64,000 nucleotides of DNA. It comes from an uncultured Fretibacterium sp. (lineage in GTDB: Bacteria > Synergistota > Synergistia > Synergistales > Aminobacteriaceae). Position numbers and translations under genes: made by a program. This document shows, piece by piece, positions 1 through 64,000 of this stretch. Positions within the stretch are counted from its first letter, which is position 1. Each line of letters opens with the position of its first letter. The DNA lies in NCBI GenBank assembly GCA_947168585.1, contig CAMVMK010000001.1, positions 1 through 64,000 on the forward strand, read 5' to 3'. The notes under the pieces are model-generated. The model did not search any database. It was given only the letters and a program-made list of their open reading frames with translations, and had not been told where the DNA came from.

Positions 1-479
1 AGATTTTTTAAGCCTAAACGCCTGAAAATTTCGATTGAAAGCGAAATTATTTCAACGTCAGCCATAGCGTTTGAAATTCCTAAACACTCGGCATCAATCT
101 GATAAAACTGTCTGTAACGTCCTTTTTGAGGTCTTTCATGCCTGAACATCGGCCCCCAGTTCCATAATTTTGCACTCGCTCCCTGAACGCAAAGATTATT
201 TTCAATAGCCGCTCTCATAACTCCGGCTGTAGCTTCGGGTCTTAGAGTTATACTCCGTCCTCCGCGGTCTTCAAATGTATACATTTCTTTTTCAACTATG
301 TCTGTAGTCTCGCCGACACCGCGCGAAAATAATTCAGTGTGTTCAAAAATAGGCAGGTGAATTTCACTGAAGCCGAAATTTTTCATTGCTTCGCCTGCTG
401 TCTTAATGATATATGACCATTTCCAAGACTCGCCTGGTAAAATATCCCGTGTTCCTCTCGGTGCGCTTATTGCTGCCAT
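1..479 (-). CDS. hisS: Histidyl-tRNA synthetase, N-terminal part (cut by left edge)
   Basis: Charges tRNA-His in the cytoplasm. About 159 N-terminal residues are visible on the minus strand; the rest lies outside the window. The start ATG at 479 has AAAGGAGAG just upstream. The protein begins MAAISAPRGTRDILPGE, the usual HisS opening. It then carries the class II motif 2 region FRHERPQKGRYRQFYQ, with the HisRS-typical RPQ.GRYRQF sequence. It is divergent from the PilB-like gene, with about 80 bp between them. Family assignment is secure; the catalytic C-terminal part cannot be judged. Confidence 0.95.
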   Translation of the reverse strand, partial: MAAISAPRGTRDILPGESWKWSYIIKTAGEAMKNFGFSEIHLPIFEHTELFSRGVGETTDIVEKEMYTFEDRGGRSITLRPEATAGVMRAAIENNLCVQGASAKLWNWGPMFRHERPQKGRYRQFYQIDAECLGISNAMADVEIISLSIEIFRRLGLKN

Positions 480-503
480 TAAAATTTCTCTCCTTTATGA
501 ACG

Positions 504-531
504 ATTGTATAATTAGTAAAGTATAGCGCAA
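504..531 (-). promoter_or_regulatory. Putative sigma-70-type promoter for hisS
   Basis: Read on the minus strand, TTGCGC (526-531) and TACAAT (504-509) are separated by 16 bp and lie about 25 bp upstream of the hisS ATG. Pattern-based only. Confidence 0.4.
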
Positions 532-558
532 AAATTTTTAAGAACAGGGGGATAAAAT

Positions 559-2247
559 TTGGCAACTCTTTTTAGGCAGGCAAAAAAATTCGGCGACATC
601 TTACGCGAATATGATTTAGTCTCAGAAGAACAGCTTAATAACGCCTTAAAAATTCAAAAAAATACAGGTAAACGTCTCGGCGATGTTTTAGTTTCTATCA
701 ACGCTCTAACCCCGACGCAATTAGCCGAAATGTTAGCCATTCAATTTGATTTTCAATTCGTTCAGCTTGACCGTTATCAAATTCAGCCTGAAGCTATAAA
801 ATTAATTCCTAAGAATGTCGCGGAACGTCTCAGCGTAGTTCCTCTCGAAATTGACAAGGACGGAACTTTAGTCGTAACTATGGCCGACCCGTTAGACCTG
901 CCCTCGCAGGACGAAATTAAAATGCTCACTGGGCATAATCTCCGCGTTACGATTTCAGGCCGTGATGATATTAAAAGAAATTTGCACAGGCTCTACGACT
1001 TAACGACAAACTTAGAGGGCGTCAGGGCACTCAGCGAACAGGCTCAGGCAGAAGCCGCCGCTTATACTCCTTTGGCAGCAACTACGATGGTAGCGGGGCC
1101 GGACGATGCTCCTTTAATCGAACTTGTCAACGATACTATTTCTCAGGCTGTCCGCGAAGAAGCTTCAGATATTCATATTGAAGCCTACGAAGGAACCTGC
1201 CGTATCAGATTCAGGGTCGACGGGAATTTATATGTTCATTTAGAATATCCTCCGAATTTACACCCGTCTGTAGTTTCGAGAATTAAAATTATGTCGGGCA
1301 TGGATATTTCAGAAAAAAGAAAGCCTCAGGACGGACGAATTTTAACGGTCATTGACAACAAGCACATAGATTTGCGTGTATCTTCATTGCCGACTATGAG
1401 CGGAGAAAAAATCGTTATGAGAATTTTAGACAGGGATCACGCCGCTGTTGACTTAGAGCGTCTCGGTTTTGATGAAGACGATATGAAATATATCAATAAA
1501 TTCTGCGAAATGCCGTGGGGAATTATGCTCGCTACAGGGCCTACAGGCTCGGGAAAATCAACAACTCTTTATTCAATGTTAAAACGAATAAGCAGCCCGG
1601 ATATTAATATCGTAACAGTTGAAGACCCCGTAGAATTTTATATTCCCGGAATTAATCAGGTAAACGTCAACGAAAAAGCCGGATTAACTTTTGACTCGGC
1701 TCTGCGTTCAATTCTTCGTCAAGACCCCGATAAAATTATGATCGGAGAGATTAGAGACGGCGATACTGCTCAAATAGCAATTAGATCCGCATTAACGGGA
1801 CATTTTGTTTTATCTACTCTTCACACTAATGACGCTCCGAGCGCTGCAACAAGAATTATAGATATGGGTATTCAGCCGTTCTTACTTTCGGCTTCATTAT
1901 CGGGCGTTGTTGCTCAAAGACTTGTCCGTTGTTTATGTCCTTTCTGCAGAGAAGAATATGAACTTGACGATGATACATGCGAAAAAATTCACGTCCCTGC
2001 ACATTCCCATGCTTTCAGACCTATAGGGTGTTCAAGCTGCCGGAACGGTTACAGGGGCAGGCGCGGAATTTATGAAGTTATGGTTGTTGATGATAATATC
2101 CGCGAAATGATTTTGAAAGGCGCAGACAATATCGAACTTAGAGACGCTGCTATTGCTCAGGGCATGAAGACTTTAAGACAGGCCGGAGTCAATGCTGCTA
2201 TGAAAGGATTTACTTCTCTTGAAGAAGTTTTAACTACTACTCTTTAA
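559..2247 (+). CDS. pilB: Type IV pilus / type II secretion assembly ATPase (PilB/GspE)
   Basis: Hexameric ATPase that powers pilus or pseudopilus extension at the inner membrane. The N-terminal about 150 residues form a MshEN/T2SSE_N-type domain. The Walker A box GPTGSGKST lies at residues 327-335, followed by an Asp box, Walker B (IMIGEIRD) and a His box (STLHTND). A tetracysteine zinc motif (CLCPFC ... CSSC) near the C-terminus is typical of PilB/GspE and argues against PilT. Length (562 aa) is normal. Translation probably starts at TTG 559, behind a GGGGG stretch. No pilC, pilT or pilin genes are adjacent; the next gene is an anchored nuclease. A competence or pilus role is inferred. Confidence 0.9.
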   Translation: MATLFRQAKKFGDILREYDLVSEEQLNNALKIQKNTGKRLGDVLVSINALTPTQLAEMLAIQFDFQFVQLDRYQIQPEAIKLIPKNVAERLSVVPLEIDKDGTLVVTMADPLDLPSQDEIKMLTGHNLRVTISGRDDIKRNLHRLYDLTTNLEGVRALSEQAQAEAAAYTPLAATTMVAGPDDAPLIELVNDTISQAVREEASDIHIEAYEGTCRIRFRVDGNLYVHLEYPPNLHPSVVSRIKIMSGMDISEKRKPQDGRILTVIDNKHIDLRVSSLPTMSGEKIVMRILDRDHAAVDLERLGFDEDDMKYINKFCEMPWGIMLATGPTGSGKSTTLYSMLKRISSPDINIVTVEDPVEFYIPGINQVNVNEKAGLTFDSALRSILRQDPDKIMIGEIRDGDTAQIAIRSALTGHFVLSTLHTNDAPSAATRIIDMGIQPFLLSASLSGVVAQRLVRCLCPFCREEYELDDDTCEKIHVPAHSHAFRPIGCSSCRNGYRGRRGIYEVMVVDDNIREMILKGADNIELRDAAIAQGMKTLRQAGVNAAMKGFTSLEEVLTTTL

Positions 2248-2260
2248 TAATTTTAAGAAA

Positions 2261-2887
2261 ATGGCACGGAAAAAAAATAAAAATTTTAATATTGAAGACT
2301 TAATGAAACTCGGCCCGAAGAAAATAATTTTATTAATAATCGCGGCCGTAGCAATTTATTTCACGGGCGGAGATATTTCATTTCTTGATAATTATTTTAA
2401 TGACGGAAATGTAAATCAAACTTCAACAACTACAACAACAACGAATGTAAATGCTTCGGATATTGTTAAAGGGATTGTAGTCAGAGTTGTTGACGGCGAC
2501 ACCGCTGTAGTACGCGTAAACGGCGAAGACAGGCGCGTAAGATTTTTGGGCGTTGATACTCCTGAAACAGTTCACCCGACTAAAGGCGTACAGCCTCACG
2601 GAAAAGAAGCAAGCAATTTCACTAAAGAATCTTTAACTGCCCGCGATGTCTGGCTCGAATACGACAAAAATCCGACAGACAGATATAACAGGCATTTAGC
2701 TTACGTTTGGCTTTCGAAACCTGAGAAAATTAACAGCGAAACTATCCGGCGCGATATGTTCAACGCTAAATTATTGGCTCAAGGTTACGCGAAAGTTATG
2801 ATAATCAAGCCTAATAACCGTTACGAAAAATTATTCAAAGAAATTCAAAACGAAGCTGAAAAATCAAAATTAGGAATTTGGGAATAA
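2261..2887 (+). CDS. Membrane-anchored thermonuclease-like (SNase) nuclease
   Basis: 208 aa. A basic N-terminus is followed by one hydrophobic segment (about residues 21-38), a Thr-rich linker, and an SNase domain from about residue 68. SNase signatures are visible: VVDGDTAVV, RVRFLGVDTPE and DRYNRHLAYVWL, covering the Ca-binding Asp and the catalytic Arg/Glu region. It probably cleaves DNA/RNA outside the cytoplasmic membrane. It starts 13 bp after the PilB-like ATPase stop and is likely co-transcribed with it. A link to DNA uptake or nutrient scavenging is an inference from this pairing. The family call is strong; the substrate is not known. Confidence 0.88.
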   Translation: MARKKNKNFNIEDLMKLGPKKIILLIIAAVAIYFTGGDISFLDNYFNDGNVNQTSTTTTTTNVNASDIVKGIVVRVVDGDTAVVRVNGEDRRVRFLGVDTPETVHPTKGVQPHGKEASNFTKESLTARDVWLEYDKNPTDRYNRHLAYVWLSKPEKINSETIRRDMFNAKLLAQGYAKVMIIKPNNRYEKLFKEIQNEAEKSKLGIWE

Positions 2888-2892
2888 TAAAA

Positions 2893-2926
2893 AAGAAGCT
2901 CTCTGAAAAATTCGGGGAGCTTTTTT
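2893..2926. terminator. Bidirectional rho-independent terminator between nuclease and murG
   Basis: AAGCTCTC and GGGGAGCTT form a stem around a 10-nt loop, with T6 on the right and an A-run on the left. It can end the plus-strand nuclease transcript and the convergent murG transcript. Confidence 0.8.
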
Positions 2927-2968
2927 AATTCTAAAATTTCAAAAATTGACGGATTTACGCTCAAACAC

Positions 2969-3934
2969 TTAATTTATAATATCGATGAGTTTTTTTAATA
3001 AATTTTCGGGCGTGTCGTTTTCATAAAAAATTCTTGAATTTTTCGAGAGTTTTATAAATTCTTGAGCGTTTTTAACTTGATGATTGTCAGCTGCTCCCGG
3101 CCACGGAATAGATATTGCCGGGATTTTCCATTTAAGAATTTCAGCGAGCGTTGAACCTCCTGCGCGGCATACTATAACATCGCAGATTGAATAAAAAGGG
3201 TTCATATCCCATTGAGGCGGAATAAAATGAGCATTTTCTAAATTTTTGCGTTCGTGAGACAAAAAAATAAATTCAAAATTTTTACCTTTGCAGAGCCCTG
3301 CAGTTTTCAATAAAATTTCATTCAAAGGTCCGCTCCCTAATGAGCCTCCTGCAATGCCTATGATTTTTGAATCTGCTTTAATTTCAAGTCCTAAAATTTT
3401 CAACGCTTCTTCACGTTTTATTCTCACGGGTTCGCGTACGGGAATACCGACATAACTAAAATTATTTATGCCCTCGCAGGACGGCCAGCCCGTTATGATT
3501 TTCGCCAAATTAAATTTAGAAGCAAAACGTGTAACTTTACCTGCAACGGCGTTTTGTTCATGAAGAGTTACGGGAATTTTTTTCAATTTTGCTATTAAGA
3601 GCGGCGCAAATGAAACATAACCGCCGAATAAAAATATTTCATCGGGCTTAAAACTTTCTATAAATTTTTTTGCCTGAAAAAATGATTTTATTAACGCAAA
3701 AGATCTTGAAAAAATTTTGCTGATTGAACGTGTACCGAGCGGCGAACCTGAAATTGCAAGCCTAAAAGGATTTATTCCGGCTGAATTATAAATTTCTTTT
3801 TCAAGTTCACGTGAGCCGCAGAGCCATTCGACTTTACTGCCGTTTTTTTCAAGCTCTCGCCCGTAAACTATAGCCGGGAAAATATGTCCGCCTGTACCGC
3901 CTGAGGCGATTAAAAATTTTTTATTCGAGTTCAT
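2969..3934 (-). CDS. murG: UDP-GlcNAc:lipid I N-acetylglucosaminyltransferase (MurG)
   Basis: Adds GlcNAc to lipid I on the inner face of the membrane to make lipid II. The N-terminal GGTGGHIFPA loop (residues 12-21) and the C-terminal donor-binding region CRAGGSTLAEI with the SIPWPGAADNHQ stretch are the family hallmarks. At 321 aa it is shorter than the usual about 350. Its start overlaps the ftsW 3' end by 14 bp, so translation is probably coupled. It forms a murD-ftsW-murG trio detached from the rest of a division/cell-wall cluster. Confidence 0.95.
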   Translation of the reverse strand: MNSNKKFLIASGGTGGHIFPAIVYGRELEKNGSKVEWLCGSRELEKEIYNSAGINPFRLAISGSPLGTRSISKIFSRSFALIKSFFQAKKFIESFKPDEIFLFGGYVSFAPLLIAKLKKIPVTLHEQNAVAGKVTRFASKFNLAKIITGWPSCEGINNFSYVGIPVREPVRIKREEALKILGLEIKADSKIIGIAGGSLGSGPLNEILLKTAGLCKGKNFEFIFLSHERKNLENAHFIPPQWDMNPFYSICDVIVCRAGGSTLAEILKWKIPAISIPWPGAADNHQVKNAQEFIKLSKNSRIFYENDTPENLLKKLIDIIN

Positions 3935-5075
3935 GTTTTTTCTCTTTTTCTTTTTTTACTTTAGCTTTAGTTTTCTTTTTTGCTTCCTGTTTATCATTTA
4001 TAGCTTTATTTTCGGCTTTAATAGTCATCAGGAGGCCGATTTTTGCCCACATGAATAACATCGAGCTTCCTCCTGCGCTTATAAAAGGCATAGGAATACC
4101 CGTCAGCGGCATTAATTTAGTAACTCCTGCAACGTTTACGAACATCGGAAAAATTACACTCGCGGTCAGGCCAAGTGCTAAAGATTTCGTGAATTTGTTT
4201 TTAGCATTTTTATAAATATAATAAACTTTCCACGTCCATACAGCGTAAAGCGAAATTAAAAACATCGTGCCTAAAAGCCCGAACTCTTCGCCTATAGCCG
4301 GAAAAATATAATCCGTTTCAGCTTCAGGAAGATAACGTTCTTCCTGCAGGCCCTTGCCTATACCTACGCCGGTTACTGAACCGTTAGCGAATGCCACAAG
4401 ACCTTGAATAATTTGAAAGCCCCTGCCCATAGGGTCGTCCCAAGGATCCCAGAAAGCATAAAAACGTCTCATTCTATACGGAGCGATTAATATTAAAAAC
4501 ACTACAGCCGCCGCCCCGAAAATTACGCCTATTAAAGGATATTTCCACCCGCGCCGCTCAATGTGCATTACAAAACATATAGCAGCAACAAGAATAGTTC
4601 CGCCCAAATTAGGCTGAAACATCAACGGCACTGCTAACATAAAAATTGTCGTCAATGTCGGACTTAAAAACGAATGTAAATCTGAACGTAAATTAACCTC
4701 GTCTTCATTAAGACGCTTGGCCATGAAAATAGGCAGTGTAAATAAAACAAATTCAAGCGGCTGAAATCTAAAGCCCGGTAAAGCTAACCACCGCCGTGCG
4801 CCTCCGACCTTTATTCCGATACCTGGAATTAAAGTTAAAAGCAGTAAAATCCATGAAATTAAAAATAATTTTGAGCTGTGTTTTCTAAATTTTTCACTCG
4901 AAAACAACATGCAGACAAACATAAACGTTACGCCGACCCCTATAAACTGAAACTGACGCAACGGGTGTGCAAAAGGATTTCCGGCGGCCATGCTGTTGCG
5001 GAGCGATAACGAAGAGATCATTATCATTCCGCAGCCGCTTAGTATTAACGGGATTATTATTTCGATGATGAACAT
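3921..5075 (-). CDS. ftsW: Cell-division lipid II polymerase FtsW (SEDS family)
   Basis: Multi-pass SEDS glycosyltransferase for septal peptidoglycan. About ten hydrophobic segments are seen. SEDS signatures include the GGARRWLALPGFRFQPLE region, PAIGEEFGLLGT and the GIPMPFISAGGSS loop. Position between murD and murG fits FtsW rather than RodA. The N-terminus is very short before the first membrane segment, as in many anaerobes. The C-terminal about 23 residues are strongly Lys/Glu-rich, a basic cytoplasmic tail. It overlaps both neighbours, by 19 bp with murD and 14 bp with murG. Confidence 0.92.
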   Translation of the reverse strand: MFIIEIIIPLILSGCGMIMISSLSLRNSMAAGNPFAHPLRQFQFIGVGVTFMFVCMLFSSEKFRKHSSKLFLISWILLLLTLIPGIGIKVGGARRWLALPGFRFQPLEFVLFTLPIFMAKRLNEDEVNLRSDLHSFLSPTLTTIFMLAVPLMFQPNLGGTILVAAICFVMHIERRGWKYPLIGVIFGAAAVVFLILIAPYRMRRFYAFWDPWDDPMGRGFQIIQGLVAFANGSVTGVGIGKGLQEERYLPEAETDYIFPAIGEEFGLLGTMFLISLYAVWTWKVYYIYKNAKNKFTKSLALGLTASVIFPMFVNVAGVTKLMPLTGIPMPFISAGGSSMLFMWAKIGLLMTIKAENKAINDKQEAKKKTKAKVKKEKEKKHELE

Positions 5076-6415
5076 TTTTCGCGGACGATTTTACAGAAAT
5101 GTTCGCCCCTCGCCTTATAACTTTTATACATGTCCCAGCTTGTGCACGCAGGCGATAATAAAACTACCATGCCGGGCTTTGCTAATTTTTCAGCTTCGTT
5201 CACAGCGTCTTCCATTGTTGAAACGCGCTTGAAATCTTTGAAATCTGCTTCTTCGAGAGCCTTTTGAATTTTCGGGGCTTCTTCGCCGATTAAGAGAGCG
5301 AAATCACATTCGTTTTTAACAGTCGCGGCTAAATTTGAATATTCTTCGCCTTTGCCCTGACCGCCTAAAATTATAATTTTCCGGCCTTTGATACATCTCA
5401 TAGCAGTTACTGAAGCGTCAACATTCGTACCTTTTGAGTCATCGATATAAGTAACGCCGTTAATAGTTCCTGCATATTCACAGCGGTGCGGAAGAGGTTT
5501 GAAGCCGTCTAATAAATTTTTAGCGTCATCAATCTTAACGCCCATTAATTTTGCCGCGCAAAGACACATAGCAACGTTTTCAAGATTATGAGAGCCGATT
5601 AAAGTTGTGTCGCTGAAATCAAAAAGTTTTCTGCTTTTTCCGTCAAGAGTCAAGACTGCTTCATGAGCGTCTTCATTCATGAAAATATGACCGCGTGAAT
5701 TATGTTTCGGTTCTTTTTTCCAGCTTAAAGTTATTAAATTTCCTGAGGCGTTCAAAATTTCAAAATCTCTGTCTTGAATTATTCCCCAGCCTTCGGGAGC
5801 GCGGAGTTTTAAGACACGTGATTTAGCTTCAACGTAATTTTCAAAACTTCCGTGCCAATCTATATGGTCGGGAGCGATATTAGTAACGATTGAAATTTTT
5901 GAGCCTAAATTTTTTTCTGCTCTTGCTAACTGAAAACTGCTGAGTTCTAAGACTACTGCGTCAAAATTTTCGCTTGTGAAACTTGATGACGCTGTGCCTA
6001 AATTCCCGCCTGTACCGGCCTTTAATCCTGCTTTGTTAAGAATATAGCCGGTTAATGAAGTTACTGTGCTTTTTCCGTTAGAGCCTGTAACGCAGATTAA
6101 ATTTTTTGCTTTAATGTGAGGCAGAACGAAATCTAATTCGCCGGTGAGTTTTGCTCCGCGTTTTTGAGCCTCGATTAAAATTTCAGATTTAGGCGAAATT
6201 CCTGAACTTATTAAAATTTCGTCTGCTTCAAAAACTTTTTCAGTGTTTCCGTTTTCTTCAAAATTTATATTTTTCTCATTGAAGAGATTTTTAATTTCGT
6301 CATTAATATTTTTCTGTTCAGACACAAAAACTTCAAAGCCTAAATTTTTAGCTAATAAGGCCAAGCCCTGACCGCTGACCCCTGCGCCTATGATTGAAAC
6401 TTTATAATTTTGCAT
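5057..6415 (-). CDS. murD: UDP-N-acetylmuramoyl-L-alanine:D-glutamate ligase (MurD)
   Basis: Cytoplasmic Mur ligase adding D-Glu to UDP-MurNAc-Ala. It shows an N-terminal dinucleotide-like GAGVSGQG, the ATP loop TGSNGKST (about residues 110-117), the central HIDWHGSFENYVEAK region and the C-terminal PHRCEY...DDSKGTN block typical of Mur ligases. The ATG at 6415 is preferred over a TTG at 6424 because AGGAG lies about 11 bp before the ATG and too close to the TTG. It is the first gene of the murD-ftsW-murG run. Confidence 0.94.
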   Translation of the reverse strand: MQNYKVSIIGAGVSGQGLALLAKNLGFEVFVSEQKNINDEIKNLFNEKNINFEENGNTEKVFEADEILISSGISPKSEILIEAQKRGAKLTGELDFVLPHIKAKNLICVTGSNGKSTVTSLTGYILNKAGLKAGTGGNLGTASSSFTSENFDAVVLELSSFQLARAEKNLGSKISIVTNIAPDHIDWHGSFENYVEAKSRVLKLRAPEGWGIIQDRDFEILNASGNLITLSWKKEPKHNSRGHIFMNEDAHEAVLTLDGKSRKLFDFSDTTLIGSHNLENVAMCLCAAKLMGVKIDDAKNLLDGFKPLPHRCEYAGTINGVTYIDDSKGTNVDASVTAMRCIKGRKIIILGGQGKGEEYSNLAATVKNECDFALLIGEEAPKIQKALEEADFKDFKRVSTMEDAVNEAEKLAKPGMVVLLSPACTSWDMYKSYKARGEHFCKIVREKCSSSK

Positions 6416-6467
6416 TAATTTCAATACTCCTGTTAAAAAATTTTTCGCGGCATATTATAAATTATTT

Positions 6468-7745
6468 TTAATCAACGACATCTAAAACTTCGTCTTCATT
6501 TTCGATTTTCGAAAGATTAAGCAGAGTTATTCTGTGGTCTTCGAGGGCTTCAACTTTGATACGCCAGCCGTTATATTCAAAAATTTCTCCTGCTTCAGGA
6601 AAACTTCCCGACAGCGTCAAAACTAAACCGCCTAAACTTTCAGCATCATCGCTTTCAAATTCAGAGCCTAATGCTTCGCTGAGATTTTCGAGACTTATTC
6701 CGCCTTGAACTTTATAAGAGCCGTCATCTAATTTTTGAATTTCGGGGGCTTCCTGGTCGTATTCGTCTTGAATTTCGCCTACAATCTGCTCCAAAATATC
6801 TTCCATTGTTACAAGACCTGCAACTCCGCCGTATTCGTCAACAATTATAGCTATATGAATATGCTCGCGCCTCATATTTTCGAGTAATTCAGCAGTTCTT
6901 ATAGTTTCGGGAACAAAAATAGGTTTGCGCAGTAAATTTCTAACTTCACATGTTAAATCGGAGTCCAAAAGATTTTTCAAAGTATCTTTGACGTATAAAA
7001 TTCCGATGATATTATCCGGGCTTTCTTCATAGACAGGCAGGCGCGAATGTCCTTCGTCAATAAAAATTTTCACGGCTTCAGCTAAAGTATCATCAGCCTC
7101 TAAAGCTATCATGTCCGTTCTTGGTATCATGATTTCATGAACTCTTGTTTCGTCAAAGTCAATAATTCCGTCAATCATTCGTCTTTCACTTGCTTCAAGA
7201 GCTCCGCTTTCCTCGCCGATTTTCACGAATTGTTCTATTTCGTCTCTCGTTACAAAAACCTGCTGAGTTCCTAAATCAATATGAAGCAAAATCCCGATAG
7301 CTTTAACACATTTTTTCATAGCCCAAGCTATAGGAGCAATTAAAACCGCTAAAACTCTCAATATCGGCGATGCAAAAATTAAAATATTTTCGGAGTAAAC
7401 CATAGCCGCGCTTTTAGGCAGAATTTCACCGAAGATAACTATTAAGACCGTCATCACAGGAACAACAAAAACTAAAGCACGGGAGCCGAAAATTTCAAGC
7501 ACTACACTCGAAGCTAATGCAGACGCTGAAATATTTACAACGTTATTAGCTATTAAACAGACAGTTAAAGCCTCTTGAGTGTCATCAATGAGCCATTGAA
7601 ACGTTGAATTTAAGAATTTATATTTATCCTGCTCCTGCAAAGTTCGGAGTTTTCCCGTTCCTGTTGCGGTTATTGAGGTTTCTGCACCGCTGAAAAATGC
7701 CGACAGCAAAAATAAAATCACAAAGCCTAAAATTATCCCTGTCAT
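6468..7745 (-). CDS. CNNM/CorC-type membrane protein with CBS pair
   Basis: 425 aa. An N-terminal DUF21/CNNM membrane domain with about four hydrophobic segments (residues 1-150) is followed by two CBS motifs (about 205-325) and a C-terminal CorC_HlyC domain. The sequence IPRTDMIALEADDTLAEA and the stretch DEYGGVAGLVTMEDILEQIVGEI are typical of the family once called hemolysin C and now linked to Mg/Co transport. It is translationally coupled to ybeY: its ATG lies inside the ybeY 3' end. Transport direction and ion are not decidable from sequence. Confidence 0.9.
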   Translation of the reverse strand: MTGIILGFVILFLLSAFFSGAETSITATGTGKLRTLQEQDKYKFLNSTFQWLIDDTQEALTVCLIANNVVNISASALASSVVLEIFGSRALVFVVPVMTVLIVIFGEILPKSAAMVYSENILIFASPILRVLAVLIAPIAWAMKKCVKAIGILLHIDLGTQQVFVTRDEIEQFVKIGEESGALEASERRMIDGIIDFDETRVHEIMIPRTDMIALEADDTLAEAVKIFIDEGHSRLPVYEESPDNIIGILYVKDTLKNLLDSDLTCEVRNLLRKPIFVPETIRTAELLENMRREHIHIAIIVDEYGGVAGLVTMEDILEQIVGEIQDEYDQEAPEIQKLDDGSYKVQGGISLENLSEALGSEFESDDAESLGGLVLTLSGSFPEAGEIFEYNGWRIKVEALEDHRITLLNLSKIENEDEVLDVVD

Positions 7746-7746
7746 T

Positions 7747-8232
7747 TTATTTTGCCTCCGCTAAAATTTTATTTTTAATTTCGTCCTGCATTCGCCACAT
7801 TAATTCCTGCTTTTCGTCAGTATCGTGATCATAACCGAGTAAATGTAAAAATGAATGAGCAATCATTAAATAAATTGCTTCGTTTTTTTCGAGTTCGCTG
7901 TGAAGTCTGAAAACTTCTTCGGGACAAATTACAATGTCGCCCAAAGTTAAGACTGGCATAAAAAAATTCTCGTCTTTATCTTCAAAATTAATTAAAGGGA
8001 ACGACAGAACGTCTGTAGGTTCATCAACATTTCTGTAATCGTGATTTAATTTGCGGATTTCGTCAGGTGTCGTGAAAGTTAAAGAAATCTCTGCAAATTC
8101 ATAATTTTTTGAGTCGGGATAAATAACCGCAAGTTCGTTTTCAAGAACTGCTGCGGCTTTTTCAAGATTAAAATCGCTGCTACTATCGCCTTCTGAGTCT
8201 TCGGGCGGGTTAATAGTTAATGATAATTTCAA
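7747..8232 (-). CDS. ybeY: Endoribonuclease / rRNA maturation factor YbeY
   Basis: Zinc metalloprotein acting in 16S rRNA 3' maturation and ribosome quality control. The H-x3-H-x5-H metal site appears as HSFLHLLGYDH near residues 127-137, and the substrate-side motif NHDYRNVDEPTDVLSFP is conserved. The first His is followed by Ser rather than the common Gly. A 10-residue acidic/Ser insertion occurs near the N-terminus. The start appears to be TTG at 8232 with a weak, distant AAAGG; no ATG is available upstream. It lies between a 7TM-HD protein gene and the CBS protein gene, an arrangement common in Gram-positive-like genomes. Confidence 0.92.
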   Translation of the reverse strand: MKLSLTINPPEDSEGDSSSDFNLEKAAAVLENELAVIYPDSKNYEFAEISLTFTTPDEIRKLNHDYRNVDEPTDVLSFPLINFEDKDENFFMPVLTLGDIVICPEEVFRLHSELEKNEAIYLMIAHSFLHLLGYDHDTDEKQELMWRMQDEIKNKILAEAK

Positions 8233-8268
8233 AATTAAAACTCTAACCTTTCTTTCTTATACTTAATC

Positions 8269-10428
8269 TTAATTATTAATTATTTTTTTGACTTTTCTCG
8301 TATGATACATAGATTTTAATACAGAGCTTAAAGTTTCTTTAATTATATATAAATCTTTGAGAGTAAAATTAACGTCATCAAATTGACGCTCGTTAATCTT
8401 GCTGTTTATGACTTGATTGACGATTTTTTCAATAGCACTGAAAGTTTTGTTTTTTTCGCGGTTATCTTCAGTTTCATCGGCTTCAAGTTCACGGATATTA
8501 GCGGCTCTTACGGCGGCTTCAACGGAGTCGACTATCATTAATAAAGCTGTTTCGCGGCTTTGAGGTTTCGGTCCCGGATAACAAAAAGCTGACCATTCGA
8601 CCTTCTGCCCCATAGCTACGGCCTTATTATAAAAATATCTTGTGCTTGTAGTTCCGTGATGTTCTGCAATAAAATCCCGTATTCTTTTCGGGAGATTAGC
8701 ATCAAATGCAAGTTCAAGACCGTCTTTAACGTGAGAAATAATTGTTATAGCACTTATCGTAGGCGGCATTTCGTCATGAGGATTAAATCCGCCGCCTTGA
8801 TTTTCTACAAAAAAGTGAGGTTTTCTAAGTTTTCCTATATCGTGATAATAAGCACCTGCCCTGAGCAAATTAACATCCATTCCTAATTTTATTCCGACAG
8901 CTTCAATTAAAGTCGCTATCGTCAAGGAATGCTGATAAGTTCCCGGAGCATTGCGCTGTAAATCTCTAAGCAGAGGATTTGACGGGTGTGAAATTTCTCT
9001 GAGCGTCAAAACTGAAAGCGCGCCGATAGCCTCTTCGCAGCATTGCAGAATTATCAAGACAAGATGAGTAACTAATAACTCGTAGAAAAAAAATAACAAT
9101 GCTTCCTTCCAAAATTCGCCTAAAGGAATAAATAATCTGAAATTATCTTGAACAAACGGAGGCCCCTGCACGGCTCTTATTGACATTCTTATAAGCGTCA
9201 TAATGAACGACATTAAAAGTATACGGAATGAAACTTGACGGCGGGACTCGCATTTTCTCAAAATATAAAAACCGAACATAGACGAGAAAACCCCGAGCAT
9301 AGTTAACATTAACTGATGACCGACAGCCTGTGAAGCTATCAAGAAAACTCCTGAACCTGTTGCCGCTATGGAGAGGCAGAAAGCGTAAAAATCCGGCAGA
9401 CAAAGATAAGCAACAGTTACAACCGCTAAAGTTCCTGCACCGAAAATATCAGAACGAGCCGCAAAAGTCTCGCAAATCCAAGCCGTAATCATTATAAAAA
9501 CTATGCACCATAATGTAGGCTTATGTTCGTCCGCGCCTTTGTCCAAAATATTTAATAAAAACGGCAGTGAAAGAACACATAAAATTACTACGCCTAATTG
9601 AACATAAGGAAAAACATCTTCCGTATAGCCCTGAAGACGTAATAAAACAGCAGTTTGTTTATCAACTATATCGCCTTTGCTCACGATGACATCGCCGGGC
9701 TCTAATTTTCTGTCTATAATCGGAACATCATTAACTGCAGCATTTTTTAATAACTCTGTTAAATCGGGGTCATTTTTTGCTGTTAAATTTCCAAGCCGAG
9801 CCAAAATCTGATAAATAAAATTAGCTTCGTTAGGCTGAAGATTAGCTTTGTTAATTTCGTTCCATAAAATAGAGGACATTAACGAATTATTGCCGCGAAA
9901 AACTTTTTGCTCCTGAAGAGCGTCAATATAAGAACTTCCTATTTTGAAAGTATTATTGAGAATTTTTGCTTTTTCTTCTTCATTTAATTTCAAAACTGCG
10001 TCAAGTAAAGGCTTCGGGAAAATCTCAAGATAAGGCGATTCTTTTTTGCTTGAGTCTTTCATATCGCGGAGGGCTTCAAGACGTTTTTGAAGACGTGTTT
10101 TAGCACTAATATCGCGTACCATAACGCCTATAATGCTGTCGTTTACCATTGAGCGCAAAGTTTTAGCACTTGCCTGATCATCGTAACGCATTTCAGAAAT
10201 TACGCGGTAAGTTTCGGGCGAAGGCTGTCCGACAGTAAAATTAATTCCGCGTTTCATTAAGACATATCTTTGAGCTAAAACAATAAAAATCCCTGTGATT
10301 AATAAAAAAGTCAGCGGTTTTATTATTGTAGATATGTAATTAACAGCAAGATAAAAATTATTTTTGTTGAAAATCTTATTAAGATTTTTTATAAATTTTC
10401 TTTTGGGCTTTTTCTTTGTATATATCAT
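8269..10428 (-). CDS. 7TM-HD domain protein, putative cyclic-di-AMP phosphodiesterase (PgpH-like)
   Basis: 719 aa. It has an N-terminal membrane anchor, an extracytoplasmic 7TMR-HDED-type domain (about 50-275), about seven transmembrane helices (280-480) and a cytoplasmic HD domain. The metal motif HDIGKL sits near residue 526, followed by EHHGTT. This is the PgpH layout known to hydrolyse c-di-AMP in Listeria; substrate here is inferred from architecture. It lies between phoH and ybeY, as in many Firmicutes and Synergistota. No strong ribosome-binding site is visible at the ATG. Confidence 0.88.
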   Translation of the reverse strand: MIYTKKKPKRKFIKNLNKIFNKNNFYLAVNYISTIIKPLTFLLITGIFIVLAQRYVLMKRGINFTVGQPSPETYRVISEMRYDDQASAKTLRSMVNDSIIGVMVRDISAKTRLQKRLEALRDMKDSSKKESPYLEIFPKPLLDAVLKLNEEEKAKILNNTFKIGSSYIDALQEQKVFRGNNSLMSSILWNEINKANLQPNEANFIYQILARLGNLTAKNDPDLTELLKNAAVNDVPIIDRKLEPGDVIVSKGDIVDKQTAVLLRLQGYTEDVFPYVQLGVVILCVLSLPFLLNILDKGADEHKPTLWCIVFIMITAWICETFAARSDIFGAGTLAVVTVAYLCLPDFYAFCLSIAATGSGVFLIASQAVGHQLMLTMLGVFSSMFGFYILRKCESRRQVSFRILLMSFIMTLIRMSIRAVQGPPFVQDNFRLFIPLGEFWKEALLFFFYELLVTHLVLIILQCCEEAIGALSVLTLREISHPSNPLLRDLQRNAPGTYQHSLTIATLIEAVGIKLGMDVNLLRAGAYYHDIGKLRKPHFFVENQGGGFNPHDEMPPTISAITIISHVKDGLELAFDANLPKRIRDFIAEHHGTTSTRYFYNKAVAMGQKVEWSAFCYPGPKPQSRETALLMIVDSVEAAVRAANIRELEADETEDNREKNKTFSAIEKIVNQVINSKINERQFDDVNFTLKDLYIIKETLSSVLKSMYHTRKVKKIINN

Positions 10429-10473
10429 TCTTAATTCAGTTAGAAGTTATTATCTTAGGAGCTGCGATAAAAA

Positions 10474-10524
10474 ACTCCTCACTCCCCGCCGAGTCGGGCA
10501 GGTCTAACTCCTAACCCCTCACTG
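10474..10524. repeat. Heptamer-type intergenic repeat with embedded hairpin, entering phoH 3' end
   Basis: ACTCCTC/ACTCC units, a GC-rich imperfect hairpin (CCCGCCGAGTCGGGCAGG), then CTAACTCCTAACCCCTCACT. The right part encodes the last phoH residues (V-R-G) and its TAG stop. Confidence 0.75.
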
Positions 10525-11455
10525 TATTTTCAAATTTTTCGTAGGCCTGGACGATTTTTTGAACTATCTCGTGCCTGACTACATCGGCATAACTTAAATC
10601 CATGAAGCCTATACCTTTAATGCCGCCTAAAATTTCCCTTACGCTGCTTAAACCTGAAAGAGACGCTCCGCCGGGCAGGTCTGTTTGAGTTATGTCGCCT
10701 GTTACTACAGCTTTTGAGCCGAAACCTAAACGTGTTAAAAACATTTTCATTTGCTTGGGCGTAGTGTTTTGAGCTTCGTCAAGAATTATAAAACTTTCAT
10801 TAAGAGTTCTGCCGCGCATATAAGCTAACGGGACGATTTCTATAACGCCTTTATCAGCATAACGCAAAAATTTTTCCGGCGATAATAAATCATAAAAAGC
10901 GTCATATAAAGGCCGTACATAAGGCTCAACTTTTTCGCGTAAATCTCCTGGAAGATAACCTAAACTTTCTCCGGCTTCGACAGCAGGACGAACTAAAACA
11001 ACTCTATTAACTTTTCCGGCTTTCAACATTGAGACGGCCTCACAGACTGCGAGATAAGTTTTTCCTGTTCCTGCAGGACCTGTAGCAAATAAAATAAAAT
11101 TATCACGGATAGCTTTAATATAAGCGCGTTGTCCGGGAGTTTTTGCCCTTATAGGCTTGCCTCGTGCGGTTGTGCAGATTATTTCGGAATATAATTCTTT
11201 GAGTTTTAATTCGCGTCCTTCTGCTATTGCGTCCATAGCGGCACGGACATCAGAAACATGAATTTCGTTGTCTTTTTCAGCAACTGTTAAAAGTTCACGG
11301 ATTAAATTTTCTACTATTTTAATAGGTTCAGAATCAGGGCCGCTGACTTTTACGGCCCCGTCTTTAATCGAAATTGAAACCGGATAGCGGGCTTCTATAG
11401 CTTTGAAATTCTCGTCATTCTGCCCTGCAAGCCTCGCTAAAACAAACCCGTCCAT
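10511..11455 (-). CDS. phoH: PhoH family ATPase
   Basis: 314 aa. A KH-like N-terminal segment (about residues 15-55) precedes a PhoH P-loop domain. Walker A GPAGTGKTY is at residues 126-134; RPAVEAGESLGYLPGDL, LAYMRGRTLN and LDEAQNTTP (Walker B) are all typical. It is an ATP-binding, probably RNA-related protein linked to ybeY in many genomes. It starts directly after the carboxyltransferase stop with no gap, so the two are probably co-transcribed. The C-terminal residues V-R-G and the stop are encoded by an intergenic heptamer repeat that has run into the gene. Confidence 0.93.
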   Translation of the reverse strand: MDGFVLARLAGQNDENFKAIEARYPVSISIKDGAVKVSGPDSEPIKIVENLIRELLTVAEKDNEIHVSDVRAAMDAIAEGRELKLKELYSEIICTTARGKPIRAKTPGQRAYIKAIRDNFILFATGPAGTGKTYLAVCEAVSMLKAGKVNRVVLVRPAVEAGESLGYLPGDLREKVEPYVRPLYDAFYDLLSPEKFLRYADKGVIEIVPLAYMRGRTLNESFIILDEAQNTTPKQMKMFLTRLGFGSKAVVTGDITQTDLPGGASLSGLSSVREILGGIKGIGFMDLSYADVVRHEIVQKIVQAYEKFENTVRG

Positions 11456-12844
11456 TTATGCCGGATAAGCCTCCGGAGCGGCTTGGGCTTGAAGTCCTGT
11501 ATCTCTCTTATGAACTTTTGCGTATTTCTTCGGTAAGAAATCTTTAGCGACCTGAGGGAACATAATCCAAGTTAAAGCGTCTTCGGGTTCAGTTGCCCAA
11601 GGTTTGCAGTCTTCGCGTGCCTGATCCATTTCGGGAGCAATTTTCTCGCCTGGTCTGCATGTGATAGGCTCTTCATCGCCGATAGCTAATTTCTGTACTT
11701 CGGGGTCTACCGGTGCAGGCGGCTGACCGTAATAACCTAAGAAATACTGACGGATTTCTTTCGGAAAACTCTTCCAGCGGCCTCTCAAAACGTTTACAGT
11801 TGCCTGAGTTCCTACCATTTGGCTTGACGGCGTAACAAGAGGAGGATAACCCATAGCTTTGCGGACAACGGGAACTTCATTAAGAACGTCCTCAAGTTTG
11901 TCGATAGCGTTCATTTCTTTTAACTGGTTGACCATGTTTGAATACATACCGCCCGGAATTTGATAGCGGAGAATATTAATATCAACGCCTGCGATTTCGG
12001 GTAATAAATTCTTATATTTTTCGCGGAGTTTCTTAAAATGATTGCAGATAGGAAGCAAATCATCAATTTTAATGCCCGTGTCGTAGTCAGAGCCTGCCAA
12101 AGCAGCAACGATTGACTCTGTAGGCGGCTGACTTGTTCCGAGTGCGAACGGTGAAATTGCTGTGTCAACGATTTCAGCTCCGGCTTCAATGCCTGAAAGA
12201 TAAGCCATGCTCGCAAGTCCTGTAGTGTAATGGCTGTGAAGTTCTACAGGAATATCAACTTTTTCTTTAATAGCTTTGACTAATTTAGCGCAGTCAATAG
12301 GCCCGATTAATCCGGCCATGTCTTTAATAGCGATTGAATCTGCTCCCATTTCCTGCATCTGCTTGGCCATGTTCGCAAAAGTATCAAGAGTATGAACAGG
12401 CGAAAGAGTATAACTCATGCAAAGCTGAAGATGAGCACCCTCTTTTTTAATCTGGTCGGCAGCGACTTCAACATTTCTTAAATCATTAAGAGCGTCAAAA
12501 CAGCGGATAATATCAATTCCGTTACCTACGGCCTTTTTTACGAACTCGCGGACTACATCATCAGCATAATGACGATAACCGACTAAGTTCTGTCCTCTTA
12601 AAAGCATTTGAAGTTTAGCTTTTTTAACTCTTGCACGGATTAATCTTAATCTTTCCCAAGGATCTTCATCAAGGAAACGCATTGCCGAGTCAAAAGTTGC
12701 TCCTCCCCACATTTCCAAAGCCCAATAACCTGCATTGTCCATGTATTCAAGTACCGGCAGCATATCTTCTGTTCTCATTCTTGTCGCTATTAACGACTGA
12801 TGAGCGTCTCGCAAAGCAGTTTCAGTTATGCGTACTTTAGGCAT
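11456..12844 (-). CDS. oadA: Carboxyltransferase subunit, oxaloacetate decarboxylase alpha / pyruvate carboxylase B type, without biotinyl domain
   Basis: TIM-barrel carboxyltransferase that moves CO2 between oxaloacetate/pyruvate and biotin. Metal and carbamyl-Lys residues are recognisable: D13 in LRDAHQS, K174 in IAIKDMAG, and H203/H205 in ELHSHYTTG. A PycA_C/conserved carboxylase domain follows to about residue 440. The protein stops at 462 aa with an Ala/Pro-rich tail and no biotin-acceptor MKM motif, so the biotin carrier must be separate. No membrane subunit or carrier gene is adjacent. The ATG has AGGAGG upstream. Distinguishing OadA from PycB needs the partner genes. Confidence 0.85.
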   Translation of the reverse strand: MPKVRITETALRDAHQSLIATRMRTEDMLPVLEYMDNAGYWALEMWGGATFDSAMRFLDEDPWERLRLIRARVKKAKLQMLLRGQNLVGYRHYADDVVREFVKKAVGNGIDIIRCFDALNDLRNVEVAADQIKKEGAHLQLCMSYTLSPVHTLDTFANMAKQMQEMGADSIAIKDMAGLIGPIDCAKLVKAIKEKVDIPVELHSHYTTGLASMAYLSGIEAGAEIVDTAISPFALGTSQPPTESIVAALAGSDYDTGIKIDDLLPICNHFKKLREKYKNLLPEIAGVDINILRYQIPGGMYSNMVNQLKEMNAIDKLEDVLNEVPVVRKAMGYPPLVTPSSQMVGTQATVNVLRGRWKSFPKEIRQYFLGYYGQPPAPVDPEVQKLAIGDEEPITCRPGEKIAPEMDQAREDCKPWATEPEDALTWIMFPQVAKDFLPKKYAKVHKRDTGLQAQAAPEAYPA

Positions 12845-12915
12845 AAAAATTTTTTCCTCCTGTTAAAATTTTTTATTTGAAATTTTGCCTGTAATTATAC
12901 ACGAAAAGAAAAGAC

Positions 12916-13077
12916 GGTGAGGGGTTAGGGGTGAGAGATTTTTCACGCGCGTAGTTTTCTAAATAAAAATAAAATTTTAGGCACGCGCAAAGGCTTTTTA
13001 TTTTAAGGGTGAGGGGTTAGGAGTGAGTGGTGAGGGGTGTTTTTTAATTCCTAACTCCTCATTCCTAACTCCTAACT
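12916..13077. repeat. Large heptamer-type repeat block with a CACGCGC module and inverted arms
   Basis: Three parts: GGTGAGGGGTTAGGGGTGAG (12916-12935); a module with two direct CACGCGC copies around an AT-rich core (about 12941-12990); then GTGAGGGGTTAGGAGTGAG (13008-13026) facing inverted copies CTAACTCCTCATTCCTAACT (about 13052-13071). The facing arms can fold and may end transcription of the binding-protein gene, whose stop abuts the block. Confidence 0.75.
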
Positions 13078-13873
13078 ATTTCTTATAGTCTTTAGTGAGA
13101 ATAACGCCGACTTGTTTAGCGTCTTCGTAAGGGTCAGAAAAATCCGTAAATAATTTTCTTTCTTCGTTGACGGTAATACCTGCGCATATCATGTCAACTT
13201 TGCCGCTGTTCACAGCCATAAACAAAGAGTCAAAAGGATAAGCAATAATTTCAAGTTCCATATCTAATTTACCGGCGATTAAAGCGCACATTTCAATATC
13301 TATGCCGGTGTAACCGTCTCCGACTTTAATATCATAAGGAGGGAAGCCTGACTCAGTTCCTAAATATAATTTTCCGCCTTTTGCGCCCTTATGTAAATCA
13401 ATGTCTTCGGGCTTGGCCGCTGTAGGGTCTTCTTTATATTTAAGCATAATTTTTTCGAGAGAACCGTCAGCTTTAATTTCAGCGAGGGCTTTGTTGACTT
13501 TCTCTAATAATTCTTTGTTGCCCTGCTTGAAACCTATTGCGTACTGTTCGACAGTGAGGGGCTCGGGTAAAATCGTTAAAATTTCGGGGTCGTTCTTATG
13601 AAATTGAACTGCCGGAGCTTCGTCCATGATTGCACATTCGATTTTGCCGACCTTGAGAGCCTGAATAACGTCCGTAGCTTTTTCGTAAGTTACAAGCTGC
13701 TCTTTAGCTTTGTCTTTGAGCATATCTTTAGCAAGTCCCTCAGCGATAGTGCCTCTTTGAGTTCCGACTTTATAATTTACAAAATCGCCGGGCTTGGAAA
13801 TGTTCAAACCGTCAGCAAATGCTAAACCTGCGCTTAATGCCGTGATGATTATTGCTGCAAAAATTTTTTTCAT
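13076..13873 (-). CDS. Amino-acid ABC transporter binding protein of the SBP_bac_3 family, circularly permuted
   Basis: Periplasmic solute-binding protein; Sec signal peptide MKKIFAAIII...GLAFA (residues 1-20). The mature order is unusual. Residues about 35-147 match the part that normally comes second (KVGTQRGT, then AIMDEAPAV, then LLEKVNKALAEIKADGSLEKI). After a linker (148-167), residues 168-262 match the part that normally comes first (LYLGTESGFPPYDI, GIDIEMCALIAGKL, then ITVNEERKLFTDFSDPY). The ligand-carboxylate Arg (ITVNEER) and the lobe-2 Asp (AIMDE) are both present. The ATG at 13873 has AGGAG 9 bp upstream and is preferred to TTG 13894. No permease or ATPase gene is adjacent. Confidence 0.85.
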   Translation of the reverse strand: MKKIFAAIIITALSAGLAFADGLNISKPGDFVNYKVGTQRGTIAEGLAKDMLKDKAKEQLVTYEKATDVIQALKVGKIECAIMDEAPAVQFHKNDPEILTILPEPLTVEQYAIGFKQGNKELLEKVNKALAEIKADGSLEKIMLKYKEDPTAAKPEDIDLHKGAKGGKLYLGTESGFPPYDIKVGDGYTGIDIEMCALIAGKLDMELEIIAYPFDSLFMAVNSGKVDMICAGITVNEERKLFTDFSDPYEDAKQVGVILTKDYKK

Positions 13874-13918
13874 GATTTTTTTCTCCTGTTTCAAAAATTT
13901 TTTTAATTCACGAAATAT

Positions 13919-13944
13919 TTTACATGAAAAATTAAAAATGTAAA
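13919..13944. promoter_or_regulatory. Inverted repeat upstream of the binding-protein gene, possible operator
   Basis: Arms TTTACAT (13919-13925) and ATGTAAA (13938-13944) with a 12-bp AT spacer, 46 bp upstream of the SBP start. Could be a repressor site; no regulator is adjacent. Confidence 0.3.
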
Positions 13945-14060
13945 TATATTTTCAAAAAATAATTTTATAATGAACTTTATTTTAATTTTAATGCGTATAA
14001 TTTTTGCAGTTGGTAAACTTATGATAAAATATTTATTAATAATTAAAAAAGTTTAAGAGA

Positions 14061-14164
14061 AATATTTTTGCCACAACATTTGCCACAACAAAAACATTCA
14101 AATTTCTTAGTAATTAAAATGTTTTTCAGATGTAAATTTCAAAATAAAAATCACAGATAAAATT
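14061..14164 (+). repeat. 104-bp dispersed repeat, copy A
   Basis: Matches 61497-61600 in inverted orientation without gaps and with about 7 differences counted by eye. It begins with two near-tandem units TTTGCCACAAC/ATTTGCCACAACA and ends 6 bp before the phosphopantetheinyl transferase ATG. No open reading frame is supported inside it. Confidence 0.85.
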
Positions 14165-14170
14165 AAGTAC

Positions 14171-14791
14171 ATGAAAACAGAAATTTATTTATTAAATATA
14201 AAATCACGTCTTGAAAATCCCGTTGACGAGTATCTGAAATTTTTTCCGTCTGAAAGAGTTTCAAAAATTTTGCGCTATAAATTTAATGCCGATAGAAACA
14301 GGACAATATTCGCTGAACTTTTAGCAAGAAAATTAATCGCTGAACAAACAGGAAAAACTTTTGAAGAAATAAAAATTTTCCGTGATGATAACGGCAGACC
14401 TTTTTGCGAGGAGCAGGGAATTTTTTTCAGTCTCTCACATTCGGGAGAATGGGCCGCGTGCAGTATCGGAGACGTGCCTAACGGTGTTGACGTTGAAATA
14501 CTAAATAGGAAGATTGATATTAATATAGCAAAAAGATTTTTTCTTCCTAACGAATATGAAATCTTAAAAAATCTTGACGAAGACGAACGCCCGAAAAAAT
14601 TTTTGGAGTTTTGGACATTAAAAGAAGCATGCCTTAAATGTTTTAATTTAAGAGATTGGAGCGGCGTTGACTGCGAAAAATTAATTAACGGAGGCAGGGC
14701 AAAAAATTTTTATCTTGACGGTGCTGTCGCAGGAATTTGCGTTAAAGACGGTGAACTGCCGGAGAATTTTAATATTATTATGTTAGAATAA
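14171..14791 (+). CDS. 4'-phosphopantetheinyl transferase, Sfp/AcpT type
   Basis: Transfers phosphopantetheine from CoA to a carrier-protein Ser. 206 aa with the paired Sfp-type signatures: GVDVEILNRK (Mg ligands D107 and E109) and FWTLKEACLK (W148, K151, E152), plus FSLSHSGEWA before them. The pseudo-dimeric length separates it from the about 120-aa AcpS. No synthase or carrier gene is near, so a housekeeping acyl-carrier role or a distant biosynthetic cluster is possible. The start lies 6 bp after a 104-bp dispersed repeat that may carry its promoter. Confidence 0.88.
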   Translation: MKTEIYLLNIKSRLENPVDEYLKFFPSERVSKILRYKFNADRNRTIFAELLARKLIAEQTGKTFEEIKIFRDDNGRPFCEEQGIFFSLSHSGEWAACSIGDVPNGVDVEILNRKIDINIAKRFFLPNEYEILKNLDEDERPKKFLEFWTLKEACLKCFNLRDWSGVDCEKLINGGRAKNFYLDGAVAGICVKDGELPENFNIIMLE

Positions 14792-14903
14792 TTTTCGGAG
14801 AGGCTTCTGATTTTCTTCAAATTCTTCGATAAATCAGAATGAAAGCTCACGGGGGTGCAGCTTCAATTAGTTTGATTAATTTCAGATTAAAGGAGGTGTT
14901 AGC
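14792..14903 (+). ncRNA. Structured leader upstream of micro-ORF
   Basis: Two hairpins are visible: TTCTGATTT (about 14808) with AAATCAGAA (about 14831), and a second formed by GAAAGCTCAC and GTGCAGCTTC around GGG (about 14841-14865). They precede a perfect AAAGGAGGTG ribosome-binding site. It could be a regulatory leader or the end of the upstream transcript. Confidence 0.35.
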
Positions 14904-15008
14904 ATGAAAATAGCATTATTGTTTATGTATTTAACAATACAGCTCGTAAAAGCTTTAGCAGAGCTTGTACGAGCCGCAGCGGAGTTAATCCGCTCTATTA
15001 AATGCTAA
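14904..15008 (+). CDS. 34-residue hydrophobic/amphipathic micro-protein, function unknown
   Basis: Starts MKIALLFMYLTIQLVKA and continues as a Leu/Ala-rich helix with regularly spaced Glu/Arg (ALAELVRAAAELIRSIKC). It has the best ribosome-binding site nearby: AAAGGAGGTG 5 bp before the ATG. A structured leader precedes it and a perfect hairpin terminator follows its stop directly, so it looks like a self-contained transcription unit. Size and composition resemble type I toxins or other membrane-active peptides, but no family is recognised and no antisense RNA is shown. It could also be a leader peptide. Confidence 0.5.
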   Translation: MKIALLFMYLTIQLVKALAELVRAAAELIRSIKC

Positions 15009-15085
15009 AAACCTTTACCGCGAAAAGGTTTTCACTCTGAAACAGGATAATCTCTCGCGCTTCCTGTTTCGGTGAGCTTTTTAAT
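15008..15085 (+). terminator. Two successive hairpins after the micro-ORF
   Basis: First hairpin: AAAACCTTT/AAAGGTTTT (15008-15032), starting at the micro-ORF stop codon. Second: TCACTCTGAAACAGG (from 15032) paired with CCTGTTTCGGTGA (to 15075), then CTTTTTAATT. Either could act as a rho-independent terminator. Confidence 0.65.
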
Positions 15086-15150
15086 TCTTAGTCCGACCTC
15101 TCCCGAACATTTTCATTTATTATACACTATTAAGAAAGGGAAAATTTATC

Positions 15151-15735
15151 GTGAAATATTTTTTTGTTGATTATGAAAATGTAGGTTCAGACGGTCTCAA
15201 CGGCATTGATAAACTTGACGGGGAAAACAGAGTTTTTATTTTTTTCACACAGAACGCCGACAGAATTTCTTTTGATATTCACGTTCAATTAAACGAAACT
15301 AAAGCAGATGTTCAATATTTCAAAGTCGCAGCAGGCCAGAAAAATTCTCTTGACTTTCAATTATCGTCTTATCTCGGCTATATCATAAAAGAAAATGAAA
15401 ACGAAAACGAAAATCGCGGTGAATATTTTATAGTTTCAAAAGACGCGGGATTTAATAATCTTATTCCTTTTTGGAAAAAACATAAAGCTAACATAAAACG
15501 GGTCGACAGCGTGGCGTGGCATGTTCTTCAGGCTCAAGCACTCGAACTTCAAAGCGAAATTTCTAACTTAACGCAGGAACCTGCTAACTCGGCGGCAATA
15601 GCTAAAATAATTTTAACTTCCGAAACTAAACAGGAAATTAATAACTCTCTTATGAAATTATTTAACGACAATCAAAAGAGCGGCGAAATTTATAATTTAT
15701 TGAAACATTTATTTGCCGAGAAAAAAGGAGCGTAA
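15151..15735 (+). CDS. PIN-like domain protein, putative RNase
   Basis: 194 aa. The N-terminal 110 residues look like a PIN/NYN-type nuclease fold: FFVDYENVG (D7, E9), KNSLDFQLSSYLG (D68) and YFIVSKDAGF (D98) supply the expected acidic cluster. A Glu-Asn repeat ENENENEN (residues 81-88) interrupts the loop between them. The remaining about 70 residues are helical and unrecognised. The start is GTG 15151 with GAAAGGG upstream. It stands alone with a terminator on each side. This family occurs widely in Firmicutes; RNase activity is inferred from the acidic residues. Confidence 0.72.
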   Translation: MKYFFVDYENVGSDGLNGIDKLDGENRVFIFFTQNADRISFDIHVQLNETKADVQYFKVAAGQKNSLDFQLSSYLGYIIKENENENENRGEYFIVSKDAGFNNLIPFWKKHKANIKRVDSVAWHVLQAQALELQSEISNLTQEPANSAAIAKIILTSETKQEINNSLMKLFNDNQKSGEIYNLLKHLFAEKKGA

Positions 15736-15746
15736 AAAAAAATAAA

Positions 15747-15787
15747 AAATCCCTTGTCTTTTAAGATTAAGGCAAGGGATTAAAAAA
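15747..15787. terminator. Bidirectional terminator between PIN-like gene and rubrerythrin
   Basis: AATCCCTTG and CAAGGGATT pair around a loop, with A- and T-runs on both sides. Serves the two convergent genes. Confidence 0.85.
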
Positions 15788-15798
15788 ATTTTCAGATT

Positions 15799-16338
15799 TT
15801 AATAATTTTCGGCGTTGACTTCAAAATAAGATTTAGGATGAGCGCATGTCGGGCAGACTTCTGGAGCTTTTGTTCCGACAACAATATGTCCGCAGTTACG
15901 GCATTCCCAAACTTTTACTTCGCTCTTTGCGAAAACTTCTTGAGCCTCAACGTTCTTTAATAAAGCACGGTAACGTTCTTCATGATGTTTTTCGATTGCT
16001 GCAACAAGTCTGAATTTAGCGGCTAATGCTTTGAAGCCTTCTTCTTCGGCTGTCTTTGCAAAACCTTCGTACATATCAGTCCATTCGTAGTTCTCGCCTT
16101 CTGCTGCTGCTTTGAGGTTTGCTGCTGTGTCTCCGATGCCCTCAAGTTCTTTGAACCACATTTTAGCGTGTTCTTTCTCGTTGTCGGCGGTCTTTAAGAA
16201 TAAAGCTGAAATTTGCTCGTAGCCCTCTTTCTTCGCTACTGAAGCAAAATAAGTGTACTTGTTGCGAGCCTGCGACTCTCCTGCAAAAGCCGCCTGCAAA
16301 TTTTTTTCGGTCTGAGTACCTGCGTATTTGTTCGCCAT
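15799..16338 (-). CDS. rbr: Rubrerythrin
   Basis: Cytoplasmic diiron peroxidase of anaerobes. 179 aa in the classical two-part layout. A ferritin-like four-helix bundle carries Glu/His ligands ([43 protein letters not shown]). A C-terminal rubredoxin-like domain has two Cys pairs (CRNCGH and CPTCAHP). It reduces hydrogen peroxide with electrons from rubredoxin or NADH systems. The ATG has AAGGGGGA upstream, and a good promoter lies about 40 bp upstream. Monocistronic. Confidence 0.96.
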
Positions 16339-16374
16339 TTTTATAATCCCCCTTAAAAATTAAATTTCTCTAAG

Positions 16375-16403
16375 ATTTTAACAACGGGCTTTTAATTTAG
16401 CAA
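16375..16403 (-). promoter_or_regulatory. Putative promoter for rubrerythrin
   Basis: On the minus strand TTGCTA (398-403 of the 16-kb block) and TAAAAT (16375-16380) are exactly 17 bp apart, about 37 bp before the ATG. Confidence 0.55.
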
Positions 16404-16490
16404 GCGTGAAAAATTTTTTGATATAATCGTCGTTGCCTTATACTTGTTTCTAAGAATTATCCTGTTATTTAGTTTTGCCCTTATGGTTTT

Positions 16491-16619
16491 AGAACTTTGA
16501 GCAAATAATATGAGCGTAATTTTTTTATAAATCAAATAGGGTACAAAATTAAATGCCATTCAGACATTTAATCCCTCTCTACAACCCCTATTTTACCATA
16601 AAATTCACATCAAAGTTCT
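16491..16619. ncRNA. Long nested imperfect palindrome, candidate structured RNA or miniature element
   Basis: Three nested inverted pairs share one centre: AGAACTTTGA (16491-16500) with TCAAAGTTCT (16610-16619); AAATAGGG (16534-16541) with CCCTATTT (16586-16593); ATTAAATG (16548-16555) with CATTTAAT (16565-16572). The gap between rubrerythrin and znuA holds no gene. The result is a about 130-nt rod with internal loops on either strand. Options are a 6S-like RNA, a MITE-like element or a decayed tracrRNA/CRISPR remnant; none is proven. Confidence 0.4.
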
Positions 16620-16636
16620 TTCATTATTTTATTTGC

Positions 16637-16642
16637 TATAAT
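16637..16642 (+). promoter_or_regulatory. Putative -10 box for znuA
   Basis: TATAAT, 37 bp before the znuA ATG; a clear -35 box is not seen. No convincing Zur palindrome was recognised. Confidence 0.35.
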
Positions 16643-16679
16643 TTACGAAATTTTTTAAGAGGTATTTAATAATCATAAA

Positions 16680-17618
16680 ATGAAAAAAATTTTTTCCGTT
16701 TTAATCATTGCCGCGTTATTGTCCGGCGTTATTGCCGCTAAATCTGAAGCTAAAAATTTAAGCGTTGTCGCTACGATTTTCCCGATTTATGACTGGGTTC
16801 GCGAAATTGCAGGCGAAAAAGCTGATTTAACTTTACTGCTCGATAACGGCGTAGATTTACACAGCTATCAGCCTACAGTTGATGACATGGTAAAAATTTC
16901 AACCTGCGATATTTTTATTTATGTCGGCGGAGAGTCTGATGAATGGGTCGAAAACGCTCTTAAAAACAGCACAAATAAAAATCAAATTGCCGTGAATTTA
17001 CTCGATTTATTAGGCTCTTCTGTAAAACATGAAGAAATTGTTGAAGGTATGCAGCACGAACATGAACATGAACACGAAGCAGAACTTGACGAGCATGTCT
17101 GGCTGTCGCTTAGAAACGCTATGAAAATCTGCGAAAAAATCTCCGAAATTCTTTCAAGCGTTGCTCCGGAAAATCAAGAAATTTATTCGCTCAACACTCA
17201 AATTTATCTCGAAAAATTAGCGCGTCTCGATGAAGAATATAAATCCGTCATCGAAAAAGCTGAACGCAAAGTCTTTTTGTTCGGCGACAGATTTCCTTTC
17301 CGTTACCTCGCTGACGATTACGGCTTGAAATATTACGCGGCCTTTTCGGGCTGTTCGGCTGAAACTGAAGCAAGTTTTGAAACCGTGATTTTTTTAGCAA
17401 AAAAAACTGATGAACTTAATCTGCCCTGCGTCCTCACGATTGAAAATCCGAAACACAAAATCGCTCAGACTATCGTAAACAGCACAGGAGAAAAAAATCA
17501 GCGCGTTCTCTCGTTAAATTCCATGCAGTCAGCAACATTGAACGATGTTAAAAACGGCGAAAATTATCTTTCAATAATGAAAAAAAATCTCGAAACTTTG
17601 AAAATTGCATTAAATTAA
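16680..17618 (+). CDS. znuA: Zinc (metal) ABC transporter substrate-binding protein, ZnuA/AdcA type
   Basis: Cluster A-I periplasmic binding protein for Zn(II) or Mn(II). Signal peptide MKKIFSVLIIAALLSGVIAA. It has the family opening SVVATIFPIYDWVREIAG, a metal-ligand His in LHSYQPTVDD, and a His/Glu-rich loop (HEHEHEHE, about residues 126-133) just before DEHVWLS. The His-rich loop favours zinc. No lipobox Cys, so it is soluble in the periplasm of a diderm. It is the first gene of the znu operon; znuC starts 14 bp downstream behind AAGGAG. Confidence 0.93.
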   Translation: MKKIFSVLIIAALLSGVIAAKSEAKNLSVVATIFPIYDWVREIAGEKADLTLLLDNGVDLHSYQPTVDDMVKISTCDIFIYVGGESDEWVENALKNSTNKNQIAVNLLDLLGSSVKHEEIVEGMQHEHEHEHEAELDEHVWLSLRNAMKICEKISEILSSVAPENQEIYSLNTQIYLEKLARLDEEYKSVIEKAERKVFLFGDRFPFRYLADDYGLKYYAAFSGCSAETEASFETVIFLAKKTDELNLPCVLTIENPKHKIAQTIVNSTGEKNQRVLSLNSMQSATLNDVKNGENYLSIMKKNLETLKIALN

Positions 17619-17632
17619 GGAGCAAAAATAAA

Positions 17633-18301
17633 ATGCCGCAGATCGAATGTCATGATTTATCGCTTGGATACGGCTCAAAAGTTGTAATTAGCGGCCTGAA
17701 TTTTGAAGTCAACAAGGGCGATTATCTCTGCATAGTCGGGGAAAACGGCTCAGGAAAAACTACGCTCATGAAAACTATTTTGGGGCTTCAGGCTCCTTTG
17801 GGCGGCGTTATAAAATTCGGCGAAAATCTTACTGCTAAAGATGTCGGCTACCTGCCTCAACAAACGGATTTTCAAAAAGATTTTCCGGCTTCAGTCTGGG
17901 AAGTAGTTTTATCAGGCTGTCAAGGGCGTTGCGGTCTGCGGCCTTTTTATAATAAAAAAGAAAAATTAACTGCCCTTCAAGCTATCCAAAAAATGAAAAT
18001 CGAGGAAATTTCTTCGCGTTGTTACCGCGAACTTTCAGGAGGACAACAGCAAAGAGTTTTATTAGCAAGGGCTTTGTGTGCCGCTGAAAAAATAATTTTT
18101 CTTGATGAGCCTGTTTCAGGTCTTGACCCTCAGGCAAGCGAAGATATGTACAAATTAATCAACGAATTAAATCAAGCCGGTACAACAATTATAATGATCT
18201 CGCATGACGTTGATGCGGCTTTGAAATACTCAAACAGTATTTTGAAAATAAGCAGGCCGCTTTTTTACGGAACAACAGAAGATTACAAAAAACAATGCTA
18301 A
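17633..18301 (+). CDS. znuC: Zinc ABC transporter ATP-binding protein
   Basis: 222 aa ABC ATPase. Walker A GENGSGKTT (residues 36-44), Q-loop YLPQQT, signature LSGGQQQRVLLARAL, Walker B IIFLDEP, and the switch His in MISHDVD are all intact. It matches the ZnuC/AdcC group in length and context, being placed after znuA. The permease gene znuB comes only after a two-gene toxin-antitoxin insertion. It couples ATP hydrolysis to metal import at the inner membrane. Confidence 0.93.
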   Translation: MPQIECHDLSLGYGSKVVISGLNFEVNKGDYLCIVGENGSGKTTLMKTILGLQAPLGGVIKFGENLTAKDVGYLPQQTDFQKDFPASVWEVVLSGCQGRCGLRPFYNKKEKLTALQAIQKMKIEEISSRCYRELSGGQQQRVLLARALCAAEKIIFLDEPVSGLDPQASEDMYKLINELNQAGTTIIMISHDVDAALKYSNSILKISRPLFYGTTEDYKKQC

Positions 18302-18332
18302 AATTTACAAAAATTAATAAGGAGTGATTTTT

Positions 18333-18521
18333 ATGGCATTTTCATTAGAACCGTCAAGCAAAAAAATTATGAAACGAAAACCCGCGTGGCTTCAACCTCA
18401 CGGCAAAAAACGCGAGACCCGCGCTGAATACTTGAAAAAGTTAATGGAGTTGAACGGCTCGATAACTGACGAAACTTTTATAAGACAGCCGCAAGTTATG
18501 ACACTCGAAAATAATATTTAG
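18333..18521 (+). CDS. Putative antitoxin partner of the PIN toxin (VapB-like position)
   Basis: 62 aa, basic N-terminal half with KKIMKRKPAWLQPHGKK, then a short helix EYLKKLMELNGS. No AbrB or ribbon-helix-helix motif is clear, so the family is not recognised. The call rests on its size and its place 7 bp upstream of a PIN toxin. The ATG at 18333 has AAGGAGTG at a good distance; a GTG at 18324 overlaps that site and is less likely. It lies inside the zinc uptake operon. Confidence 0.6.
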   Translation: MAFSLEPSSKKIMKRKPAWLQPHGKKRETRAEYLKKLMELNGSITDETFIRQPQVMTLENNI

Positions 18522-18528
18522 CAGCGTT

Positions 18529-18924
18529 ATGAATTATTTTCTTGATACAAATATTTGCGTTGATTTCTTTCGCAATAAAAACGCGTTGTTGACGCATAAA
18601 ATTTTTTATTACTCCAATAACGTTAAAATTCCTGCGATTGTTGCTGCTGAACTTCTGCATGGAGCTAATAAAAGCCGTGAGAGATACAAAAGTCTTACTC
18701 AAGTGGAAGATTTTTTATCCCAATTTCAAATTATTTCGTTTGGACTTTCAGCAGCTAAAATTTACGGCGAAATTAAAGCGAAACTTGAAGCTGAAGGCAA
18801 TATTATAGGCCCGAATGATTTATTAATAGCGGCAACAGCTTTATCGCGCAACGGAATTTTAGTAACAAATAATACCCGCGAATTTTCAAGAATTGACGGC
18901 CTTTTGCTCGAAGATTGGACATAA
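18529..18924 (+). CDS. vapC: PIN-domain toxin, VapC family
   Basis: 131 aa ribonuclease toxin of the VapC/FitB type. Acidic catalytic residues fit the family: D6 in FLDTNICVDFF, E41 in VAAELLHGA and D97 in GPNDLLIAATAL, with N115 in VTNNTREFSRI. VapC proteins cut tRNA or rRNA and are neutralised by the upstream partner. It sits between znuC and znuB on the same strand, 21 bp before znuB, so it must share the znu transcript unless an internal promoter exists. Confidence 0.88.
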   Translation: MNYFLDTNICVDFFRNKNALLTHKIFYYSNNVKIPAIVAAELLHGANKSRERYKSLTQVEDFLSQFQIISFGLSAAKIYGEIKAKLEAEGNIIGPNDLLIAATALSRNGILVTNNTREFSRIDGLLLEDWT

Positions 18925-18945
18925 AAAAGCAATTAGGAGTTACAA

Positions 18946-19785
18946 ATGAATGAATTAATTGAAAAAATTTTGTTATATTGGCAGTTTCCATTCGTGCAAA
19001 ACGCTTTAATAGTCGGCGTTTTAATTTCGCTTTGCTCGTCATTGCTCGGCGTTACATTGGTATTAAAACGTTTTTCTTTCATCGGAGACGGGCTTTCTCA
19101 CGTAGCTTTCGGGGCTATGGCTCTGGCGGCTGTGTTCAATATTACTAACGATATGCCCGTAATACTCGTGATTACAGTAATTTGCGCCGTTTTGTTATTA
19201 AAAACAGGCAAAAATACAACTATAAAAGGCGATGCCGCAGTTGCAATGCTGTCAGTAAGTTCTTTAGCTGTCGGATATTTATTAATGAATATTTTTTCAA
19301 CGTCTTCAAATTTATCCGGCGATGTCTGCAGTACTTTGTTCGGCTCTACGTCTATATTAACTTTAACTCAAAATGAAGTTTATATCAGTATAATTTTATC
19401 ATTTACAGTCGCGGCTATGTTTGTATTTTTTTATAATAAGATTTTCGCTATAACTTTCGATGAAGATTTTGCACGCGCTACAGGAATTAAAGCAGGTGCA
19501 TATAATTTACTAATTGCAATTATCGTAGCTGTCGTTATAGTTTTGGCTATGAAGCTTGCAGGCTCGCTTTTAATTTCAGCGTTGATTATTTTTCCGGCCT
19601 TGTCAGCAATGAGAGTTTTTAAGAGTTTCAAGGCCGTTACTATCTGTTCGGCTGTAATTTCAATTTTATGCGCGTTTTTGGGAATGATAATTTCGATACT
19701 TGCCGGAACTCCTGTCGGCGCAACGATTGTAGCCGCAGATATGTTGATTTTTACTATATTTTTTATAATTGGAAAGGCATTTTAA
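18946..19785 (+). CDS. znuB: Zinc ABC transporter permease
   Basis: ABC-3 family inner-membrane permease, 279 aa with about eight hydrophobic segments. Characteristic stretches include the N-terminal GVLISLCSSLLGVTLVLKRFSFIGDGLSHVAFG and the late AMKLAGSLLISALIIFPALSAMR coupling region. Start ATG with TTAGGAG upstream. It is separated from znuC by vapBC, an interruption that leaves the permease intact. The next gene begins 1 bp after its stop. Confidence 0.93.
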   Translation: MNELIEKILLYWQFPFVQNALIVGVLISLCSSLLGVTLVLKRFSFIGDGLSHVAFGAMALAAVFNITNDMPVILVITVICAVLLLKTGKNTTIKGDAAVAMLSVSSLAVGYLLMNIFSTSSNLSGDVCSTLFGSTSILTLTQNEVYISIILSFTVAAMFVFFYNKIFAITFDEDFARATGIKAGAYNLLIAIIVAVVIVLAMKLAGSLLISALIIFPALSAMRVFKSFKAVTICSAVISILCAFLGMIISILAGTPVGATIVAADMLIFTIFFIIGKAF

Positions 19786-19786
19786 T

Positions 19787-20194
19787 ATGAAAAAATTTTT
19801 TGTATCAATAATAATTTTATTAATATTTTCGTCAGCTTCGTTCAGTGCTCAAAAAATCGATTTAGATTTAACTAAATTAAATACAATGATGCAATATTCA
19901 ACGCTTTTTAATATTATGACAAAGCCCGATGATTACACGGGTAAAATCATAAAAATTAACGGCCTTTTCGACTCCGCTAAAGACCCCGACACAGGCATTA
20001 ACTATTTTGCTGTAGTCGTTATGGACGCTTCGGCCTGCTGTGCCAGCGGCTTGGATTTTGAACTTAAAAATAATTACCAATATCCAAAAGATTATCCGGA
20101 AATAGGCGCAAAAATTACTGTAGTCGGTAAATTTGAACGCTATACTGAGGGCGAAGACATTTATTATCACTTGACTGAAGCTGATTTATTATGA
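19787..20194 (+). CDS. Exported OB-like protein with a CC motif, zinc-operon associated
   Basis: 135 aa. A signal peptide (MKKFFVSIIILLIFSSASFS) precedes a small beta-rich domain with DDYTGKIIKINGLFD, an ASACCASGLDFEL segment and IGAKITVVGKFERYTEG. The spacing resembles an OB fold in which a double Cys might bind metal. I do not recognise a named family. The ATG at 19787, directly after the znuB stop, is preferred to the TTG at 19769. It overlaps the next gene by ATGA, so it is coupled to both zinc import and the RND pump. A periplasmic zinc-handling role is an inference. Confidence 0.7.
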   Translation: MKKFFVSIIILLIFSSASFSAQKIDLDLTKLNTMMQYSTLFNIMTKPDDYTGKIIKINGLFDSAKDPDTGINYFAVVVMDASACCASGLDFELKNNYQYPKDYPEIGAKITVVGKFERYTEGEDIYYHLTEADLL

Positions 20195-20967
20195 AATATA
20201 TAAAATTTTTTGCGCTTTTAATTATTGTATTTAACTGCAAAATTGCAAATGCCTTTGAATATATCGGCAGTGCTCAGGCGGTAAAAAGCGTTCAGATACG
20301 TTCGGAACTTAACGCGAAAATAACAAAAATTCATTTTAACGAGGGAAGTTTTGTAAATAAATCTGAAAATCTTTTTACTCTCGATACGGCAGAATTTCAA
20401 GCTGAAGTTTCACTCAAAAAAGCTCAGCTGGCACTAACAAGGGCTAAATTAGAGGGTGCTTCAAAATATTTTTCAAGAGTCCGGGCTACAGGCACGCGGG
20501 CTATTTCGGCTTCAAATTTAGATACTGCTGAAAGTGAAATGAAGCAGGCTAAGGCGGCTGTAGACGAAGCTAAAGCAAATTTGAAAATTGCTGAAATACA
20601 ACTTGACCGCACTAAAATTACTGCACCGTTTGACGGTAAAATCGGAAAAATAAATTTTCATGAGGGAAGTTATGTCAGTCCTGAAAACATTTTATGCGAA
20701 ATAGTTTCGACTAATCCCATAAGAATTTTATTTGCAATGCCGGACAAAGATTATTTAGTATTTAAGAACAGCAATAAAAACTATAAATATGAATTAATCT
20801 TAGCTGACGGCTCGATTTTTTCAGGAAATATCGAAAAAGATTTTGAAGATAACGTTATGAGTTCTGAAACAGGCTCAATTAACATATGGCTTAAAATTAA
20901 CAACGATAAAAATATTTTGATACCGGGCGCGTTAGTCCGTGTGAGAATTTTAGAAAATGTCCGCTAA
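20191..20967 (+). CDS. RND efflux periplasmic adaptor (membrane fusion protein)
   Basis: 258 aa HlyD/AcrA-type adaptor. Signal peptide-like N-terminus, then a split biotinyl-lipoyl domain (QIRSELNAKITKIHFNEGSFVNKSENLF and APFDGKIGKINFHEGSYVSP). An alpha-hairpin coiled coil (about residues 70-135) and a beta-barrel follow. It is short for the family, with a minimal membrane-proximal domain. It links the inner-membrane pump to an outer-membrane channel. The start overlaps the preceding gene (ATGA) and its end overlaps the pump gene by 11 bp. Confidence 0.9.
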   Translation: MKYIKFFALLIIVFNCKIANAFEYIGSAQAVKSVQIRSELNAKITKIHFNEGSFVNKSENLFTLDTAEFQAEVSLKKAQLALTRAKLEGASKYFSRVRATGTRAISASNLDTAESEMKQAKAAVDEAKANLKIAEIQLDRTKITAPFDGKIGKINFHEGSYVSPENILCEIVSTNPIRILFAMPDKDYLVFKNSNKNYKYELILADGSIFSGNIEKDFEDNVMSSETGSINIWLKINNDKNILIPGALVRVRILENVR

Positions 20968-23900
20968 TTTTTTTATAAAAAGACCGCGTTTTGCTGTCGT
21001 AATTTCTTTGTTTTTACTCATTGCAGGAAGTATCTGCGCTTATTCTTTATCAATAAGACAATACCCGGAAGTTGCTCCGACACAAATTAATATTTCGACA
21101 TCTTACGCCGGTGCTGACGCTGAAACTATAGCTAAAACCGTTGCTATGCCTATTGAAGAAGCTGTAAACGGCGTTAGTGATATGCTGTATATGACTTCAA
21201 GCGCAAATAATAAAGGCTATTACGACCTCACTGTAACTTTTGAGATAGGCACTGATCCGGATATGGCACTGGTAAGAGTTCAGAATAAAATTCAGGAAGC
21301 TATGTCCTTACTGCCAAAAGAAGTTTTAGATGAGGGTATTCACGTTGCATCTACTTTTTCAAATCTTTTGGGATTTATAGCTTTAACCTCGCCAAATTCT
21401 ACACGCAACGAATTATTTTTGAGCAATTACGCAAATAACAACGTCAAAAATACTTTATCGCGTATAAAAGGTATGGGAAATGTGCAAGTTATCGGTGCGT
21501 CTTATGCCGTAAGAGTATGGCTCGATACTGAAAGATTATCATCGCTCGGCCTCAGTGCTTCCGATGTAATTACAGCTATAGAAGAACAAAATAAACAGGC
21601 CGCTTTGGGTTCAATAGGTGCAAGCCCGTCTAAAAATTCTAAAAATCATGAAGTTCTTTCGATCATTGCTAAAGGCAGACTTTCAGATGCAAGCGAATTT
21701 GAAAATATTACACTTAAAGATTCCGTAAAATTAAAAGATGTTGCACGTGTTGAACTCGGTGCTGATGATTACGTTATGAGTTCTTATTATAAAGGCAGTC
21801 CGGCATCAATAATTATTTTATCTGAGGGCGCAAATTCCAACGCAATAGATATTATAAATGCAACAAGACAAGCAATAGAAAATATAAAAAGTTCTCTGCC
21901 TGATGATGTCGACATAGTTTTATTTTATAATACTACGGATTTTGTAATAGCTTCGATAATCGAAATTTTTGAAACTTTAGTATTAACTTTTGTTTTAGTT
22001 GTATTAGTCTGCTATTTATTTTTGCAAAATTGGCGCGTTACTTTAGTTCCGGCCGCCGCAATCCCTGTATCAGTAATGGCCTCGTTTATCGGACTTGCAT
22101 TTTTAGGATACAGCATAAATATTTTTACTCTTTTTGCTCTCGTATTAGTAATAGGAACGGTTGTTGATGACTCTATCGTAGTTGTTGAAAGAGTTTTATA
22201 TTTAATGGAACACGGAATTAAAAATCCTGCCGAAGCTACAGAGCAGGCTATGAAAGACGTGGGAAGCTCATTAATAGCAACTACTTTGATATTTCTTGCA
22301 ATATTTGTACCTGTCGCATTTTTAGGCGGAATTACGGGACAGATTTACAAACAATTTGCTGTTACAATGTCCTTTGCTGTATCCTGTTCAACGCTTGTAG
22401 CTTTCACTTTGAGCCCTGCTATCTGCGCTCATTTGCTGACAAATATTGAGAAAAAAACTCGCGGGCCTTTAGCATGGTTTAATAAAATGCTTGAATTTAC
22501 TACTGAAAAATTTGCAAGGTTTTCTGTTTTGATTGCAAGAAGTTCGATTGTAATTTTTATCTGTTTCGCGGTTTTATGCGCGGCATCTTATTTTATAATG
22601 GACGCTATGCCGGTTTTATTTATTCCCGATGAAGATAACGGCGCAGTAATGGGGAGTGTAAAACTCTCTGATACAGCTTCTACAGTAAGTACTCATGAGG
22701 TTTTCAAAAAAATTATGCCGCAAATAAATTCTCTTGAGAGCGTGAAAACATACGCATCAGTTGAGGGCTTCAGTTTTCTTGACGGAGACGGAGAAAATAT
22801 CGGGCTTTTCATGTTAGTGCTTGATGATTTTGATAAAAGAGATTTATCTCAGGAAGAATTTATGGATAATGTTGACGAAATACTAACAAATTATTCACAG
22901 GACGCTGAGTTTACAGTTTTCTCACAGCCTGCGATCGCTGAACTTGCAATGACAAACGGCAAAGATTTAGTAATTCAATCACTAAACGAAGATGATCCTC
23001 AAAAATTAGACGCGATAACTAAAAATTTAGTACAAAAATTTGAAGAGCAGGAAGAAGTTATGTATGTTTCAAACTCATTCAACGCTGACACGGGACATAT
23101 TTTTATAGACTTCGACAGGCTCAAAGCTGACGCAATGGGAGTATCAATCGGCAATGTCTTTGATATTCTGCAGGCTTATTTCGGAACTTACTATGTTAAT
23201 GATATAAATATAGGAACACAAAGAGCCCGTGTAATTATCCAAAGCGATTGGAATTTCAGAGACACTCCTGACGCGCTTGGAAAAATTTATGTTCCTAATA
23301 AAAGCGGCCGGCAAGTTCCTTTAAGTTCGTTTGCAGAGGCAAAAAGAATTACAGCACCTAACAATTTAGAGAGATTTAATTTATATCCTTCGGCGAAAAT
23401 AAATATAATTTTTGACCCCGAATATTCAAGCGGCACAAGCATGAAAAAAATCATGAAAATTACTAAAGAAAATCTACCGGCCGGATATTCCTGCACATGG
23501 TCGGGGCAGGCTTATTTCGAGAATAAAAGCGAGGGAGAATTTTCACTCGTTTTTATTATGGCTGTTGTATTCGGATTTTTATTTTTAGTTGCTCAATATG
23601 AAAGCTGGAGCGCGCCTATCGCTGTAATGATGTCGCTTCCGTCAGCTGTTTTAGGGGCTTTAATCGGCCTCATAATAATGTATATACCAATCAGCATTTA
23701 CACACAGCTTGGAATGTTGCTGCTTGTCGGACTTGCAACGAAAAACGCAATTTTAATCGTAGAATTTGCAAAAGAACAAAGAGAAGTTCACGGGCTTTCA
23801 ATTCTTGACGCTGCTTTTACGGCATTCCGTGAGAGGTTCCGTTCGGTTTTGATGACTGCTTTCACCTGCATTTTAGGAGTTATGCCTATGCTTTTAGCTT

Positions 23901-24034
23901 CGGGAGCAGGAGCAGAGAGCAGAATACACGTTGGTACAGTGATGTTTTTCGGAATGTTGGCGGCTACAGTCTTCGGAGTGTTTTTAATACCCGGAATATT
24001 TGCAATGACAGCAAGACTTACCGAAAAAAAATAA
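20957..24034 (+). CDS. RND-family efflux transporter (AcrB/MexB-like)
   Basis: 1025 aa proton-driven inner-membrane pump. Layout: TM1 (about 12-30), a porter domain, TM2-6, a central loop, a second porter domain and TM7-12. Proton-relay Asp pair D404/D405 in GTVVDDSIVVVE (TM4). The opening FFIKRPRFAVVISLFLLIAGSICAYSL and the motif GGITGQIYKQFAVTMSFAV are typical of hydrophobe/amphiphile RND pumps. No outer-membrane TolC-like gene follows; a terminator does. Its presence implies an outer membrane. Position after znu genes hints at metal or envelope stress, but the substrate class looks like HAE rather than heavy-metal RND. Confidence 0.94.
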   Translation: MSANFFIKRPRFAVVISLFLLIAGSICAYSLSIRQYPEVAPTQINISTSYAGADAETIAKTVAMPIEEAVNGVSDMLYMTSSANNKGYYDLTVTFEIGTDPDMALVRVQNKIQEAMSLLPKEVLDEGIHVASTFSNLLGFIALTSPNSTRNELFLSNYANNNVKNTLSRIKGMGNVQVIGASYAVRVWLDTERLSSLGLSASDVITAIEEQNKQAALGSIGASPSKNSKNHEVLSIIAKGRLSDASEFENITLKDSVKLKDVARVELGADDYVMSSYYKGSPASIIILSEGANSNAIDIINATRQAIENIKSSLPDDVDIVLFYNTTDFVIASIIEIFETLVLTFVLVVLVCYLFLQNWRVTLVPAAAIPVSVMASFIGLAFLGYSINIFTLFALVLVIGTVVDDSIVVVERVLYLMEHGIKNPAEATEQAMKDVGSSLIATTLIFLAIFVPVAFLGGITGQIYKQFAVTMSFAVSCSTLVAFTLSPAICAHLLTNIEKKTRGPLAWFNKMLEFTTEKFARFSVLIARSSIVIFICFAVLCAASYFIMDAMPVLFIPDEDNGAVMGSVKLSDTASTVSTHEVFKKIMPQINSLESVKTYASVEGFSFLDGDGENIGLFMLVLDDFDKRDLSQEEFMDNVDEILTNYSQDAEFTVFSQPAIAELAMTNGKDLVIQSLNEDDPQKLDAITKNLVQKFEEQEEVMYVSNSFNADTGHIFIDFDRLKADAMGVSIGNVFDILQAYFGTYYVNDINIGTQRARVIIQSDWNFRDTPDALGKIYVPNKSGRQVPLSSFAEAKRITAPNNLERFNLYPSAKINIIFDPEYSSGTSMKKIMKITKENLPAGYSCTWSGQAYFENKSEGEFSLVFIMAVVFGFLFLVAQYESWSAPIAVMMSLPSAVLGALIGLIIMYIPISIYTQLGMLLLVGLATKNAILIVEFAKEQREVHGLSILDAAFTAFRERFRSVLMTAFTCILGVMPMLLASGAGAESRIHVGTVMFFGMLAATVFGVFLIPGIFAMTARLTEKK

Positions 24035-24040
24035 AATAAA

Positions 24041-24070
24041 AAACCTGCCTCAAACGACAGGTCTTTTATT
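24041..24070. terminator. Terminator between RND pump and chemoreceptor genes
   Basis: ACCTG and CAGGT pair around a 9-nt loop with flanking A6 and CTTTTATT; serves the convergent genes. Confidence 0.75.
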
Positions 24071-24078
24071 ATCCTTGA

Positions 24079-26256
24079 TTATTTTTTAGCAGTAGTTTTA
24101 GCGGGAAGAGCTTTTGCGGCCTTTTTTGCGGTCTTTCTTGCCGAAGATTTAGCGGGCCCCTCGTGTTCAATTTTGAAAGTAGAAAGAGACTCCGTGATAC
24201 TTTCAACAAGTCCGGTCTGGTCAACAGAAAGTTCAGCGGCGCGCTGTGCAATAACAGCGGTCTCGTCCATGTCGTTCTTGATACTTTCAAGATGATCAAG
24301 AATTTCAGTAGTAGCCTTAGTAACGTTATCGATACCAGCGGCGATTTCACGGCTTGAAGCGGCCTGCTCCTGAGCAACAGCGGCGATATTCTGAATTCTG
24401 TCGTTAGCTTTGTCAATCTGTCCGATAGCTTCTGCGAGGCTGTCCTGAGCTCCGTTAGCTTTCTCAGTAGTCTCGTCAAGAAGTACGGAAGTTTCATCGC
24501 TCGAAGTCTTAGTTTCTCTGACGCTTGTCTGTAAAGTTTCGATTAAACCTCTGACGTTTTCAGCGGCTCTGCTTGATTCTTCAGCAAGTTTGCGGACACT
24601 TTCAGCAACAACTGCAAAGCCCCTGCCTGCTTCACCTGCTCTTGCGGCCTCGATAGCGGCGTTAAGAGCTAATAAGTTAGTCTGGTCAGCAATGGAAGTA
24701 ATATCACCGATAAACTCGCTTATTTTGTTAGAGTTTTCGACAAGTTCCTGAAGTTTAACACCGCTTTCTTTTGTCTTTTTCTGAAGAATAACGATGTTTG
24801 CGATAGCTTCTTTGACGGTATCAACGGCCTTGTTAGTAACGGAAGTCATGTTAGAAATAAATTCAGCGCAGTCAGTAGCGGCCTGAGCACTTGTCATTGA
24901 AGCTGCTGACATTTCTTCAGTACCTGCGTTGCTCTGCTGTAAAGAAGAAGAATTGCTTTCCATTAATTTAACGACATTTGAAACGCTTGAACGAACGTTG
25001 TTAGCGTAGTCAAGGTTTTTGCCCGCGTCATCTTTCATAGATTCAGATTTCTCGTGGCTTTCGATAGCAAGACCGCGAATATCGCCGATAGCAGTGCTGA
25101 GAGCCGCAAACATTTCAGAAAGAGCATCGCCCAAGTCGCCTAACTCGTCTTTGCCGTCATAATGGAAATCATCACGGATAATTGACATATCACCGTTACG
25201 TGCATTGCCGCAAAGTTCAACAACTCTGCCGAGAGGTTTTGAAATCGATTTAGCAATAAAGAAAGCAATTCCAAGACCGACAATAACAGCAACAGCCGCA
25301 AGAGCAATCATTAAAGTAATAGAACTTCCGATAGCTTCAAAACTTTCTTTAGTAAGGTCAGTAATGCGCGTTAAACCGGCCTGAGTGAGTTTGTCAGAAA
25401 TCGCGCCTAAATCCGTGCAGTCTTTATATAACTGTTCAAACATAGGGCCTGTCTGAGTGAAAGAAGCAAGCATATCATTAAAGCCGTTTTTAAGGGTAGT
25501 GAAAGCTCCGCGCCCTGCGCTCATCATGTCGCGTATTTCTTTAACCTGCGAACTTTCATAATAAGCGTTATATCTGTTTTCGCCGTTAGCAATCTGTGTA
25601 ACGATGTCGTTCATCATTTTAGCGTTGCTTGTCCACATTGCGTAATAATAATTTCTGACGGTCATCGAGAAAGCTAATCTTAAATCTTCAACGGCCTTAA
25701 TTCTGTCGAAATCGCGCCCGTAATCGTGGCCCTCGAGATTTTTTTTCAAGTCGTCCATTATCATTTTATAACGGTATTCAACGAGATTATTTAATAAAGC
25801 TGTCATCTTGTCAATTTCTTTTGCGAGAGTTTCAGTAACAGTTTTCTTAGTTCTGATCATGGCGATAGTTTTATCAAGAGTTCCTGTACTGGTGCGCAAA
25901 ATATTTTCCATTTCGGCAAGGTTTGAAAGACTGACTAATTTAGGATTTGTGGCGTAAGTTCTTTTTCCCGTCTCAATCTGAGAGCGGAGGTCATTAACGG
26001 CGGCGTTGACTTTGTTAATTTCTTCATCGCTTTCAGTAAATCTCATATTTCGGACTTCGCTGAAAATCGTATTAACGGTTGCGCTCATGCCGTCAGCAGT
26101 TTTCAAAACTCCTGAGACAACGTCCTGAAGAAAATCAACATCTGATTGAACTGCGGAAAGGCTTGTCCAGCTTAAAAAAACAGCAACTCCGAAAAGCAGA
26201 AGGACTATTCCGAAACCTATAGCGAGTTTGCCTGTAATCTTAAAATTTTTCAACAT
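24079..26256 (-). CDS. Methyl-accepting chemotaxis protein with a basic Lys/Ala tail
   Basis: 725 aa transmembrane chemoreceptor. TM1 (about 11-31), a helical periplasmic domain (32-305), TM2 ([21 protein letters not shown], about 310-332), HAMP, and a long cytoplasmic coiled coil. The signalling tip reads [21 protein letters not shown]. Probable methylation helices flank it. Instead of a CheR/CheB-binding pentapeptide, the C-terminus is a Lys/Ala-rich tail with [14 protein letters not shown] and AKTTAKK, resembling histone-H1-like tails. ATG with AAGGAGAG upstream. Ligand unknown. Confidence 0.93.
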
Positions 26257-26337
26257 TATATAAAAATCTCTCCTTAAAAATTAAAATTTTTTGATTGAAA
26301 ATATTAAAGTAGATTTTATCAAATTTTTTCTAATTCC

Positions 26338-26907
26338 TCACGCCTTGAGCGAATTTTTTGCAATAAGCCAAGAAAGAGCCGCAAAAGTTTTAGAGTCACG
26401 AATTTTCCCGTCTTTAATCATTTTAAGAATGTCATCAAAAGAAATTTCGACAACCGAAACATTTTCATCTTCATCTTGAGGCAGAGCGGACTGTTCAAGA
26501 CCTTCAGCAACGAAAAGCGTAAAAATTTCCGTGCAAAATCCAGGCGAGGCGTAAAATTCGCCGACCTTATAAAGATTTTTGGCCTTGACGTTCAACTCTT
26601 CCTGCATTTCGCGCTCAGCGGCCTGAAAAACATCTTCACCGGCCTCGACTAAACCTGCGCAAATTTCAAGAGTAGCTTCATTTACGGCGTAACGATATTG
26701 ACGTACTAACAGGACGCTTTTTCTGTCAGTAACCGCTAACATTCCTACAGCTGACTTATGCTCAACGACTTCACGAGTAGCAATACGCCCCGAAGGAGTG
26801 CGGACTTTATCACAGCGGACAGCGAGAATTTTCCCGTCAAAAATTCTATTTTTTTCAACACAAATTTCTTCGATGCCCTTAACATCATGAATATTAAATT
26901 CCGGCAT
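26338..26907 (-). CDS. Nudix hydrolase, ADP-ribose pyrophosphatase type
   Basis: 189 aa. The Nudix box is GLVEAGEDVFQAAERE followed by MQEELNV; all catalytic Glu are present, and the usual Gly near the end is Asn. An N-terminal beta-strand region with HKSAVGMLAVTDRKSVLLVRQYRYAV and the acidic residue after the box (GFCTEIFTLFVAEGL) match ADP-ribose pyrophosphatases of the NudF/YqkG type, which recycle ADP-ribose. Substrate is inferred from this resemblance. It lies between the chemoreceptor gene and fmt, same strand. Confidence 0.88.
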   Translation of the reverse strand: MPEFNIHDVKGIEEICVEKNRIFDGKILAVRCDKVRTPSGRIATREVVEHKSAVGMLAVTDRKSVLLVRQYRYAVNEATLEICAGLVEAGEDVFQAAEREMQEELNVKAKNLYKVGEFYASPGFCTEIFTLFVAEGLEQSALPQDEDENVSVVEISFDDILKMIKDGKIRDSKTFAALSWLIAKNSLKA

Positions 26908-26980
26908 TAAAACACCCTTATTCTTTATAATATGTTAAAAAATTTTATTTATTATAACGCAAAAAATCAAAAGTTTTTTT

Positions 26981-27027
26981 TAACTCCTAACCCCTCACTC
27001 CTAACCCCTCACTCCTAACCTTTCACT
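26981..27027. repeat. Heptamer-type repeat array entering fmt 3' end
   Basis: Tandem TAACTCC/TAACCCC/TCACTCC units. The right end encodes the final fmt residues G-V-K-G and its TAG stop on the minus strand. Confidence 0.8.
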
Positions 27028-27887
27028 CCGCGTGCCCAATCTGAGCCGCTTGTTCTTTTTTTGCCCTCGCTTTGGACTTCGATTAAATCAACGTTAAAAT
27101 CACTGCAAGAAATCACGGGATTTTTAGAATTTTCGTTATGAATTTCAGCGCGCCAAATTTTTACACGTTTATTATTAATAATCATGAAAGCACCGCCGGA
27201 CATATCGAGGGCTCTGACAGTGTTGCAGAATTTTTCAGCCGTCATAGACTGCGAGAGCTCAAAATCATTTTTATTTAATTTTTCCGCGTAAGTTGCGAGA
27301 TTTTCATTTTGAGGAGTTAAATTAAAATTATTTTTTTCGACAGCTTCAAAAGCGATTTTAGAGCCTATTTTAGAAAGTTCTCTATATAAATCCGAAGCGT
27401 TAAAATCTTTCGGAATTAAAAATTTTTCCTGCGCTAAAATTCCGCCCGCGTCCATAGCTTTAACAAGCCTGAAAACAGTTACGCCTGTGTAATTTTTCCC
27501 GTCAAGCAAAGCTCTTTGAATAGGAGCCGCCCCGCGATATTCCGGCAATAAAGACGGGTGAATATTGATACAGCCGAATTGAGGAGCGTTCAAGAACGGT
27601 TCTTTAATAATCTGTCCGAAATCAATCACGAAAATTAAATCCGGCGTATTTTTTTCGAGTTCAGCTAATAAATTTTCATTTTCGTTTAATTTTCCTGTTC
27701 TTTCGATTTTAAGACCGAGAGAAACTGCTTTTAATTCGACAGCTGAGGGATTTTCTTTTCCGTTTCGTCCGCTTAGTGTCGGAAGACCTGTAATAATTTT
27801 AGAAAAACTCAAGCCGTCATTAACTAAATTTTCGAGACATAAAGCCGCGAATTTTCCCGTACCTATAAACCATATATTTTTAAGCAT
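27015..27887 (-). CDS. fmt: Methionyl-tRNA formyltransferase
   Basis: Formylates Met-tRNAi with 10-formyl-THF. 290 aa, slightly short. The N-terminal Rossmann domain carries the formyltransferase core INIHPSLLPEYRGAAPIQRALLDG with the Asn/His pair. The C-terminal OB-like domain (about 205-285) is recognisable at DFELSQSMTAEKFCNTVRALDMSGGAF. The last residues and stop codon are supplied by an intergenic heptamer repeat, which may have trimmed the native C-terminus. It lies downstream of def, the usual pair. Confidence 0.94.
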   Translation of the reverse strand: MLKNIWFIGTGKFAALCLENLVNDGLSFSKIITGLPTLSGRNGKENPSAVELKAVSLGLKIERTGKLNENENLLAELEKNTPDLIFVIDFGQIIKEPFLNAPQFGCINIHPSLLPEYRGAAPIQRALLDGKNYTGVTVFRLVKAMDAGGILAQEKFLIPKDFNASDLYRELSKIGSKIAFEAVEKNNFNLTPQNENLATYAEKLNKNDFELSQSMTAEKFCNTVRALDMSGGAFMIINNKRVKIWRAEIHNENSKNPVISCSDFNVDLIEVQSEGKKRTSGSDWARGVKG

Positions 27888-27905
27888 TTTAACTTCCTAA
27901 TTAAA

Positions 27906-28418
27906 TTAAAAGTGTCCGCCGGTGTTTTTAGAAATTTTTTTCTTTATGGCGTTTCGTTTTAAGTTTGAAAGGTAGTCGATAAAAACTTTTCCGTTTAAGT
28001 GATCCATTTCGTGAAGAAAAGCCCGTGCTGTAAAGCCTTCAGCCTCTAAAGTTTGAAGTTCGCCTTTTTCGTTTTGAGCCTCGATTTTGACCCATTCTGG
28101 CCTTAAGACATTAGCATAAATTCCCGGAAAACTCAAACAGCCTTCTTCGCTGAGTTGCGTACCTTTTTGTTCGATGATTTTAGGATTGATTAAGACGTAA
28201 CTTTTTCCCTCGTATTCAACGACCGCGATTTTTTTCAAAACTCCGACTTGAGGCGCGGCAAGTCCGACACCGTCATGAACGTGCATAGCGGCGAATAAAT
28301 CTTTAACGAATTTTTCAAGTTCTTCATCAAAAACTTCGACAGCCTCTGATTTTTTTCTCAAAACCGGATCAGGATATTTTTTTATTTCTAAAACTTCATT
28401 TTCTAAATCATTACTCAA
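27906..28418 (-). CDS. def: Peptide deformylase
   Basis: Iron/zinc enzyme removing N-formyl groups from nascent proteins. All three motifs are intact: GVGLAAPQ (residues 50-57), EGCLSFP (C94 ligand) and HEMDHLNG (H136, E137, H140). 170 aa, normal length. Start is TTG at 28418 with AGGAG about 11 bp upstream. It lies 18 bp upstream of fmt on the same strand. Confidence 0.96.
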   Translation of the reverse strand: MSNDLENEVLEIKKYPDPVLRKKSEAVEVFDEELEKFVKDLFAAMHVHDGVGLAAPQVGVLKKIAVVEYEGKSYVLINPKIIEQKGTQLSEEGCLSFPGIYANVLRPEWVKIEAQNEKGELQTLEAEGFTARAFLHEMDHLNGKVFIDYLSNLKRNAIKKKISKNTGGHF

Positions 28419-28449
28419 AATTTTTCACGCTCCTAAAATTTTTTCACCA

Positions 28450-30399
28450 TTATATAAGATGTTCTGCTGTCCTGCGAATTGTATAAGCTATGCCGTTCTC
28501 TTTATAACAGCGGATAAGGCCGCGAATTTTTCTCGGTATCCACGTAAAGAAACGTCCGAGTTTATAGCTCACTGATGAGTGAATAGCCGCAATCTCGCCC
28601 TCGTACCAAGCAACACGGTTTTCAAATTCGTTTTTAAGATTATCTATCTCAAAGTCGGCCTGCTCATGTTTCAAAATATCCTGAATGACGGGATAATAGC
28701 AGAGAATATTCTTAAAATGCTTAAAGAAAAAATTTTCTCCTTTGTTATTAATTTTCCAAAGAGCTTCGTCTTGAGTGCCGGGAATATAATCTAAATAATC
28801 TATGTGATTTTCAACTAAATTTACTTTGTATCCGTTCAAAATTCCCATCATCCAAAACCATATATCATCATTTGTAGGTGCTAATTTCATGAAAAGATCT
28901 TCGCGCGTAATATCTTTATAAAAACAATTCGGAGGGAAAAGACACCCAGCCCCGCTTCCAAGTTTATGCAGATATGAAGGCAAAAGATAAAATTTTTGTG
29001 AAGCAAGCGTAATAGTAATATCTTCCGGAGATTTATATTCAATTAATGTAACTCTGTGTGTGTGAATACAATCCGGTTTTAAGCGGTAAGCTCTTAATAA
29101 AAGCTCTACGCGGTTATTTTCGTAAAAAATATCATCATCGAAAGTAATAATTATTTCATCACTAAAAAATTCAAGTGCCGGAATAAGTTTTTTATAAGAT
29201 TTAATATCTTTTGTCCATCTTATTTCAAAAATATTTGACTGAAGCGATAAAAGTTCTGAGGGAAGCTCTTTTTCTTTTTCAGGAAATTCTGAATCAGCGA
29301 GCCAAAGAATTATTTTATCGGGGAGTATCGTTTGTTTAAGCAGAGTTTCTACAGCTTTATGAACTGTTCCTATTCTTTTTGGATATGACGTAAGCGAAAC
29401 AATTACCTTAGGGAAATAGGACATATCAAAATTTTCTTCAGCAGATTCTTTTGCAATTTGAATAAAATAATACAGCGGTTTACCAATCAGCTCTGCACGA
29501 ACATCATAAAAAACAGGAAGACCAAAAAATATTTTTCCTATCTCTTCATAAAACCATTCCCGTGCCCTACTGCCGTCTTTCGTATAATTATCCAATGCCC
29601 ATTTTAGATTTCCTGCAATAAAAGTCTGAACGGACGGTTTTATAATTTCGTAATGCGGTAATTTTCGGGCTTTATAATAAACGTTGCAGACAGCGGAAAT
29701 AACATTTTGCAGTTTAGATTGTATATATCCGCCGTTTTTTATTTTTGTTGTAATAGAATTAGTGACGTTAATTCTATAAGTATATAAAGATTCATAAAGA
29801 TAAGCAATTCTCGAAGCGCATGCTGAACATAAAGCCGAAAAAGTAATATCGTTAGACGATGAAAGAGGCTCAAAACGTAAATTCCATTTATTCAAAAATT
29901 CTCTGTCAATAACTTTATTCCAAACTGTAGGATTAATAATTGACATTATTTTTTCCGGATAATCCTCATAATTAAAAAAATTTTTTACCCCCCCCCACGA
30001 ATCTTTACGTTCTTCTATCGTTCCATCGTCCATATTTAAGCGGCAGTGATTAAAAAATACTATATCGGCTTTAGTTTCCGTGAGTTTTTCGTAAGCCTTT
30101 TCGAGCAGTGATAGATCGCAATAATCATCACTGTCAACAAAATATATATATTTTCCTGTTGCTGCGTCTATACCGGTATTTCTTGGAACACCGGCATATT
30201 TATTTTCCTGCGTTATAACTTTTAATCTTGGATCTTTTGCTTCATATTCGCGCAGTATTTTAAGTGAAGAGTCAGTAGAGCCGTCATCTACGCAGATTAT
30301 TTCTATATCTTTAAGCGTCTGATTTACCAAACTGTCTAAACATGCCGCTAAATATTTTTCAGTATTATAGACGGGCACAATGACGGAGATTTTAGGCAT
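28450..30399 (-). CDS. Two-domain family 2 glycosyltransferase with an in-frame G9 tract
   Basis: 649 aa. N-terminal GT-A domain (residues 1 to about 115) with SVIVPVYNTEKYLAACLDSL, CVDDGSTD and the DXD-like YFVDSDDY. A second glycosyltransferase-like domain from about residue 330 opens with PKVIVSLTSYPKRI and has its own FDDDIFY. It probably decorates a surface polysaccharide, flagellin or lipid. A run of nine G (29988-29996 on the complementary strand) encodes SWGGV near residue 134. One G less puts TAA in frame at once. It overlaps dxs by 8 bp. Acceptor unknown. Confidence 0.88.
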   Translation of the reverse strand: MPKISVIVPVYNTEKYLAACLDSLVNQTLKDIEIICVDDGSTDSSLKILREYEAKDPRLKVITQENKYAGVPRNTGIDAATGKYIYFVDSDDYCDLSLLEKAYEKLTETKADIVFFNHCRLNMDDGTIEERKDSWGGVKNFFNYEDYPEKIMSIINPTVWNKVIDREFLNKWNLRFEPLSSSNDITFSALCSACASRIAYLYESLYTYRINVTNSITTKIKNGGYIQSKLQNVISAVCNVYYKARKLPHYEIIKPSVQTFIAGNLKWALDNYTKDGSRAREWFYEEIGKIFFGLPVFYDVRAELIGKPLYYFIQIAKESAEENFDMSYFPKVIVSLTSYPKRIGTVHKAVETLLKQTILPDKIILWLADSEFPEKEKELPSELLSLQSNIFEIRWTKDIKSYKKLIPALEFFSDEIIITFDDDIFYENNRVELLLRAYRLKPDCIHTHRVTLIEYKSPEDITITLASQKFYLLPSYLHKLGSGAGCLFPPNCFYKDITREDLFMKLAPTNDDIWFWMMGILNGYKVNLVENHIDYLDYIPGTQDEALWKINNKGENFFFKHFKNILCYYPVIQDILKHEQADFEIDNLKNEFENRVAWYEGEIAAIHSSVSYKLGRFFTWIPRKIRGLIRCYKENGIAYTIRRTAEHLI

Positions 30400-32251
30400 T
30401 TTTTAGTCCTTTCATACATTCATTAAAAATATTTTCGGGCGTTAATCCGTATAATTCGCGCTGTTGTTCTTGAGTAGCATGTTTTACGCAGACATCAGGA
30501 ACTCCGAAGCGGATTAATTTAACATCAAAATTTTTTTCAGCAATCCGAGCCGCTACAGCCTCGCCCAATCCTCCGGGCATATAATTTTCTTCTAAAGTTG
30601 CAACGAGCTGATAATTTTTCAAAATTTCGTCAAGTAAATCAAAATCAAGCGGCTTAACTCTCCGAACGTCATATAAAGCCGGATAAAAATTTTTTTCTTC
30701 CGCAAGTTTTCGTGTTTCAAGCATAGTTATAACTGAAGCTCCGTAGCCTAAAAGAGCGAACTCAGATTTAAGTCTGCCGACAGCTTGGCCGTCAGAAATT
30801 TTTACGAGCCCGTTATTTTTTATTTCGGGACTTAAATTTTTTTCCGGGATACTTCCACGCGGATAACGGATTAAAGTCGGGCCGTTGCGTTTCGAGGCTA
30901 TTAACATTGCTTCATTCAAAGAATTTTCATCGCAGGGAGCATAAATTTCAAGATTAGGAATTGCACGCCCCCAAGAAATATCTAAAACTCCTTGATGAGT
31001 ATCGCCGTCAGAGCCTGAAAGCCCTGCCCGGTCTACCATAATTACAACGGGAAGATTTTGCAAAGCTATATCGTGCATCAACTGATCCATAGCGCGTTGT
31101 AAAAATGTTGAGTAAATAAAGACCCACGGCCTCATACCTCCTGCGGCAAGTCCTGCGGCCATTGTGAGCATATGACTTTCAGCAATTCCGACATCAAAAA
31201 ATCTATCGGGAAATTCACGTGCAAATTTTTCGAGTTTAACGCCTGTAGCCATTGCGGCAGTGAAGCAGATTATTCTATCGTCATTCATTGCTAACTCTTC
31301 GGCGATTTTTGATGCGGCCTCGCTCCAAGTGCGGGATTTTTTTTCATTTAACGGAGAAAGCTGGTGATATTTCGTAGGATTTTCTTCAGCTTCGCGCAAG
31401 CCTTTTCCTTTAATAGTATTAAAATGCAAAAGAACAGGACGCTTGAAATTTTTAGCGAGTTCAAAAATTTCTTCAGCTTTTTTAATATTATGTCCGTCAA
31501 AAGGCCCCCAATAATTTATATCAAGTTCATCGAACATATTAGACGGTTTAATTAAAAATTTGAAAGTATCGCGGAACTTCCTCAAAATTTTTTCAATCCG
31601 GTTAGCTTTCATTTTTAATTTTAATTCGTTCTTAAATCTCGTATATAAATTATTTGAAGAAAGCCGCGCTAACATTGTCGAAAAACCTCCGACCCTGTTT
31701 GAAATTGAATGCCTGTTATCGTTCAAAACTATAATTAATTTCGTGTTAGTTTCGTGAACGTAATTCAAAGCCTCAAGAGCGAGCCCGTTAATTAATGAAG
31801 CGTCCCCGATGAAAGCTATAATGTGCCGTTTTTCGTGCAGTAAATCCCGAGCCTTAGCATAGCCCAGAGCCGCAGATATTGATGTACTGCTGTGTCCGGT
31901 GTTGAAATGGTCGCAGGGGCTTTCAGAACGTCTCGGAAAACCTGAAAGACCGTCCATAAGTCTTAAAGTTGAAAATTTATCAAATCTGTCAGTCAAAATT
32001 TTATACGGGTAAGACTGATGGCCGACATCAAAAATTATTCTGTCGTTGAAGGGATTGAATTTTCTAAGCATAGCTATAGTTAATTCAACAACTCCGAGAG
32101 ACGAGCCTAAATGACCGCCGTTTTTCTTCACGGTGTCAATAATAACTGCCCGCACTTCATCAGCCAGAACGGGCAGATTTTTTTCATCAATACGCAGTAA
32201 ATCTTCGTAAGAAAATCCGCTTTTTAGAAATTCCATATCCGCCTTATTCAA
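30392..32251 (-). CDS. dxs: 1-deoxy-D-xylulose-5-phosphate synthase
   Basis: First enzyme of the MEP isoprenoid pathway; ThDP-dependent. 619 aa. It has the N-terminal GHQSYPYKILT (His) and GHSSTSISAALGYA segments, and a ThDP/Mg motif in GDASLINGLALEALN, where Ala replaces the usual Gly of GDG. NDNRHSISNRVGG, a transketolase-like Pyr domain with DRAGLSGSDGDTHQG, and a C-terminal domain follow. It overlaps the upstream GAF-like gene and the downstream glycosyltransferase by 8 bp each, forming a tight run. Confidence 0.94.
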   Translation of the reverse strand: MNKADMEFLKSGFSYEDLLRIDEKNLPVLADEVRAVIIDTVKKNGGHLGSSLGVVELTIAMLRKFNPFNDRIIFDVGHQSYPYKILTDRFDKFSTLRLMDGLSGFPRRSESPCDHFNTGHSSTSISAALGYAKARDLLHEKRHIIAFIGDASLINGLALEALNYVHETNTKLIIVLNDNRHSISNRVGGFSTMLARLSSNNLYTRFKNELKLKMKANRIEKILRKFRDTFKFLIKPSNMFDELDINYWGPFDGHNIKKAEEIFELAKNFKRPVLLHFNTIKGKGLREAEENPTKYHQLSPLNEKKSRTWSEAASKIAEELAMNDDRIICFTAAMATGVKLEKFAREFPDRFFDVGIAESHMLTMAAGLAAGGMRPWVFIYSTFLQRAMDQLMHDIALQNLPVVIMVDRAGLSGSDGDTHQGVLDISWGRAIPNLEIYAPCDENSLNEAMLIASKRNGPTLIRYPRGSIPEKNLSPEIKNNGLVKISDGQAVGRLKSEFALLGYGASVITMLETRKLAEEKNFYPALYDVRRVKPLDFDLLDEILKNYQLVATLEENYMPGGLGEAVAARIAEKNFDVKLIRFGVPDVCVKHATQEQQRELYGLTPENIFNECMKGLKNA

Positions 32252-33611
32252 ATCTTCTGAATTCGTAAGCGGCGAACTGCGCTATTAACTGCAGTGAAGT
32301 CAATTCGGAACGGTCGAGAGGTCCTCCCTCCTGCTGTCCTCCGAGTGCTATAAAACCCTCGAGAGAATTATCATCGCAGATAGGGAAAATAAATTTCATT
32401 TTAGAAATTTCTTCCCAAGGACAACCTGCAAGCCCCCAAGACTTGAAAACATTTTCGGCTTTTTCTTTGCTGAGGTCGTAATAAGACTCGCGGATTTTTT
32501 CTCCGGTTAAATTTCCCGAAGACGGAAGCAAAGTTGAGTTATCCGCCTTAAATTTTCCTGTTCTATGTTCGGCGATTGCGTAGCCTTTTCGGGCTTTGTC
32601 CCAAGCTACAAAAATGCAGTCTTTCATTCGTCCCTGTTCGATAAAAATATCGACTAAGAGCGAGATAAATTTTTCTCTGCTTTCAGAACCGCGCAAAACT
32701 TTCAAGACGTTCGAGAGCGACAAAATTGAAAACTCTCCCGATGACATATTAGCTTCATTCTGACGGGATTTCTGACGTAAATTATTAATCGCTACGGCAC
32801 GGACGGCCAAGTTTCCTAAAAGTTCGAGGAAATTCAGGGTCTGATCGTTAGGAAGTTTGTCCCAGCTCATGAGAGCGAATAAACGGCTGTCGCTTTCAGC
32901 AACGGGCAGAATTACATCAACATGAGAATTTTTATGCTCGACAATCGGGTTAGGCGGAAGAATTTGCGATGCGAAAATTCCTTTTCGTTCGGGAATGTTA
33001 TCGATTTTTCCGTGAAGAACTGTCAAATAATTTCCCTCGTCTTTAAGAATTGCTAAAGTTTTCGGGAATAAACTTTCCTGTAAAACGTCCGACAAGAACG
33101 AAGCAAAATAAGGAAGCGGCATAGGCTCAAAGATTGAAGCGAGAGTGCTTTTTGTCGCTAAAATCATGTAAGAAAGCCGCGATAATTTTTTCTCCATTTC
33201 TGAAGTTTTCTTGACTTTCTGCCAAAGTCCTATTAATCCTGCGCAGGGTTTTAATTCTTCGATGAAAGCGTCAATATCTGCAGGTAAATTTTTAAGTAAA
33301 AGATAAACCTCCCATTCCGCACCGCGAATTCTAATAACTCCCGGCCACTCGTCATTACCTTTTGAAAAATCAATTTCAAAGGCTTCTTTAGCGACACCGG
33401 ATGTAAAAAGCCCCGCCGTGCAGTTTTTAATGGAAAGACTTGCGGGAACTACTCCGGCCGCGTCAATAACGTTAAGGGTTTCGGCATCAGCTTTTTCAAC
33501 AACAAGAGCCTTGATACCTTTATCGTTCAGGAAACCTGTTAAAATTTCTAAAGCACCGCCGCTGATAATAAAATCAGTTTTGTTATAAAGTTCTTTGATA
33601 TTTTCGGGCAT
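32244..33611 (-). CDS. GAF-like protein of unknown function
   Basis: 455 aa, soluble, no signal peptide. The middle and C-terminal parts look like two degenerate GAF-type sensory modules: one near 160-275, and one near 300-450 ending with CDDNSLEGFIALGGQ and a helical LTSLQLIAQFAAYEFRRFE. The first about 120 residues resemble an alpha/beta regulatory domain. No output, kinase or cyclase motif is seen. ATG with GGAGG about 13 bp upstream. It is first in a run with dxs, the glycosyltransferase and possibly def-fmt. The GAF call is tentative. Confidence 0.55.
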   Translation of the reverse strand: MPENIKELYNKTDFIISGGALEILTGFLNDKGIKALVVEKADAETLNVIDAAGVVPASLSIKNCTAGLFTSGVAKEAFEIDFSKGNDEWPGVIRIRGAEWEVYLLLKNLPADIDAFIEELKPCAGLIGLWQKVKKTSEMEKKLSRLSYMILATKSTLASIFEPMPLPYFASFLSDVLQESLFPKTLAILKDEGNYLTVLHGKIDNIPERKGIFASQILPPNPIVEHKNSHVDVILPVAESDSRLFALMSWDKLPNDQTLNFLELLGNLAVRAVAINNLRQKSRQNEANMSSGEFSILSLSNVLKVLRGSESREKFISLLVDIFIEQGRMKDCIFVAWDKARKGYAIAEHRTGKFKADNSTLLPSSGNLTGEKIRESYYDLSKEKAENVFKSWGLAGCPWEEISKMKFIFPICDDNSLEGFIALGGQQEGGPLDRSELTSLQLIAQFAAYEFRRFE

Positions 33612-34000
33612 TGTCTTAAAAAAACCTCCGGAAAAAATTTTTTTAATTTTAATTACTTCTATTTTATCGCTTTTTTCTCTTAAAATCGTATAATTATGTA
33701 AATATATCCGAAAAAATAAAAATTATAAAAAAAATAAATTTTTGTTTCGTGAATTTTTGAAGGAGCAGATTAAAAATGAAATTAAATTTTTTTCGTGAGA
33801 GATATTTATAAAATTTTACGGCAGCTAATTGAAATTAAAATTTTTTGAGTGGAAAAATGAGTGGAAAAAAATAATTTCCCGACCCATGCCGAGAAATTTT
33901 TATGAGAGAATTATAACACGAAAAATAAAATTTTGTTTCATGAAAATTATAGATAAAATTAAAATTAGAAAAATTATTCAGAAAGGCATTTTATATTATA
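33612..34000. other. AT-rich gap upstream of the flagellar operon
   Basis: Divergent promoter region between the GAF-like gene and flbD. It holds an imperfect direct repeat around TTTTGTTTC(G/A)TGAA (about 33738 and 33932), a tandem pair TGAGTGGAAAAA (from 33846 and 33858), and an 11-codon ORF at 33776-33811 behind GAAGGAG. None is assigned a function. Confidence 0.45.
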
Positions 34001-34225
34001 ATGATTGAACTACATCGTCTGAATGGCGAGGCATTTTTATTAAACTCAGACATGATTGAAACAATAGACGTTACGCCGGATACTGTTTTGCGGCTGCTTA
34101 ACGGGCATAGATACGTCGTGAGAGAAAAAGTCCGCGACGTTTATAAAAAAGTTTTAGCTTTTAGAAAAACGGCCGGTTATACATGTATAATCGCAGACAG
34201 TAGCGGCGAAGCGGAAGAGCAATAA
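34001..34225 (+). CDS. flbD: Flagellar protein FlbD
   Basis: 74 aa. The FlbD signature opening MIELHRLNGEAFLLNSDMIE and the phrase DTVLRLLNGHRYVVREKVRDV are clear. This small protein heads the motAB-fli region in many Firmicutes, Spirochaetes and Synergistota; its biochemical role is poorly defined. AGAAAGG lies upstream of the ATG. It is followed after 22 bp by motA. flgE, a common upstream neighbour, is absent here. Confidence 0.9.
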   Translation: MIELHRLNGEAFLLNSDMIETIDVTPDTVLRLLNGHRYVVREKVRDVYKKVLAFRKTAGYTCIIADSSGEAEEQ

Positions 34226-34247
34226 ATACGGCAGAGGTGAGTTCACT

Positions 34248-35021
34248 TTGGATTTAACAAGTCTTATAGGATTTCTTGCAACATGGATATTAGTTTTAGC
34301 GTCAATGGCTTCGGGCGGAAATTTCGGGGCTTATATTGACGTTCCTTCTATCATGATAACACTCGGCGGAGCTATCGGAGCTACGGTTATTTCAAATCCC
34401 GGCAGCAGGCTTAAAAATATCGGCGGAACTTTCAAGAGCGTTTTCTTTTCAAATCCGCCGGACTTAATAGGCATGGTGCAGATGATAGTCAGCTTTGCAG
34501 AAAAGGCGCGCCGTGAGGGATTATTATCGCTTGAAGCAGATGTTGCGGAAGTTGACAGCGATTTCATGAGGAAAGCTATTCAGTTAGTTGTTGACGGTAC
34601 AGACCCGGAACTCGTCAGAGCTATTTTAGATACAGAAATTGGAGTTTTTGAAGACCGGCACAGCCAAAATAAATCAATGTTTGATACTCTTGCTGAGTTC
34701 GGGCCTTCTTTCGGAATGATAGGAACATTAATCGGCCTTATAGCAATGTTAGGAAACCTTCAGGACGTCAGCGCGCTTGGTCCCGGTATGGCCGTTGCGT
34801 TAATAACGACAATGTACGGTTCAATGCTTGCGAACATGTTTGCAATCCCGACAGGAAAGAAATTAGCAGCACGTTCAGCCGAAGAAGTCAAAGCTATGGA
34901 GCTTATGGTCGAAGGAATTTTAGCTATACAAGCCGGAGAAAACCCGAGAATTGTTGAAGAAAAATTAAAAGTTTACTTACCGCCGAAGATGCGTGAAGCG
35001 TTTAATCAGGAGGGCGAATAA
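34248..35021 (+). CDS. motA: Flagellar motor stator protein MotA
   Basis: 257 aa with four transmembrane segments (about 5-25, 32-50, 150-172, 180-205) and a cytoplasmic loop between TM2 and TM3. Typical sequences are GGAIGATVISNPG and, near TM3-TM4, LAEFGPSFGMIGTLIGLIAML. It forms the ion channel with MotB. Start is TTG 34248 with GAGGTGAG upstream. Its stop overlaps the motB start by one base. Confidence 0.94.
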   Translation: MDLTSLIGFLATWILVLASMASGGNFGAYIDVPSIMITLGGAIGATVISNPGSRLKNIGGTFKSVFFSNPPDLIGMVQMIVSFAEKARREGLLSLEADVAEVDSDFMRKAIQLVVDGTDPELVRAILDTEIGVFEDRHSQNKSMFDTLAEFGPSFGMIGTLIGLIAMLGNLQDVSALGPGMAVALITTMYGSMLANMFAIPTGKKLAARSAEEVKAMELMVEGILAIQAGENPRIVEEKLKVYLPPKMREAFNQEGE

Positions 35022-35749
35022 TGGCACGTCAGAAAAAACCTGAAGAGCCGGGACTTTCCGCTCCGTTCTACATGGGAACATACGGCGACATGGTTACGTT
35101 AATATTATGTTTCTTTATATTATTGTTTGCTATGTCGTCTGTAGACTCGCAAAAATTTCAAAAGGCTTTATTATCGCTGAAAGGTTCGCTCGGAGTTTTG
35201 AAAGGCGGAGTTACGACAGAAGAGAGCCAAGACCCTAATAAAAGCGGCGAAGTCGGTCAAAGTCCGGGAGCAAGCGAACGTGTTGAACTTGATACGAGGC
35301 ACGTAGCTTACACGTTAAATTCTTTTTTGCGTTCGGAAAATTTAACCCGTGATATTCAAGTTTCTATTAATCAGCGCGGTGTAGCTGTATCAATCAGCGA
35401 TCAGTTTTTATTTTTGCCCGGCCGTGCTGATTTAAGACCTGAAGGCCAAAGGGCTTTATATAAAATTTCGGAACTCGTAAAAAATAGAGTTCCTGCCGCC
35501 GCTGTTGAGGGGCACACTGACTCTGGAATTTTGAACGGCGGAATTTACCGCGACAACTGGGGGCTCAGCGCAATGAGAGCCGCTGTCGTTGCAAGTTACA
35601 TGGAGAGTGCGGGAGGTTTTGACCCTGCGAAACTTCAGGCGGTCGGTTATAGTTCTTCTCAGCCTATAGTCCCGAATGACACAGCTGAACACAGAGCTTT
35701 GAATAGACGTGTTGAAATTGTTTTCCTGTCGCAATATCCGAAACGTTAA
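35021..35749 (+). CDS. motB: Flagellar motor stator protein MotB
   Basis: 242 aa. One N-terminal membrane segment follows a short cytoplasmic region; the channel Asp lies in the stretch MGTYGDMVTLILCFFILLF. The OmpA-like peptidoglycan-binding domain occupies about 115-238, with VEGHTDSG and NRRVEIVF. The last codons are duplicated about 490 bp downstream as part of a hicB duplication, though this copy is intact. Translationally coupled to motA. Confidence 0.94.
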   Translation: MARQKKPEEPGLSAPFYMGTYGDMVTLILCFFILLFAMSSVDSQKFQKALLSLKGSLGVLKGGVTTEESQDPNKSGEVGQSPGASERVELDTRHVAYTLNSFLRSENLTRDIQVSINQRGVAVSISDQFLFLPGRADLRPEGQRALYKISELVKNRVPAAAVEGHTDSGILNGGIYRDNWGLSAMRAAVVASYMESAGGFDPAKLQAVGYSSSQPIVPNDTAEHRALNRRVEIVFLSQYPKR

Positions 35750-35794
35750 GGAGTGAAAAAATAATAATGTTAAAAAATTTTACGGCTTGTTACA
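35734..35794 (+). repeat. Direct repeat, left copy (motB 3' end plus hicB 5' end)
   Basis: ATATCCGAAACGTTAAGGAG onward, through the hicB start to GGCTTGTTACA. Repeated nearly exactly at 36223-36292, with a 3-bp indel in the A-rich spacer. Confidence 0.9.
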
Positions 35795-36033
35795 GAAAAT
35801 TAGAACATGGATATATGGGCAAACTTCTTGAATGGCCGGGCGTAATTACAGAAGGCGATGACTTAGAAGACTGCCGGGATTTATTAATGGAAGCGGCTAA
35901 CGAAATGGCTGAATTATATAAAGATGACGGGCGTAAAATACCGTATGCTCAACTTATTATTGAACCTATGTCCGTAACTGTTGCTCCTGAATGTTTACAG
36001 CAAGAAGAGGCATTGCTCGTAAATGTCCGTTAA
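35767..36033 (+). CDS. hicB: HicB-like antitoxin, copy 1
   Basis: 88 aa. A HicB-type degenerate RNase H fold: MLKNFTACYRKLEHGYMGKLLEWPGVITEGDDLEDCRDLLMEA fits the usual pattern of a short strand, a (W/F)PG(V/C) turn and a helix. No C-terminal DNA-binding domain is obvious. It overlaps the start of a hicA pseudogene by 11 bp, the usual TA arrangement in reverse order. It lies between motB and fliL. Confidence 0.8.
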   Translation: MLKNFTACYRKLEHGYMGKLLEWPGVITEGDDLEDCRDLLMEAANEMAELYKDDGRKIPYAQLIIEPMSVTVAPECLQQEEALLVNVR

Positions 36034-36214
36034 ACGTAAAGATTTAATAAGATATTTAGAGCAGAGCGGTTTTTTCTTAAAGCGTGAGTGAAAGCAACAC
36101 AGTTTTTATGTTCATGAAGACGGAAGAGCAACTGCGGTGAAAAGGCATAATATTTTCGATAGAATATCTGCTAACGAAGTCTGCAAGGACGCAAAACTTC
36201 AGCCGATATTTTAG
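36023..36214 (+). pseudogene. hicA: hicA toxin with in-frame TGA
   Basis: From ATG 36023 the frame reads M-S-V-K-R-K-D-L-I-R-Y-L-E-Q-S-G-F-F-L-K-R-E, then TGA (36089-36091). It continues as K-Q-H-S-F-Y-V-H-E-D-G-R-A and on to TAG 36214. HicA toxins have a Gly at the TGA position (RxG-x-HxxYxHxDGR), so a GGA-to-TGA change is the simplest explanation. TGA is a normal stop elsewhere here, for example ending fliQ. The catalytic His region after the stop is preserved, which points to a recent loss. Confidence 0.8.
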
Positions 36215-36222
36215 AGATTTTT

Positions 36223-36292
36223 ATATCCGAAACGTTAAGGAGTGAAAAATAATTATGTTAAAAAATTTTACGGCTTGTTACACGAAACTTGC
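36223..36292 (+). repeat. Direct repeat, right copy
   Basis: Second copy of the 35734-35794 sequence. Its left part reproduces the final motB codons outside any motB gene, showing that the duplication unit began inside motB. Confidence 0.9.
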
Positions 36293-36503
36293 AGAAAATT
36301 ATATTATGGGACAGCTTCTTGAATGGCCGAATGTTTTAACGAGCGGTAAAGATATGGAAGACTGCGAAAATATGCTGAAAGATGCCGCTCATGAAATGAT
36401 GTTAGCGTATCAAGACGAGGGAATGAAAATTCCGAACCCGTCTTTAATAGTGAAACCTATAGCAATATCTGTTGATGAAGAATTGCTCGAAAAAGCCAGT
36501 TAG
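36255..36503 (+). CDS. hicB: HicB-like antitoxin, copy 2
   Basis: 82 aa paralogue of the copy at 35767. The first nine residues (MLKNFTACY) are identical and the two then diverge while keeping LLEWP.V.T.G.D.EDC and a C-terminal P-x-A-I-S/P-x-S-V-T strand. No hicA follows it; the next gene is fliL. It is probably left over from a tandem duplication of the TA unit and may still neutralise HicA proteins elsewhere. Confidence 0.75.
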   Translation: MLKNFTACYTKLAENYIMGQLLEWPNVLTSGKDMEDCENMLKDAAHEMMLAYQDEGMKIPNPSLIVKPIAISVDEELLEKAS

Positions 36504-36564
36504 CCGGACAGACTTTTTTATAAAATAAATATTTAGATTTTCATTCTGGAGGATAAAAGAATAA

Positions 36565-37020
36565 ATGAAACGCATTTTAATATTCGCAATAGTCGGTCTC
36601 GTAATGTTCGGGGCAGGATTTGGCGGAGGTTTAGTTCTTGGCCGGACTATGGCTCCGACAGATACTAACGAAATCGGCACCGGAAAAGTTATTCAAGAGC
36701 CCGGTCCTATAGTTTCAATCGGGCAGTTTACGAGCAACTTGGCCGGAGCAGGCCGTCATGTTATAGACTGCGCTTTATCTCTCGAACTTGTTGAAAAAGA
36801 GGGAGCGTCTGCTCTCGTTCAGTCTCCTGGCTGGATGAATAGAATTAGGAGTGAAATTTTCATGCTCATGAAAGATAGAGTTTATGATGACTTGATGAGC
36901 GCGGAGGGAGCATTACAGCTTGCAGGCGATATTAAACGCTCATTAAACAGAATGCTGCCGGACGTAGGCGGAGAAGCTCCGATCGTTAATGTTTTGTTCG
37001 AGAGCATGATTTTGCAATAG
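36565..37020 (+). CDS. fliL: Flagellar basal-body protein FliL
   Basis: 151 aa. One N-terminal transmembrane helix (about 4-26, ILIFAIVGLVMFGAGFGGGLVLG) and a periplasmic domain with VSIGQFTSNLAGAGRHVIDCALSLEL and RSEIFMLMKDRVYDDLMSAEG, matching FliL. It supports stator function around MotB. The ATG has CTGGAGG upstream. It is separated from motB by the hic insertion. Confidence 0.9.
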   Translation: MKRILIFAIVGLVMFGAGFGGGLVLGRTMAPTDTNEIGTGKVIQEPGPIVSIGQFTSNLAGAGRHVIDCALSLELVEKEGASALVQSPGWMNRIRSEIFMLMKDRVYDDLMSAEGALQLAGDIKRSLNRMLPDVGGEAPIVNVLFESMILQ

Positions 37021-37029
37021 GTTTTCAAA

Positions 37030-38046
37030 ATGCCTGATGTATTATCACAGAACGCTATAGACGACTTACTAAAGTCTATTCAAGGCGGCGCAAGCATTGA
37101 TGACATAGCCGCGAAAGCTGACGAATATGCTAAATTAAAAATCTACGACTTCAAACGTCCGGATAAATTCAGCAAAGACCAGCTTCGTGCTATTCAGATG
37201 ATTCATGAAAGTTTTGCGCGCCAGATGACAACGGTTTTATCGACTTTAATACGCTCGATAGTTTCAGCTGAAATTGCTTCGGTTGAACAGTTAGCTTATG
37301 AAGAATTTGTAAATTACATGGTTCAGCCGACTGTAATCGGATTAATTGAAATGCACCCGTTTGAGGGCTCAATGTTAATCGAAATTAATCCGGCGTTAGT
37401 CTTCACTATTATAGATAGAATGTTAGGCGGACGCGGAACTTTTATCGGCACAGTCAGAGAACTTACGGATATAGAAAAAACTGTAGTCGAGAGAGTAATT
37501 ATGAGAATTTTAGAGTTACTCGAAGACAGCTGGAGCACAGTCGTTGACGTTCGTTTTAGATTTGAAAGCATGGAGAGTAATCCGTTCTTCGTTCAAATTT
37601 GTTCACCGAGCGACATGGTTTTAGTCGTCATTATGAAACTTAGAGTTTCAGACGTTGAAGGCATGGTGAGTTTATGTTTTCCGTATTTTTTAATTGAGCC
37701 TATTATGGACAGACTTTCGAGCCAGCAGTGGTTCGCATCAACGAGCCATAAGGCAGACCCCGAAATGAAGACGTGGCTGAATAACTCAATGATGCAGGTT
37801 AAAATGCCTCTTGCTATGGAACTCGGCCATACTGTTTTATCATTGAATGACGTTTACGCGCTTCAAACCGGCGATGTTATTAAACTTGACGAACTCAAAG
37901 ACGCTCAAATTGATGTCCGGGTCGGCAATCAGATAAGATTTAAGGCAAGACCTGGAACTCTTAACGGTCATATGGCTGTCGAACTTGTAAAAGTTTTGAC
38001 TCAGGAAATGCCCGAACTGCCCGCCGGTAACGAAGAACAAGATTAA
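37030..38046 (+). CDS. fliM: Flagellar motor switch protein FliM
   Basis: 338 aa. N-terminal MPDVLSQNAIDDLLKSI resembles the CheY-binding LSQ.EID.LL motif. The CheC-like middle domain (about 45-230) includes YDFKRPDKFSKDQLRAIQMIHESFAR and DRMLGGRG. The C-terminal SpoA domain follows (about 255-325). Cytoplasmic C-ring component. It is followed after 18 bp by fliY. Confidence 0.95.
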   Translation: MPDVLSQNAIDDLLKSIQGGASIDDIAAKADEYAKLKIYDFKRPDKFSKDQLRAIQMIHESFARQMTTVLSTLIRSIVSAEIASVEQLAYEEFVNYMVQPTVIGLIEMHPFEGSMLIEINPALVFTIIDRMLGGRGTFIGTVRELTDIEKTVVERVIMRILELLEDSWSTVVDVRFRFESMESNPFFVQICSPSDMVLVVIMKLRVSDVEGMVSLCFPYFLIEPIMDRLSSQQWFASTSHKADPEMKTWLNNSMMQVKMPLAMELGHTVLSLNDVYALQTGDVIKLDELKDAQIDVRVGNQIRFKARPGTLNGHMAVELVKVLTQEMPELPAGNEEQD

Positions 38047-38064
38047 AGAGGAGATTAATTAAAA

Positions 38065-39120
38065 ATGTCTGATGATTTATTAAGCCCCGATGAAATTAAC
38101 GCCCTATTAGCCGGAGCAGCAGACTTGGGCGACATGGACGAAATTTCAGACGCTGATGCTGAGCAGTTAGCAAAAGTTTCTGATACTTTCGCTAATTCAG
38201 AGAACAGCGTCATTAATATGCTCGCCGGCAAAAATGTTACAACTAACACGGGAAGCCCCGAAGTTTTGACGCAGGACGATTTTTCCGCGAAATTTCCTGA
38301 AATTCCTTTTTTATTTTCAAGTACTTTCGGCGGCATGGACGATATTCCGCTTGCTATTGTCGTTGAACAGAGAGGAGCTTTAACTCTCGCGGACTTCATG
38401 ATGGGCGGCACAGGAAATCCTGTTCCTGAACCTAATGATATGTACTGGGGAGCGGCGCAGGAGGGATTAAGTCAAATCGTAGGCTCAGCGTTTACGAGTT
38501 TAGCGGCAATGTTAGCAGGAAGGCGTTTAATGCCCGAAAACACGAGTTCAGCACCCGGCGAGGAAGGCTGGCACGCTTTTGCTCTCGAACCTGCAGATAC
38601 TAAAATTTGGGCAAGTCCCGTCAGCGTTACTATTGAGGGTCTTGAGCCTTTTAATATGTGGACGTGCTTGACCCTTAACGATGCCTTGACGATAGCAGGC
38701 TATATGCGCGACGCTCTTGAGGGCAAAAAACCTGCAGAGCCTCAGCAGTCATCGGGAGGTTTCGGAGGCGGCGGTAACAATCTTATGGGAGGAGGACGGA
38801 GCAACGTGGGTCCGGCAGTTGATGTAAGGCCGGCAGCTTTTCAGCCTTTAGGAGGCGGCGGTGCAGGAGGAGAACCAAGCCCGATTGATTTAATCGCCGA
38901 TATTCCCGTAAGGGTTACTGTTGAGCTCGGCAAGGCAAGAAAAAGCGTTTCAGAAATTTTAGCGTTGAATACCGGCGCAGTTATTGAACTCGATAAAATG
39001 GCAGGCGAACCTGTCGATATTTTAGTGAACGGCAAAATGATTGCTCACGGTGAAGTTGTTGTAATTGATGAAAATTTCGGCGTAAGAATTACGGATATTG
39101 TTGCAAGTAACTCAAAATAA
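38065..39120 (+). CDS. fliY: Flagellar motor switch protein FliY (CheC-like plus FliN domain)
   Basis: 351 aa. N-terminal LLSPDEINALLAG motif, a CheC/phosphatase-like middle region with GGMDDIPLAIVVEQRG and QIVGSAFTSLAAMLAG, a Gly-rich linker (about 230-265), and a C-terminal FliN/SpoA domain with DIPVRVTVELGKARKSVSEIL and LDKMAGEPVDILVNGK. The fusion form replaces the short FliN of enterics. It may have CheY-P phosphatase activity as in Bacillus; this is not shown. Confidence 0.93.
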   Translation: MSDDLLSPDEINALLAGAADLGDMDEISDADAEQLAKVSDTFANSENSVINMLAGKNVTTNTGSPEVLTQDDFSAKFPEIPFLFSSTFGGMDDIPLAIVVEQRGALTLADFMMGGTGNPVPEPNDMYWGAAQEGLSQIVGSAFTSLAAMLAGRRLMPENTSSAPGEEGWHAFALEPADTKIWASPVSVTIEGLEPFNMWTCLTLNDALTIAGYMRDALEGKKPAEPQQSSGGFGGGGNNLMGGGRSNVGPAVDVRPAAFQPLGGGGAGGEPSPIDLIADIPVRVTVELGKARKSVSEILALNTGAVIELDKMAGEPVDILVNGKMIAHGEVVVIDENFGVRITDIVASNSK

Positions 39121-39155
39121 AACGCTTAAATTTTTAATATATAATAAAAAAAGTC

Positions 39156-39169
39156 GTGCTATAATGCAC
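39156..39169 (+). promoter_or_regulatory. TATAAT flanked by GTGC/GCAC, possible cheY promoter with overlapping operator
   Basis: GTGC-TATAAT-GCAC in the 92-bp fliY-cheY gap. The -10 box is perfect; the -35 position (ATATAT) is poor. A palindrome centred on a -10 box could bind a repressor. Confidence 0.35.
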
Positions 39170-39212
39170 TAAAAATTAAAATTAAATTTCTTAATTTAAG
39201 GGAGTTTTCGAG

Positions 39213-39575
39213 ATGGGCAAAAAAGTTTTAATAGTCGATGACGCAGCATTTATGCGTATGATGTTAAAAGACATTCTCACGAAAAATGATTTTGAAGTCG
39301 TCGCCGAAGCTGAAAACGGCAAGGCAGGTGTAGCGGCCTTTCAGAAATACAAGCCCGACATCATCACAATGGATATTACTATGCCTGAGATGAACGGAAT
39401 AGACGCAGTGAAAGCGATTAAGGCTCTTGACCCCAGTGTGAAAATAGTCATGGTCTCAGCTATGGGACAACAGCCTATGGTTATCGAAGCTATACAGGCC
39501 GGAGCTAATGACTTTATCGTCAAACCTTTCCAGCCGGAGAGAGTTGTCGAAGCTATTACAAAGGTGCTGTCATAA
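39213..39575 (+). CDS. cheY: Chemotaxis response regulator CheY
   Basis: 120 aa single receiver domain. Acidic pocket D9/D10 in LIVDDAAFMRMMLKD, phospho-acceptor Asp in PDIITMDITMPEMNG, Thr/Ser in VMVSAMG and Lys in IVKPFQPERV. It binds FliM/FliY to set rotation direction. RBS GGGAG precedes the ATG. The fliO frame appears to begin inside or just after its 3' end. Confidence 0.96.
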   Translation: MGKKVLIVDDAAFMRMMLKDILTKNDFEVVAEAENGKAGVAAFQKYKPDIITMDITMPEMNGIDAVKAIKALDPSVKIVMVSAMGQQPMVIEAIQAGANDFIVKPFQPERVVEAITKVLS

Positions 39576-39888
39576 AATTCAAAGCATAAGTCTTACGGCC
39601 TATATAATCCGGGCAGCAGCCGCGTTAATTTTTATGTCAATGGGAGCATTTTTATTCGTAAAATATTTCAAGAAACATAATTCTAACGCGACATGCTCAA
39701 GTGCCGTAAAGATTGAAATATTATCGTCCCTGCGCCTGACCGGCAGGGATATGTTTTTTGTTGTTCATTGCGGGCCAGATGTTATTGCTTTTGTTTTAAC
39801 TCAAGGCGGTGCTTGTCTTCTTGGCCGTTGGAGTTATGAGCAATGGAAGAAAAATAATGAGGAATTAGGAGTGAGGAGTGAGGAATGA
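39508..39888 (+). CDS. fliO: Flagellar biosynthesis protein FliO (start uncertain)
   Basis: Membrane protein assisting assembly of the FliP export pore. One hydrophobic segment (AAAALIFMSMGAFLFVKYF) is followed by the FliO-type beta domain VKIEILSSLRLTGRDMFFVVHCGPDVIAFVLTQ. Start choice is unclear: ATG 39508 and TTG 39544 lie inside cheY, ATT 39577 follows AAGGTG, and ATG 39634 would cut the membrane helix. The real start is probably near 39544-39577. The last residues (EELGVRSEE) are encoded by a heptamer repeat that also supplies the fliP ribosome-binding site. Confidence 0.75.
   Translation: MTLSSNLSSRRELSKLLQRCCHKIQSISLTAYIIRAAAALIFMSMGAFLFVKYFKKHNSNATCSSAVKIEILSSLRLTGRDMFFVVHCGPDVIAFVLTQGGACLLGRWSYEQWKKNNEELGVRSEE
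39855..39884 (+). repeat. Heptamer-type repeat inside the fliO 3' end
   Basis: GAGGAATTAGGAGTGAGGAG followed by TGAGGA. It is translated as the fliO C-terminus and gives a GTGAGGA ribosome-binding site for fliP at 39885. Confidence 0.8.
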
Positions 39889-40685
39889 TTAAAAAAATTT
39901 TTTTAGTGTTTCTCGTCTGCTTCTTAATTTTTAATTTTTGTGATATTTCTTCTGCTGCTATCTTAAATCCTCCGCGAGCCCCTGAACTTTCCGGGACAAT
40001 TCCATTGCCGTCTATAACGCTCGGAGTAGGTCAGGCCGATTCGCCCCGCGATGTAGCTTTAACTTTACAGATTTTGGCTTTAATGACCGTGTTAAGTCTC
40101 GTGCCTGCGATTTTATTAATGGTAACGAGTTTCACGCGGATTATTATAGTTTTGGGATTTGTTCAAAGGGCTATAGGTCTTCAGCAGTCTCCGCCTCAGC
40201 AGGTTATAGCGGGATTAGCATTATTTTTAACGATGTTCACGATGTATCCGACTTGGGAGCAGGTGTATAACAATTCTCTCGAGCCTTATATGTCAGGAAA
40301 TATAGAAGCTCAACAGGCTTGGGACAACGCAATTAATCCCGTAAGAGATTTCATGTTCAGATACACCCGTCAGGAAGAATTATCGCTGATAATTTCAATG
40401 TCGCAGTCTCCGAGACCTGCTAATCAATCTGAAGTTCCTACTCAAATTTTAATTCCGGCTTTCATGTTAAGCGAGTTAAAAACGGCGTTTCAAATGGGCG
40501 TAGTTATTTATATTCCGTTCTTAGTCGTTGACATGGTAGTATCAAGCGTTTTATTAGCAATGGGAATGATGATGCTTCCGCCGATGATGATTTCACTGCC
40601 GTTTAAGATTTTATTATTTATAATGGCTGACGGCTGGAATTTAGTTGTTATGAGCGTGTTAAAAAGTTTTACGAACGTACCATAA
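39885..40685 (+). CDS. fliP: Flagellar export apparatus protein FliP
   Basis: 266 aa. Signal/first TM (about 5-25), then TMs near 65-85, 95-110, 200-220 and 230-250. The FliP block SFTRIIIVLGFVQRAIGLQQSPPQQV and the later LIPAFMLSELKTAFQMG are diagnostic. It forms the FliPQR export gate. Its usual partner fliQ lies 3.7 kb downstream behind unrelated genes; fliR and flhB are not in the window after fliQ. Confidence 0.95.
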   Translation: MIKKIFLVFLVCFLIFNFCDISSAAILNPPRAPELSGTIPLPSITLGVGQADSPRDVALTLQILALMTVLSLVPAILLMVTSFTRIIIVLGFVQRAIGLQQSPPQQVIAGLALFLTMFTMYPTWEQVYNNSLEPYMSGNIEAQQAWDNAINPVRDFMFRYTRQEELSLIISMSQSPRPANQSEVPTQILIPAFMLSELKTAFQMGVVIYIPFLVVDMVVSSVLLAMGMMMLPPMMISLPFKILLFIMADGWNLVVMSVLKSFTNVP

Positions 40686-40708
40686 ATTAAAAAGGAGAAA
40701 TTTATAAA

Positions 40709-41647
40709 ATGAAAACTGTTTCAGTAATTAATTTCAAAGGAGGCGTAGGAAAGACAACATTAACGGCTAATCTTGGGGCTTATGCGGCTTCAAAAGGCTA
40801 TAGAGTTTTGCTCATAGATTTAGATCCGCAGAATAATTTGACATTTAATTTCATGACCCGCGCCGAATGGGAAAGTAAATTATCACAGAATAAAACGATA
40901 AAAAATTTTTTTGAGCCTGTTGTCGAAGGCAAAGAGCTTCCGTCATTAAGGCCGTTAATAGTTAAAAAAACTTTCGGTGATGTCAGATTAGATTTAATTA
41001 CGTCTCATATAAATTTAATCGGTATTGATATAAAACTCTCGAATTTATTAGGCGGCGACGATGAAAAAGTTATTGCAGAAAATTACATGAAAACTATAAG
41101 CTGTCTTAAACCCGCTTTATCAACTCTTGAATATCAATATGATTTAGTTTTGATTGACTGCCCCGTAAATTTTAATTTCACGGTTAAAAGTGCTCTTTAT
41201 GCGAGTGATTATTACATTGCTCCTACAAAACTTGACGCTATGTCTTCGGAGGGAATTTATTTATTAGGAAGACTTATTGACTCCTGCCGCGATGAATGCC
41301 GCGAATATATTAATAAATTAGAGGGCTCGTCATATACTCCGCTTTCTTTGAAAATGCTCGGAGTTGTTCCGATGATGGCTCACGTTTCAAAGGGCAAGAC
41401 TTTAATTGACGCTGAATTAGGATTTTTCCATAAATTAGAGGCTGATTATGAAGTTTTCCCGCAGTTCGTGAGGGATAATACTACGATTTTCGGCGCGGAA
41501 CTTAAAGACAAATTCGGAAATGTTGTTCCGGCTGTTCTTGCTTATTCGGGAGTTCTTGGAGGTTTAAGCATGAAAGCAAAAATTATAGCTGAGCTTCAAT
41601 TACTTTGCGATCAAATTTTAGGACGCATGGGACTTTCAAAAGGTTAG
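40709..41647 (+). CDS. ParA/Soj-type ATPase, orphan
   Basis: 312 aa deviant-Walker P-loop ATPase. KGGVGKTTLTANLGAYA (Walker A with signature Lys), DLDPQNNLTF, and LVLIDCPVNFNF (Walker B-like). Start ATG with AAGGAG upstream. No ParB or parS-like site was seen nearby, so plasmid-type partitioning is unlikely. Placement directly after fliP suggests either positioning of flagella or other cell cargo, or simply insertion. It differs from FlhG, which normally sits next to flhF. Confidence 0.85.
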   Translation: MKTVSVINFKGGVGKTTLTANLGAYAASKGYRVLLIDLDPQNNLTFNFMTRAEWESKLSQNKTIKNFFEPVVEGKELPSLRPLIVKKTFGDVRLDLITSHINLIGIDIKLSNLLGGDDEKVIAENYMKTISCLKPALSTLEYQYDLVLIDCPVNFNFTVKSALYASDYYIAPTKLDAMSSEGIYLLGRLIDSCRDECREYINKLEGSSYTPLSLKMLGVVPMMAHVSKGKTLIDAELGFFHKLEADYEVFPQFVRDNTTIFGAELKDKFGNVVPAVLAYSGVLGGLSMKAKIIAELQLLCDQILGRMGLSKG

Positions 41648-41658
41648 AAAATAAATTT

Positions 41659-41732
41659 AGGTGAGGAGTTAGGAATTAGGCCTGCCTGTCGGCAGACAGG
41701 GGGTGAGGAGTTTTTTCTGACCCCTAATTTTT
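41659..41732. repeat. Heptamer-type repeat with embedded hairpin after the ParA-like gene
   Basis: GTGAGGAGTTAGGAATTAGG, then the hairpin CCTGCCTGTCGGCAGACAGG (41681-41700; 8-bp stem, one mismatch), then GGGTGAGGAG and inverted CCCCTAATT. It can form a terminator-like structure between the convergent ParA-like and GH28 genes. Confidence 0.75.
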
Positions 41733-41738
41733 TTAATT

Positions 41739-43133
41739 TTAGAATGATGATAAAACGCCGTTCATTTTCTGGTCGTTGATTTCAAGATTGTCGATGACGA
41801 GATTTGAAACGTTTTCAAGAATGAAATTTGAATTTTCGGCTTTCTTAATCTTAACGTTTTTGAGCATTACGTCCTGTAAAGGATAGCCCTTAGGAGCGTG
41901 GCACTCAAATAATTTTCCTTTGAGGCTCTCGACAGTAATATCTTCAAAGACGAGGTCTTTATAAACAGTCGGGAAATTTCCGCCGAGTTCGCCCGGGTAA
42001 TTAAGCTGGAACCAAATGAAATTATCGAAGTTTGCGATTTTCATGTTGCGTACTCTTATGTGTTCGCAAGTGCCGCCGCGGTCAAGATTAGCTTTGAACC
42101 TTACTGCGCTTTGTCCGTCTCTGAGGATATTATCTTCAAAGAAAACGTAAGCAATTCCGCCGGACATTTCAGAGCCTAAAGCTATACCGTCTTCACCGCC
42201 CATATCGTTCTTGCGGATTACGACATATTTTGAAGGCAGGCCGACTTTTCTTCCGTCATAGTCGCGTCCGGATTTAACGACAACTGAGTCATCGCCGGTT
42301 CTGAAAATATTTTCTTCGATAATGACATATTTGCAGGACTCTACGTCAACGCCGTCATTGTTTGCGAACATGGAATTAACTTTTAATTTTCTGACTTGAA
42401 CGTGATTAGAGCAGTTAAGGTGATTAATCCAGAACGGAGAATTCATAACGGTGTAATCTTCGAGTAAAACTCTCTCGCAGTAATTAATCTCGATAATGCA
42501 GGGACGCAGATAATGTCCCTCGCCGAAAATTCTTTCTTCGACAGGAGTTCCGGCTGCTCCCCAAAGTCTTAACTGCTGCTGGTCGGGCTTCTCGAGTTTT
42601 TTCCATGAATGAAATACGCTGTCTTTGTTGCCGTCGATTGAGCCTTTGCCTGTTAAAGCTATATCATGCTGTCCGTAAGCGTAAATCATTGGCGAGTAAT
42701 TCATGAGTTCCGTACCTTCCCAACGTGTTTTTACGACAGGGAGATAATCTGAAGGTTCGGGGCTGAATAACAATTTCGCGCCTTCTTCAAGATGTAACTC
42801 AACGCAGCTCTTGAGGACTATCGGACCTTTGCAGAAATAATCGCCTGCAGGGACAACGACTTTTCCGCCGCCTGCTTCATTGGCTTTGTCGATAGCGTCT
42901 TGAATAGCTTTGCGGGCATTATCGCCGGGATTTTCGACCTTAAATTCTTTTGCGGGGATATTCGGACGCTGAACAGCCTGAACGATAGCAGACGCTGCCG
43001 ACCAGTCATTCATTGTTGTACGGCCGGGACGGGGGAACGAAAAATTAAAGTCAGGAACTTCAGACGAGAACGCCGGAGCAAATGTTAAGGAACAAACACA
43101 AAGAGCTAAAATAAAAACAAAACTTTTTCGCAT
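41739..43133 (-). CDS. Secreted family 28 glycoside hydrolase (polygalacturonase-like)
   Basis: 464 aa. Signal peptide MRKSFVFILALCVCSLTFAPAFS, then a right-handed beta-helix. GH28 catalytic region: ANNDGVDVESC and GDDSVVVKSGRD carry the Asp residues, with a later GGEDGIALGSEMSGG. The N-terminal pectate-lyase-like turn KAIQDAIDKANEAGGGKVVVPAGDYFCKG is typical. It probably degrades pectin-like polymers in the periplasm. ATG with AGGAGG upstream. Reads against the flagellar genes within the fliP-fliQ interval, so it looks acquired. Confidence 0.9.
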   Translation of the reverse strand: MRKSFVFILALCVCSLTFAPAFSSEVPDFNFSFPRPGRTTMNDWSAASAIVQAVQRPNIPAKEFKVENPGDNARKAIQDAIDKANEAGGGKVVVPAGDYFCKGPIVLKSCVELHLEEGAKLLFSPEPSDYLPVVKTRWEGTELMNYSPMIYAYGQHDIALTGKGSIDGNKDSVFHSWKKLEKPDQQQLRLWGAAGTPVEERIFGEGHYLRPCIIEINYCERVLLEDYTVMNSPFWINHLNCSNHVQVRKLKVNSMFANNDGVDVESCKYVIIEENIFRTGDDSVVVKSGRDYDGRKVGLPSKYVVIRKNDMGGEDGIALGSEMSGGIAYVFFEDNILRDGQSAVRFKANLDRGGTCEHIRVRNMKIANFDNFIWFQLNYPGELGGNFPTVYKDLVFEDITVESLKGKLFECHAPKGYPLQDVMLKNVKIKKAENSNFILENVSNLVIDNLEINDQKMNGVLSSF

Positions 43134-43238
43134 AAAACTGCCCTCCTAAAAAATTAATTTTTGTTAAAATTAAAATTGTGAATTGCGAAAATTTTATAAA
43201 TAAAAGGAGCAGCGGTCAATTCGTAAATTTACACACGA

Positions 43239-43547
43239 TTAAGCATTCACAGCTTCGGGCAGTGCTGTTATTCTTGATTTTGCTTCCTGCATACGCTCCC
43301 AAACTTCGCGGACTGTTTCAATATTTCCGTCATTAATTGCGTCTTCTAAATCGTTATAAGCAGCATCAAAGTCATGAACATAAAAGCGTATAACAGCTTC
43401 GTCATGTGTAATTAATCCGGCTTGTTCGTCTTCAATGATTTTTGTTACTTCAGCAGCATTAGCCTCAGCTTCTGCAATTTCTTCGGGAGTCCAGTGTTGA
43501 TTTATAAATTCATCGTCAAAGAGCAAAAAACCATTTTTATAAGCCAT
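43239..43547 (-). CDS. Acidic partner of a HigB/Gp49-like toxin, putative antitoxin
   Basis: 102 aa, strongly acidic and helical (for example TPEEIAEAEANAAEVTKII and NIETVREVWERMQEAKSR). No helix-turn-helix or other DNA-binding motif is recognised, unlike HigA. It overlaps the toxin gene by 11 bp and follows it, the higBA order. The antitoxin role is inferred only from that arrangement. No family recognised. Confidence 0.55.
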   Translation of the reverse strand: MAYKNGFLLFDDEFINQHWTPEEIAEAEANAAEVTKIIEDEQAGLITHDEAVIRFYVHDFDAAYNDLEDAINDGNIETVREVWERMQEAKSRITALPEAVNA

Positions 43548-43899
43548 TATTATTCATCTCCTTAAATTCTTTTAATTCACGTTTCGCTTTTTCGATTTCA
43601 CTGTGTGGCGTTTTTTTTGTTTTTTTAACGAAACTATGCAGCAAAACAAAAGAATCATCAAGCAGCGCGGCAAAAAAAATTCTATCTTTGTTCGGCCTTA
43701 ATTCCCCAAGTTCGCCCTCGATATGTTTCATGTAATTTTCATTCGCTGAAGTTCCCAAATCGCGAAGAATTAATAAATATTCGATAATTTTATTATATTT
43801 GATGCGGCTGTCTTTATCGTTTTTGCTTTCTAATTCTTCGATGTAATCTTTTACAGGCTTATTGCCTTTTTTGTCTTGATAAAAAATAATTTCATGCAA
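43537..43899 (-). CDS. RelE/HigB-type toxin (phage Gp49-like family)
   Basis: 120 aa. The family opening is HEIIFYQDKKGNKPVKDYIEEL, followed by the middle phrase MKHIEGELGELRPNKDRIFFAAL and the C-terminal VLLHSFVKKTKKTPHSEIEKAKRELKE. It contains the expected basic/Thr-Pro region (KKTKKTP). Members are ribosome-dependent mRNA interferases. RBS GGAGGGCG upstream of the ATG. It lies in the block separating fliP and fliQ. Confidence 0.88.
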   Translation of the reverse strand: MHEIIFYQDKKGNKPVKDYIEELESKNDKDSRIKYNKIIEYLLILRDLGTSANENYMKHIEGELGELRPNKDRIFFAALLDDSFVLLHSFVKKTKKTPHSEIEKAKRELKEFKEMNNNGL

Positions 43900-43989
43900 A
43901 TTATTCGCCCTCCTTATTTTGGAATTTTAGCATAACTTCACGTTATATAATTAAAACAAAATTTTGTGAAAGGATTTATAAAATTAAAA

Positions 43990-44376
43990 ATGAAAATTGC
44001 AGTTACATTCGACAAAGAAAACGGTAATATCTTTCAGCATTTCGGACATACAGAAAATTTTAAGTTCTATGACATCGAGGGCAGCGAAATAAAATCTTCT
44101 GAAGTCATTAATACTAATGGTCAGGGACACGGAGCCTTAGGAGGCTTCTTAAAAGACAACGGCGCGGAAGTTTTAATTTGCGGCGGTATAGGTTCGGGAG
44201 CTCAGAACGCTTTAACCGGAGCGGGAATAAAATTTTTCGCAGGAGTTACCGGCAGTGCTGACGAGGCTGTGAAAAATTATTTAGCAGGAAAACTCGAATT
44301 TAACCCCGATCCTCATTGCGATCATCATGGCCACGAACATCACGGCCATAACTGCGGGCATCACAGCTGTAATTAA
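43990..44376 (+). CDS. Dinitrogenase iron-molybdenum cofactor-binding-like protein (NifX/NafY superfamily)
   Basis: 128 aa. MKIAVTFDKENGNIFQHFGHTENFKFYDIEG opens a small alpha/beta domain of the NifX/NifB-C superfamily, followed by NGAEVLICGGIGSGAQNAL. The last about 17 residues are His-rich (HHGHEHHGHNCGHH), suggesting metal binding. In non-diazotrophic anaerobes such proteins are thought to handle Fe-S or molybdenum clusters; no nif gene is present here. ATG 43990 is preferred over GTG 43966, which overlaps the purine stretch. It lies just upstream of fliQ. Confidence 0.85.
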   Translation: MKIAVTFDKENGNIFQHFGHTENFKFYDIEGSEIKSSEVINTNGQGHGALGGFLKDNGAEVLICGGIGSGAQNALTGAGIKFFAGVTGSADEAVKNYLAGKLEFNPDPHCDHHGHEHHGHNCGHHSCN

Positions 44377-44399
44377 AAATTTTTTAGGAGAAAATAAAA

Positions 44400-44675
44400 A
44401 TGCCTGTTACTAATTTAAGTTTAATTGATATTTTAACCGCAGCAATTTGGACAATGATTTCTGTAACTCTGCCGATTTTATTAACGGCTATGATAATCGG
44501 ACTTTTAATCGGAATTTTACAGACAGCTACGTCTATTCAGGAACAGACTTTAATTTTTATTCCCAAAATTTTAGCTGTGTGTTTCTGCATAGTTTTATTA
44601 TCGCCGTGGATAGGGCAGAGAATGTTAGTAATGACGCGTGAAATTTTAGGACAGTTAGAAAGGTTTATTCAATGA
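44400..44675 (+). CDS. fliQ: Flagellar export apparatus protein FliQ
   Basis: 91 aa with two transmembrane helices (about 17-40 and 52-75). The sequence TLPILLTAMIIGLLIGILQTATSIQEQTLIFIPKI is the FliQ signature. RBS AGGAG. Its TGA stop overlaps the ATG of a HicB-like gene. fliR and flhB, which usually follow, are missing and are replaced by a toxin-antitoxin pair and feoAB. Confidence 0.95.
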   Translation: MPVTNLSLIDILTAAIWTMISVTLPILLTAMIIGLLIGILQTATSIQEQTLIFIPKILAVCFCIVLLSPWIGQRMLVMTREILGQLERFIQ

Positions 44676-44863
44676 CTTACGCTGCTTTAATTTATAAAGA
44701 AGAAAATTTATACGTTGCTGAATGTCCCGAAGTCGGCTCTATAAGTCAAGGCGAAACAATAGAGCAGGCTTTAGAAAATCTAAAAGAAGCCACGCAGCTA
44801 TACATGGAAGAAACTGAATACTCGCCTCGCGGGCGCTTTTTGTTGACGACTTTCGATGCCTGA
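44672..44863 (+). CDS. hicB: HicB-family antitoxin (short form)
   Basis: 63 aa. YAALIYKEENLYVAECPEVGSISQGETIEQALENLKEATQLYME is the canonical HicB core; the C-terminal DNA-binding domain is absent. Start overlaps the fliQ stop (ATGA). It overlaps the downstream hicA by 8 bp. Confidence 0.9.
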   Translation: MTYAALIYKEENLYVAECPEVGSISQGETIEQALENLKEATQLYMEETEYSPRGRFLLTTFDA

Positions 44864-45077
44864 GTTACGCGGATTTTCAGGGCTGAACGTTGTAAAAATT
44901 CTTCAGCGTATGGGATTTTCATGGACACGAACAAAGGGCAGTCATGCAGTAATGCGAAATGGTTCGCAAGTATGTATTGTGCCATTGCATGATGAACTTG
45001 CTGTAGGAACATTGCGTGGAGTTCTGCGGCAAAGTAATATTTCTGTTGAAGAATTTTTGAAAGAATCAGGAAAATAA
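44856..45077 (+). CDS. hicA: HicA toxin
   Basis: 73 aa dsRBD-like mRNA interferase. GLNVVKILQRMGFSWTRTKGSHAVMRNGSQVCIVPLHDELAVGTLRGVLRQSNIS contains the catalytic GSH (about residue 27-29) and VPLH. Intact, in contrast to the hicA pseudogene at 36023. It forms a hicB-hicA pair locked to fliQ by overlaps. Confidence 0.92.
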   Translation: MPELRGFSGLNVVKILQRMGFSWTRTKGSHAVMRNGSQVCIVPLHDELAVGTLRGVLRQSNISVEEFLKESGK

Positions 45078-45160
45078 AAATTAGAAAGATTAGGGATGAG
45101 AAGTTTTTTACTTCCTGATTCCTACTTGTTTTATAGAAAGGTTTGTAAATTAAAATAAAA

Positions 45161-47530
45161 ATGAATCTCAAAGAACTTGAAATCGATCAAAGCGCAACAA
45201 TTTTATCTGTCGGCGGCGAGGGAAGTTTACGTCAGCATTTACTCGATATGGGAATAATTCCCGGTGCTGAAGTCAAAATGATAAAACTTGCTCCGCTGGG
45301 CGACCCTTTAGAAATTAGAATACATGACTACGAATTAACTTTAAGGCTTGATGATGCTGAACGTATTGAAATTAAACCTCTCGAAAAAAACGAGACCCTG
45401 CCGGTTGGACAGACGGGCGAAAAAAATTTTTCAGCTTCTAAAACTTTTTCAAGAACTGAACACCCCGGACTCGGTGAGGAAGGCAAATATCACATTAAAG
45501 GCGAAAGCAAGCCTTTACCTGACGGAACTATTTTAACTTTCGCGCTCGTAGGCAATCAAAATTCAGGAAAAACAACTTTATTTAATCAGCTTACGGGAGC
45601 AAAGCAGCGCATAGGAAATTTTCCCGGCGTTACAGTAAGCCGTAAAGACGGAATGATTAAAGCCCACCCCGATACTTTAGTAACGGACTTGCCCGGAATT
45701 TATTCAATGTCTCCTTACAGCGGCGAAGAATTAATCTCGCGTCATTTCGTCTTGGACGAAAAACCTAAGGCAATTATTAATATCATTGACGCTACTAATA
45801 TAGAACGGAATTTATATTTGACCGTACAGCTTTTAGAGATGCAAATTCCTATGGTCGTGGCTGTAAACATGATGGACGAACTCAGCGGCAACGGCGGAAC
45901 GATTGATATTAACAAAATGGAATCTCTTTTGGGAGTTCCTGTAATTCCTATTTCGGCTCTAAAAAATGAAGGTGTTGACGAACTTGTCAGACACGCCGTA
46001 CATATCGCTAAATATCAAGAAAAGCCGGCGCGTTACGATTTTTGCGATGAAAATGATCACAACGGAGCTGTTCATAGAGCCCTGCACGCAATTTCGCATT
46101 TAATTAAAGACCATGCCGAGCGCGCTGAAATTCCTTTGAGATTTGCCGCAAGCAAAGTCATCGAAAATGATCCGTTAGTTCTCAAACAGCTAAAACTTGA
46201 GCAAAATGAAAAAGAAATGCTCGAACACATAATAATTCAAATGGAAAATGAACGCGGCCTTGACCGTAATGCAGCTATAGCCGATATGAGATTTGAATTT
46301 ATTAAAAAAGTCTGTTCGCAGTCCGTCAAAAAGCCCAAAGAAAGCAAAGAACATTTAAGAAGCCAATGGCTCGACACAATTTTAACGGGTAAATATTCAG
46401 CTCTTCCGATTTTTATAGCGGTAATGTTTGCGATTTTCTATTTGACGTTCAACGTTATCGGCGCATATTTTCAGGAAGTTTTAGAAGGCTATATTGAAAC
46501 TTTCACGGAGGCGGCTGACGCTTTCATGGTCTCAATGAATGTCAACAGCGTTCTTCACGGTTTAATAATCGATGGAATTTTTGCCGGTATCGGAAGCGTT
46601 TTAAGTTTCCTGCCTATAATAATAACTTTGTTTTTCTTTTTATCTATCCTCGAAGATTCTGGTTATTCGGCGCGTGTTGCTTTCTTCATGGATAAATTAC
46701 TGCGAAAAATCGGGCTTTCAGGGCGCAGTATTGTCCCGATGTTAATAGGCTTCGGGTGTACTGTTCCGGCTGTAATGTCTACAAGAACTCTTCCAAGTGA
46801 AAGAGACAGACGAATGACAATTTTGTTAACTCCGTTCATGAGCTGTACTGCTAAATTGCCGATTTATGCTTTTTTTGTAAATGCTTTTTTCCCGAAGCAT
46901 GGCGGATTAATTATTACGGGTCTTTATGTTTTAGGAATTATCGCAGGAATTTTAGTTGCTTTGCTTTACAAAGAAACTTTATTCAAGGGCGAGCCTGTTC
47001 CGTTCGTAATGGAACTTCCGAATTACAGAATGCCCGGAGCAAAAAATGTTTTGTGGCTTTTATGGGAGAAAGCAAAAGATTTTCTTCAGCGTGCTTTTTC
47101 AGTAATTTTTATAGCTACGATAGTTGTTTGGTTTTTACAAAGTTTTGATTTTCATTTAAGTTTGACTTCAAATCCTAATGAAAGTATTTTAGCAGGACTT
47201 GCAGGGCTTATCGCGCCTATATTTAATCCTTTAGGGCTTGGAGACTGGAGAATATGCACGTCATTAATCAGCGGCTTCATGGCGAAAGAAAGCGTAGTTT
47301 CAACTCTTGAAGTTTTATTCGGAGCAAACGTCAGCGCGGTTATTTCGCCCGTTTCAGCGGCTTCGCTCTTAGTTTTCAGTTTATTATATACTCCGTGCGT
47401 AGCGGCTGTAGCTTCTATAAAACGCGAATTAGGAGGCAGGTGGGCATTAGGCGTTGTAATATGGCAGTGTGCGGTCGCGTGGATTTTTGCATTGCTTACG
47501 AAAATTTTAGCTGCTTATTTTTTAGCATAA
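45161..47530 (+). CDS. feoB: Fused FeoA-FeoB ferrous iron transporter
   Basis: 789 aa. Residues 1-75 form a FeoA SH3-like domain (LSVGGEGSLRQHLLDMGIIPGAEVKMI). A linker leads to the FeoB G domain: G1 GNQNSGKTTLFN from G131, G2 around FPGVTVSRKDG, G3 DLPGIYS and G4 NMMDE. A GDI helical region follows, then the membrane channel with two Gate domains, including FGCTVPAVMSTRTLPSERDRR and MSCTAKLPIYA. Fe(II) uptake under anoxia. Natural FeoA-FeoB fusions are known. RBS GAAAGG is distant (about 17 bp). Confidence 0.95.
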   Translation: MNLKELEIDQSATILSVGGEGSLRQHLLDMGIIPGAEVKMIKLAPLGDPLEIRIHDYELTLRLDDAERIEIKPLEKNETLPVGQTGEKNFSASKTFSRTEHPGLGEEGKYHIKGESKPLPDGTILTFALVGNQNSGKTTLFNQLTGAKQRIGNFPGVTVSRKDGMIKAHPDTLVTDLPGIYSMSPYSGEELISRHFVLDEKPKAIINIIDATNIERNLYLTVQLLEMQIPMVVAVNMMDELSGNGGTIDINKMESLLGVPVIPISALKNEGVDELVRHAVHIAKYQEKPARYDFCDENDHNGAVHRALHAISHLIKDHAERAEIPLRFAASKVIENDPLVLKQLKLEQNEKEMLEHIIIQMENERGLDRNAAIADMRFEFIKKVCSQSVKKPKESKEHLRSQWLDTILTGKYSALPIFIAVMFAIFYLTFNVIGAYFQEVLEGYIETFTEAADAFMVSMNVNSVLHGLIIDGIFAGIGSVLSFLPIIITLFFFLSILEDSGYSARVAFFMDKLLRKIGLSGRSIVPMLIGFGCTVPAVMSTRTLPSERDRRMTILLTPFMSCTAKLPIYAFFVNAFFPKHGGLIITGLYVLGIIAGILVALLYKETLFKGEPVPFVMELPNYRMPGAKNVLWLLWEKAKDFLQRAFSVIFIATIVVWFLQSFDFHLSLTSNPNESILAGLAGLIAPIFNPLGLGDWRICTSLISGFMAKESVVSTLEVLFGANVSAVISPVSAASLLVFSLLYTPCVAAVASIKRELGGRWALGVVIWQCAVAWIFALLTKILAAYFLA

Positions 47531-47543
47531 AGGAAAATTTTTA

Positions 47544-47933
47544 ATGAAATCTCTTAAGCAACTTTTTTTATACGGTGTTTTCGGAGTTTTAACGACACTG
47601 ATTAACATTTTTCTTTATTGGCTGTGTTCGCGTGTCTTTAATTTAGCTGTCGTTCCGTCAACAATAACAGCGTGGTTCTTGGCCGTTTTGTTTGCTTATT
47701 ACACTAACGGGAAATATGTTTTCGAGAGCGAGCCTGAAAAATTTAGAGCAAGATTTCACGAAGCTGTGAATTTTTTTGCGTGCAGAATTGCAACAGGAAT
47801 TTTTGATGTTGTTATTATGTATGTTTTTGCGGATTTAATCGGCTTCGATGATGTTTGGGTAAAAGTTGCTTCAAATATTATCGTAGTTATTTTGAATTAC
47901 GTTGCAAGTAAAATTTTTGTATTTAAGAAATAA
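47544..47933 (+). CDS. GtrA family membrane protein
   Basis: 129 aa with four predicted transmembrane helices (about 8-28, 35-55, 70-92, 100-120). The openings FLYGVFGVLTTLINIFLYWLC and AYYTNGKYVF are typical of GtrA, which helps move or supply polyprenyl-linked sugars for surface polysaccharides. Starts 14 bp after feoAB, with AAAGGAAAA upstream. No glycosyltransferase is directly adjacent. Confidence 0.85.
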   Translation: MKSLKQLFLYGVFGVLTTLINIFLYWLCSRVFNLAVVPSTITAWFLAVLFAYYTNGKYVFESEPEKFRARFHEAVNFFACRIATGIFDVVIMYVFADLIGFDDVWVKVASNIIVVILNYVASKIFVFKK

Positions 47934-47934
47934 A

Positions 47935-47966
47935 TTCCTAATCCCTCATTCCTAATTCCTAATTAA
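47935..47966. repeat. Heptamer-type repeat between gtrA and ade
   Basis: ATTCCTAATCCCTCATTCCT followed by AATTCCTAATTA; AT-richer variant of the array family. Confidence 0.7.
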
Positions 47967-47984
47967 TGAAAAGGAGTTTTATTA

Positions 47985-49703
47985 ATGAATAAATTAGCAG
48001 CAGCAGCACGCGGAGATTTTCCGGCCGATTTAGTTATAAAAAATGCCCGTGTCGCCAATGTTTTTACACTCGAATATGAACTTGCTGACGTTGCCGTATA
48101 CAGCGGAAAAATTGTCGGCATCGGAAAAGATTATAACGGCCTCGTGAATTTTGACGCTCATGGAAAAGTTTTAATTCCCGGCATGATTGACGGCCACGCC
48201 CATATTGAAAGCACTATGATGACACCTCCGGCTTTTGCTTATGCTGTAGCTTTGCACGGCACGAGTACGGTAATGGCTGACCCTCACGAAATTTCAAACG
48301 CTCTGGGAATGGCCGGACTTGATTATATGTTCACGGCTTCGCGCGGACTTCCTATTGATATTTTTTACGGTGCTCCGTCCTGCGTTCCTGCTTCTGATTT
48401 TGAAACTCCTTATGAAGAATTAGACATGAACGCAATTAAATCAATGTTCGACAAAAAATTAACTCAACATTTAGGCGAAATGATGAATTTTCCTGCCGTT
48501 ATAGCCGGAGACCCCGAAACTTGGGGAAAAATTTTAGCCGCCGGTGATGTTCCTTTGACAGGCCACGCTCCCGGAGTTACAGGGAAAAATCTCAACGCTT
48601 ATCTTGTTTCCGGAGTAAATTCTGATCATGAATGTGTAGACATTGACGAAGCAAAAGAAAAATTAAAGCGCGGTATGTGGATTCAAATCCGTGAGGGAGC
48701 TTCTTTCCCTAATCTTAAAACTTTACTGCCTTTAATTCACGAAAATATTTTGAACGCCGCCCGCTGCATGGTCGTCAGCGATGATTTAACGGCCCGATAT
48801 ATTTTTGAGCGCGGACATATGGACGAAAAAATGCGCATTATGATTAAAGACGGCTTAAATCCTTTTGCGGCTCTCAGAATGGTAACGTTAAGCCCTGCTG
48901 AATATTTCAGGCTTTATGACAGAGGCTCAATAGCTCCGGGAAAAATTGCGGACTTTTCACTCTTAGATTCCGAAGTCATGAACGATAATTTTAGAATTGA
49001 ATACGTCTGGAAAAACGGCCGTCAAATCGTTCGGGGAAATGAAGTTTATCACGCTTCAGATTATAAATATTTAGCTCCGGCAATTAAAGTTCACGTGAAA
49101 AAAATTCCGTCCGAAGAGCAAATTAAAATCAAAGCTGAAAACTCGAATTTAATTAACGTCATCGGCGTTACAGAAGGCAGCATTATAACTAAAACTTTGC
49201 AGTTAAAGCCGAAAATCGAAAATAATTTTGTTGTTCAAGATATTGAAAACGATGTTGCTAAAATTGTAGTTCTTGAAAGACACCGCGATACGGGGAAATT
49301 CGGCGTAGGTTTCGTGAAAGGTTTAGGCTTGACACGCGGTGCAATAGGCTCATCAGTTGCCCATGACGCTCATAATTTTGTTGTTGCCGGTGCAGATGAT
49401 AAATCTATAATAACGGCTTTGAAAGCTCTCGCAGATCTTCGCGGCGGTCTTGTCGTTGCTGACGGAGAAGAAATTAAATCATCTTTTGCTCTTCCTGTCG
49501 GCGGATTAATGAGTTATCTTGAGCCTGAAAAAATCGCTGAAGAACTTGCAAAAATGGAAAACTCAGCGGGCGGGTTAGGCGTAAAAATTTCTCATCCGTT
49601 CATGGTGATGTCATTTTTATGCTTGAGTGTAATTCCCGAACTCAGAATAACGGATCAAGGCTATTGCGATATTACTAAAGGCCGGATGAATATTTTTGCA
49701 TGA
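47985..49703 (+). CDS. ade: Adenine deaminase
   Basis: 572 aa amidohydrolase converting adenine to hypoxanthine. Metal site DGHAHIESTMM; DPHEISN; GHAPG; SDHECVDIDEAKEKLKRGMWIQIREGA; and SDDLTARY all fit Ade. The C-terminal about 170 residues form the Ade-specific domain (VVLERHRDTGKFGVGFVKGLGL). ATG with AAAGGAG upstream. Purine salvage. Confidence 0.95.
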   Translation: MNKLAAAARGDFPADLVIKNARVANVFTLEYELADVAVYSGKIVGIGKDYNGLVNFDAHGKVLIPGMIDGHAHIESTMMTPPAFAYAVALHGTSTVMADPHEISNALGMAGLDYMFTASRGLPIDIFYGAPSCVPASDFETPYEELDMNAIKSMFDKKLTQHLGEMMNFPAVIAGDPETWGKILAAGDVPLTGHAPGVTGKNLNAYLVSGVNSDHECVDIDEAKEKLKRGMWIQIREGASFPNLKTLLPLIHENILNAARCMVVSDDLTARYIFERGHMDEKMRIMIKDGLNPFAALRMVTLSPAEYFRLYDRGSIAPGKIADFSLLDSEVMNDNFRIEYVWKNGRQIVRGNEVYHASDYKYLAPAIKVHVKKIPSEEQIKIKAENSNLINVIGVTEGSIITKTLQLKPKIENNFVVQDIENDVAKIVVLERHRDTGKFGVGFVKGLGLTRGAIGSSVAHDAHNFVVAGADDKSIITALKALADLRGGLVVADGEEIKSSFALPVGGLMSYLEPEKIAEELAKMENSAGGLGVKISHPFMVMSFLCLSVIPELRITDQGYCDITKGRMNIFA

Positions 49704-49764
49704 AAAATATAGCTGTTAAAATATATCTTGATTTTTTAAGAATTTTTTAAGGAGGAATTTTTTT

Positions 49765-51267
49765 ATGCCTGATATTAATAATGACGAAAATGAAATAGTC
49801 AGACAGCGTAAAGATAAATTATTGCGTCTTCGCAGCGAAGAAAATTACGACCCGTATGTAAATGAAACTTGGGACAGAGAAATAACTCTTGAAGAAATCA
49901 GAACTAAATTCGATTATTTAGAGCCTGAACAGGAAGCTAAAGACAGCGTTATAAAAACAGCCGGACGAATTATGACAATAAGACGGCAGGGCAAAGCAAC
50001 TTTCGCTGATTTAGCGGATGAAACTTCAAGAATTCAGCTTTATTTTCAATTAAATTCTGTCGGTGAAAAAGAATACGATTTTCTTAAAAAATGGGTCGAC
50101 ACAGGCGACTGGATCGGCATTGTCGGCTATCCCTGCAGAACACGGCGCGGAGAGCTTACGATTTTAATCACTGAATATAAACTTTTGAGCAAAGCTATCC
50201 GCCCGCTTCCTGAAAAATGGCACGGCCTCACTGATACTGAAACACGTTACCGTCAGCGTTATTTGGATTTAATTGCTAATCCCGATGTTAGGGAAGTTTT
50301 TAGAAAACGCTCGAAAATTATTTCATCTTTCCGTCAAACTCTCGAAGCTCATGGAACTCTTGAAGTCGAGACCCCTATTTTATCCGCATTAGCAGGCGGA
50401 GCAAACGCAAGACCTTTTAAGACTTTCCATAACGCTTTAAGCATAGAAATGTATATGAGAATAGCCGTTGAATTATATTTGAAGCGTCTTGTTGTGGGCA
50501 TGATGGGAAGAGTTTATGAAATCGGACGGAATTTCCGCAACGAAGGCATTGACACAATGCACAATCCGGAATTTACAATGATGGAAGTTTATTGGCCTTA
50601 CTGCAATTATGTCGACATGATGAACTTGGCCGAAGAATTAATCAGAAATGCCGCCAAAGCTATCGGAACTCTTGAAATAGAATGGAACGGAATTAAATTA
50701 GATTTATCTAAACCGTTCAATAAAATTACAATGCTCGAAGCTGTGAAAGAATACGCCGGTGTAGATTTTGACGAAATTAAATCCGATGAACAGGCCCGCG
50801 AAATCGCAAAATCTAAAGGTCTCGGAGGCGAATTAAAAGGGAATGAAAGCAAGTTCGCCGTGTTAAATTTGCTTTTCGAGACATTCGGCGAGGAAAAATT
50901 AATTGAACCTACGTTCTTAATCGGACACCCTACGGAAATTTCTCCGCTCTCGAAACGAGATCCAGAAAATCCTGATTATACTCATAGATTTGAGTTATTT
51001 ATGTTCGGCAAAGAAGTTGCTAACGCTTTCAGCGAGTTGAACGACCCGATTGACCAGCGTGAAAGATTTGAAGACCAAGCACGCAAAAAAGCCGCCGGTG
51101 ATGATGAAGCTCACGTTTTCGATGAAGATTTTATCAACGCTATTGAAGCAGGTCTGCCCCCGACAGGCGGAATGGGTATCGGAATGGACAGAATAGTAAT
51201 GTTCTTGACGGGAGCGCGCTCGATTAGAGATGTTATTTTGTTCCCGACTATGAGACCGATGAAATAA
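49765..51267 (+). CDS. lysS: Lysyl-tRNA synthetase, class II
   Basis: 500 aa. N-terminal OB-fold anticodon domain (about 62-150), then the class II core. Motif 2 is VYEIGRNFRNEGIDTMHNPEFTMMEVYW, and motif 3 is GLPPTGGMGIGMDRIVMFLTG. TRYRQRYLDL is the usual LysS phrase. AAGGAGG precedes the ATG. Cytoplasmic. Confidence 0.97.
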   Translation: MPDINNDENEIVRQRKDKLLRLRSEENYDPYVNETWDREITLEEIRTKFDYLEPEQEAKDSVIKTAGRIMTIRRQGKATFADLADETSRIQLYFQLNSVGEKEYDFLKKWVDTGDWIGIVGYPCRTRRGELTILITEYKLLSKAIRPLPEKWHGLTDTETRYRQRYLDLIANPDVREVFRKRSKIISSFRQTLEAHGTLEVETPILSALAGGANARPFKTFHNALSIEMYMRIAVELYLKRLVVGMMGRVYEIGRNFRNEGIDTMHNPEFTMMEVYWPYCNYVDMMNLAEELIRNAAKAIGTLEIEWNGIKLDLSKPFNKITMLEAVKEYAGVDFDEIKSDEQAREIAKSKGLGGELKGNESKFAVLNLLFETFGEEKLIEPTFLIGHPTEISPLSKRDPENPDYTHRFELFMFGKEVANAFSELNDPIDQRERFEDQARKKAAGDDEAHVFDEDFINAIEAGLPPTGGMGIGMDRIVMFLTGARSIRDVILFPTMRPMK

Positions 51268-51270
51268 ATA

Positions 51271-51327
51271 AATTAGGAGTGAGGGGTTAGGAGTTAGAAA
51301 TGATTTTCTTAGCTCCTCATTTTTTAA
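51271..51327. repeat. Heptamer-type repeat with facing arm between lysS and acyltransferase
   Basis: AATTAGGAGTGAGGGGTTAG plus GAGTTAG (to 51297), then inverted AGCTCCTCATTTTTTAAG (51310-51327). On the minus strand this gives the acyltransferase TGA stop (51317-51319). Confidence 0.7.
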
Positions 51328-52315
51328 GGCTTAACAATCTCCCGAAAAGTATTTTGAAAATTTTTCCGTTCCGGCATAATTCTGAAATTGTTATCGAAAA
51401 TATAAAAGCCGTTAAAAAATTAATCACGATATTTAATCCGGTGTTGGACGTAACGATGATTCCAAAAAAGAAATTCTGCAAAATATAAATTTCTACGGAT
51501 CTTTTTCCAATTAATGAAAATAAAGATACGATTTTATTTCCGCAAAATTTTTCAATTACCTTTGCAATTACAAAAGAACACGCTATGCCCCCGAACGGAA
51601 TAATCCATCGATAAGCACGGGAAATTAATTTAAGGACGATCCCGTTCGTGAAATTTTCAATGTAAGGAATAAATAACGGTGCTTCAATTCTCCGCCAAAA
51701 ACATACAAGCGTGAGCCATATTAAAACAAAAACGACAGTGAGACCGTTTAGAAATTTTTTATTGAACGAAAGAACATAAAAACCGGAAAAGAAAAAAATT
51801 GAATGCCACGCAGTTAAATGCAAACCCATAATTGGTACAAAAAACGCAAGAATATTGACGGCAGCTATAATAAATAGTACAAAAAATAATTCAGTTACCC
51901 CCCCCACGTTAAATTTTTTCTTGATAAAGCTAATTAAATACAGCAGGCAGCTGATTTCAAATAAAACAAAAAGAAACCATAAACCGTGCTCCGGGCTTAT
52001 TAACAGTTCTTTCATGCTTGAAAAAAAAACGCTCCAATTTTTATTAAAGAAAAACGGTATAATTCCCCACGCAAAAAACGGGATTATTAAATTAAAAAAT
52101 CTCTTACGGAGCCAATCGGAATTAATTTCTGTTTTGCTGTATGAAACTGCAAGGCCGCTGATAAACATAAAAAGCGACATATGAAAAGAATATATCAGCC
52201 TAAAAATTATATTTTCGTCCATTGTTTCCGGATTTGCATATTGAATAGCATGGCCTAAAACAACAAGAAACATTGCATAGCCTCGAGTAATGTCTATTAT
52301 TTTATTTCGTTCCAT
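51317..52315 (-). CDS. Acyltransferase family 3 membrane protein with an in-frame G8 tract
   Basis: 332 aa with about ten transmembrane segments. Opening NKIIDITRGYAMFLVVLGHAIQY has the conserved GH...; SFHMSLFMFISGLAVSYS and WFLFVLFEISCLLYL follow. Such proteins add acetyl or other acyl groups to surface polysaccharides or lipids (OafA/WecH type). A run of eight G (51898-51905 on the complementary strand) encodes NVGGV near residue 138. One G less yields TAA at once; one more yields TGA two codons later. Flanked by lysS and a metQ-like gene, with no partner. Confidence 0.88.
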   Translation of the reverse strand: MERNKIIDITRGYAMFLVVLGHAIQYANPETMDENIIFRLIYSFHMSLFMFISGLAVSYSKTEINSDWLRKRFFNLIIPFFAWGIIPFFFNKNWSVFFSSMKELLISPEHGLWFLFVLFEISCLLYLISFIKKKFNVGGVTELFFVLFIIAAVNILAFFVPIMGLHLTAWHSIFFFSGFYVLSFNKKFLNGLTVVFVLIWLTLVCFWRRIEAPLFIPYIENFTNGIVLKLISRAYRWIIPFGGIACSFVIAKVIEKFCGNKIVSLFSLIGKRSVEIYILQNFFFGIIVTSNTGLNIVINFLTAFIFSITISELCRNGKIFKILFGRLLSLKK

Positions 52316-52358
52316 TTTCTTCTCCTTAAAAATAAACTAAAAATAATAAAATAAAAAA

Positions 52359-52389
52359 CTCCGATATTTTTTTACCGGAGTCTTTTTAA
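52359..52389. terminator. Terminator downstream of the MetQ-like gene
   Basis: ACTCCG and CGGAGT pair around an A/T-rich loop, with flanking A and T runs. Confidence 0.75.
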
Positions 52390-52403
52390 TCTCTAAATCA
52401 AAA

Positions 52404-53243
52404 TTATTGCTGCTGATGTTTAATAACAAAAGGCGTTAATAATCCTTCGTCCCAGCCTACAGGTCTGAAAAATCCGCCGTAAAGCTGTGAGAGATGAGCT
52501 TTCATAGCTTCACTCTGATAAGCGTCAACAACTTTAATATAAACTGCAAGTTTAGCAGGGTCTTCAAGGTCTGCGGTGCGTGCGGCGATTAAATTCCAAT
52601 ATTCCTGCTCACGGGCACGGTCTGCAAAAACTGCATCGCTTGCTTTCAAACCGTAGTCAAGGGCGTAAGTATCATTAATAACTCCTGCAGTAATGTCCGG
52701 CAGTGCTGAAGGAATTGTGTTCGCGGCAAGTTCCTGAATCGTAATTTTTTTCGTGTATTCTGCTATATCGTCTTTAGTAGGATTAAAGCCCGCGCCTTCT
52801 TTAAGTCTGATAAGCCCTGAAGATGCTAAGACTTTTATAGCTCTTCCGCCGTTAGTCGGGTCGTTGGGAATTGCTATAACATCTCCGTCTTTAATATCGC
52901 TGAGAGATTTAATTTTCGTTGAGTAAAGATTTAACGGAACAACGAAAGTGTTAGCAATGTTCGTGATTTTATAATTCCGGCTTGTGATTTCGTCCTTAAG
53001 ATAAATTCTGTGCTGGAATCCGTTAAGGTCAATATCTCCGTCAGCAAGTGCTCTGTTCGGGGTTACGTAGTCAGTAAACTGAATGACTTCGAGATTAATT
53101 CCCTCTTTAGCTAACATTTCTTTGACGGGCTGCCACATTTCATCATAAACGCTGCCGGTAACTCCGAGCCTTACGGTAACGTCAGCTGAAGCAGAAAAAG
53201 CAAGTGCAAGAACTAAAACAAATGCAATTAAAAATTTCTTCAT
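52404..53243 (-). CDS. metQ: NlpA/MetQ-family substrate-binding protein (methionine uptake type)
   Basis: 279 aa. Signal peptide MKKFLIAFVLVLALAFSASA, then NlpA-type sequence: VRLGVTGSVYDEMWQPVKEMLAKEGI, LNGFQHRIYL, and IAIPNDPTNGGRAIKVLASSGLIRL. The last is the MetQ ligand segment. Unlike Gram-positive MetQ it has no lipobox Cys and should be free in the periplasm. No metN/metI in the window. It follows the aspartate-family biosynthesis cluster on the same strand, consistent with methionine. Segment order is normal, unlike the permuted SBP at 13 kb. Confidence 0.88.
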   Translation of the reverse strand: MKKFLIAFVLVLALAFSASADVTVRLGVTGSVYDEMWQPVKEMLAKEGINLEVIQFTDYVTPNRALADGDIDLNGFQHRIYLKDEITSRNYKITNIANTFVVPLNLYSTKIKSLSDIKDGDVIAIPNDPTNGGRAIKVLASSGLIRLKEGAGFNPTKDDIAEYTKKITIQELAANTIPSALPDITAGVINDTYALDYGLKASDAVFADRAREQEYWNLIAARTADLEDPAKLAVYIKVVDAYQSEAMKAHLSQLYGGFFRPVGWDEGLLTPFVIKHQQQ

Positions 53244-53310
53244 TAAATAAAACTCCTTTCAAAATTTTATTTTTGAGTAATGAATTATAACATACTTAGC
53301 AAGTATTCTT

Positions 53311-54633
53311 TTATTTATCGCCAGCGTCAACAAAAATATGATAAATAGATCTTATTGCGCGTTCAAAATCTTCGTTCAAAACTCCCACGATTATATTTAA
53401 TTCAGAAGCTCCCTGATCTATCATTCGGATATTAATTCTTGCGTCGGCTAAGGCTTTGAAAATTTTTGAGGCTGTTCCGGCCTGCGACTTCATGCCCCTC
53501 CCTACAACAGCAATTAAAGAAATTCCCGACTCGACTTCAAGCGACTCCGGCTGAACTAATTTTGAAATACGGCTTAAAATTTCCTGCTCGTTTTCAATAA
53601 ATTTGCTCTCATGAACTATTACCGTCATAGTGTCAATGCCGCTCAATAAATGCTCAAGAGTGATATTTTTTTCCTCGAAACATTGAACGACTTTCCTGTA
53701 AAAATCCGGCTGTGAGTGCATTAAATCTTTTGCAATTATTATCGAACAGAAATTCCTGCGTCCTGATATTCCCGTTATCGTATATTTTGAACGCCTCGCA
53801 GTATTCTCGACTATCCAAGTGCCGGGGTCTTCGGGGTTGTTAGTGTTGCGGATATTAATCGGTATTCCGACTTTTTTCACCGGGAAAATTGCATCTTCGT
53901 GCATTACGCTCGCTCCCATGTAGGAAAGTTCACGGAGTTCTTTATAAGTTATATTTTTAATGACAGTAGGACTTGAAACAATATGAGGGTCAGCCATTAA
54001 AAGCCCTGAAACGTCCGTCCAGTTTTCGTAAACTACAGCACGGCAGGCCGCCGCAACTATTGAGCCGGTTATGTCTGAGCCTCCGCGCGAAAAAGTTTTG
54101 ATTTTATCGTCAAAACTTCTTCCGTAAAATCCCGGAATTACTGCGTGTTCATGATTAGAAAGCTCGTTCGATAAAATTTCATTTGTTTTAGAAGCGTCAA
54201 AATTTCCGGCCTCGTCAAAAAAAATTACGTCAGCAGCGTCAATGAAATCATAGCCGAGATAATTCGACATTATTAACCCGTTCAAAAATTCGCCTCTCGA
54301 AGCCGTGTAATCTTTTTCGGGAGAATGAAGCAGATTATTTTCAATTTCATCAAAAGCATCTTTTAACGAAAAATTTAAGCCTAATCCTTGAATTATCTCG
54401 TTATATCTGTCCTTGACGGCCAAGAAAGGCTCATAAAAATTTTTCCCCGATGACGCTAACTCGTAACATTCGTATAATAAATCTGTAACTTTTATATCAG
54501 CGTCAAATCTTTTTCCCGGTGCTGAAGGAACAACATAAACTCTTGACTCATCAGAGCGGACTATCTCAGCAACTTTTTGAAACTGTTTAGCGTCGGCTAA
54601 GGAACTTCCGCCGAATTTTACAACTTTTACCAT
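53311..54633 (-). CDS. lysC: Aspartate kinase
   Basis: 440 aa. VKVVKFGGSSLADAKQF is the kinase signature, with FSRGGSDITGSIVAAA and YENWTDVSGLLMADPHIV in the catalytic core. C-terminal tandem ACT domains (about 315-435) include GRGMKSQAGTASKIFKALADARINIRMIDQGASE, so feedback control is likely. First step toward Lys, Thr and Met. Start overlaps the end of hom by 7 bp. Confidence 0.95.
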   Translation of the reverse strand: MVKVVKFGGSSLADAKQFQKVAEIVRSDESRVYVVPSAPGKRFDADIKVTDLLYECYELASSGKNFYEPFLAVKDRYNEIIQGLGLNFSLKDAFDEIENNLLHSPEKDYTASRGEFLNGLIMSNYLGYDFIDAADVIFFDEAGNFDASKTNEILSNELSNHEHAVIPGFYGRSFDDKIKTFSRGGSDITGSIVAAACRAVVYENWTDVSGLLMADPHIVSSPTVIKNITYKELRELSYMGASVMHEDAIFPVKKVGIPINIRNTNNPEDPGTWIVENTARRSKYTITGISGRRNFCSIIIAKDLMHSQPDFYRKVVQCFEEKNITLEHLLSGIDTMTVIVHESKFIENEQEILSRISKLVQPESLEVESGISLIAVVGRGMKSQAGTASKIFKALADARINIRMIDQGASELNIIVGVLNEDFERAIRSIYHIFVDAGDK

Positions 54634-55652
54634 GATAATGTTCTGAATTTCTGCTCGGGATTTTTCTCCGGTGCTCTGTTGATAGTGCCGGGCTCTAAGT
54701 CGGCGAAACCGTTATCAATATTTTTGCCGATATTTTTTATACATTCAATAACGTCAGAAACTACTGCGCTTGCTGTAGGAAGTTTTCCTGCTCCGCGTCC
54801 GTAAAATAATAAATCATTGACCATATTTCCTTTAAGCATTACGCCGTTGAAAACTCCGTTGACGTTATAAAGGGCGTTATCTTTCGGGACTAAATGAGGA
54901 GCAACGAGAACAGTATCAGCCCCCGCATCGTAAACTCCGAGCAGTTTTATTGACATTCCGTAAGCGTCAGCATTTACAAAATCTTCAGCTGTAACGTTCG
55001 TAATGCCCTCGCAGTCGACCTGCTCATAAGAAATTTTTTTGCCGGAAATTAAAGACGCTAAAATTGCAATTTTTCTTGCTGTGTCGTGGCCTTCAACGTC
55101 AGCCGCAGGATTTCGTTCGGCGTAACCTTTTTCTTGAGCTTCTTTTAAGGCCGAGTCAAAGTCTTTGCCGTCTTTCATGTTCGTCAAAATATAATTGCAC
55201 GTTCCGTTCAAAATTCCCGCGATTTTTGAAATTTTTTCATGACCGCAGGCCTCGCGTATAGTCCTGATTAACGGAATACCGCCGCCGACACTTGCCTCAA
55301 ATAAATAGCTGCAGTGATGGCTTCGTGCTATTGCGCTTAATTCAACGCCGTGAGCGTCAACTAATTCTTTATTTGAAGAACATACGGAAATTCCGCGCTC
55401 TAAAGCTAAATGAGTGTAAGTGTAAGCAGGTTCTTTGCCGCCCATAGTCTCGCAGACGACTTTAATATCAGGATCGTTGATGATTGTCTCGATGTCTTTA
55501 ACTGCTCCGGGAATGTCGCGGATGTCCAAAATATATTTAACGTGAAGAGTTTCGCCGCCTAAAATTTTTTGAATTTCAGCCTGATTTTTTTCGACAACTT
55601 CAGCGACTCCGCTCCCGATTGTCCCGAAACCTAAAATAGCAATATTTATCAT
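54627..55652 (-). CDS. hom: Homoserine dehydrogenase
   Basis: 341 aa. NAD(P)-binding INIAILGFGTIGSGVAEVV, then the catalytic region FEASVGGGIPLIRTIREAC and KISKIAGILNGTCNYILTNM, with ADVEGHDTARKIAILASL. It lacks the C-terminal ACT domain found in the about 430-aa form, so regulation may lie on LysC. Begins 1 bp after asd ends. Confidence 0.95.
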   Translation of the reverse strand: MINIAILGFGTIGSGVAEVVEKNQAEIQKILGGETLHVKYILDIRDIPGAVKDIETIINDPDIKVVCETMGGKEPAYTYTHLALERGISVCSSNKELVDAHGVELSAIARSHHCSYLFEASVGGGIPLIRTIREACGHEKISKIAGILNGTCNYILTNMKDGKDFDSALKEAQEKGYAERNPAADVEGHDTARKIAILASLISGKKISYEQVDCEGITNVTAEDFVNADAYGMSIKLLGVYDAGADTVLVAPHLVPKDNALYNVNGVFNGVMLKGNMVNDLLFYGRGAGKLPTASAVVSDVIECIKNIGKNIDNGFADLEPGTINRAPEKNPEQKFRTLSW

Positions 55653-55653
55653 T

Positions 55654-56742
55654 TTATTTCGCCTCGATATATTTTTGATGGACTAAAAGCTCTGCGCACT
55701 CAACCGCACCGCCTGCCGCCCCCCGTAAAGTGTTATGAGAAAGTCCGATAAATTTCCAATCATAAATATTATCCGGACGAAGTCTGCCGATTGTTACGCC
55801 CATTCCGCCGCCGAAATTAACATCTAAGGCGACTTGAGGTCTGTTGTCTTCCTCGAAATATTTTATAAACTGTTCCGGTGCTGTTGGAAGCCCTGCCTCT
55901 TGAGGGATACCCTTGAAAGAGTTTAATTTTTCGATTAAAACTTCTTTGCTTTCGGGGGCTTTTCTGAATTTCACGAATGCTGCTGCAGTATGACCGTAAA
56001 GAACAGGAATTCTTACGCATTGAGCAGATATTACGGGCTCTTTTGCGGGGACGATTTCATTTCCTTCGATTTTACCGAAAATTCTAAGCGGTTCTTTTTC
56101 GCTTTTTTCTTCTTCGCCGCCGATATAAGGGATTACATTTCCGACCATTTCAGGCCAAGTCTTGAAATTTTTTCCTGCTCCGGAGATTGCCTGATAAGTC
56201 GTAACGATAGCTTCATAAGGTTCAAACTCGCGCCAAGCGGCTAAGGCCGGAGCGTAACTTTGAATAGAACAGTTAGGTTTTACAGCTATAAATCCGCGTT
56301 TAGTTCCTAATCTTTTTCTCTGAGCGTTAATAATTTCGGCGTGTTCGGGATTAATTTCAGGAATTATCATCGGGACATCAGGAGTCCAACGGTGGGCACT
56401 GTTATTTGAGACTACGGGAGTTTCTGTTTTAGCGTAGGCTTCTTCGATTGCTTTGATTTCGTCTTTGGTCATGTTTACGGCACTGAAAACAAAATCAACC
56501 TCATCGGCTATGCTTTTAACGTCCGTAACGTCATGAAGTTTCATATCTTTGACGTTATCGGGGATTTTTTCGTCTAAAAGCCAACGGCCTTCAACTGCTT
56601 CAGCGTAAGTTTTGCCCTTGCTGTTCGGTGAAGCTGCAATGACTTTTATATTAAACCATTCGTGATTGTGAAGTATCTGAATAAAACGCTGTCCGACCAT
56701 TCCGGTAGCACCCAAAATGCCGACGTTTAATTTTTTTTGCAA
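55654..56742 (-). CDS. asd: Aspartate-semialdehyde dehydrogenase, archaeal/fungal type
   Basis: 362 aa. GILGATGMVGQRFIQIL binds NADPH; the active-site Cys lies in KPNCSIQSYAPAL, and the later His in RIPVLYGHTAAAFVKF. The sequence pattern belongs to the archaeal/fungal subgroup rather than the enterobacterial one. Start is TTG 56742 behind AAGGAGTG. First gene of an asd-hom-lysC run supplying homoserine. Confidence 0.94.
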   Translation of the reverse strand: MQKKLNVGILGATGMVGQRFIQILHNHEWFNIKVIAASPNSKGKTYAEAVEGRWLLDEKIPDNVKDMKLHDVTDVKSIADEVDFVFSAVNMTKDEIKAIEEAYAKTETPVVSNNSAHRWTPDVPMIIPEINPEHAEIINAQRKRLGTKRGFIAVKPNCSIQSYAPALAAWREFEPYEAIVTTYQAISGAGKNFKTWPEMVGNVIPYIGGEEEKSEKEPLRIFGKIEGNEIVPAKEPVISAQCVRIPVLYGHTAAAFVKFRKAPESKEVLIEKLNSFKGIPQEAGLPTAPEQFIKYFEEDNRPQVALDVNFGGGMGVTIGRLRPDNIYDWKFIGLSHNTLRGAAGGAVECAELLVHQKYIEAK

Positions 56743-56788
56743 GATTATTCACTCCTTGAAAAATTTTCTGAAAAGTATAACACGAATA

Positions 56789-56896
56789 TAATTAGGAGTG
56801 AGGGGTTAGGGGTGAGGGATTTTTCACGCGCTCAGTTGTGTTGTGAAAAAATAAAATTTGAGCACGCGCAAAGGTTTTAAGGTTAGGAGTTAATTC
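56789..56896. repeat. Heptamer-type repeat with CACGCGC module upstream of asd
   Basis: AATTAGGAGTGAGGGGTTAG continuing GGGTGAGGGA, then a module with two CACGCGC copies about 35 bp apart (56824 and 56863), then GGTTAGGAGTTAATTC. It closely matches 12916-13000. The right end encodes the last lgt codons (N-S-stop on the minus strand). Confidence 0.8.
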
Positions 56897-57659
56897 TTTT
56901 TAAGCCGTAAACAAGCCACAAAATTTCAAACGGCAATGCACACGCTAAAACTAAATAAATCCATTCGTTTGAAACTCTCCACACAAGAGTGTGTGATGAG
57001 CGCGTAAAATCTATAAATAATCTCATCAGCGAATAAAAAATTAAACTCAGCGGCGCAATTATCGAATGAGATTTTGAAAGATCATAGCGTCTGCTTAAAA
57101 ATTTTTCGATTGAAAGCAAAATTAAAACCGCAATAAAAGCATAAACCGAATAATAAATCTGCACGGGGTGTCTGTTTAATCCGGCCTTGTCAAAAGGAAA
57201 ATGAACGTGAATAAAAAATTTTGTCGGAAGTCCTACGCAGCACCCGTTAAGAAAACAGCCCCAGCGGCCTAAAGCTATAGAAAACATCGCAGGAATTGCA
57301 GCAGCCTCGCATAATTGTAAAAAAGAAATTTTCTTTCTATACAAAAACGACAAAATTAACGCCGATATAAAAGCTCCTAAAATTGCTCCGGTTTCATAAA
57401 GGTTTCCACGATTTAAGTCAAGAAATAATGAAGGCTGATTGAAATATTCGCGCCAATTTTTTATATATTCCGGCGACCGCGCTCCTAAAATCATAAATAA
57501 AAAAGACACGCTCATGACTTTTCTTGCAATGTCTTCGTCAATATTATATTTTTCGAGCCTGTGAATTACCCAAATTATTGCGAGCGACAAAGCTGTAAAC
57601 CATACTACGCTGTAAGTATCAACTCTGAAGCCCGCAATTTCAAATAATGTAGGGTGCAT
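56883..57659 (-). CDS. lgt: Prolipoprotein diacylglyceryl transferase
   Basis: 258 aa with about seven transmembrane helices. The Lgt signature is at GRWGCFLNGCCVGLPT, with RHPVQIYYSVYAF following. It transfers diacylglycerol from phosphatidylglycerol to the lipobox Cys of prolipoproteins. The N-terminus MHPTLFEIAGFRVDTYSVVWF is typical. ATG lies 6 bp after the DJ-1-like gene stop without its own clear RBS, so coupling is likely. Its stop codon lies in a heptamer repeat. Confidence 0.94.
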   Translation of the reverse strand: MHPTLFEIAGFRVDTYSVVWFTALSLAIIWVIHRLEKYNIDEDIARKVMSVSFLFMILGARSPEYIKNWREYFNQPSLFLDLNRGNLYETGAILGAFISALILSFLYRKKISFLQLCEAAAIPAMFSIALGRWGCFLNGCCVGLPTKFFIHVHFPFDKAGLNRHPVQIYYSVYAFIAVLILLSIEKFLSRRYDLSKSHSIIAPLSLIFYSLMRLFIDFTRSSHTLVWRVSNEWIYLVLACALPFEILWLVYGLKRINS

Positions 57660-57665
57660 GAAAAA

Positions 57666-58220
57666 TTATTTTTTATAGACTAACGGGATTAAAAAGCCTT
57701 CAGCAACCTCATCGGCCATTGACTTGCCTTCAAGAATTTCAAGAAGTTTCAATGCGAAAAACGGAGTTACCGCAGGGCCTTTAGCTGTCGTGATGTTTCC
57801 GTCAGTTTCGACAATGTTCTGACCGATTTTCGCGCCGCCTAAATGAACTTCAAGACCGGGGTAGCAGACTGCAGTTTTTCCGGCCAAAATTCCGGCTTTG
57901 CCCAAAGCAGCAGGAGCAGCGCAGATAGCCGCTATTAATTTATTTTCCGTGTGATATTTCTTGATGAGTTCTTGAAGACCCTCGTGATTTTTAATTTCGA
58001 GAGTTCCGCCGGGAAGTACGAGCATATCAAAATTTTCGTCTTTAACAGCGTCAAACATTGCATCAGCTTTTACAGAAATTTTATTTTTGCTGACGACTTC
58101 AAGCGAATTAATCAATGATACCGTCGTAACTACAACTCCACCGCGTCTTAAAATATCAACGGTTGTTAATGCTTCAGTTTCTTCAAAGCCTGTTGTTAAA
58201 AATACCGCAACTGTTTTCAT
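57666..58220 (-). CDS. DJ-1/PfpI family protein
   Basis: 184 aa. TVAVFLTTGFEETEALTTVDIL (with the conserved Glu), DMLVLPGGTLEIKNHEG and IAAICAAPAALGKAGIL (nucleophile Cys in the AICAAP elbow) fit the ThiJ/DJ-1/YajL group. Possible roles are deglycase, chaperone or stress protein. The ATG at 58220 has AAAGGAG upstream. A longer frame to 58358 overlaps a separate small gene and lacks a ribosome-binding site. Confidence 0.9.
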   Translation of the reverse strand: MKTVAVFLTTGFEETEALTTVDILRRGGVVVTTVSLINSLEVVSKNKISVKADAMFDAVKDENFDMLVLPGGTLEIKNHEGLQELIKKYHTENKLIAAICAAPAALGKAGILAGKTAVCYPGLEVHLGGAKIGQNIVETDGNITTAKGPAVTPFFALKLLEILEGKSMADEVAEGFLIPLVYKK

Positions 58221-58294
58221 GATTGTTAATTCTCCTTTGAAAAATTTTTGTGATAAAATATAAATTAATAAAGGGGAAGCGATGATTAAGCCTT

Positions 58295-58447
58295 TTAGGC
58301 CACCAGATTTATTCGGCTGAACCAATCTATTAATAATAAAATGGTTTTCACCAACCAAAATAAAGCAGCAGCGAGTTTATCGATCCATGGCAGGATACTT
58401 CGCCGCTGTTTTCTTTTAGTGGCTCGTTTGTCTTTTTTATCAGACAT
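58295..58447 (-). CDS. 50-residue membrane micro-protein, function unknown
   Basis: Basic N-terminus (SDKKDKRATKRKQRRS, residues 2-17) followed by one amphipathic-to-hydrophobic segment WIDKLAAALFWLVKTILLLIDWF. Start ATG has GAGGTG 8 bp upstream. A hairpin leader (58468-58503) and TATAAT (58532-58537, minus strand) precede it. Part of its gene is echoed by a decayed copy at 58571-58629. No known family; the profile fits small membrane toxins or regulators, which remains speculative. Confidence 0.5.
   Translation of the reverse strand: MSDKKDKRATKRKQRRSILPWIDKLAAALFWLVKTILLLIDWFSRINLVA
58362..58418 (-). repeat. Imperfect direct repeat, copy 1 (within micro-ORF)
   Basis: On the plus strand it runs from AAAGCAGCAGCGAG to CGCCGCTGTTTTCTTTTA; partner at 58571-58629. 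Its ends, CAGCGGCGA and TCGCTGCTG (minus strand), can pair, forming a hairpin inside the coding sequence. Confidence 0.55.
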
Positions 58448-58467
58448 CGCGTTTTCACCTCAGTTCA

Positions 58468-58503
58468 ACAGGGCGGCTCTCCATTATGAATGACGAACCC
58501 TGT
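58468..58503 (-). ncRNA. Leader hairpin upstream of the 50-residue ORF
   Basis: ACAGGG (58468-58473) and CCCTGT (58498-58503) close a stem that encloses a short CATT/AATG inner stem. It lies 20 bp upstream of the ORF start, downstream of a TATAAT (58532-58537, minus). Could regulate translation of the micro-protein. Confidence 0.35.
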
Positions 58504-58570
58504 ACCTCGTCTGGAGCTTCCTCTGAAAGTTATTATAGCATTATGATAAAATATCTTTTGCATAAGACAG

Positions 58571-58629
58571 TAAGCAGCAGCGAGCAAATGACTTAACCCG
58601 CCAAGGTAATCACGTCGCTGTTTCTTCTA
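58571..58629 (-). repeat. Imperfect direct repeat, copy 2 (decayed micro-ORF remnant)
   Basis: Minus-strand reading gives K-Q-R-R-D-Y-L-G-G-L-S-H-L-L-A-A-A, comparable to K-Q-R-R-S-I-L-P-W-I-D-K-L-A-A-A of the intact ORF, but a TAG lies just upstream and no start codon is seen. It also keeps the CAGCGA/TCGCTG pairing. Confidence 0.5.
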
Positions 58630-58635
58630 TAATTT

Positions 58636-59208
58636 TTACGAGACAAATTTATTATCTTCAATAAAAAATCTCCATAAAAAATTTTTAGCTTCGTCAGCGT
58701 AATCGACATTAATTCGAGGAGAAGTTTTGATTTTAAGATTTTTAATTTCATTATCGAGAATATAAATTTTTTCGCCGCATAAATCTTCGCCGTAATCGTC
58801 TTTATTTATCCCTAAAGCTGCACATAATTTTCCGGGCCCGCTGCATAAATTTTTAATTTTGTCTGTCTTTCTTCGGGCTTTCATTAAGTCAATACCGTCA
58901 AGAGGTTCAAGAGCGCGAATTAAAACAGCGTCCGGAATATTTTTCAAGCTGCATGTAACGTTAAAACAGAAATACATTCCGTAAATCATATAAATATAAG
59001 CATAACCGCCCTCACGGAATTGAATTTCTGTCCTCTCCGTACGCCTATTATTGTAACTGTGAGAGGCTTTGTCTTCCGAGCCGCCGCGATAGGCTTCAGC
59101 TTCAACTATAATTCCTGAAGTTTTGCCCTTAACTAAAATTTTTCCGATTAAATCTTCAGCAACTGAAACAGAATCTCTTAAATAAAAATCACGTTTTAAT
59201 TTTTTCAT
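58636..59208 (-). CDS. 3-methyladenine DNA glycosylase (AAG/MPG family)
   Basis: 190 aa. SVAEDLIGKILV, IVEAEAYRGGSEDKASHSYNNRRTERTE (catalytic Glu and damage-pocket residues), YAYIYMIYGMYFCFNVTC and LCSGPGKLCAALGI are the AAG family blocks. It excises alkylated or deaminated purines for base-excision repair. The upstream region lacks a clear RBS. Stand-alone gene. Confidence 0.93.
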   Translation of the reverse strand: MKKLKRDFYLRDSVSVAEDLIGKILVKGKTSGIIVEAEAYRGGSEDKASHSYNNRRTERTEIQFREGGYAYIYMIYGMYFCFNVTCSLKNIPDAVLIRALEPLDGIDLMKARRKTDKIKNLCSGPGKLCAALGINKDDYGEDLCGEKIYILDNEIKNLKIKTSPRINVDYADEAKNFLWRFFIEDNKFVS

Positions 59209-59288
59209 ACGGAAAGTTTAACAGATAAGATTTAATTAATTAACTTAAAAAACGTAATTAAAAATTTTTCATGAGAAAATTGTAATGC

Positions 59289-59344
59289 TTGACATAACAA
59301 AAAAGTGAGATACAATTTTCAGTATTGTAATAAAAATTATTACA
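59289..59344 (+). promoter_or_regulatory. Promoter with 19-bp palindromic operator for the MBL-like gene
   Basis: TTGACA (59289-59294), 16 bp, TACAAT (59311-59316), then the palindrome TGTAATAAAAATTATTACA (59326-59344) at the expected transcription start. The same layout recurs at 60720-60781, strongly suggesting one shared repressor, most likely the Rrf2 protein encoded between them. Confidence 0.8.
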
Positions 59345-59363
59345 GAAAGGGAAAAAATTCAAA

Positions 59364-60227
59364 ATGAAAATCGCAGTTATTAAAAAAATTTCTCTTGCGT
59401 TAGTTTTTACTTTGGCTTTTACGTCAGTTTCTTGGGCTGAGGCAATCAGCGTTGGCAACATGAAAGTTTATAATTTTAACGATATTAAGCTTCACGCTTA
59501 TTCGACCGGCGACAATATGAACGACCATTGCTATTTAGTCGAAACTCCTGAAGGTTTAGTCTTGATTGAGAGTACAGCTTACAAAGAAAATGTCCAAGCC
59601 ATGAGCGATTATATAAAGTCGCTTGAAAAACCGTTAGTCGCGGCTCTGCTTTCATATCACCCGAACGGCTATAAATCTTACGGCGATGTAAAAATTTACG
59701 CAACTGAAAACGCTTTGAAATCCTGGCAGGAAAACGGCGGAGTTTGGAATTTAACACAAAGTTTTATTCAGGCTTTAGGCGACAAAGTTGCTGACGATTT
59801 ACCAGAATCAGCTGAAATTATCAACGAGGGCGATACTCTGAAACTTGCGGGAATTGATTTCAAAATTTTACATTCGTCTGACGGCGAAGACTATGATATA
59901 GAAATTCCTGCGATTAACGCGATCTATCGTCATATGATGGGAGCTAAAACTCATAATATTTTGCCCGCAGTGCCTTACATCGAAGCTGAAATAGCAGACC
60001 TCAAAAATTATCAGGCAAAAGGTTACACAATGATTTTGACGAGCCACGCCGCCCCTGATGGTCAGAAAACTGTTGCTGAAAAAATCGAATATCTTGAGAA
60101 AGTTCTCGAGCTTGCAAAATCGTCTTCTAATAAAGATGAATTTATTAACGCTGTCAAAGCAGCTTTTCCCGATTATGCTGTTGATGCTTATCTTGAAATG
60201 AGTGCAAACGCGTTATTTAATAAATAA
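59364..60227 (+). CDS. Exported metallo-beta-lactamase-fold protein lacking metal ligands
   Basis: 287 aa. Signal peptide MKIAVIKKISLALVFTLAFTSVSWAEA. The fold resembles an MBL: CYLVETPEGLVLIESTAYKENVQAM, then LLSYHPNGYKSYGDVKIYAT where HxHxDH is expected, and TMILTSHAAPDG near the end. Most zinc ligands are missing, so it may be a non-enzymatic or redirected member. Regulated by the palindrome at 59326-59344. It faces away from the DNA glycosylase gene. Confidence 0.7.
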   Translation: MKIAVIKKISLALVFTLAFTSVSWAEAISVGNMKVYNFNDIKLHAYSTGDNMNDHCYLVETPEGLVLIESTAYKENVQAMSDYIKSLEKPLVAALLSYHPNGYKSYGDVKIYATENALKSWQENGGVWNLTQSFIQALGDKVADDLPESAEIINEGDTLKLAGIDFKILHSSDGEDYDIEIPAINAIYRHMMGAKTHNILPAVPYIEAEIADLKNYQAKGYTMILTSHAAPDGQKTVAEKIEYLEKVLELAKSSSNKDEFINAVKAAFPDYAVDAYLEMSANALFNK

Positions 60228-60291
60228 AAAATTTAGTTTTTTCTCCTTGCTCCTGTTTTATAATTTTTGTTTTTAAGGAGGCGTATTAAAA

Positions 60292-60705
60292 ATCCAAATT
60301 TCCAGCAAATTTACAATCGCTGTTCACATACTTACGTGCATAGATTATTTTTCAAATAAACATTTAATCACAAGCGATTTTTTAGCGTTAAGCGTTCAAG
60401 TTAATCCCGTGATAATCAGACAGATAATCGGCCAGCTTAAAGCCGCAGGCATGATTAACATAACGCGCGGACGGGGCGGAATGACTTTAGCAAAGCCGCT
60501 TGAAAAAATTTCGCTTTATGACGTTTACAAAGCTGTCGACTGCGTGAGCGGGAGCCTTTTTCATTTTCACGAAAATCCTAATCCGGCCTGTCCTGTCGGT
60601 AAAAATATTCATAATGCTTTAGACGGAACTCTCAATGAAATTCAAAAAACTTTTGAAGATAAATTAAAAACTTTCACGGTTAAAGACATCGCCGAAAAAA
60701 TTTAA
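60292..60705 (+). CDS. Rrf2-family transcriptional regulator with apparent ATC start
   Basis: 137 aa if initiated at ATC 60292, which sits where Rrf2 proteins normally start (M-Q-I-S-S-K-F-T-I-A-V-H-I-L). AAGGAGG lies about 10 bp upstream. The winged helix (SDFLALSVQVNPVIIRQIIGQLKAAGMINITRGRGG) is intact; a later GTG at 60409 would remove most of it. A single Cys in PNPACPVGKN resembles the YwnA/thiol-type subgroup. The neighbours share a palindrome likely bound by this protein. The pairing with an NmrA-like reductase resembles Bacillus ywnA-ywnB. Confidence 0.75.
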   Translation: MQISSKFTIAVHILTCIDYFSNKHLITSDFLALSVQVNPVIIRQIIGQLKAAGMINITRGRGGMTLAKPLEKISLYDVYKAVDCVSGSLFHFHENPNPACPVGKNIHNALDGTLNEIQKTFEDKLKTFTVKDIAEKI

Positions 60706-60719
60706 TTTTATTGTAACTA

Positions 60720-60781
60720 TTGACATAACAATAATGTGAATATAAAATCTTTTCTTTATCGTTGTAATAAAAATTATTACA
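60720..60781 (+). promoter_or_regulatory. Promoter with 19-bp palindromic operator for the NmrA-like gene
   Basis: TTGACA (60720-60725), 17 bp, TAAAAT (60743-60748), then TGTAATAAAAATTATTACA (60763-60781), identical to the operator at 59326. The ribosome-binding site AGGAGG follows directly, so a bound repressor would block both transcription and clearance. Confidence 0.82.
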
Positions 60782-60794
60782 GGAGGAAATTTTT

Positions 60795-61424
60795 ATGAAA
60801 CTCGCAGTTATATGCGCGAATGGAAAAGCAGGAAAATTAATCACAGAAGAAGCAGTTAATCGCGGTCTTGATGTTACGGCGATCGTAAGAGGCGGGAATA
60901 AAAGCAAAGCTCCTCACGCGATTAAAAAAGATATTTTCGATATTAAAGCCGAAGATTTGAAAGGCTTTGACGTTGTCATTAATGCTTTCGGGACATGGAC
61001 ACCTGAAACTCTGCCGCTTCATACGAAAGCTTTAATGACTGTCTGCGATGCTCTCAGCGGAACGGATACAAGACTTTTAGTAGTCGGCGGTGCAGGAAGC
61101 CTTTATGTTAATCCTGAACACACAATGCAGTTATATCAAACTCCTGATTTTCCTGAAGATTATAAAATCATAGCAGCGGCTCAAGTTAAAGAACTCGATG
61201 AGTTAAGAAAACGCAATGATGTCAAATGGACATTCGTAAGTCCTGCCGGAGATTTTCAAGCTGACGGTGCAAGAACAGGAAAATATATTTTAGCGGGCGA
61301 AGAATTTACATTAAATTCAAAGGGCGAGAGTATCATAAGTTATGCAGACTACGCTATCGCGATGATTGACGAGGCTGTAAAAGGCAATCATATTCAGCAG
61401 AGAATCAGCGTTGTCAGGGAGTAG
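60795..61424 (+). CDS. NAD(P)-binding oxidoreductase of the NmrA/SDR-like family (YwnB-like)
   Basis: 209 aa atypical SDR. LAVICANGKAGKLITEEAVNRGLDVTAIVRGG binds the dinucleotide (a variant of GxxGxxG), followed by VVINAFGTW and LLVVGGAGSLYVNPE. WTFVSPAGDFQADGARTGKY matches the anti-sigma-like/YhfK-YwnB group. No catalytic YxxxK is evident, so a redox-sensor or quinone-reductase role is possible. Controlled by the palindrome at 60763. Confidence 0.85.
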   Translation: MKLAVICANGKAGKLITEEAVNRGLDVTAIVRGGNKSKAPHAIKKDIFDIKAEDLKGFDVVINAFGTWTPETLPLHTKALMTVCDALSGTDTRLLVVGGAGSLYVNPEHTMQLYQTPDFPEDYKIIAAAQVKELDELRKRNDVKWTFVSPAGDFQADGARTGKYILAGEEFTLNSKGESIISYADYAIAMIDEAVKGNHIQQRISVVRE

Positions 61425-61436
61425 GCTTAATAATAA

Positions 61437-61472
61437 TAAAGGGATTTTGAATTATCAATGTCCCTTTTTTTA
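61437..61472 (+). terminator. Terminator after the NmrA-like gene
   Basis: AAAGGGA and TCCCTTT pair around a 16-nt loop, followed by a T-run. Confidence 0.75.
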
Positions 61473-61496
61473 TAGTAAAAATTTTTGACGCACGTA

Positions 61497-61600
61497 AAAT
61501 TTTATCTGTGATTTTTATTTTGAAATTTATATCTGTGAAAGATTATAATTACTAAAAAATTTGAGTGTTTTTGTTGTGGCAAATGTTGTGGCAAAAATAT
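61497..61600 (-). repeat. 104-bp dispersed repeat, copy B
   Basis: Inverted relative to copy A at 14061-14164; includes the two TGTTGTGGCAAA-type units (plus strand). No gene lies at the end that in copy A abuts the phosphopantetheinyl transferase. Situated between the NmrA-like and FkbM-like genes. Confidence 0.85.
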
Positions 61601-61715
61601 TTTTTCTGTTGAACTTGAACTTTTCAAAAATCATTTTATCATAACTATGATTATCTTGAAATGAACTCGGAAATATTGTTTAATAAACAAAAATTAAAAC
61701 TTAAAGGCGGAAAAA

Positions 61716-62612
61716 ATGAAATCACTTTTCAAAAAAGTAAGAGCAAGATGGCACGGAGACATTAATTCATATTTATGTAGGGATGAAATGCTCATTAAAA
61801 ATATTTTCTCCTACATTCAAAACGAAGTTGCCCTTAAATGGGGGGGGGTAAACGAATCGCAATTTAATTATCATAAAGCCTTGCACCAGCTGCTCCATGT
61901 GCGTAGAATTACTGATAATTTTAAGTACGAACGTTTAGGCAAAAATAATGACGGCGGCTACATTGCCGTAAGTGATAAAAACGGCAGTCTTTCAAGCTCT
62001 AAAATAGCTTACTCTTTCGGAATTGCGGACGATGTTTCTTTTGATTTAGACTTAGCTGCGCGCGGCTATGAAGTCTTTCAATATGATCACACGATTGAAA
62101 AACTCCCTCAAAATAACGGGCATTTTCACTGGAAAAAATCAGGCTTGGCGGCCTCTTCAAATCCTTCACAAAAACTTGAAACTTTAGAAAATATGCTCAA
62201 AGCGAACGGACACGAACACTCTTCGGGAATTTTCTTAAAAATGGATATTGAGGGCTATGAATGGGAAGTTTTTAATTCTTTAAGTTCAGATTTTCTTGAA
62301 AAATTTGATCAGATTGTTATCGAACTTCATGATAATCTTGATTATGACGAAAAAGTTATCGAAAAACATTTAAGCGCACTCGCAAAAATAGCGCAAACTC
62401 ATCAGGCCGTTCATGTCCACGCTAATAATGCCGGTTATGTAAATTATTGCGGAAATTTAGTTACGCCGGATTTAATTGAAGTAACTTACGTCTTGAAAAA
62501 TAAATATAAATTTTCTGATGATAAAGTTAAAAATGTCAGGCTTTCTCTCGATCATCCTAACGTTTCAGGCGATGATTTAGAGCTCGGATTTTGGAACGTT
62601 GAAGAAAATTAG
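61716..62612 (+). CDS. FkbM-like methyltransferase with an in-frame G9 tract
   Basis: 298 aa. The C-terminal half resembles FkbM-type SAM methyltransferases: GIFLKMDIEGYEWEVFNSL is the characteristic block, preceded by DGGYIAVSDKNG and KIAYSFGIADDVSFDLDLAARG. Such enzymes methylate sugars or surface glycans. A run of nine G (61840-61848) encodes K-W-G-G-V near residue 42. Losing one G gives TAA immediately; gaining one gives TAA six codons on. RBS AAAGGCGG. It stands alone between repeats. Confidence 0.82.
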   Translation: MKSLFKKVRARWHGDINSYLCRDEMLIKNIFSYIQNEVALKWGGVNESQFNYHKALHQLLHVRRITDNFKYERLGKNNDGGYIAVSDKNGSLSSSKIAYSFGIADDVSFDLDLAARGYEVFQYDHTIEKLPQNNGHFHWKKSGLAASSNPSQKLETLENMLKANGHEHSSGIFLKMDIEGYEWEVFNSLSSDFLEKFDQIVIELHDNLDYDEKVIEKHLSALAKIAQTHQAVHVHANNAGYVNYCGNLVTPDLIEVTYVLKNKYKFSDDKVKNVRLSLDHPNVSGDDLELGFWNVEEN

Positions 62613-62630
62613 GAACTAAAAAAAATTTTT

Positions 62631-62651
62631 CTAACCCCTCACCCCTCACTT
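62631..62651. repeat. Heptamer-type repeat after the FkbM-like gene
   Basis: CTAACCCCTCACCCCTCACT-type units; the FkbM-like stop codon (TAG in ATTAGGAACT) just upstream also fits the array motif. Confidence 0.65.
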
Positions 62652-62777
62652 AAAAAAATAACTCAGTAAAATTATTCTTGCATTAAAGCCATAAAATTTA
62701 ATAAAATAATCTCACCGTATACAAACATTCAAAAAAATATTCACCGAAAATTTTATATGTCAGGAGCGTTAATTAAG

Positions 62778-63665
62778 ATGCAGATTGATATTAATAGCAG
62801 ACTTATCGCACTTATCGGCACGCCTCTCGGTCAGTCATTCGCAGCACGTATGCAGAATGCGGCGTATCAAGCGGCAGGTTTCAATATGGTTTACTGCTAT
62901 TGCGAGGCAGGAAGCGAACACCTGAAAGAAATTATTGACGGTGTCCGTTATATGCCGACATTCTTAGGCTGTGCAGTTACCAAGCCCAACAAAGAAGAAG
63001 TCATGCAGTATCTTGATGACTATGACCCGCTTTGCAAAAAAATCGGCTCGTCTAATACAGTCGTCAAAACTGAAGCAGGAAAATTAGTCGGCTACAACAC
63101 AGACGGCTACGGCGCGTTAAGAGACCTCAAAGAACATAACGCTCCGATTAAAGGCCGCGTAATGTTCTCGTTCGGTGCAGGCGGCACAGGCCGTTCAGTT
63201 TGTCTTGAACTTGCAGAGGAAGGCGCAAAGAAAATTTATATTTCTTCACGTTCCGAAAAATGCGAAGTTTTAAGCGAAGAAATTAATAAATTTTACCCAG
63301 GTGTCTGCGTTCCCGTCAGAGCCGCTGACGAAGCAGGAATTAAAAAAGCTCTCGATGAGACTGACGTAATTCTCAATCTTTCAGGCTTAGGCATGAAAGG
63401 CAAAGAAGAATACACCTGCGTCGACAAGTCATTAATTAAACCCTCGCACGTTTGCTTTGACGCAACTTATAATCCTGCTGAAACAAGATTTTTGAAAGAA
63501 GCTAAACAGGCCGGAGCAACAACAATTAACGGTCTTGGAATGTCGCTGTATCAGGGTCTCCGTCAAATTCAGTTATGGACGGGCGGGAAAGCTGTACCGC
63601 TTGAAGTCATGCGTGAAACTTTGATGACGATTTTGGCCGAAAAAGCAGCAGCTGAGAAAAAATAG
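62778..63665 (+). CDS. Shikimate/quinate dehydrogenase family protein
   Basis: 295 aa. The substrate domain has LIALIGTPLGQSFAARMQNAA and GCAVTKPNKEEVMQYLDD (catalytic Lys in VTKPNK). NTDGYGALRDL carries the conserved Asp, and FGAGGTGRSVCLELAEEGAKKIYISSR forms the Rossmann site. The canonical S-x-S substrate motif is Q-S-F here, so quinate or another substrate is possible. ATG 62778 has AGGAG about 12 bp upstream; an ATG at 62757 lacks one. It is followed by a sugar-phosphate isomerase gene, fitting a catabolic or aminoshikimate-like use rather than housekeeping aroE. Confidence 0.82.
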   Translation: MQIDINSRLIALIGTPLGQSFAARMQNAAYQAAGFNMVYCYCEAGSEHLKEIIDGVRYMPTFLGCAVTKPNKEEVMQYLDDYDPLCKKIGSSNTVVKTEAGKLVGYNTDGYGALRDLKEHNAPIKGRVMFSFGAGGTGRSVCLELAEEGAKKIYISSRSEKCEVLSEEINKFYPGVCVPVRAADEAGIKKALDETDVILNLSGLGMKGKEEYTCVDKSLIKPSHVCFDATYNPAETRFLKEAKQAGATTINGLGMSLYQGLRQIQLWTGGKAVPLEVMRETLMTILAEKAAAEKK

Positions 63666-63730
63666 TTAAGAGTTAGGGGTGAGGAGTGAGGAGTTAAAAG
63701 ACAAAAAACTTAATTCCTTGTTCCTCACTA
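63666..63730. repeat. Heptamer-type repeat with facing arm
   Basis: AGAGTTAGGGGTGAGGAGTG continuing AGGAGTT, then inverted TAATTCCTTGTTCCTCACTA (63711-63730). The arms can fold between two same-strand genes. Confidence 0.7.
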
Positions 63731-63757
63731 AAATATAGAAGGGAGTAAAACAGAACA

Positions 63758-64000
63758 ATGGCACGTAAATTTTCACTCGCTTATTTAACGATCCCCGGGA
63801 CTAATCCTATGGATCAAATTAAAATCGCAAAAGAAGCAGGCTATGACTTCGTGAGCCTCCGTACAATCCCCATGCACTTACCGGGCGAACCTGAATTTTT
63901 ACCGCAGAAAGATCCCGCTCTCTTTGACGCGATTAAAAAAGCTCTCAAAGAATACGATATGCCTTTAATGGACATCGAACTTGCCCGTATCCGCAAAGAT
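63758..64000 (+). CDS. Sugar phosphate isomerase/epimerase, TIM-barrel family (cut by right edge)
   Basis: 81 N-terminal residues visible: ARKFSLAYLTIPGTNPMDQI, AKEAGYDFVSLRTIPMHLPG, then IKKALKEYDMPLMDIELARI. This is the AP-endonuclease-2/xylose-isomerase-like barrel opening typical of IolE/IolH-like enzymes. ATG with AAGGGAG about 12 bp upstream. Likely in one operon with the shikimate dehydrogenase homologue. Confidence 0.75.
   Translation, partial: MARKFSLAYLTIPGTNPMDQIKIAKEAGYDFVSLRTIPMHLPGEPEFLPQKDPALFDAIKKALKEYDMPLMDIELARIRKD

Follow-up and report, generated by a model that had tools for sequence, protein, structure and literature searches.

A naturally circularly permuted SBP_bac_3 amino-acid binding protein and its permuted relatives in Synergistota

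The window analyzed here, a stretch of 64,000 nucleotides from an uncultured Fretibacterium sp., contains on its minus strand a gene for a solute-binding protein (SBP) in which the two halves of the SBP_bac_3 family appear in reversed order. The frame is intact, from an ATG that starts at 13873 to a stop codon at 13076–13078, and the locus comprises the following features:

13076–13873, minus strand: permuted SBP_bac_3 gene, 265 amino acids plus stop (intact frame, phmmer, Pfam)
13883–13887, minus strand: Shine-Dalgarno-like AGGAG, 9 nt 5' of the ATG at 13873 (read from the sequence)
13814–13873, minus strand: putative signal peptide MKKIFAAIIITALSAGLAFA, residues 1–20 (predicted by eye; helix 2–18 in the model)
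13436–13789, minus strand: canonical C-half, now first, residues 29–146, equivalent to AncQR 113–230 (phmmer, 61.5 bits)
13622–13624, minus strand: codon of D84, equivalent of the lobe-2 ligand Asp (alignment to AncQR; invariant in 74 homologues)
13379–13435, minus strand: new linker, residues 147–165 (conservation in homologues; AlphaFold2 pLDDT about 90–98)
13088–13378, minus strand: canonical N-half, now last, residues 166–262 (phmmer, 68.7 bits, residues 166–258 equivalent to AncQR 9–102; Pfam, residues 171–262)
13157–13174, minus strand: codons of T234–R239 (TVNEER), which include the equivalents of T70 and R75 (alignment; R239 invariant in 74 homologues)

Promoter-like sites show no excess over chance. 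That the gene is the tail of a truncated tandem gene was considered and rejected because it has a full 265-residue frame with its own start, a Shine-Dalgarno-like site and a signal peptide, conserved in the orthologues.

In canonical SBP_bac_3 proteins, the N-half precedes the C-half; in the protein encoded at 13076–13873, this order is reversed. The two phmmer alignments with AncQR (4zv1), obtained in a search against PDB sequences, come in swapped order, with the C-half (lobe 2 and the return to lobe 1) first and the N-half (lobe 1 and the first hinge strand) last, exactly the arrangement that had been read from the sequence originally. When the halves are put back in the canonical order, they align with AncQR as one stretch (positions 4–226 to 10–230; 138.4 bits, E = 2.5e-39), so the swapped order is not a chance effect. 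Pfam likewise matches SBP_bac_3 (PF00497) to the protein in two out-of-order stretches, at 108 bits compared with a cut-off of 26.4; all Pfam matches are of the PF00497 type or other Type II-like families, with no Peripla_BP family that would indicate Type I/cluster B. Taken together, these comparisons confirm the proposed circular permutation and identify a secreted SBP_bac_3 (Type II, cluster F) amino-acid binding protein.

The source genome assembly is fragmented (110 contigs), which leaves room for the reading that the permuted order is an assembly or binning artefact or belongs to a pseudogene produced by local rearrangement. This is extremely improbable: the frame is intact and its residues are strongly conserved, and assembly error is refuted by independent genomes that carry the same order. 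Orthologues with 76–94% identity are present in 32 other public MAGs (rumen Synergistaceae/Fretibacterium), on contigs of up to 597 kb. The window protein used as a query (E ≤ 1e-28) has matches in 50 of the 188 Synergistota genomes searched, all of one family, and these include a single-contig genome of 2,728,333 bases in which the order is again the same. A local assembly rearrangement, the danger named in the original prediction, is thus ruled out by at least 32 other genomes.

The genuine permutation entails a new connection between the old chain ends. A linker of about 18 (16–20) residues joins the old C-terminal helix KADGSLEKIMLKY to the old N-terminal strand GKLYLGTESGFPPY, close to the 20 or so residues that had been claimed. 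Among the 74 homologues, it has the consensus xKPEDIDxNxGAK, with P155 kept in 69, I158 and D159 each in 73, and A164 in 69–73. The cut that created the new ends is near the hinge between the lobes, as originally thought, and not exactly at it: in the model, the ends lie in a surface loop just past the first hinge-crossing strand (model strand 250–259), slightly inside lobe 2.

The fold is predicted to be the usual two-lobed Type II clamp. AlphaFold2, supplied with the 74 homologues, all of them in the permuted order, yields a monomer model with pLDDT of 91.5 and pTM of 0.82, in which the linker region (blocks 141–180) has block-mean pLDDT of 87–98; from the single sequence, pLDDT is 38.6 and there is no usable model. 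The expectation that the rearranged chain can fold is borne out to this extent, and the non-SBP fold that would have told against the permutation is not predicted. Foldseek, in a sequential and hence order-dependent alignment, matches the model to SBPs at E of about 1e-7, with TM of 0.3–0.53 and rmsd of 5–20 Å; such low values are to be expected if the chain order differs from that of canonical SBPs and are in themselves no proof of a permutant. The best sequential TM values (0.50–0.53) are those of the OpuAC-type glycine-betaine binding proteins, a different family with a different ligand and 15–16% identity to the protein. Bacillus subtilis OpuAC itself is reportedly domain-swapped in sequence relative to ProX, of which the limited OpuAC literature searched makes no mention.

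The ligand site survives the reordering. In the alignment to AncQR, T234 and R239 correspond to T70 and R75, F177 and F214 to F12 and F50, and D84 to the lobe-2 ligand Asp. In agreement with the claim that key ligand residues are kept, all of these are invariant or nearly so, R239, D84 and F177 in 74 of the 74 homologues, F214 in 73 and T234 in 61. In GlnH and HisJ, such residues hold the alpha-amino and carboxylate groups of the ligand, and the retention of this Thr/Arg/Asp-type site therefore makes an amino acid the likely ligand. The most likely role of the protein is that of an orphan SBP for a polar amino acid.

The permuted order is general in the lineage of this gene, and the group to which the gene belongs is large. 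A scan of the source assembly found about 20 further permuted genes, each coding for about 200–320 amino acids and arranged in clusters of one to four, and seven canonical SBPs, one on C4 and six in tandem on C11. The six tandem canonical SBPs (L060:1803–6956) share an insertion, TDSNVPxxNKxxFYAEGYD, and have apparent uncleaved N-terminal anchors.

One of the permuted paralogues, on C10, is 55% identical to the window protein and is encoded 5' of a HisM/GlnP-like permease and a GlnQ-like ATPase, together a complete importer cassette. The same SBP-permease-ATPase operon occurs in five other genomes, at every locus for which the flanks were read. Among the Synergistota genomes searched, orthologues of the C10 permease are nearly confined to those with a permuted SBP, so no swap from canonical to permuted is seen at an orthologous operon; in G154, from another Synergistales family, a 46% identical permease adjoins a canonical SBP. 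Neither the window gene nor its orthologues have beside them a permease or ATPase that resembles those of the paralogue; the protein possibly shares the C10 permease and ATPase, in the manner of ArgT and HisJ with HisQMP. The orphan locus, with no adjoining permease or ATPase across orthologous loci, and the persistence of a window-like gene without a C10 permease orthologue in one single-contig genome (G039) are also compatible with a role outside transport, as an orphan sensor or scavenger such as a chemoreceptor partner. We regard such a role as unlikely, given the full importer operon of the 55% identical paralogue, the co-occurrence of the C10-type permease with a window-type gene (35 of the 39 genomes with such a gene), and the fact that orphan SBPs sharing a permease are common. 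Delivery to a shared importer is accordingly the reading we prefer.

More diverged permuted SBPs, which we denote group 2, number at least 13 per genome in the genus of the window (approximate counts, being based on MAGs) and align collinearly with group 1 through the linker (99.8%, E = 2e-28 in a profile comparison). On C2 and in Bacillota, group 2 members share operons with genes for a permease and an ATPase. In these proteins (L072, L062, L055 and others), the ligand Asp and the AGxTITEER motif are apparently lost, with LPExVAEY and WYR/WFx in their stead, and yet these proteins are the most multiplied. Their ligand is probably something other than a simple amino acid. The ATPases of the group 2 operons (L062:303–1412, L255:5392–6486, L250:2576–3538 and L055:9758–10870) carry a C-terminal extension of about 120–130 amino acids that looks anti-sigma HATPase-like by eye, Pfam reporting only ABC_tran and other P-loop families, and in L062 an RsbU/PP2C-like protein of 829 amino acids adjoins the operon.

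Permuted units are also built into transporters. In 30 of the 43 genomes of the window's genus, SBP units are fused to a permease, and the source genome carries such fusions. When the chains are read with half-domain profiles built from canonical proteins only, every complete array consists of the C-N pair repeated n times (n = 2–12), followed by the membrane domain; in a few arrays, the first C-half was taken from the presence of 100–190 amino acids ahead of the first detected N-half, and single sub-threshold halves inside an array (L212) were assigned likewise. The same profiles read the canonical single fusions L258–L260 as N-C and the fusion L272 as N-C-N-C, which demonstrates that the method tells the two phases apart. 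The longest chain (L204:858–10607, in G055) has 3249 amino acids, with 12 SBP_bac_3 matches and one BPD_transp_1, far more binding domains than in GlnPQ-type transporters; a short form with two units has 787 amino acids.

Within the arrays, the C-to-N linkers are mostly 15–24 amino acids long and conserved (DESKK..DY..LPAPNG), and the N-to-C spacers are variable, 13–57 residues, mostly rich in Pro, Ala and Ser. The identity between the C-halves of two units predicts that between the following N-halves (r = 0.81) far better than that between the preceding ones (r = 0.34; bootstrap 95% range of the difference, 0.37–0.54), so that the arrays evolve in units of one permuted C-N pair. Pfam and NCBIfam parse the arrays (L200, L204) as N(i)-C(i+1) domains, which masks the permuted phase, and give the single permuted genes two half matches. 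As far as order alone is concerned, the pairing seen by Pfam would be permitted in arrays, and a single permuted chain might work as a domain-swapped dimer in which the C-half pairs with the N-half of another chain and the linker is a mere tether. This arrangement appears very unlikely: the monomer model has a pTM of 0.82 and an ordered linker, it is the C-N linker that is constant and conserved while the N-C spacers vary, the C and N of one unit evolve together, and arrays paired in that way would keep an unpaired first C-half and last N-half. The C-N unit closing on itself is the arrangement that we retain.

Comparison with known systems puts these proteins in perspective. With the canonical SBP_bac_3 proteins (GlnH, ArtJ, HisJ and AncQR), the window protein shares homology of both halves (each at E < 1e-14), the equivalents of T70, R75 and the lobe-2 Asp, and the signal peptide; it differs in the reversed halves, the chain ends past the first hinge strand and the conserved linker that joins the old ends. 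The only solved natural permutant found in the literature searched is the glucose-binding protein Tp0684/TpMglB-2 of Treponema pallidum, a Type I protein for which the designation 'Type Ic' was proposed and whose topology the authors found in many other bacteria (PMC4990184). It binds its ligand and changes conformation, so a permuted ligand-binding protein of an ABC system can do both (PMC4990184). The two cases are alike in being natural circular permutations and differ in class, TpMglB-2 being a sugar binder of Type I/cluster B and the window protein a member of Type II/cluster F. They differ in extent as well: in TpMglB-2, only the first three N-lobe strands are relocated, there is an additional, fourth crossing of the hinge, and the sequence match in the relocated part is weak (PMC4990184), whereas in the window protein and its relatives, whole halves are exchanged and arrays are formed. 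For SBP_bac_3 or Type II proteins, no prior report of a natural permutation was found in the literature searched, whose coverage leaves out most subscription journals. The permuted Type II SBPs are thus a widespread and, apparently, unreported group, and by analogy, the class could be named 'Type IIc'.

The closest precedent for the fused arrays is GlnPQ of Lactococcus lactis, in which tandem SBD1 and SBD2 are fused to the permease (6h30; PMC8025302). Its order is N-C-N-C-permease, as in L272, in contrast to the C-N-...-C-N-permease of the Synergistaceae arrays, which have up to 12 units; there, a C-half opens the chain and the half that precedes BPD_transp_1 is an N-half. Over 229 residues, phmmer aligns the window protein collinearly with the SBD1 C-half plus the SBD2 N-half of 6h30. 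This is what duplication and trimming would leave, and the collinearity supports that route, as does the existence of tandem transporters of both kinds, canonical and permuted. It is plausible that a tandem duplication whose outer halves were then lost gave the permuted order.

The order of the halves was surveyed in Synergistota and Bacillota genomes, and in the latter, permuted SBPs are sporadic. They include the lipoproteins L268 and L269, with an ATPase or permease gene downstream, and a fused C-N-C-N-permease (L270); group 2 is also represented in a Selenomonadaceae MAG and in G232, G496 and G550. One Bacillota protein (L273:1438–2295, in G411), with permease and ATPase genes downstream, has a different permutation, with C-half 70–115 followed by the N-half and then by C-half 5–60; no second example of this cut was found in 348 genomes. 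A tree built on re-ordered halves unites group 2, the arrays and the Bacillota array (95*). Within the first set of proteins, a single origin is not rejected (p-AU 0.60). Once the Bacillota singles are added, a single origin of all C-N proteins is rejected (p-AU 0.023), so that the C-N order probably arose more than once; when L262 is removed, a single origin is not rejected (p-AU 0.18), and the deep branches are weak.

The account that we consider highly probable is that of a naturally permuted Type II amino-acid clamp, an orphan that probably feeds an ABC importer and owes its order to loss from a tandem SBD protein. After export, the protein would fold into the usual two-lobed clamp; the new chain ends would lie in a lobe-2 loop past the first hinge strand, and the ordered, conserved linker would connect the old ends. 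Using the retained Thr/Arg/Asp site, the clamp would close around a polar amino acid, and the orphan SBP would deliver it to an ABC importer for amino acids, probably the permease and ATPase of HisM/GlnQ type encoded beside the 55% identical paralogue. A tandem SBD protein of GlnPQ type that lost part of its chain is the probable source of the permuted order, which would then have been inherited by the many paralogues and by the fused (C-N)n-permease transporters.

More broadly, it seems likely, with somewhat less assurance, that the permuted Type II SBPs are an overlooked subclass in which the same permutation has more than one origin, another cut lies elsewhere, and the permuted unit builds giant importers with up to 12 binding domains per chain. 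The subclass is hidden in annotation because domain profiles match each half on its own and give the arrays a shifted phase, and the permuted SBPs thereby expose a blind spot of domain annotation. Engineers build permuted binding proteins for use in sensors, and reports of natural ones are rare. The amino-acid SBPs of the most studied class now provide a natural series, namely, canonical single proteins, canonical tandem fusions, permuted single proteins, permuted arrays and a second cut, with which the duplication-and-trim route to permutation can be tested directly. The series also raises the questions of how one permease works with many permuted SBDs per chain and whether docking is altered when the anchored N-terminus lies on lobe 2 instead of lobe 1.

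Follow-up and report, generated by a model that had tools for sequence, protein, structure and literature searches.

A tract of nine Gs within an FkbM-type methyltransferase gene is very probably (we estimate about 85%) a phase-variation switch of that gene. In the mechanism that we propose, strand slippage during replication would add one G to the tract or remove one; the G9 form would yield the full methyltransferase (ON), and forms with one G more or fewer would yield peptides of ∼50 or ∼44 aa (OFF). The tract would be one of about 60 that switch genes in this genome, by frame shift or by a change in promoter spacer length, and poly-G phase variation appears, judged on sequence, to be the best explanation of the set. 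We infer slippage as the cause of the length changes, together with their reversibility and frequency. The enzyme presumably adds a methyl group to a sugar in a surface glycan, and in most cells the focal tract may be in its ON state.

The G9 tract and its gene

The window analysed here, a stretch of 64,000 nucleotides taken as a whole, reads T-GGGGGGGGG-TAAAC at positions 61839-61853 of the plus strand (Table 1). The original prediction had placed a G9 tract here, at about codon 42 of an FkbM-like methyltransferase gene. Sequence and open reading frame bear out the position, and the identity is upheld by a match to PF05050 (Methyltransf_21, FkbM) at aa 152-220 (32.5 bits versus a Pfam cut-off of 22.7; 1.1e-7). 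The frame effects had also been described exactly. Loss of one G gives TGG GGG GGG TAA, an immediate stop that leaves a peptide of about 44 aa, and gain of one G gives ...GGT AAA CGA ATC GCA ATT TAA, with the stop six codons on and a peptide of about 50 aa. The methyltransferase domain starts past aa 70, beyond both OFF stops, and given where the PF05050 match lies, the catalytic domain would therefore be absent from both OFF products. An in-frame TTG 32 bases past the tract could in principle yield some product when the gene is OFF; no strong alternative start was identified downstream of the tract in this gene. The gene is flanked by those for an NAD(P)-binding protein and a shikimate dehydrogenase-like protein, and lies outside any glycan cluster. 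A search for solved structures related to the methyltransferase by sequence at E ≤ 0.01 found none.

Table 1. Coordinates of the focal tract, its gene and the two other tract-bearing genes named in the original prediction
Feature	Position	Strand	Basis or context
FkbM-type methyltransferase gene	61716..62612	+	ATG-started ORF, 298 aa, in frame (ON) as assembled
G9 tract	61840..61848	+	codons 42-45 of the methyltransferase gene; codon 42 = TGG
TA directly 3' of G9 tract	61849..61850	+	common to 58/60 G≥8 tracts of the genome
TAA met at once upon loss of one G	61849..61851	+	sequence
TAA met upon gain of one G	61865..61867	+	sequence
AAGGCGG, likely ribosome-binding site, 5 bases before ATG	61704..61710	+	sequence, inference
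G9 tract then TAAAAA	29988..29996	-	Glycos_transf_2 (glycosyltransferase family 2) gene 28450-30399, minus strand, in frame
G8 tract then TAACTG	51898..51905	-	Acyl_transf_3 (acyltransferase family 3) gene 51317-52315, minus strand, in frame

Long G runs in the window exceed chance. Five G8 words were observed versus 0.29 expected, and none of 100 shuffles reached five. On the plus strand, G runs extend up to G5 (7 runs), and then nothing is seen until the single G9.

Tracts across the genome and differences in their length

The host genome, from a Synergistaceae species with ruminant-gut MAGs among its congeners (2.35 Mb in 110 contigs, a MAG-like assembly), contains 60 G tracts of at least eight bases, and the surrounding DNA was inspected for all of them. 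Sorted by fixed criteria, 37 tracts fall within reading frames (16 of them in frame and 21 shifted), 10 lie in promoter spacers and 13 fit neither class. Among 43 tract-linked proteins scanned, 23 had a Pfam match above cut-off, 16 of these being glycosyl-, acyl-, methyl- or glycerophosphotransferases, sugar-nucleotide enzymes or a flippase; the other seven were an M13 peptidase, leucine-rich or DUF6273 proteins, a Sel1 protein, a response regulator plus HD domain, a solute-binding protein and a symporter. Each of the four FkbM genes in this genome has a G run with TA after it (G9 in the focal gene, G8 shifted, G9 in frame and G6 shifted). The original prediction had envisaged that the focal tract, together with those in a glycosyltransferase and an acyltransferase gene, would give up to eight surface states. 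Both of the other tracts exist and are in frame, and the figure is too low because the genome has 60 such tracts. The prediction did not include the promoter-spacer tracts, or the TA that most tracts have on their 3' side.

A G9 tract at position 3038 of locus L091 (minus strand) lies ∼38 codons into a gene of ∼900 aa, the product of which has a weak MAC/perforin match slightly under the Pfam cut-off. Tracts at L059, L088 (7115) and L096 are close to the 3' ends of long genes, with 500, 373 and 721 open codons upstream; from their position, these could switch the C-terminus of the protein instead of turning the gene off.

The ten promoter-spacer tracts lie between -35 and -10 hexamers spaced 15-21 bases apart (near 17 bp). 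Their -35 box is an exact TTGACA in nine cases and TTAACA in the tenth, and a -10-like TAAAAT directly abuts the G run in nine, being absent from one. Given this layout, they are likely phase-variable promoters. The loci concerned are L056, L062, L063, L077 (minus strand, 2971), L080, L081 (two tracts), L082, L085 and L090, and the genes behind them include a glycosyltransferase (L090) and a leucine-rich repeat protein (L082). The arrangement TTGACA-N6-12-G8-TAAAAT is also present on four IMG/VR viral contigs (L102-L105), in which it may possibly mark phase-variable promoters of phages or prophages.

To compare tract lengths, we defined copy pairs as distinct tracts with at least 54 of 80 flanking bases identical. 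Lengths were unequal in 7 of 13 such pairs and equal in the remaining 6. Unequal pairs within the host genome include L078 (G6/G9), L089 (G10/G9) and L073/L074 (G8/G9), and L068 differs from its counterpart L388 in congener G009 (G8/G11). For the focal gene, the ortholog in congener G021 (61% identity), which adjoins the same shikimate dehydrogenase-like gene, has at the corresponding site an in-frame G8 with TAC after it. At this site, no tract is present in FkbM homologs of the genus that are more distant (41-46% identity). These comparisons support the view that tract length changes over evolutionary time. The longest congener G runs (G19-G23; L242, L247, L177) are found no more than about 30 bases from the end of a contig, as if assembly broke at length-variable tracts.

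The on/off switch that had originally been proposed is partly supported as a whole: the tract is beyond chance, the genome-wide set falls in gene classes typical of phase variation, and lengths vary between close copies. Two other readings of the tract itself bear on this. If the G9 simply encoded an invariant Gly-Gly stretch, or were an artefact of assembly, the single length at the site in a MAG-like assembly of 110 contigs would be accounted for, but run lengths form two separate populations, copies differ in length, the G021 gene keeps the position with another length, and about half of the in-gene tracts are out of frame. We consider this reading very improbable. Slippage on the G run during translation or transcription, which would give both frames from one DNA length, could explain why shifted genes are so common (21/37). 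It is nonetheless improbable, as the DNA lengths themselves vary between copies and the promoter-spacer tracts cannot act via translation.

Sequences flanking the tracts

The dinucleotide TA directly follows 58 of the 60 tracts of at least eight Gs, compared to 3-6% of G1-G5 runs in the same DNA. TA was also seen after 5 of 30 listed G6 runs (a list restricted to runs followed by A or T) and after 4 of 8 G7 runs. Among the 37 in-gene tracts, it is present in every codon phase: as GTA-A in 17/17, as GGT-A in 12/12, and as in-frame TAT or TAC in 7/8. As TA occurs in all three phases and in promoters as well, the rule acts at the level of DNA and not of protein. The upstream side of these tracts is free, the two letters TA alone being strictly shared.

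Selection of TA as an immediate stop was rejected as the whole reason: TAA is universal in the GTA phase only (17/17), 7 of the 8 tracts in the in-frame phase have the stop-free TAT or TAC, and GGT-A is followed by T or C, giving no stop, in 8 of 12. A second candidate, that TA is everywhere the start of a -10 box, was likewise rejected, since a -35 box is found only at the 10 promoter-class tracts.

Beyond the host species, TA follows 304 of 787 G≥8 tracts of 36 congeners (for the reversed control, AT directly before the tract, the count is 92), and 30 of 815 in 24 genomes from other families. Most congeners are rich in runs of at least ten Gs, with as many as 58 in one genome, although G020 has none; genomes from other families have 0-6.

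Five congeners show a different flank. In these, (T)ACGTAAWW lies about 13-18 bases upstream of G tracts, whatever the reading frame. The pattern [CA]GTA[AT]NN was found at most 26 bases upstream in 91 of 164 G≥10 tracts versus 469 of 10130 background windows, with distances clustering at 13-18 bases. The 164 are distinct tracts, with duplicate flanks merged: 22 from G017 and 21 from G048 (whole-genome counts 38 and 37), 55 of 58 from G042, 32 of 33 from G024 and 34 of 36 from G022. Motif search scores were 70-141 at tracts versus 34-50 in control stretches. Of 37 cases, 15 have the motif in one codon phase and 21 in another, and the remaining phase would create a stop; a protein-level cause was rejected on the basis of these two phases and the unrelated peptides encoded. 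The pattern is seen at 3 of the 60 tracts of the host species, and at 0 of 21 TA-type tracts of G009, G014 and G007, tracts that were picked for their TA. Scanning genome contigs for TACGTAAWW-N6-9-G10 returned 48 stretches. Going by their titles, 28 belong to MAGs of Synergistaceae, Synergistales or Fretibacterium, most of which came from ruminant gut; the others are scattered over other phyla. The same scan found none in viral contigs. With TA the rule here and a different upstream motif in congeners, long G tracts are thus subject to lineage-specific DNA flank rules.

How might such rules arise? The most likely of three explanations, held tentatively, is that they are passive: runs would exceed ∼7 only where the neighbouring letters favour replication slippage, with the preferred neighbour shifting with the polymerase or repair of the lineage. 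The climb of the TA share with run length, from G1-G5 through G6 and G7 to G≥8, is consistent with this. In addition, a tract-bearing GT11 gene and its G014 homolog, which has no tract, are equally long over this site (one example). It follows that the tract replaces sequence and is no inserted unit, and on this single alignment we rejected insertion of a mobile unit as the general case. Passive context fares less well with a motif 13-18 bases away, which is far for a nearest-neighbour effect, or with ten C. jejuni tracts given in the part of PMC7173850 drawn on here, in which the base 3' of the run is T (6) or A (4), with no strict rule. These last data also imply that a strict TA rule is not general.

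A second explanation, possible if doubtful, is that hypermutable G tracts are generated or kept up by a putative sequence-specific factor acting at a site of its own (e.g. a nickase, a binding protein or a polymerase accessory), such that switching is programmed. Near-universal TA, obeyed in all codon phases and in promoters, would fit such a factor, as would the enrichment of the congener motif over background, at a tight distance, in two codon phases and in unrelated proteins. So would the fact that the rule is unlike between lineages of one genus. Against it, the motif is degenerate and, under the pattern used, absent from 73 of the 164 congener tracts, and passive context or copying could produce the same picture. 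Were there such a factor, its recognition site might conceivably depend on the lineage, being the 3' TA here and perhaps in some congeners, and ACGTAAWW 13-18 bases 5' in others.

Less likely still, the tracts could have spread within the genome by copying of the G run together with its flanks, through template switching or short conversion, the flank being a relic of the donor. The lineage specificity of the flanks and the several duplicate gene pairs that bear tracts are in line with copying. On the other hand, only two letters are strictly shared in the host species, where the upstream side is free, and the congener motif, besides being degenerate, fits in with the reading frame at each locus.

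Known systems and implications

Poly-G switches have been described in other bacteria. According to the portions of the PhasomeIt paper used here (PMC6321876), the Campylobacter phasome comprises numerous G/C tracts, 7-8 bases or longer, that lie within genes or ahead of them and switch by frame shift, and its targets include capsule methyltransferases and glycosyltransferases; the methyltransferase tract of Cj1420c is variable, as recorded in the consulted part of PMC7173850. The Synergistaceae genome resembles this system in its multiple G tracts in or before genes and in its methyl- and glycosyltransferase targets, and differs from it in phylum and in the base 3' of the run (see above). In Neisseria meningitidis, the length of a poly-G tract in the porA promoter sets expression, as stated in the section of PMC3639595 relied on, an arrangement that the ten promoter-spacer tracts resemble. 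Unlike porA, nine of these ten abut a -10-like TAAAAT directly, and the focal tract is coding. PMC2823697 reports homopolymer tracts in coding regions of Helicobacter canadensis, with C-terminal switching; some tracts here are also near gene ends.

Our searches of open-access papers, which included flank effects and printed G8-TA strings, found no description of such flank rules or of poly-G phase variation in Synergistota. With its lineage-specific, frame-independent flanks, the set is one that we cannot match to any described system that we found.

To our knowledge, homopolymer switches are thought to require the run alone, and the usual models of poly-G switches known to us leave shared flanks unexplained. 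A near-absolute, frame-independent flank rule that varies within a genus implies that something beyond the run itself contributes to where long G tracts form or are retained. Such a rule would offer a simple marker by which switchable genes of uncultured bacteria could be recognised from sequence, and it would extend poly-G phase variation to a phylum for which our open-access searches found no such paper. If a dedicated factor does prove to lie behind the rule, phase variation in these organisms would be written by dedicated machinery, and not left to passive slippage.
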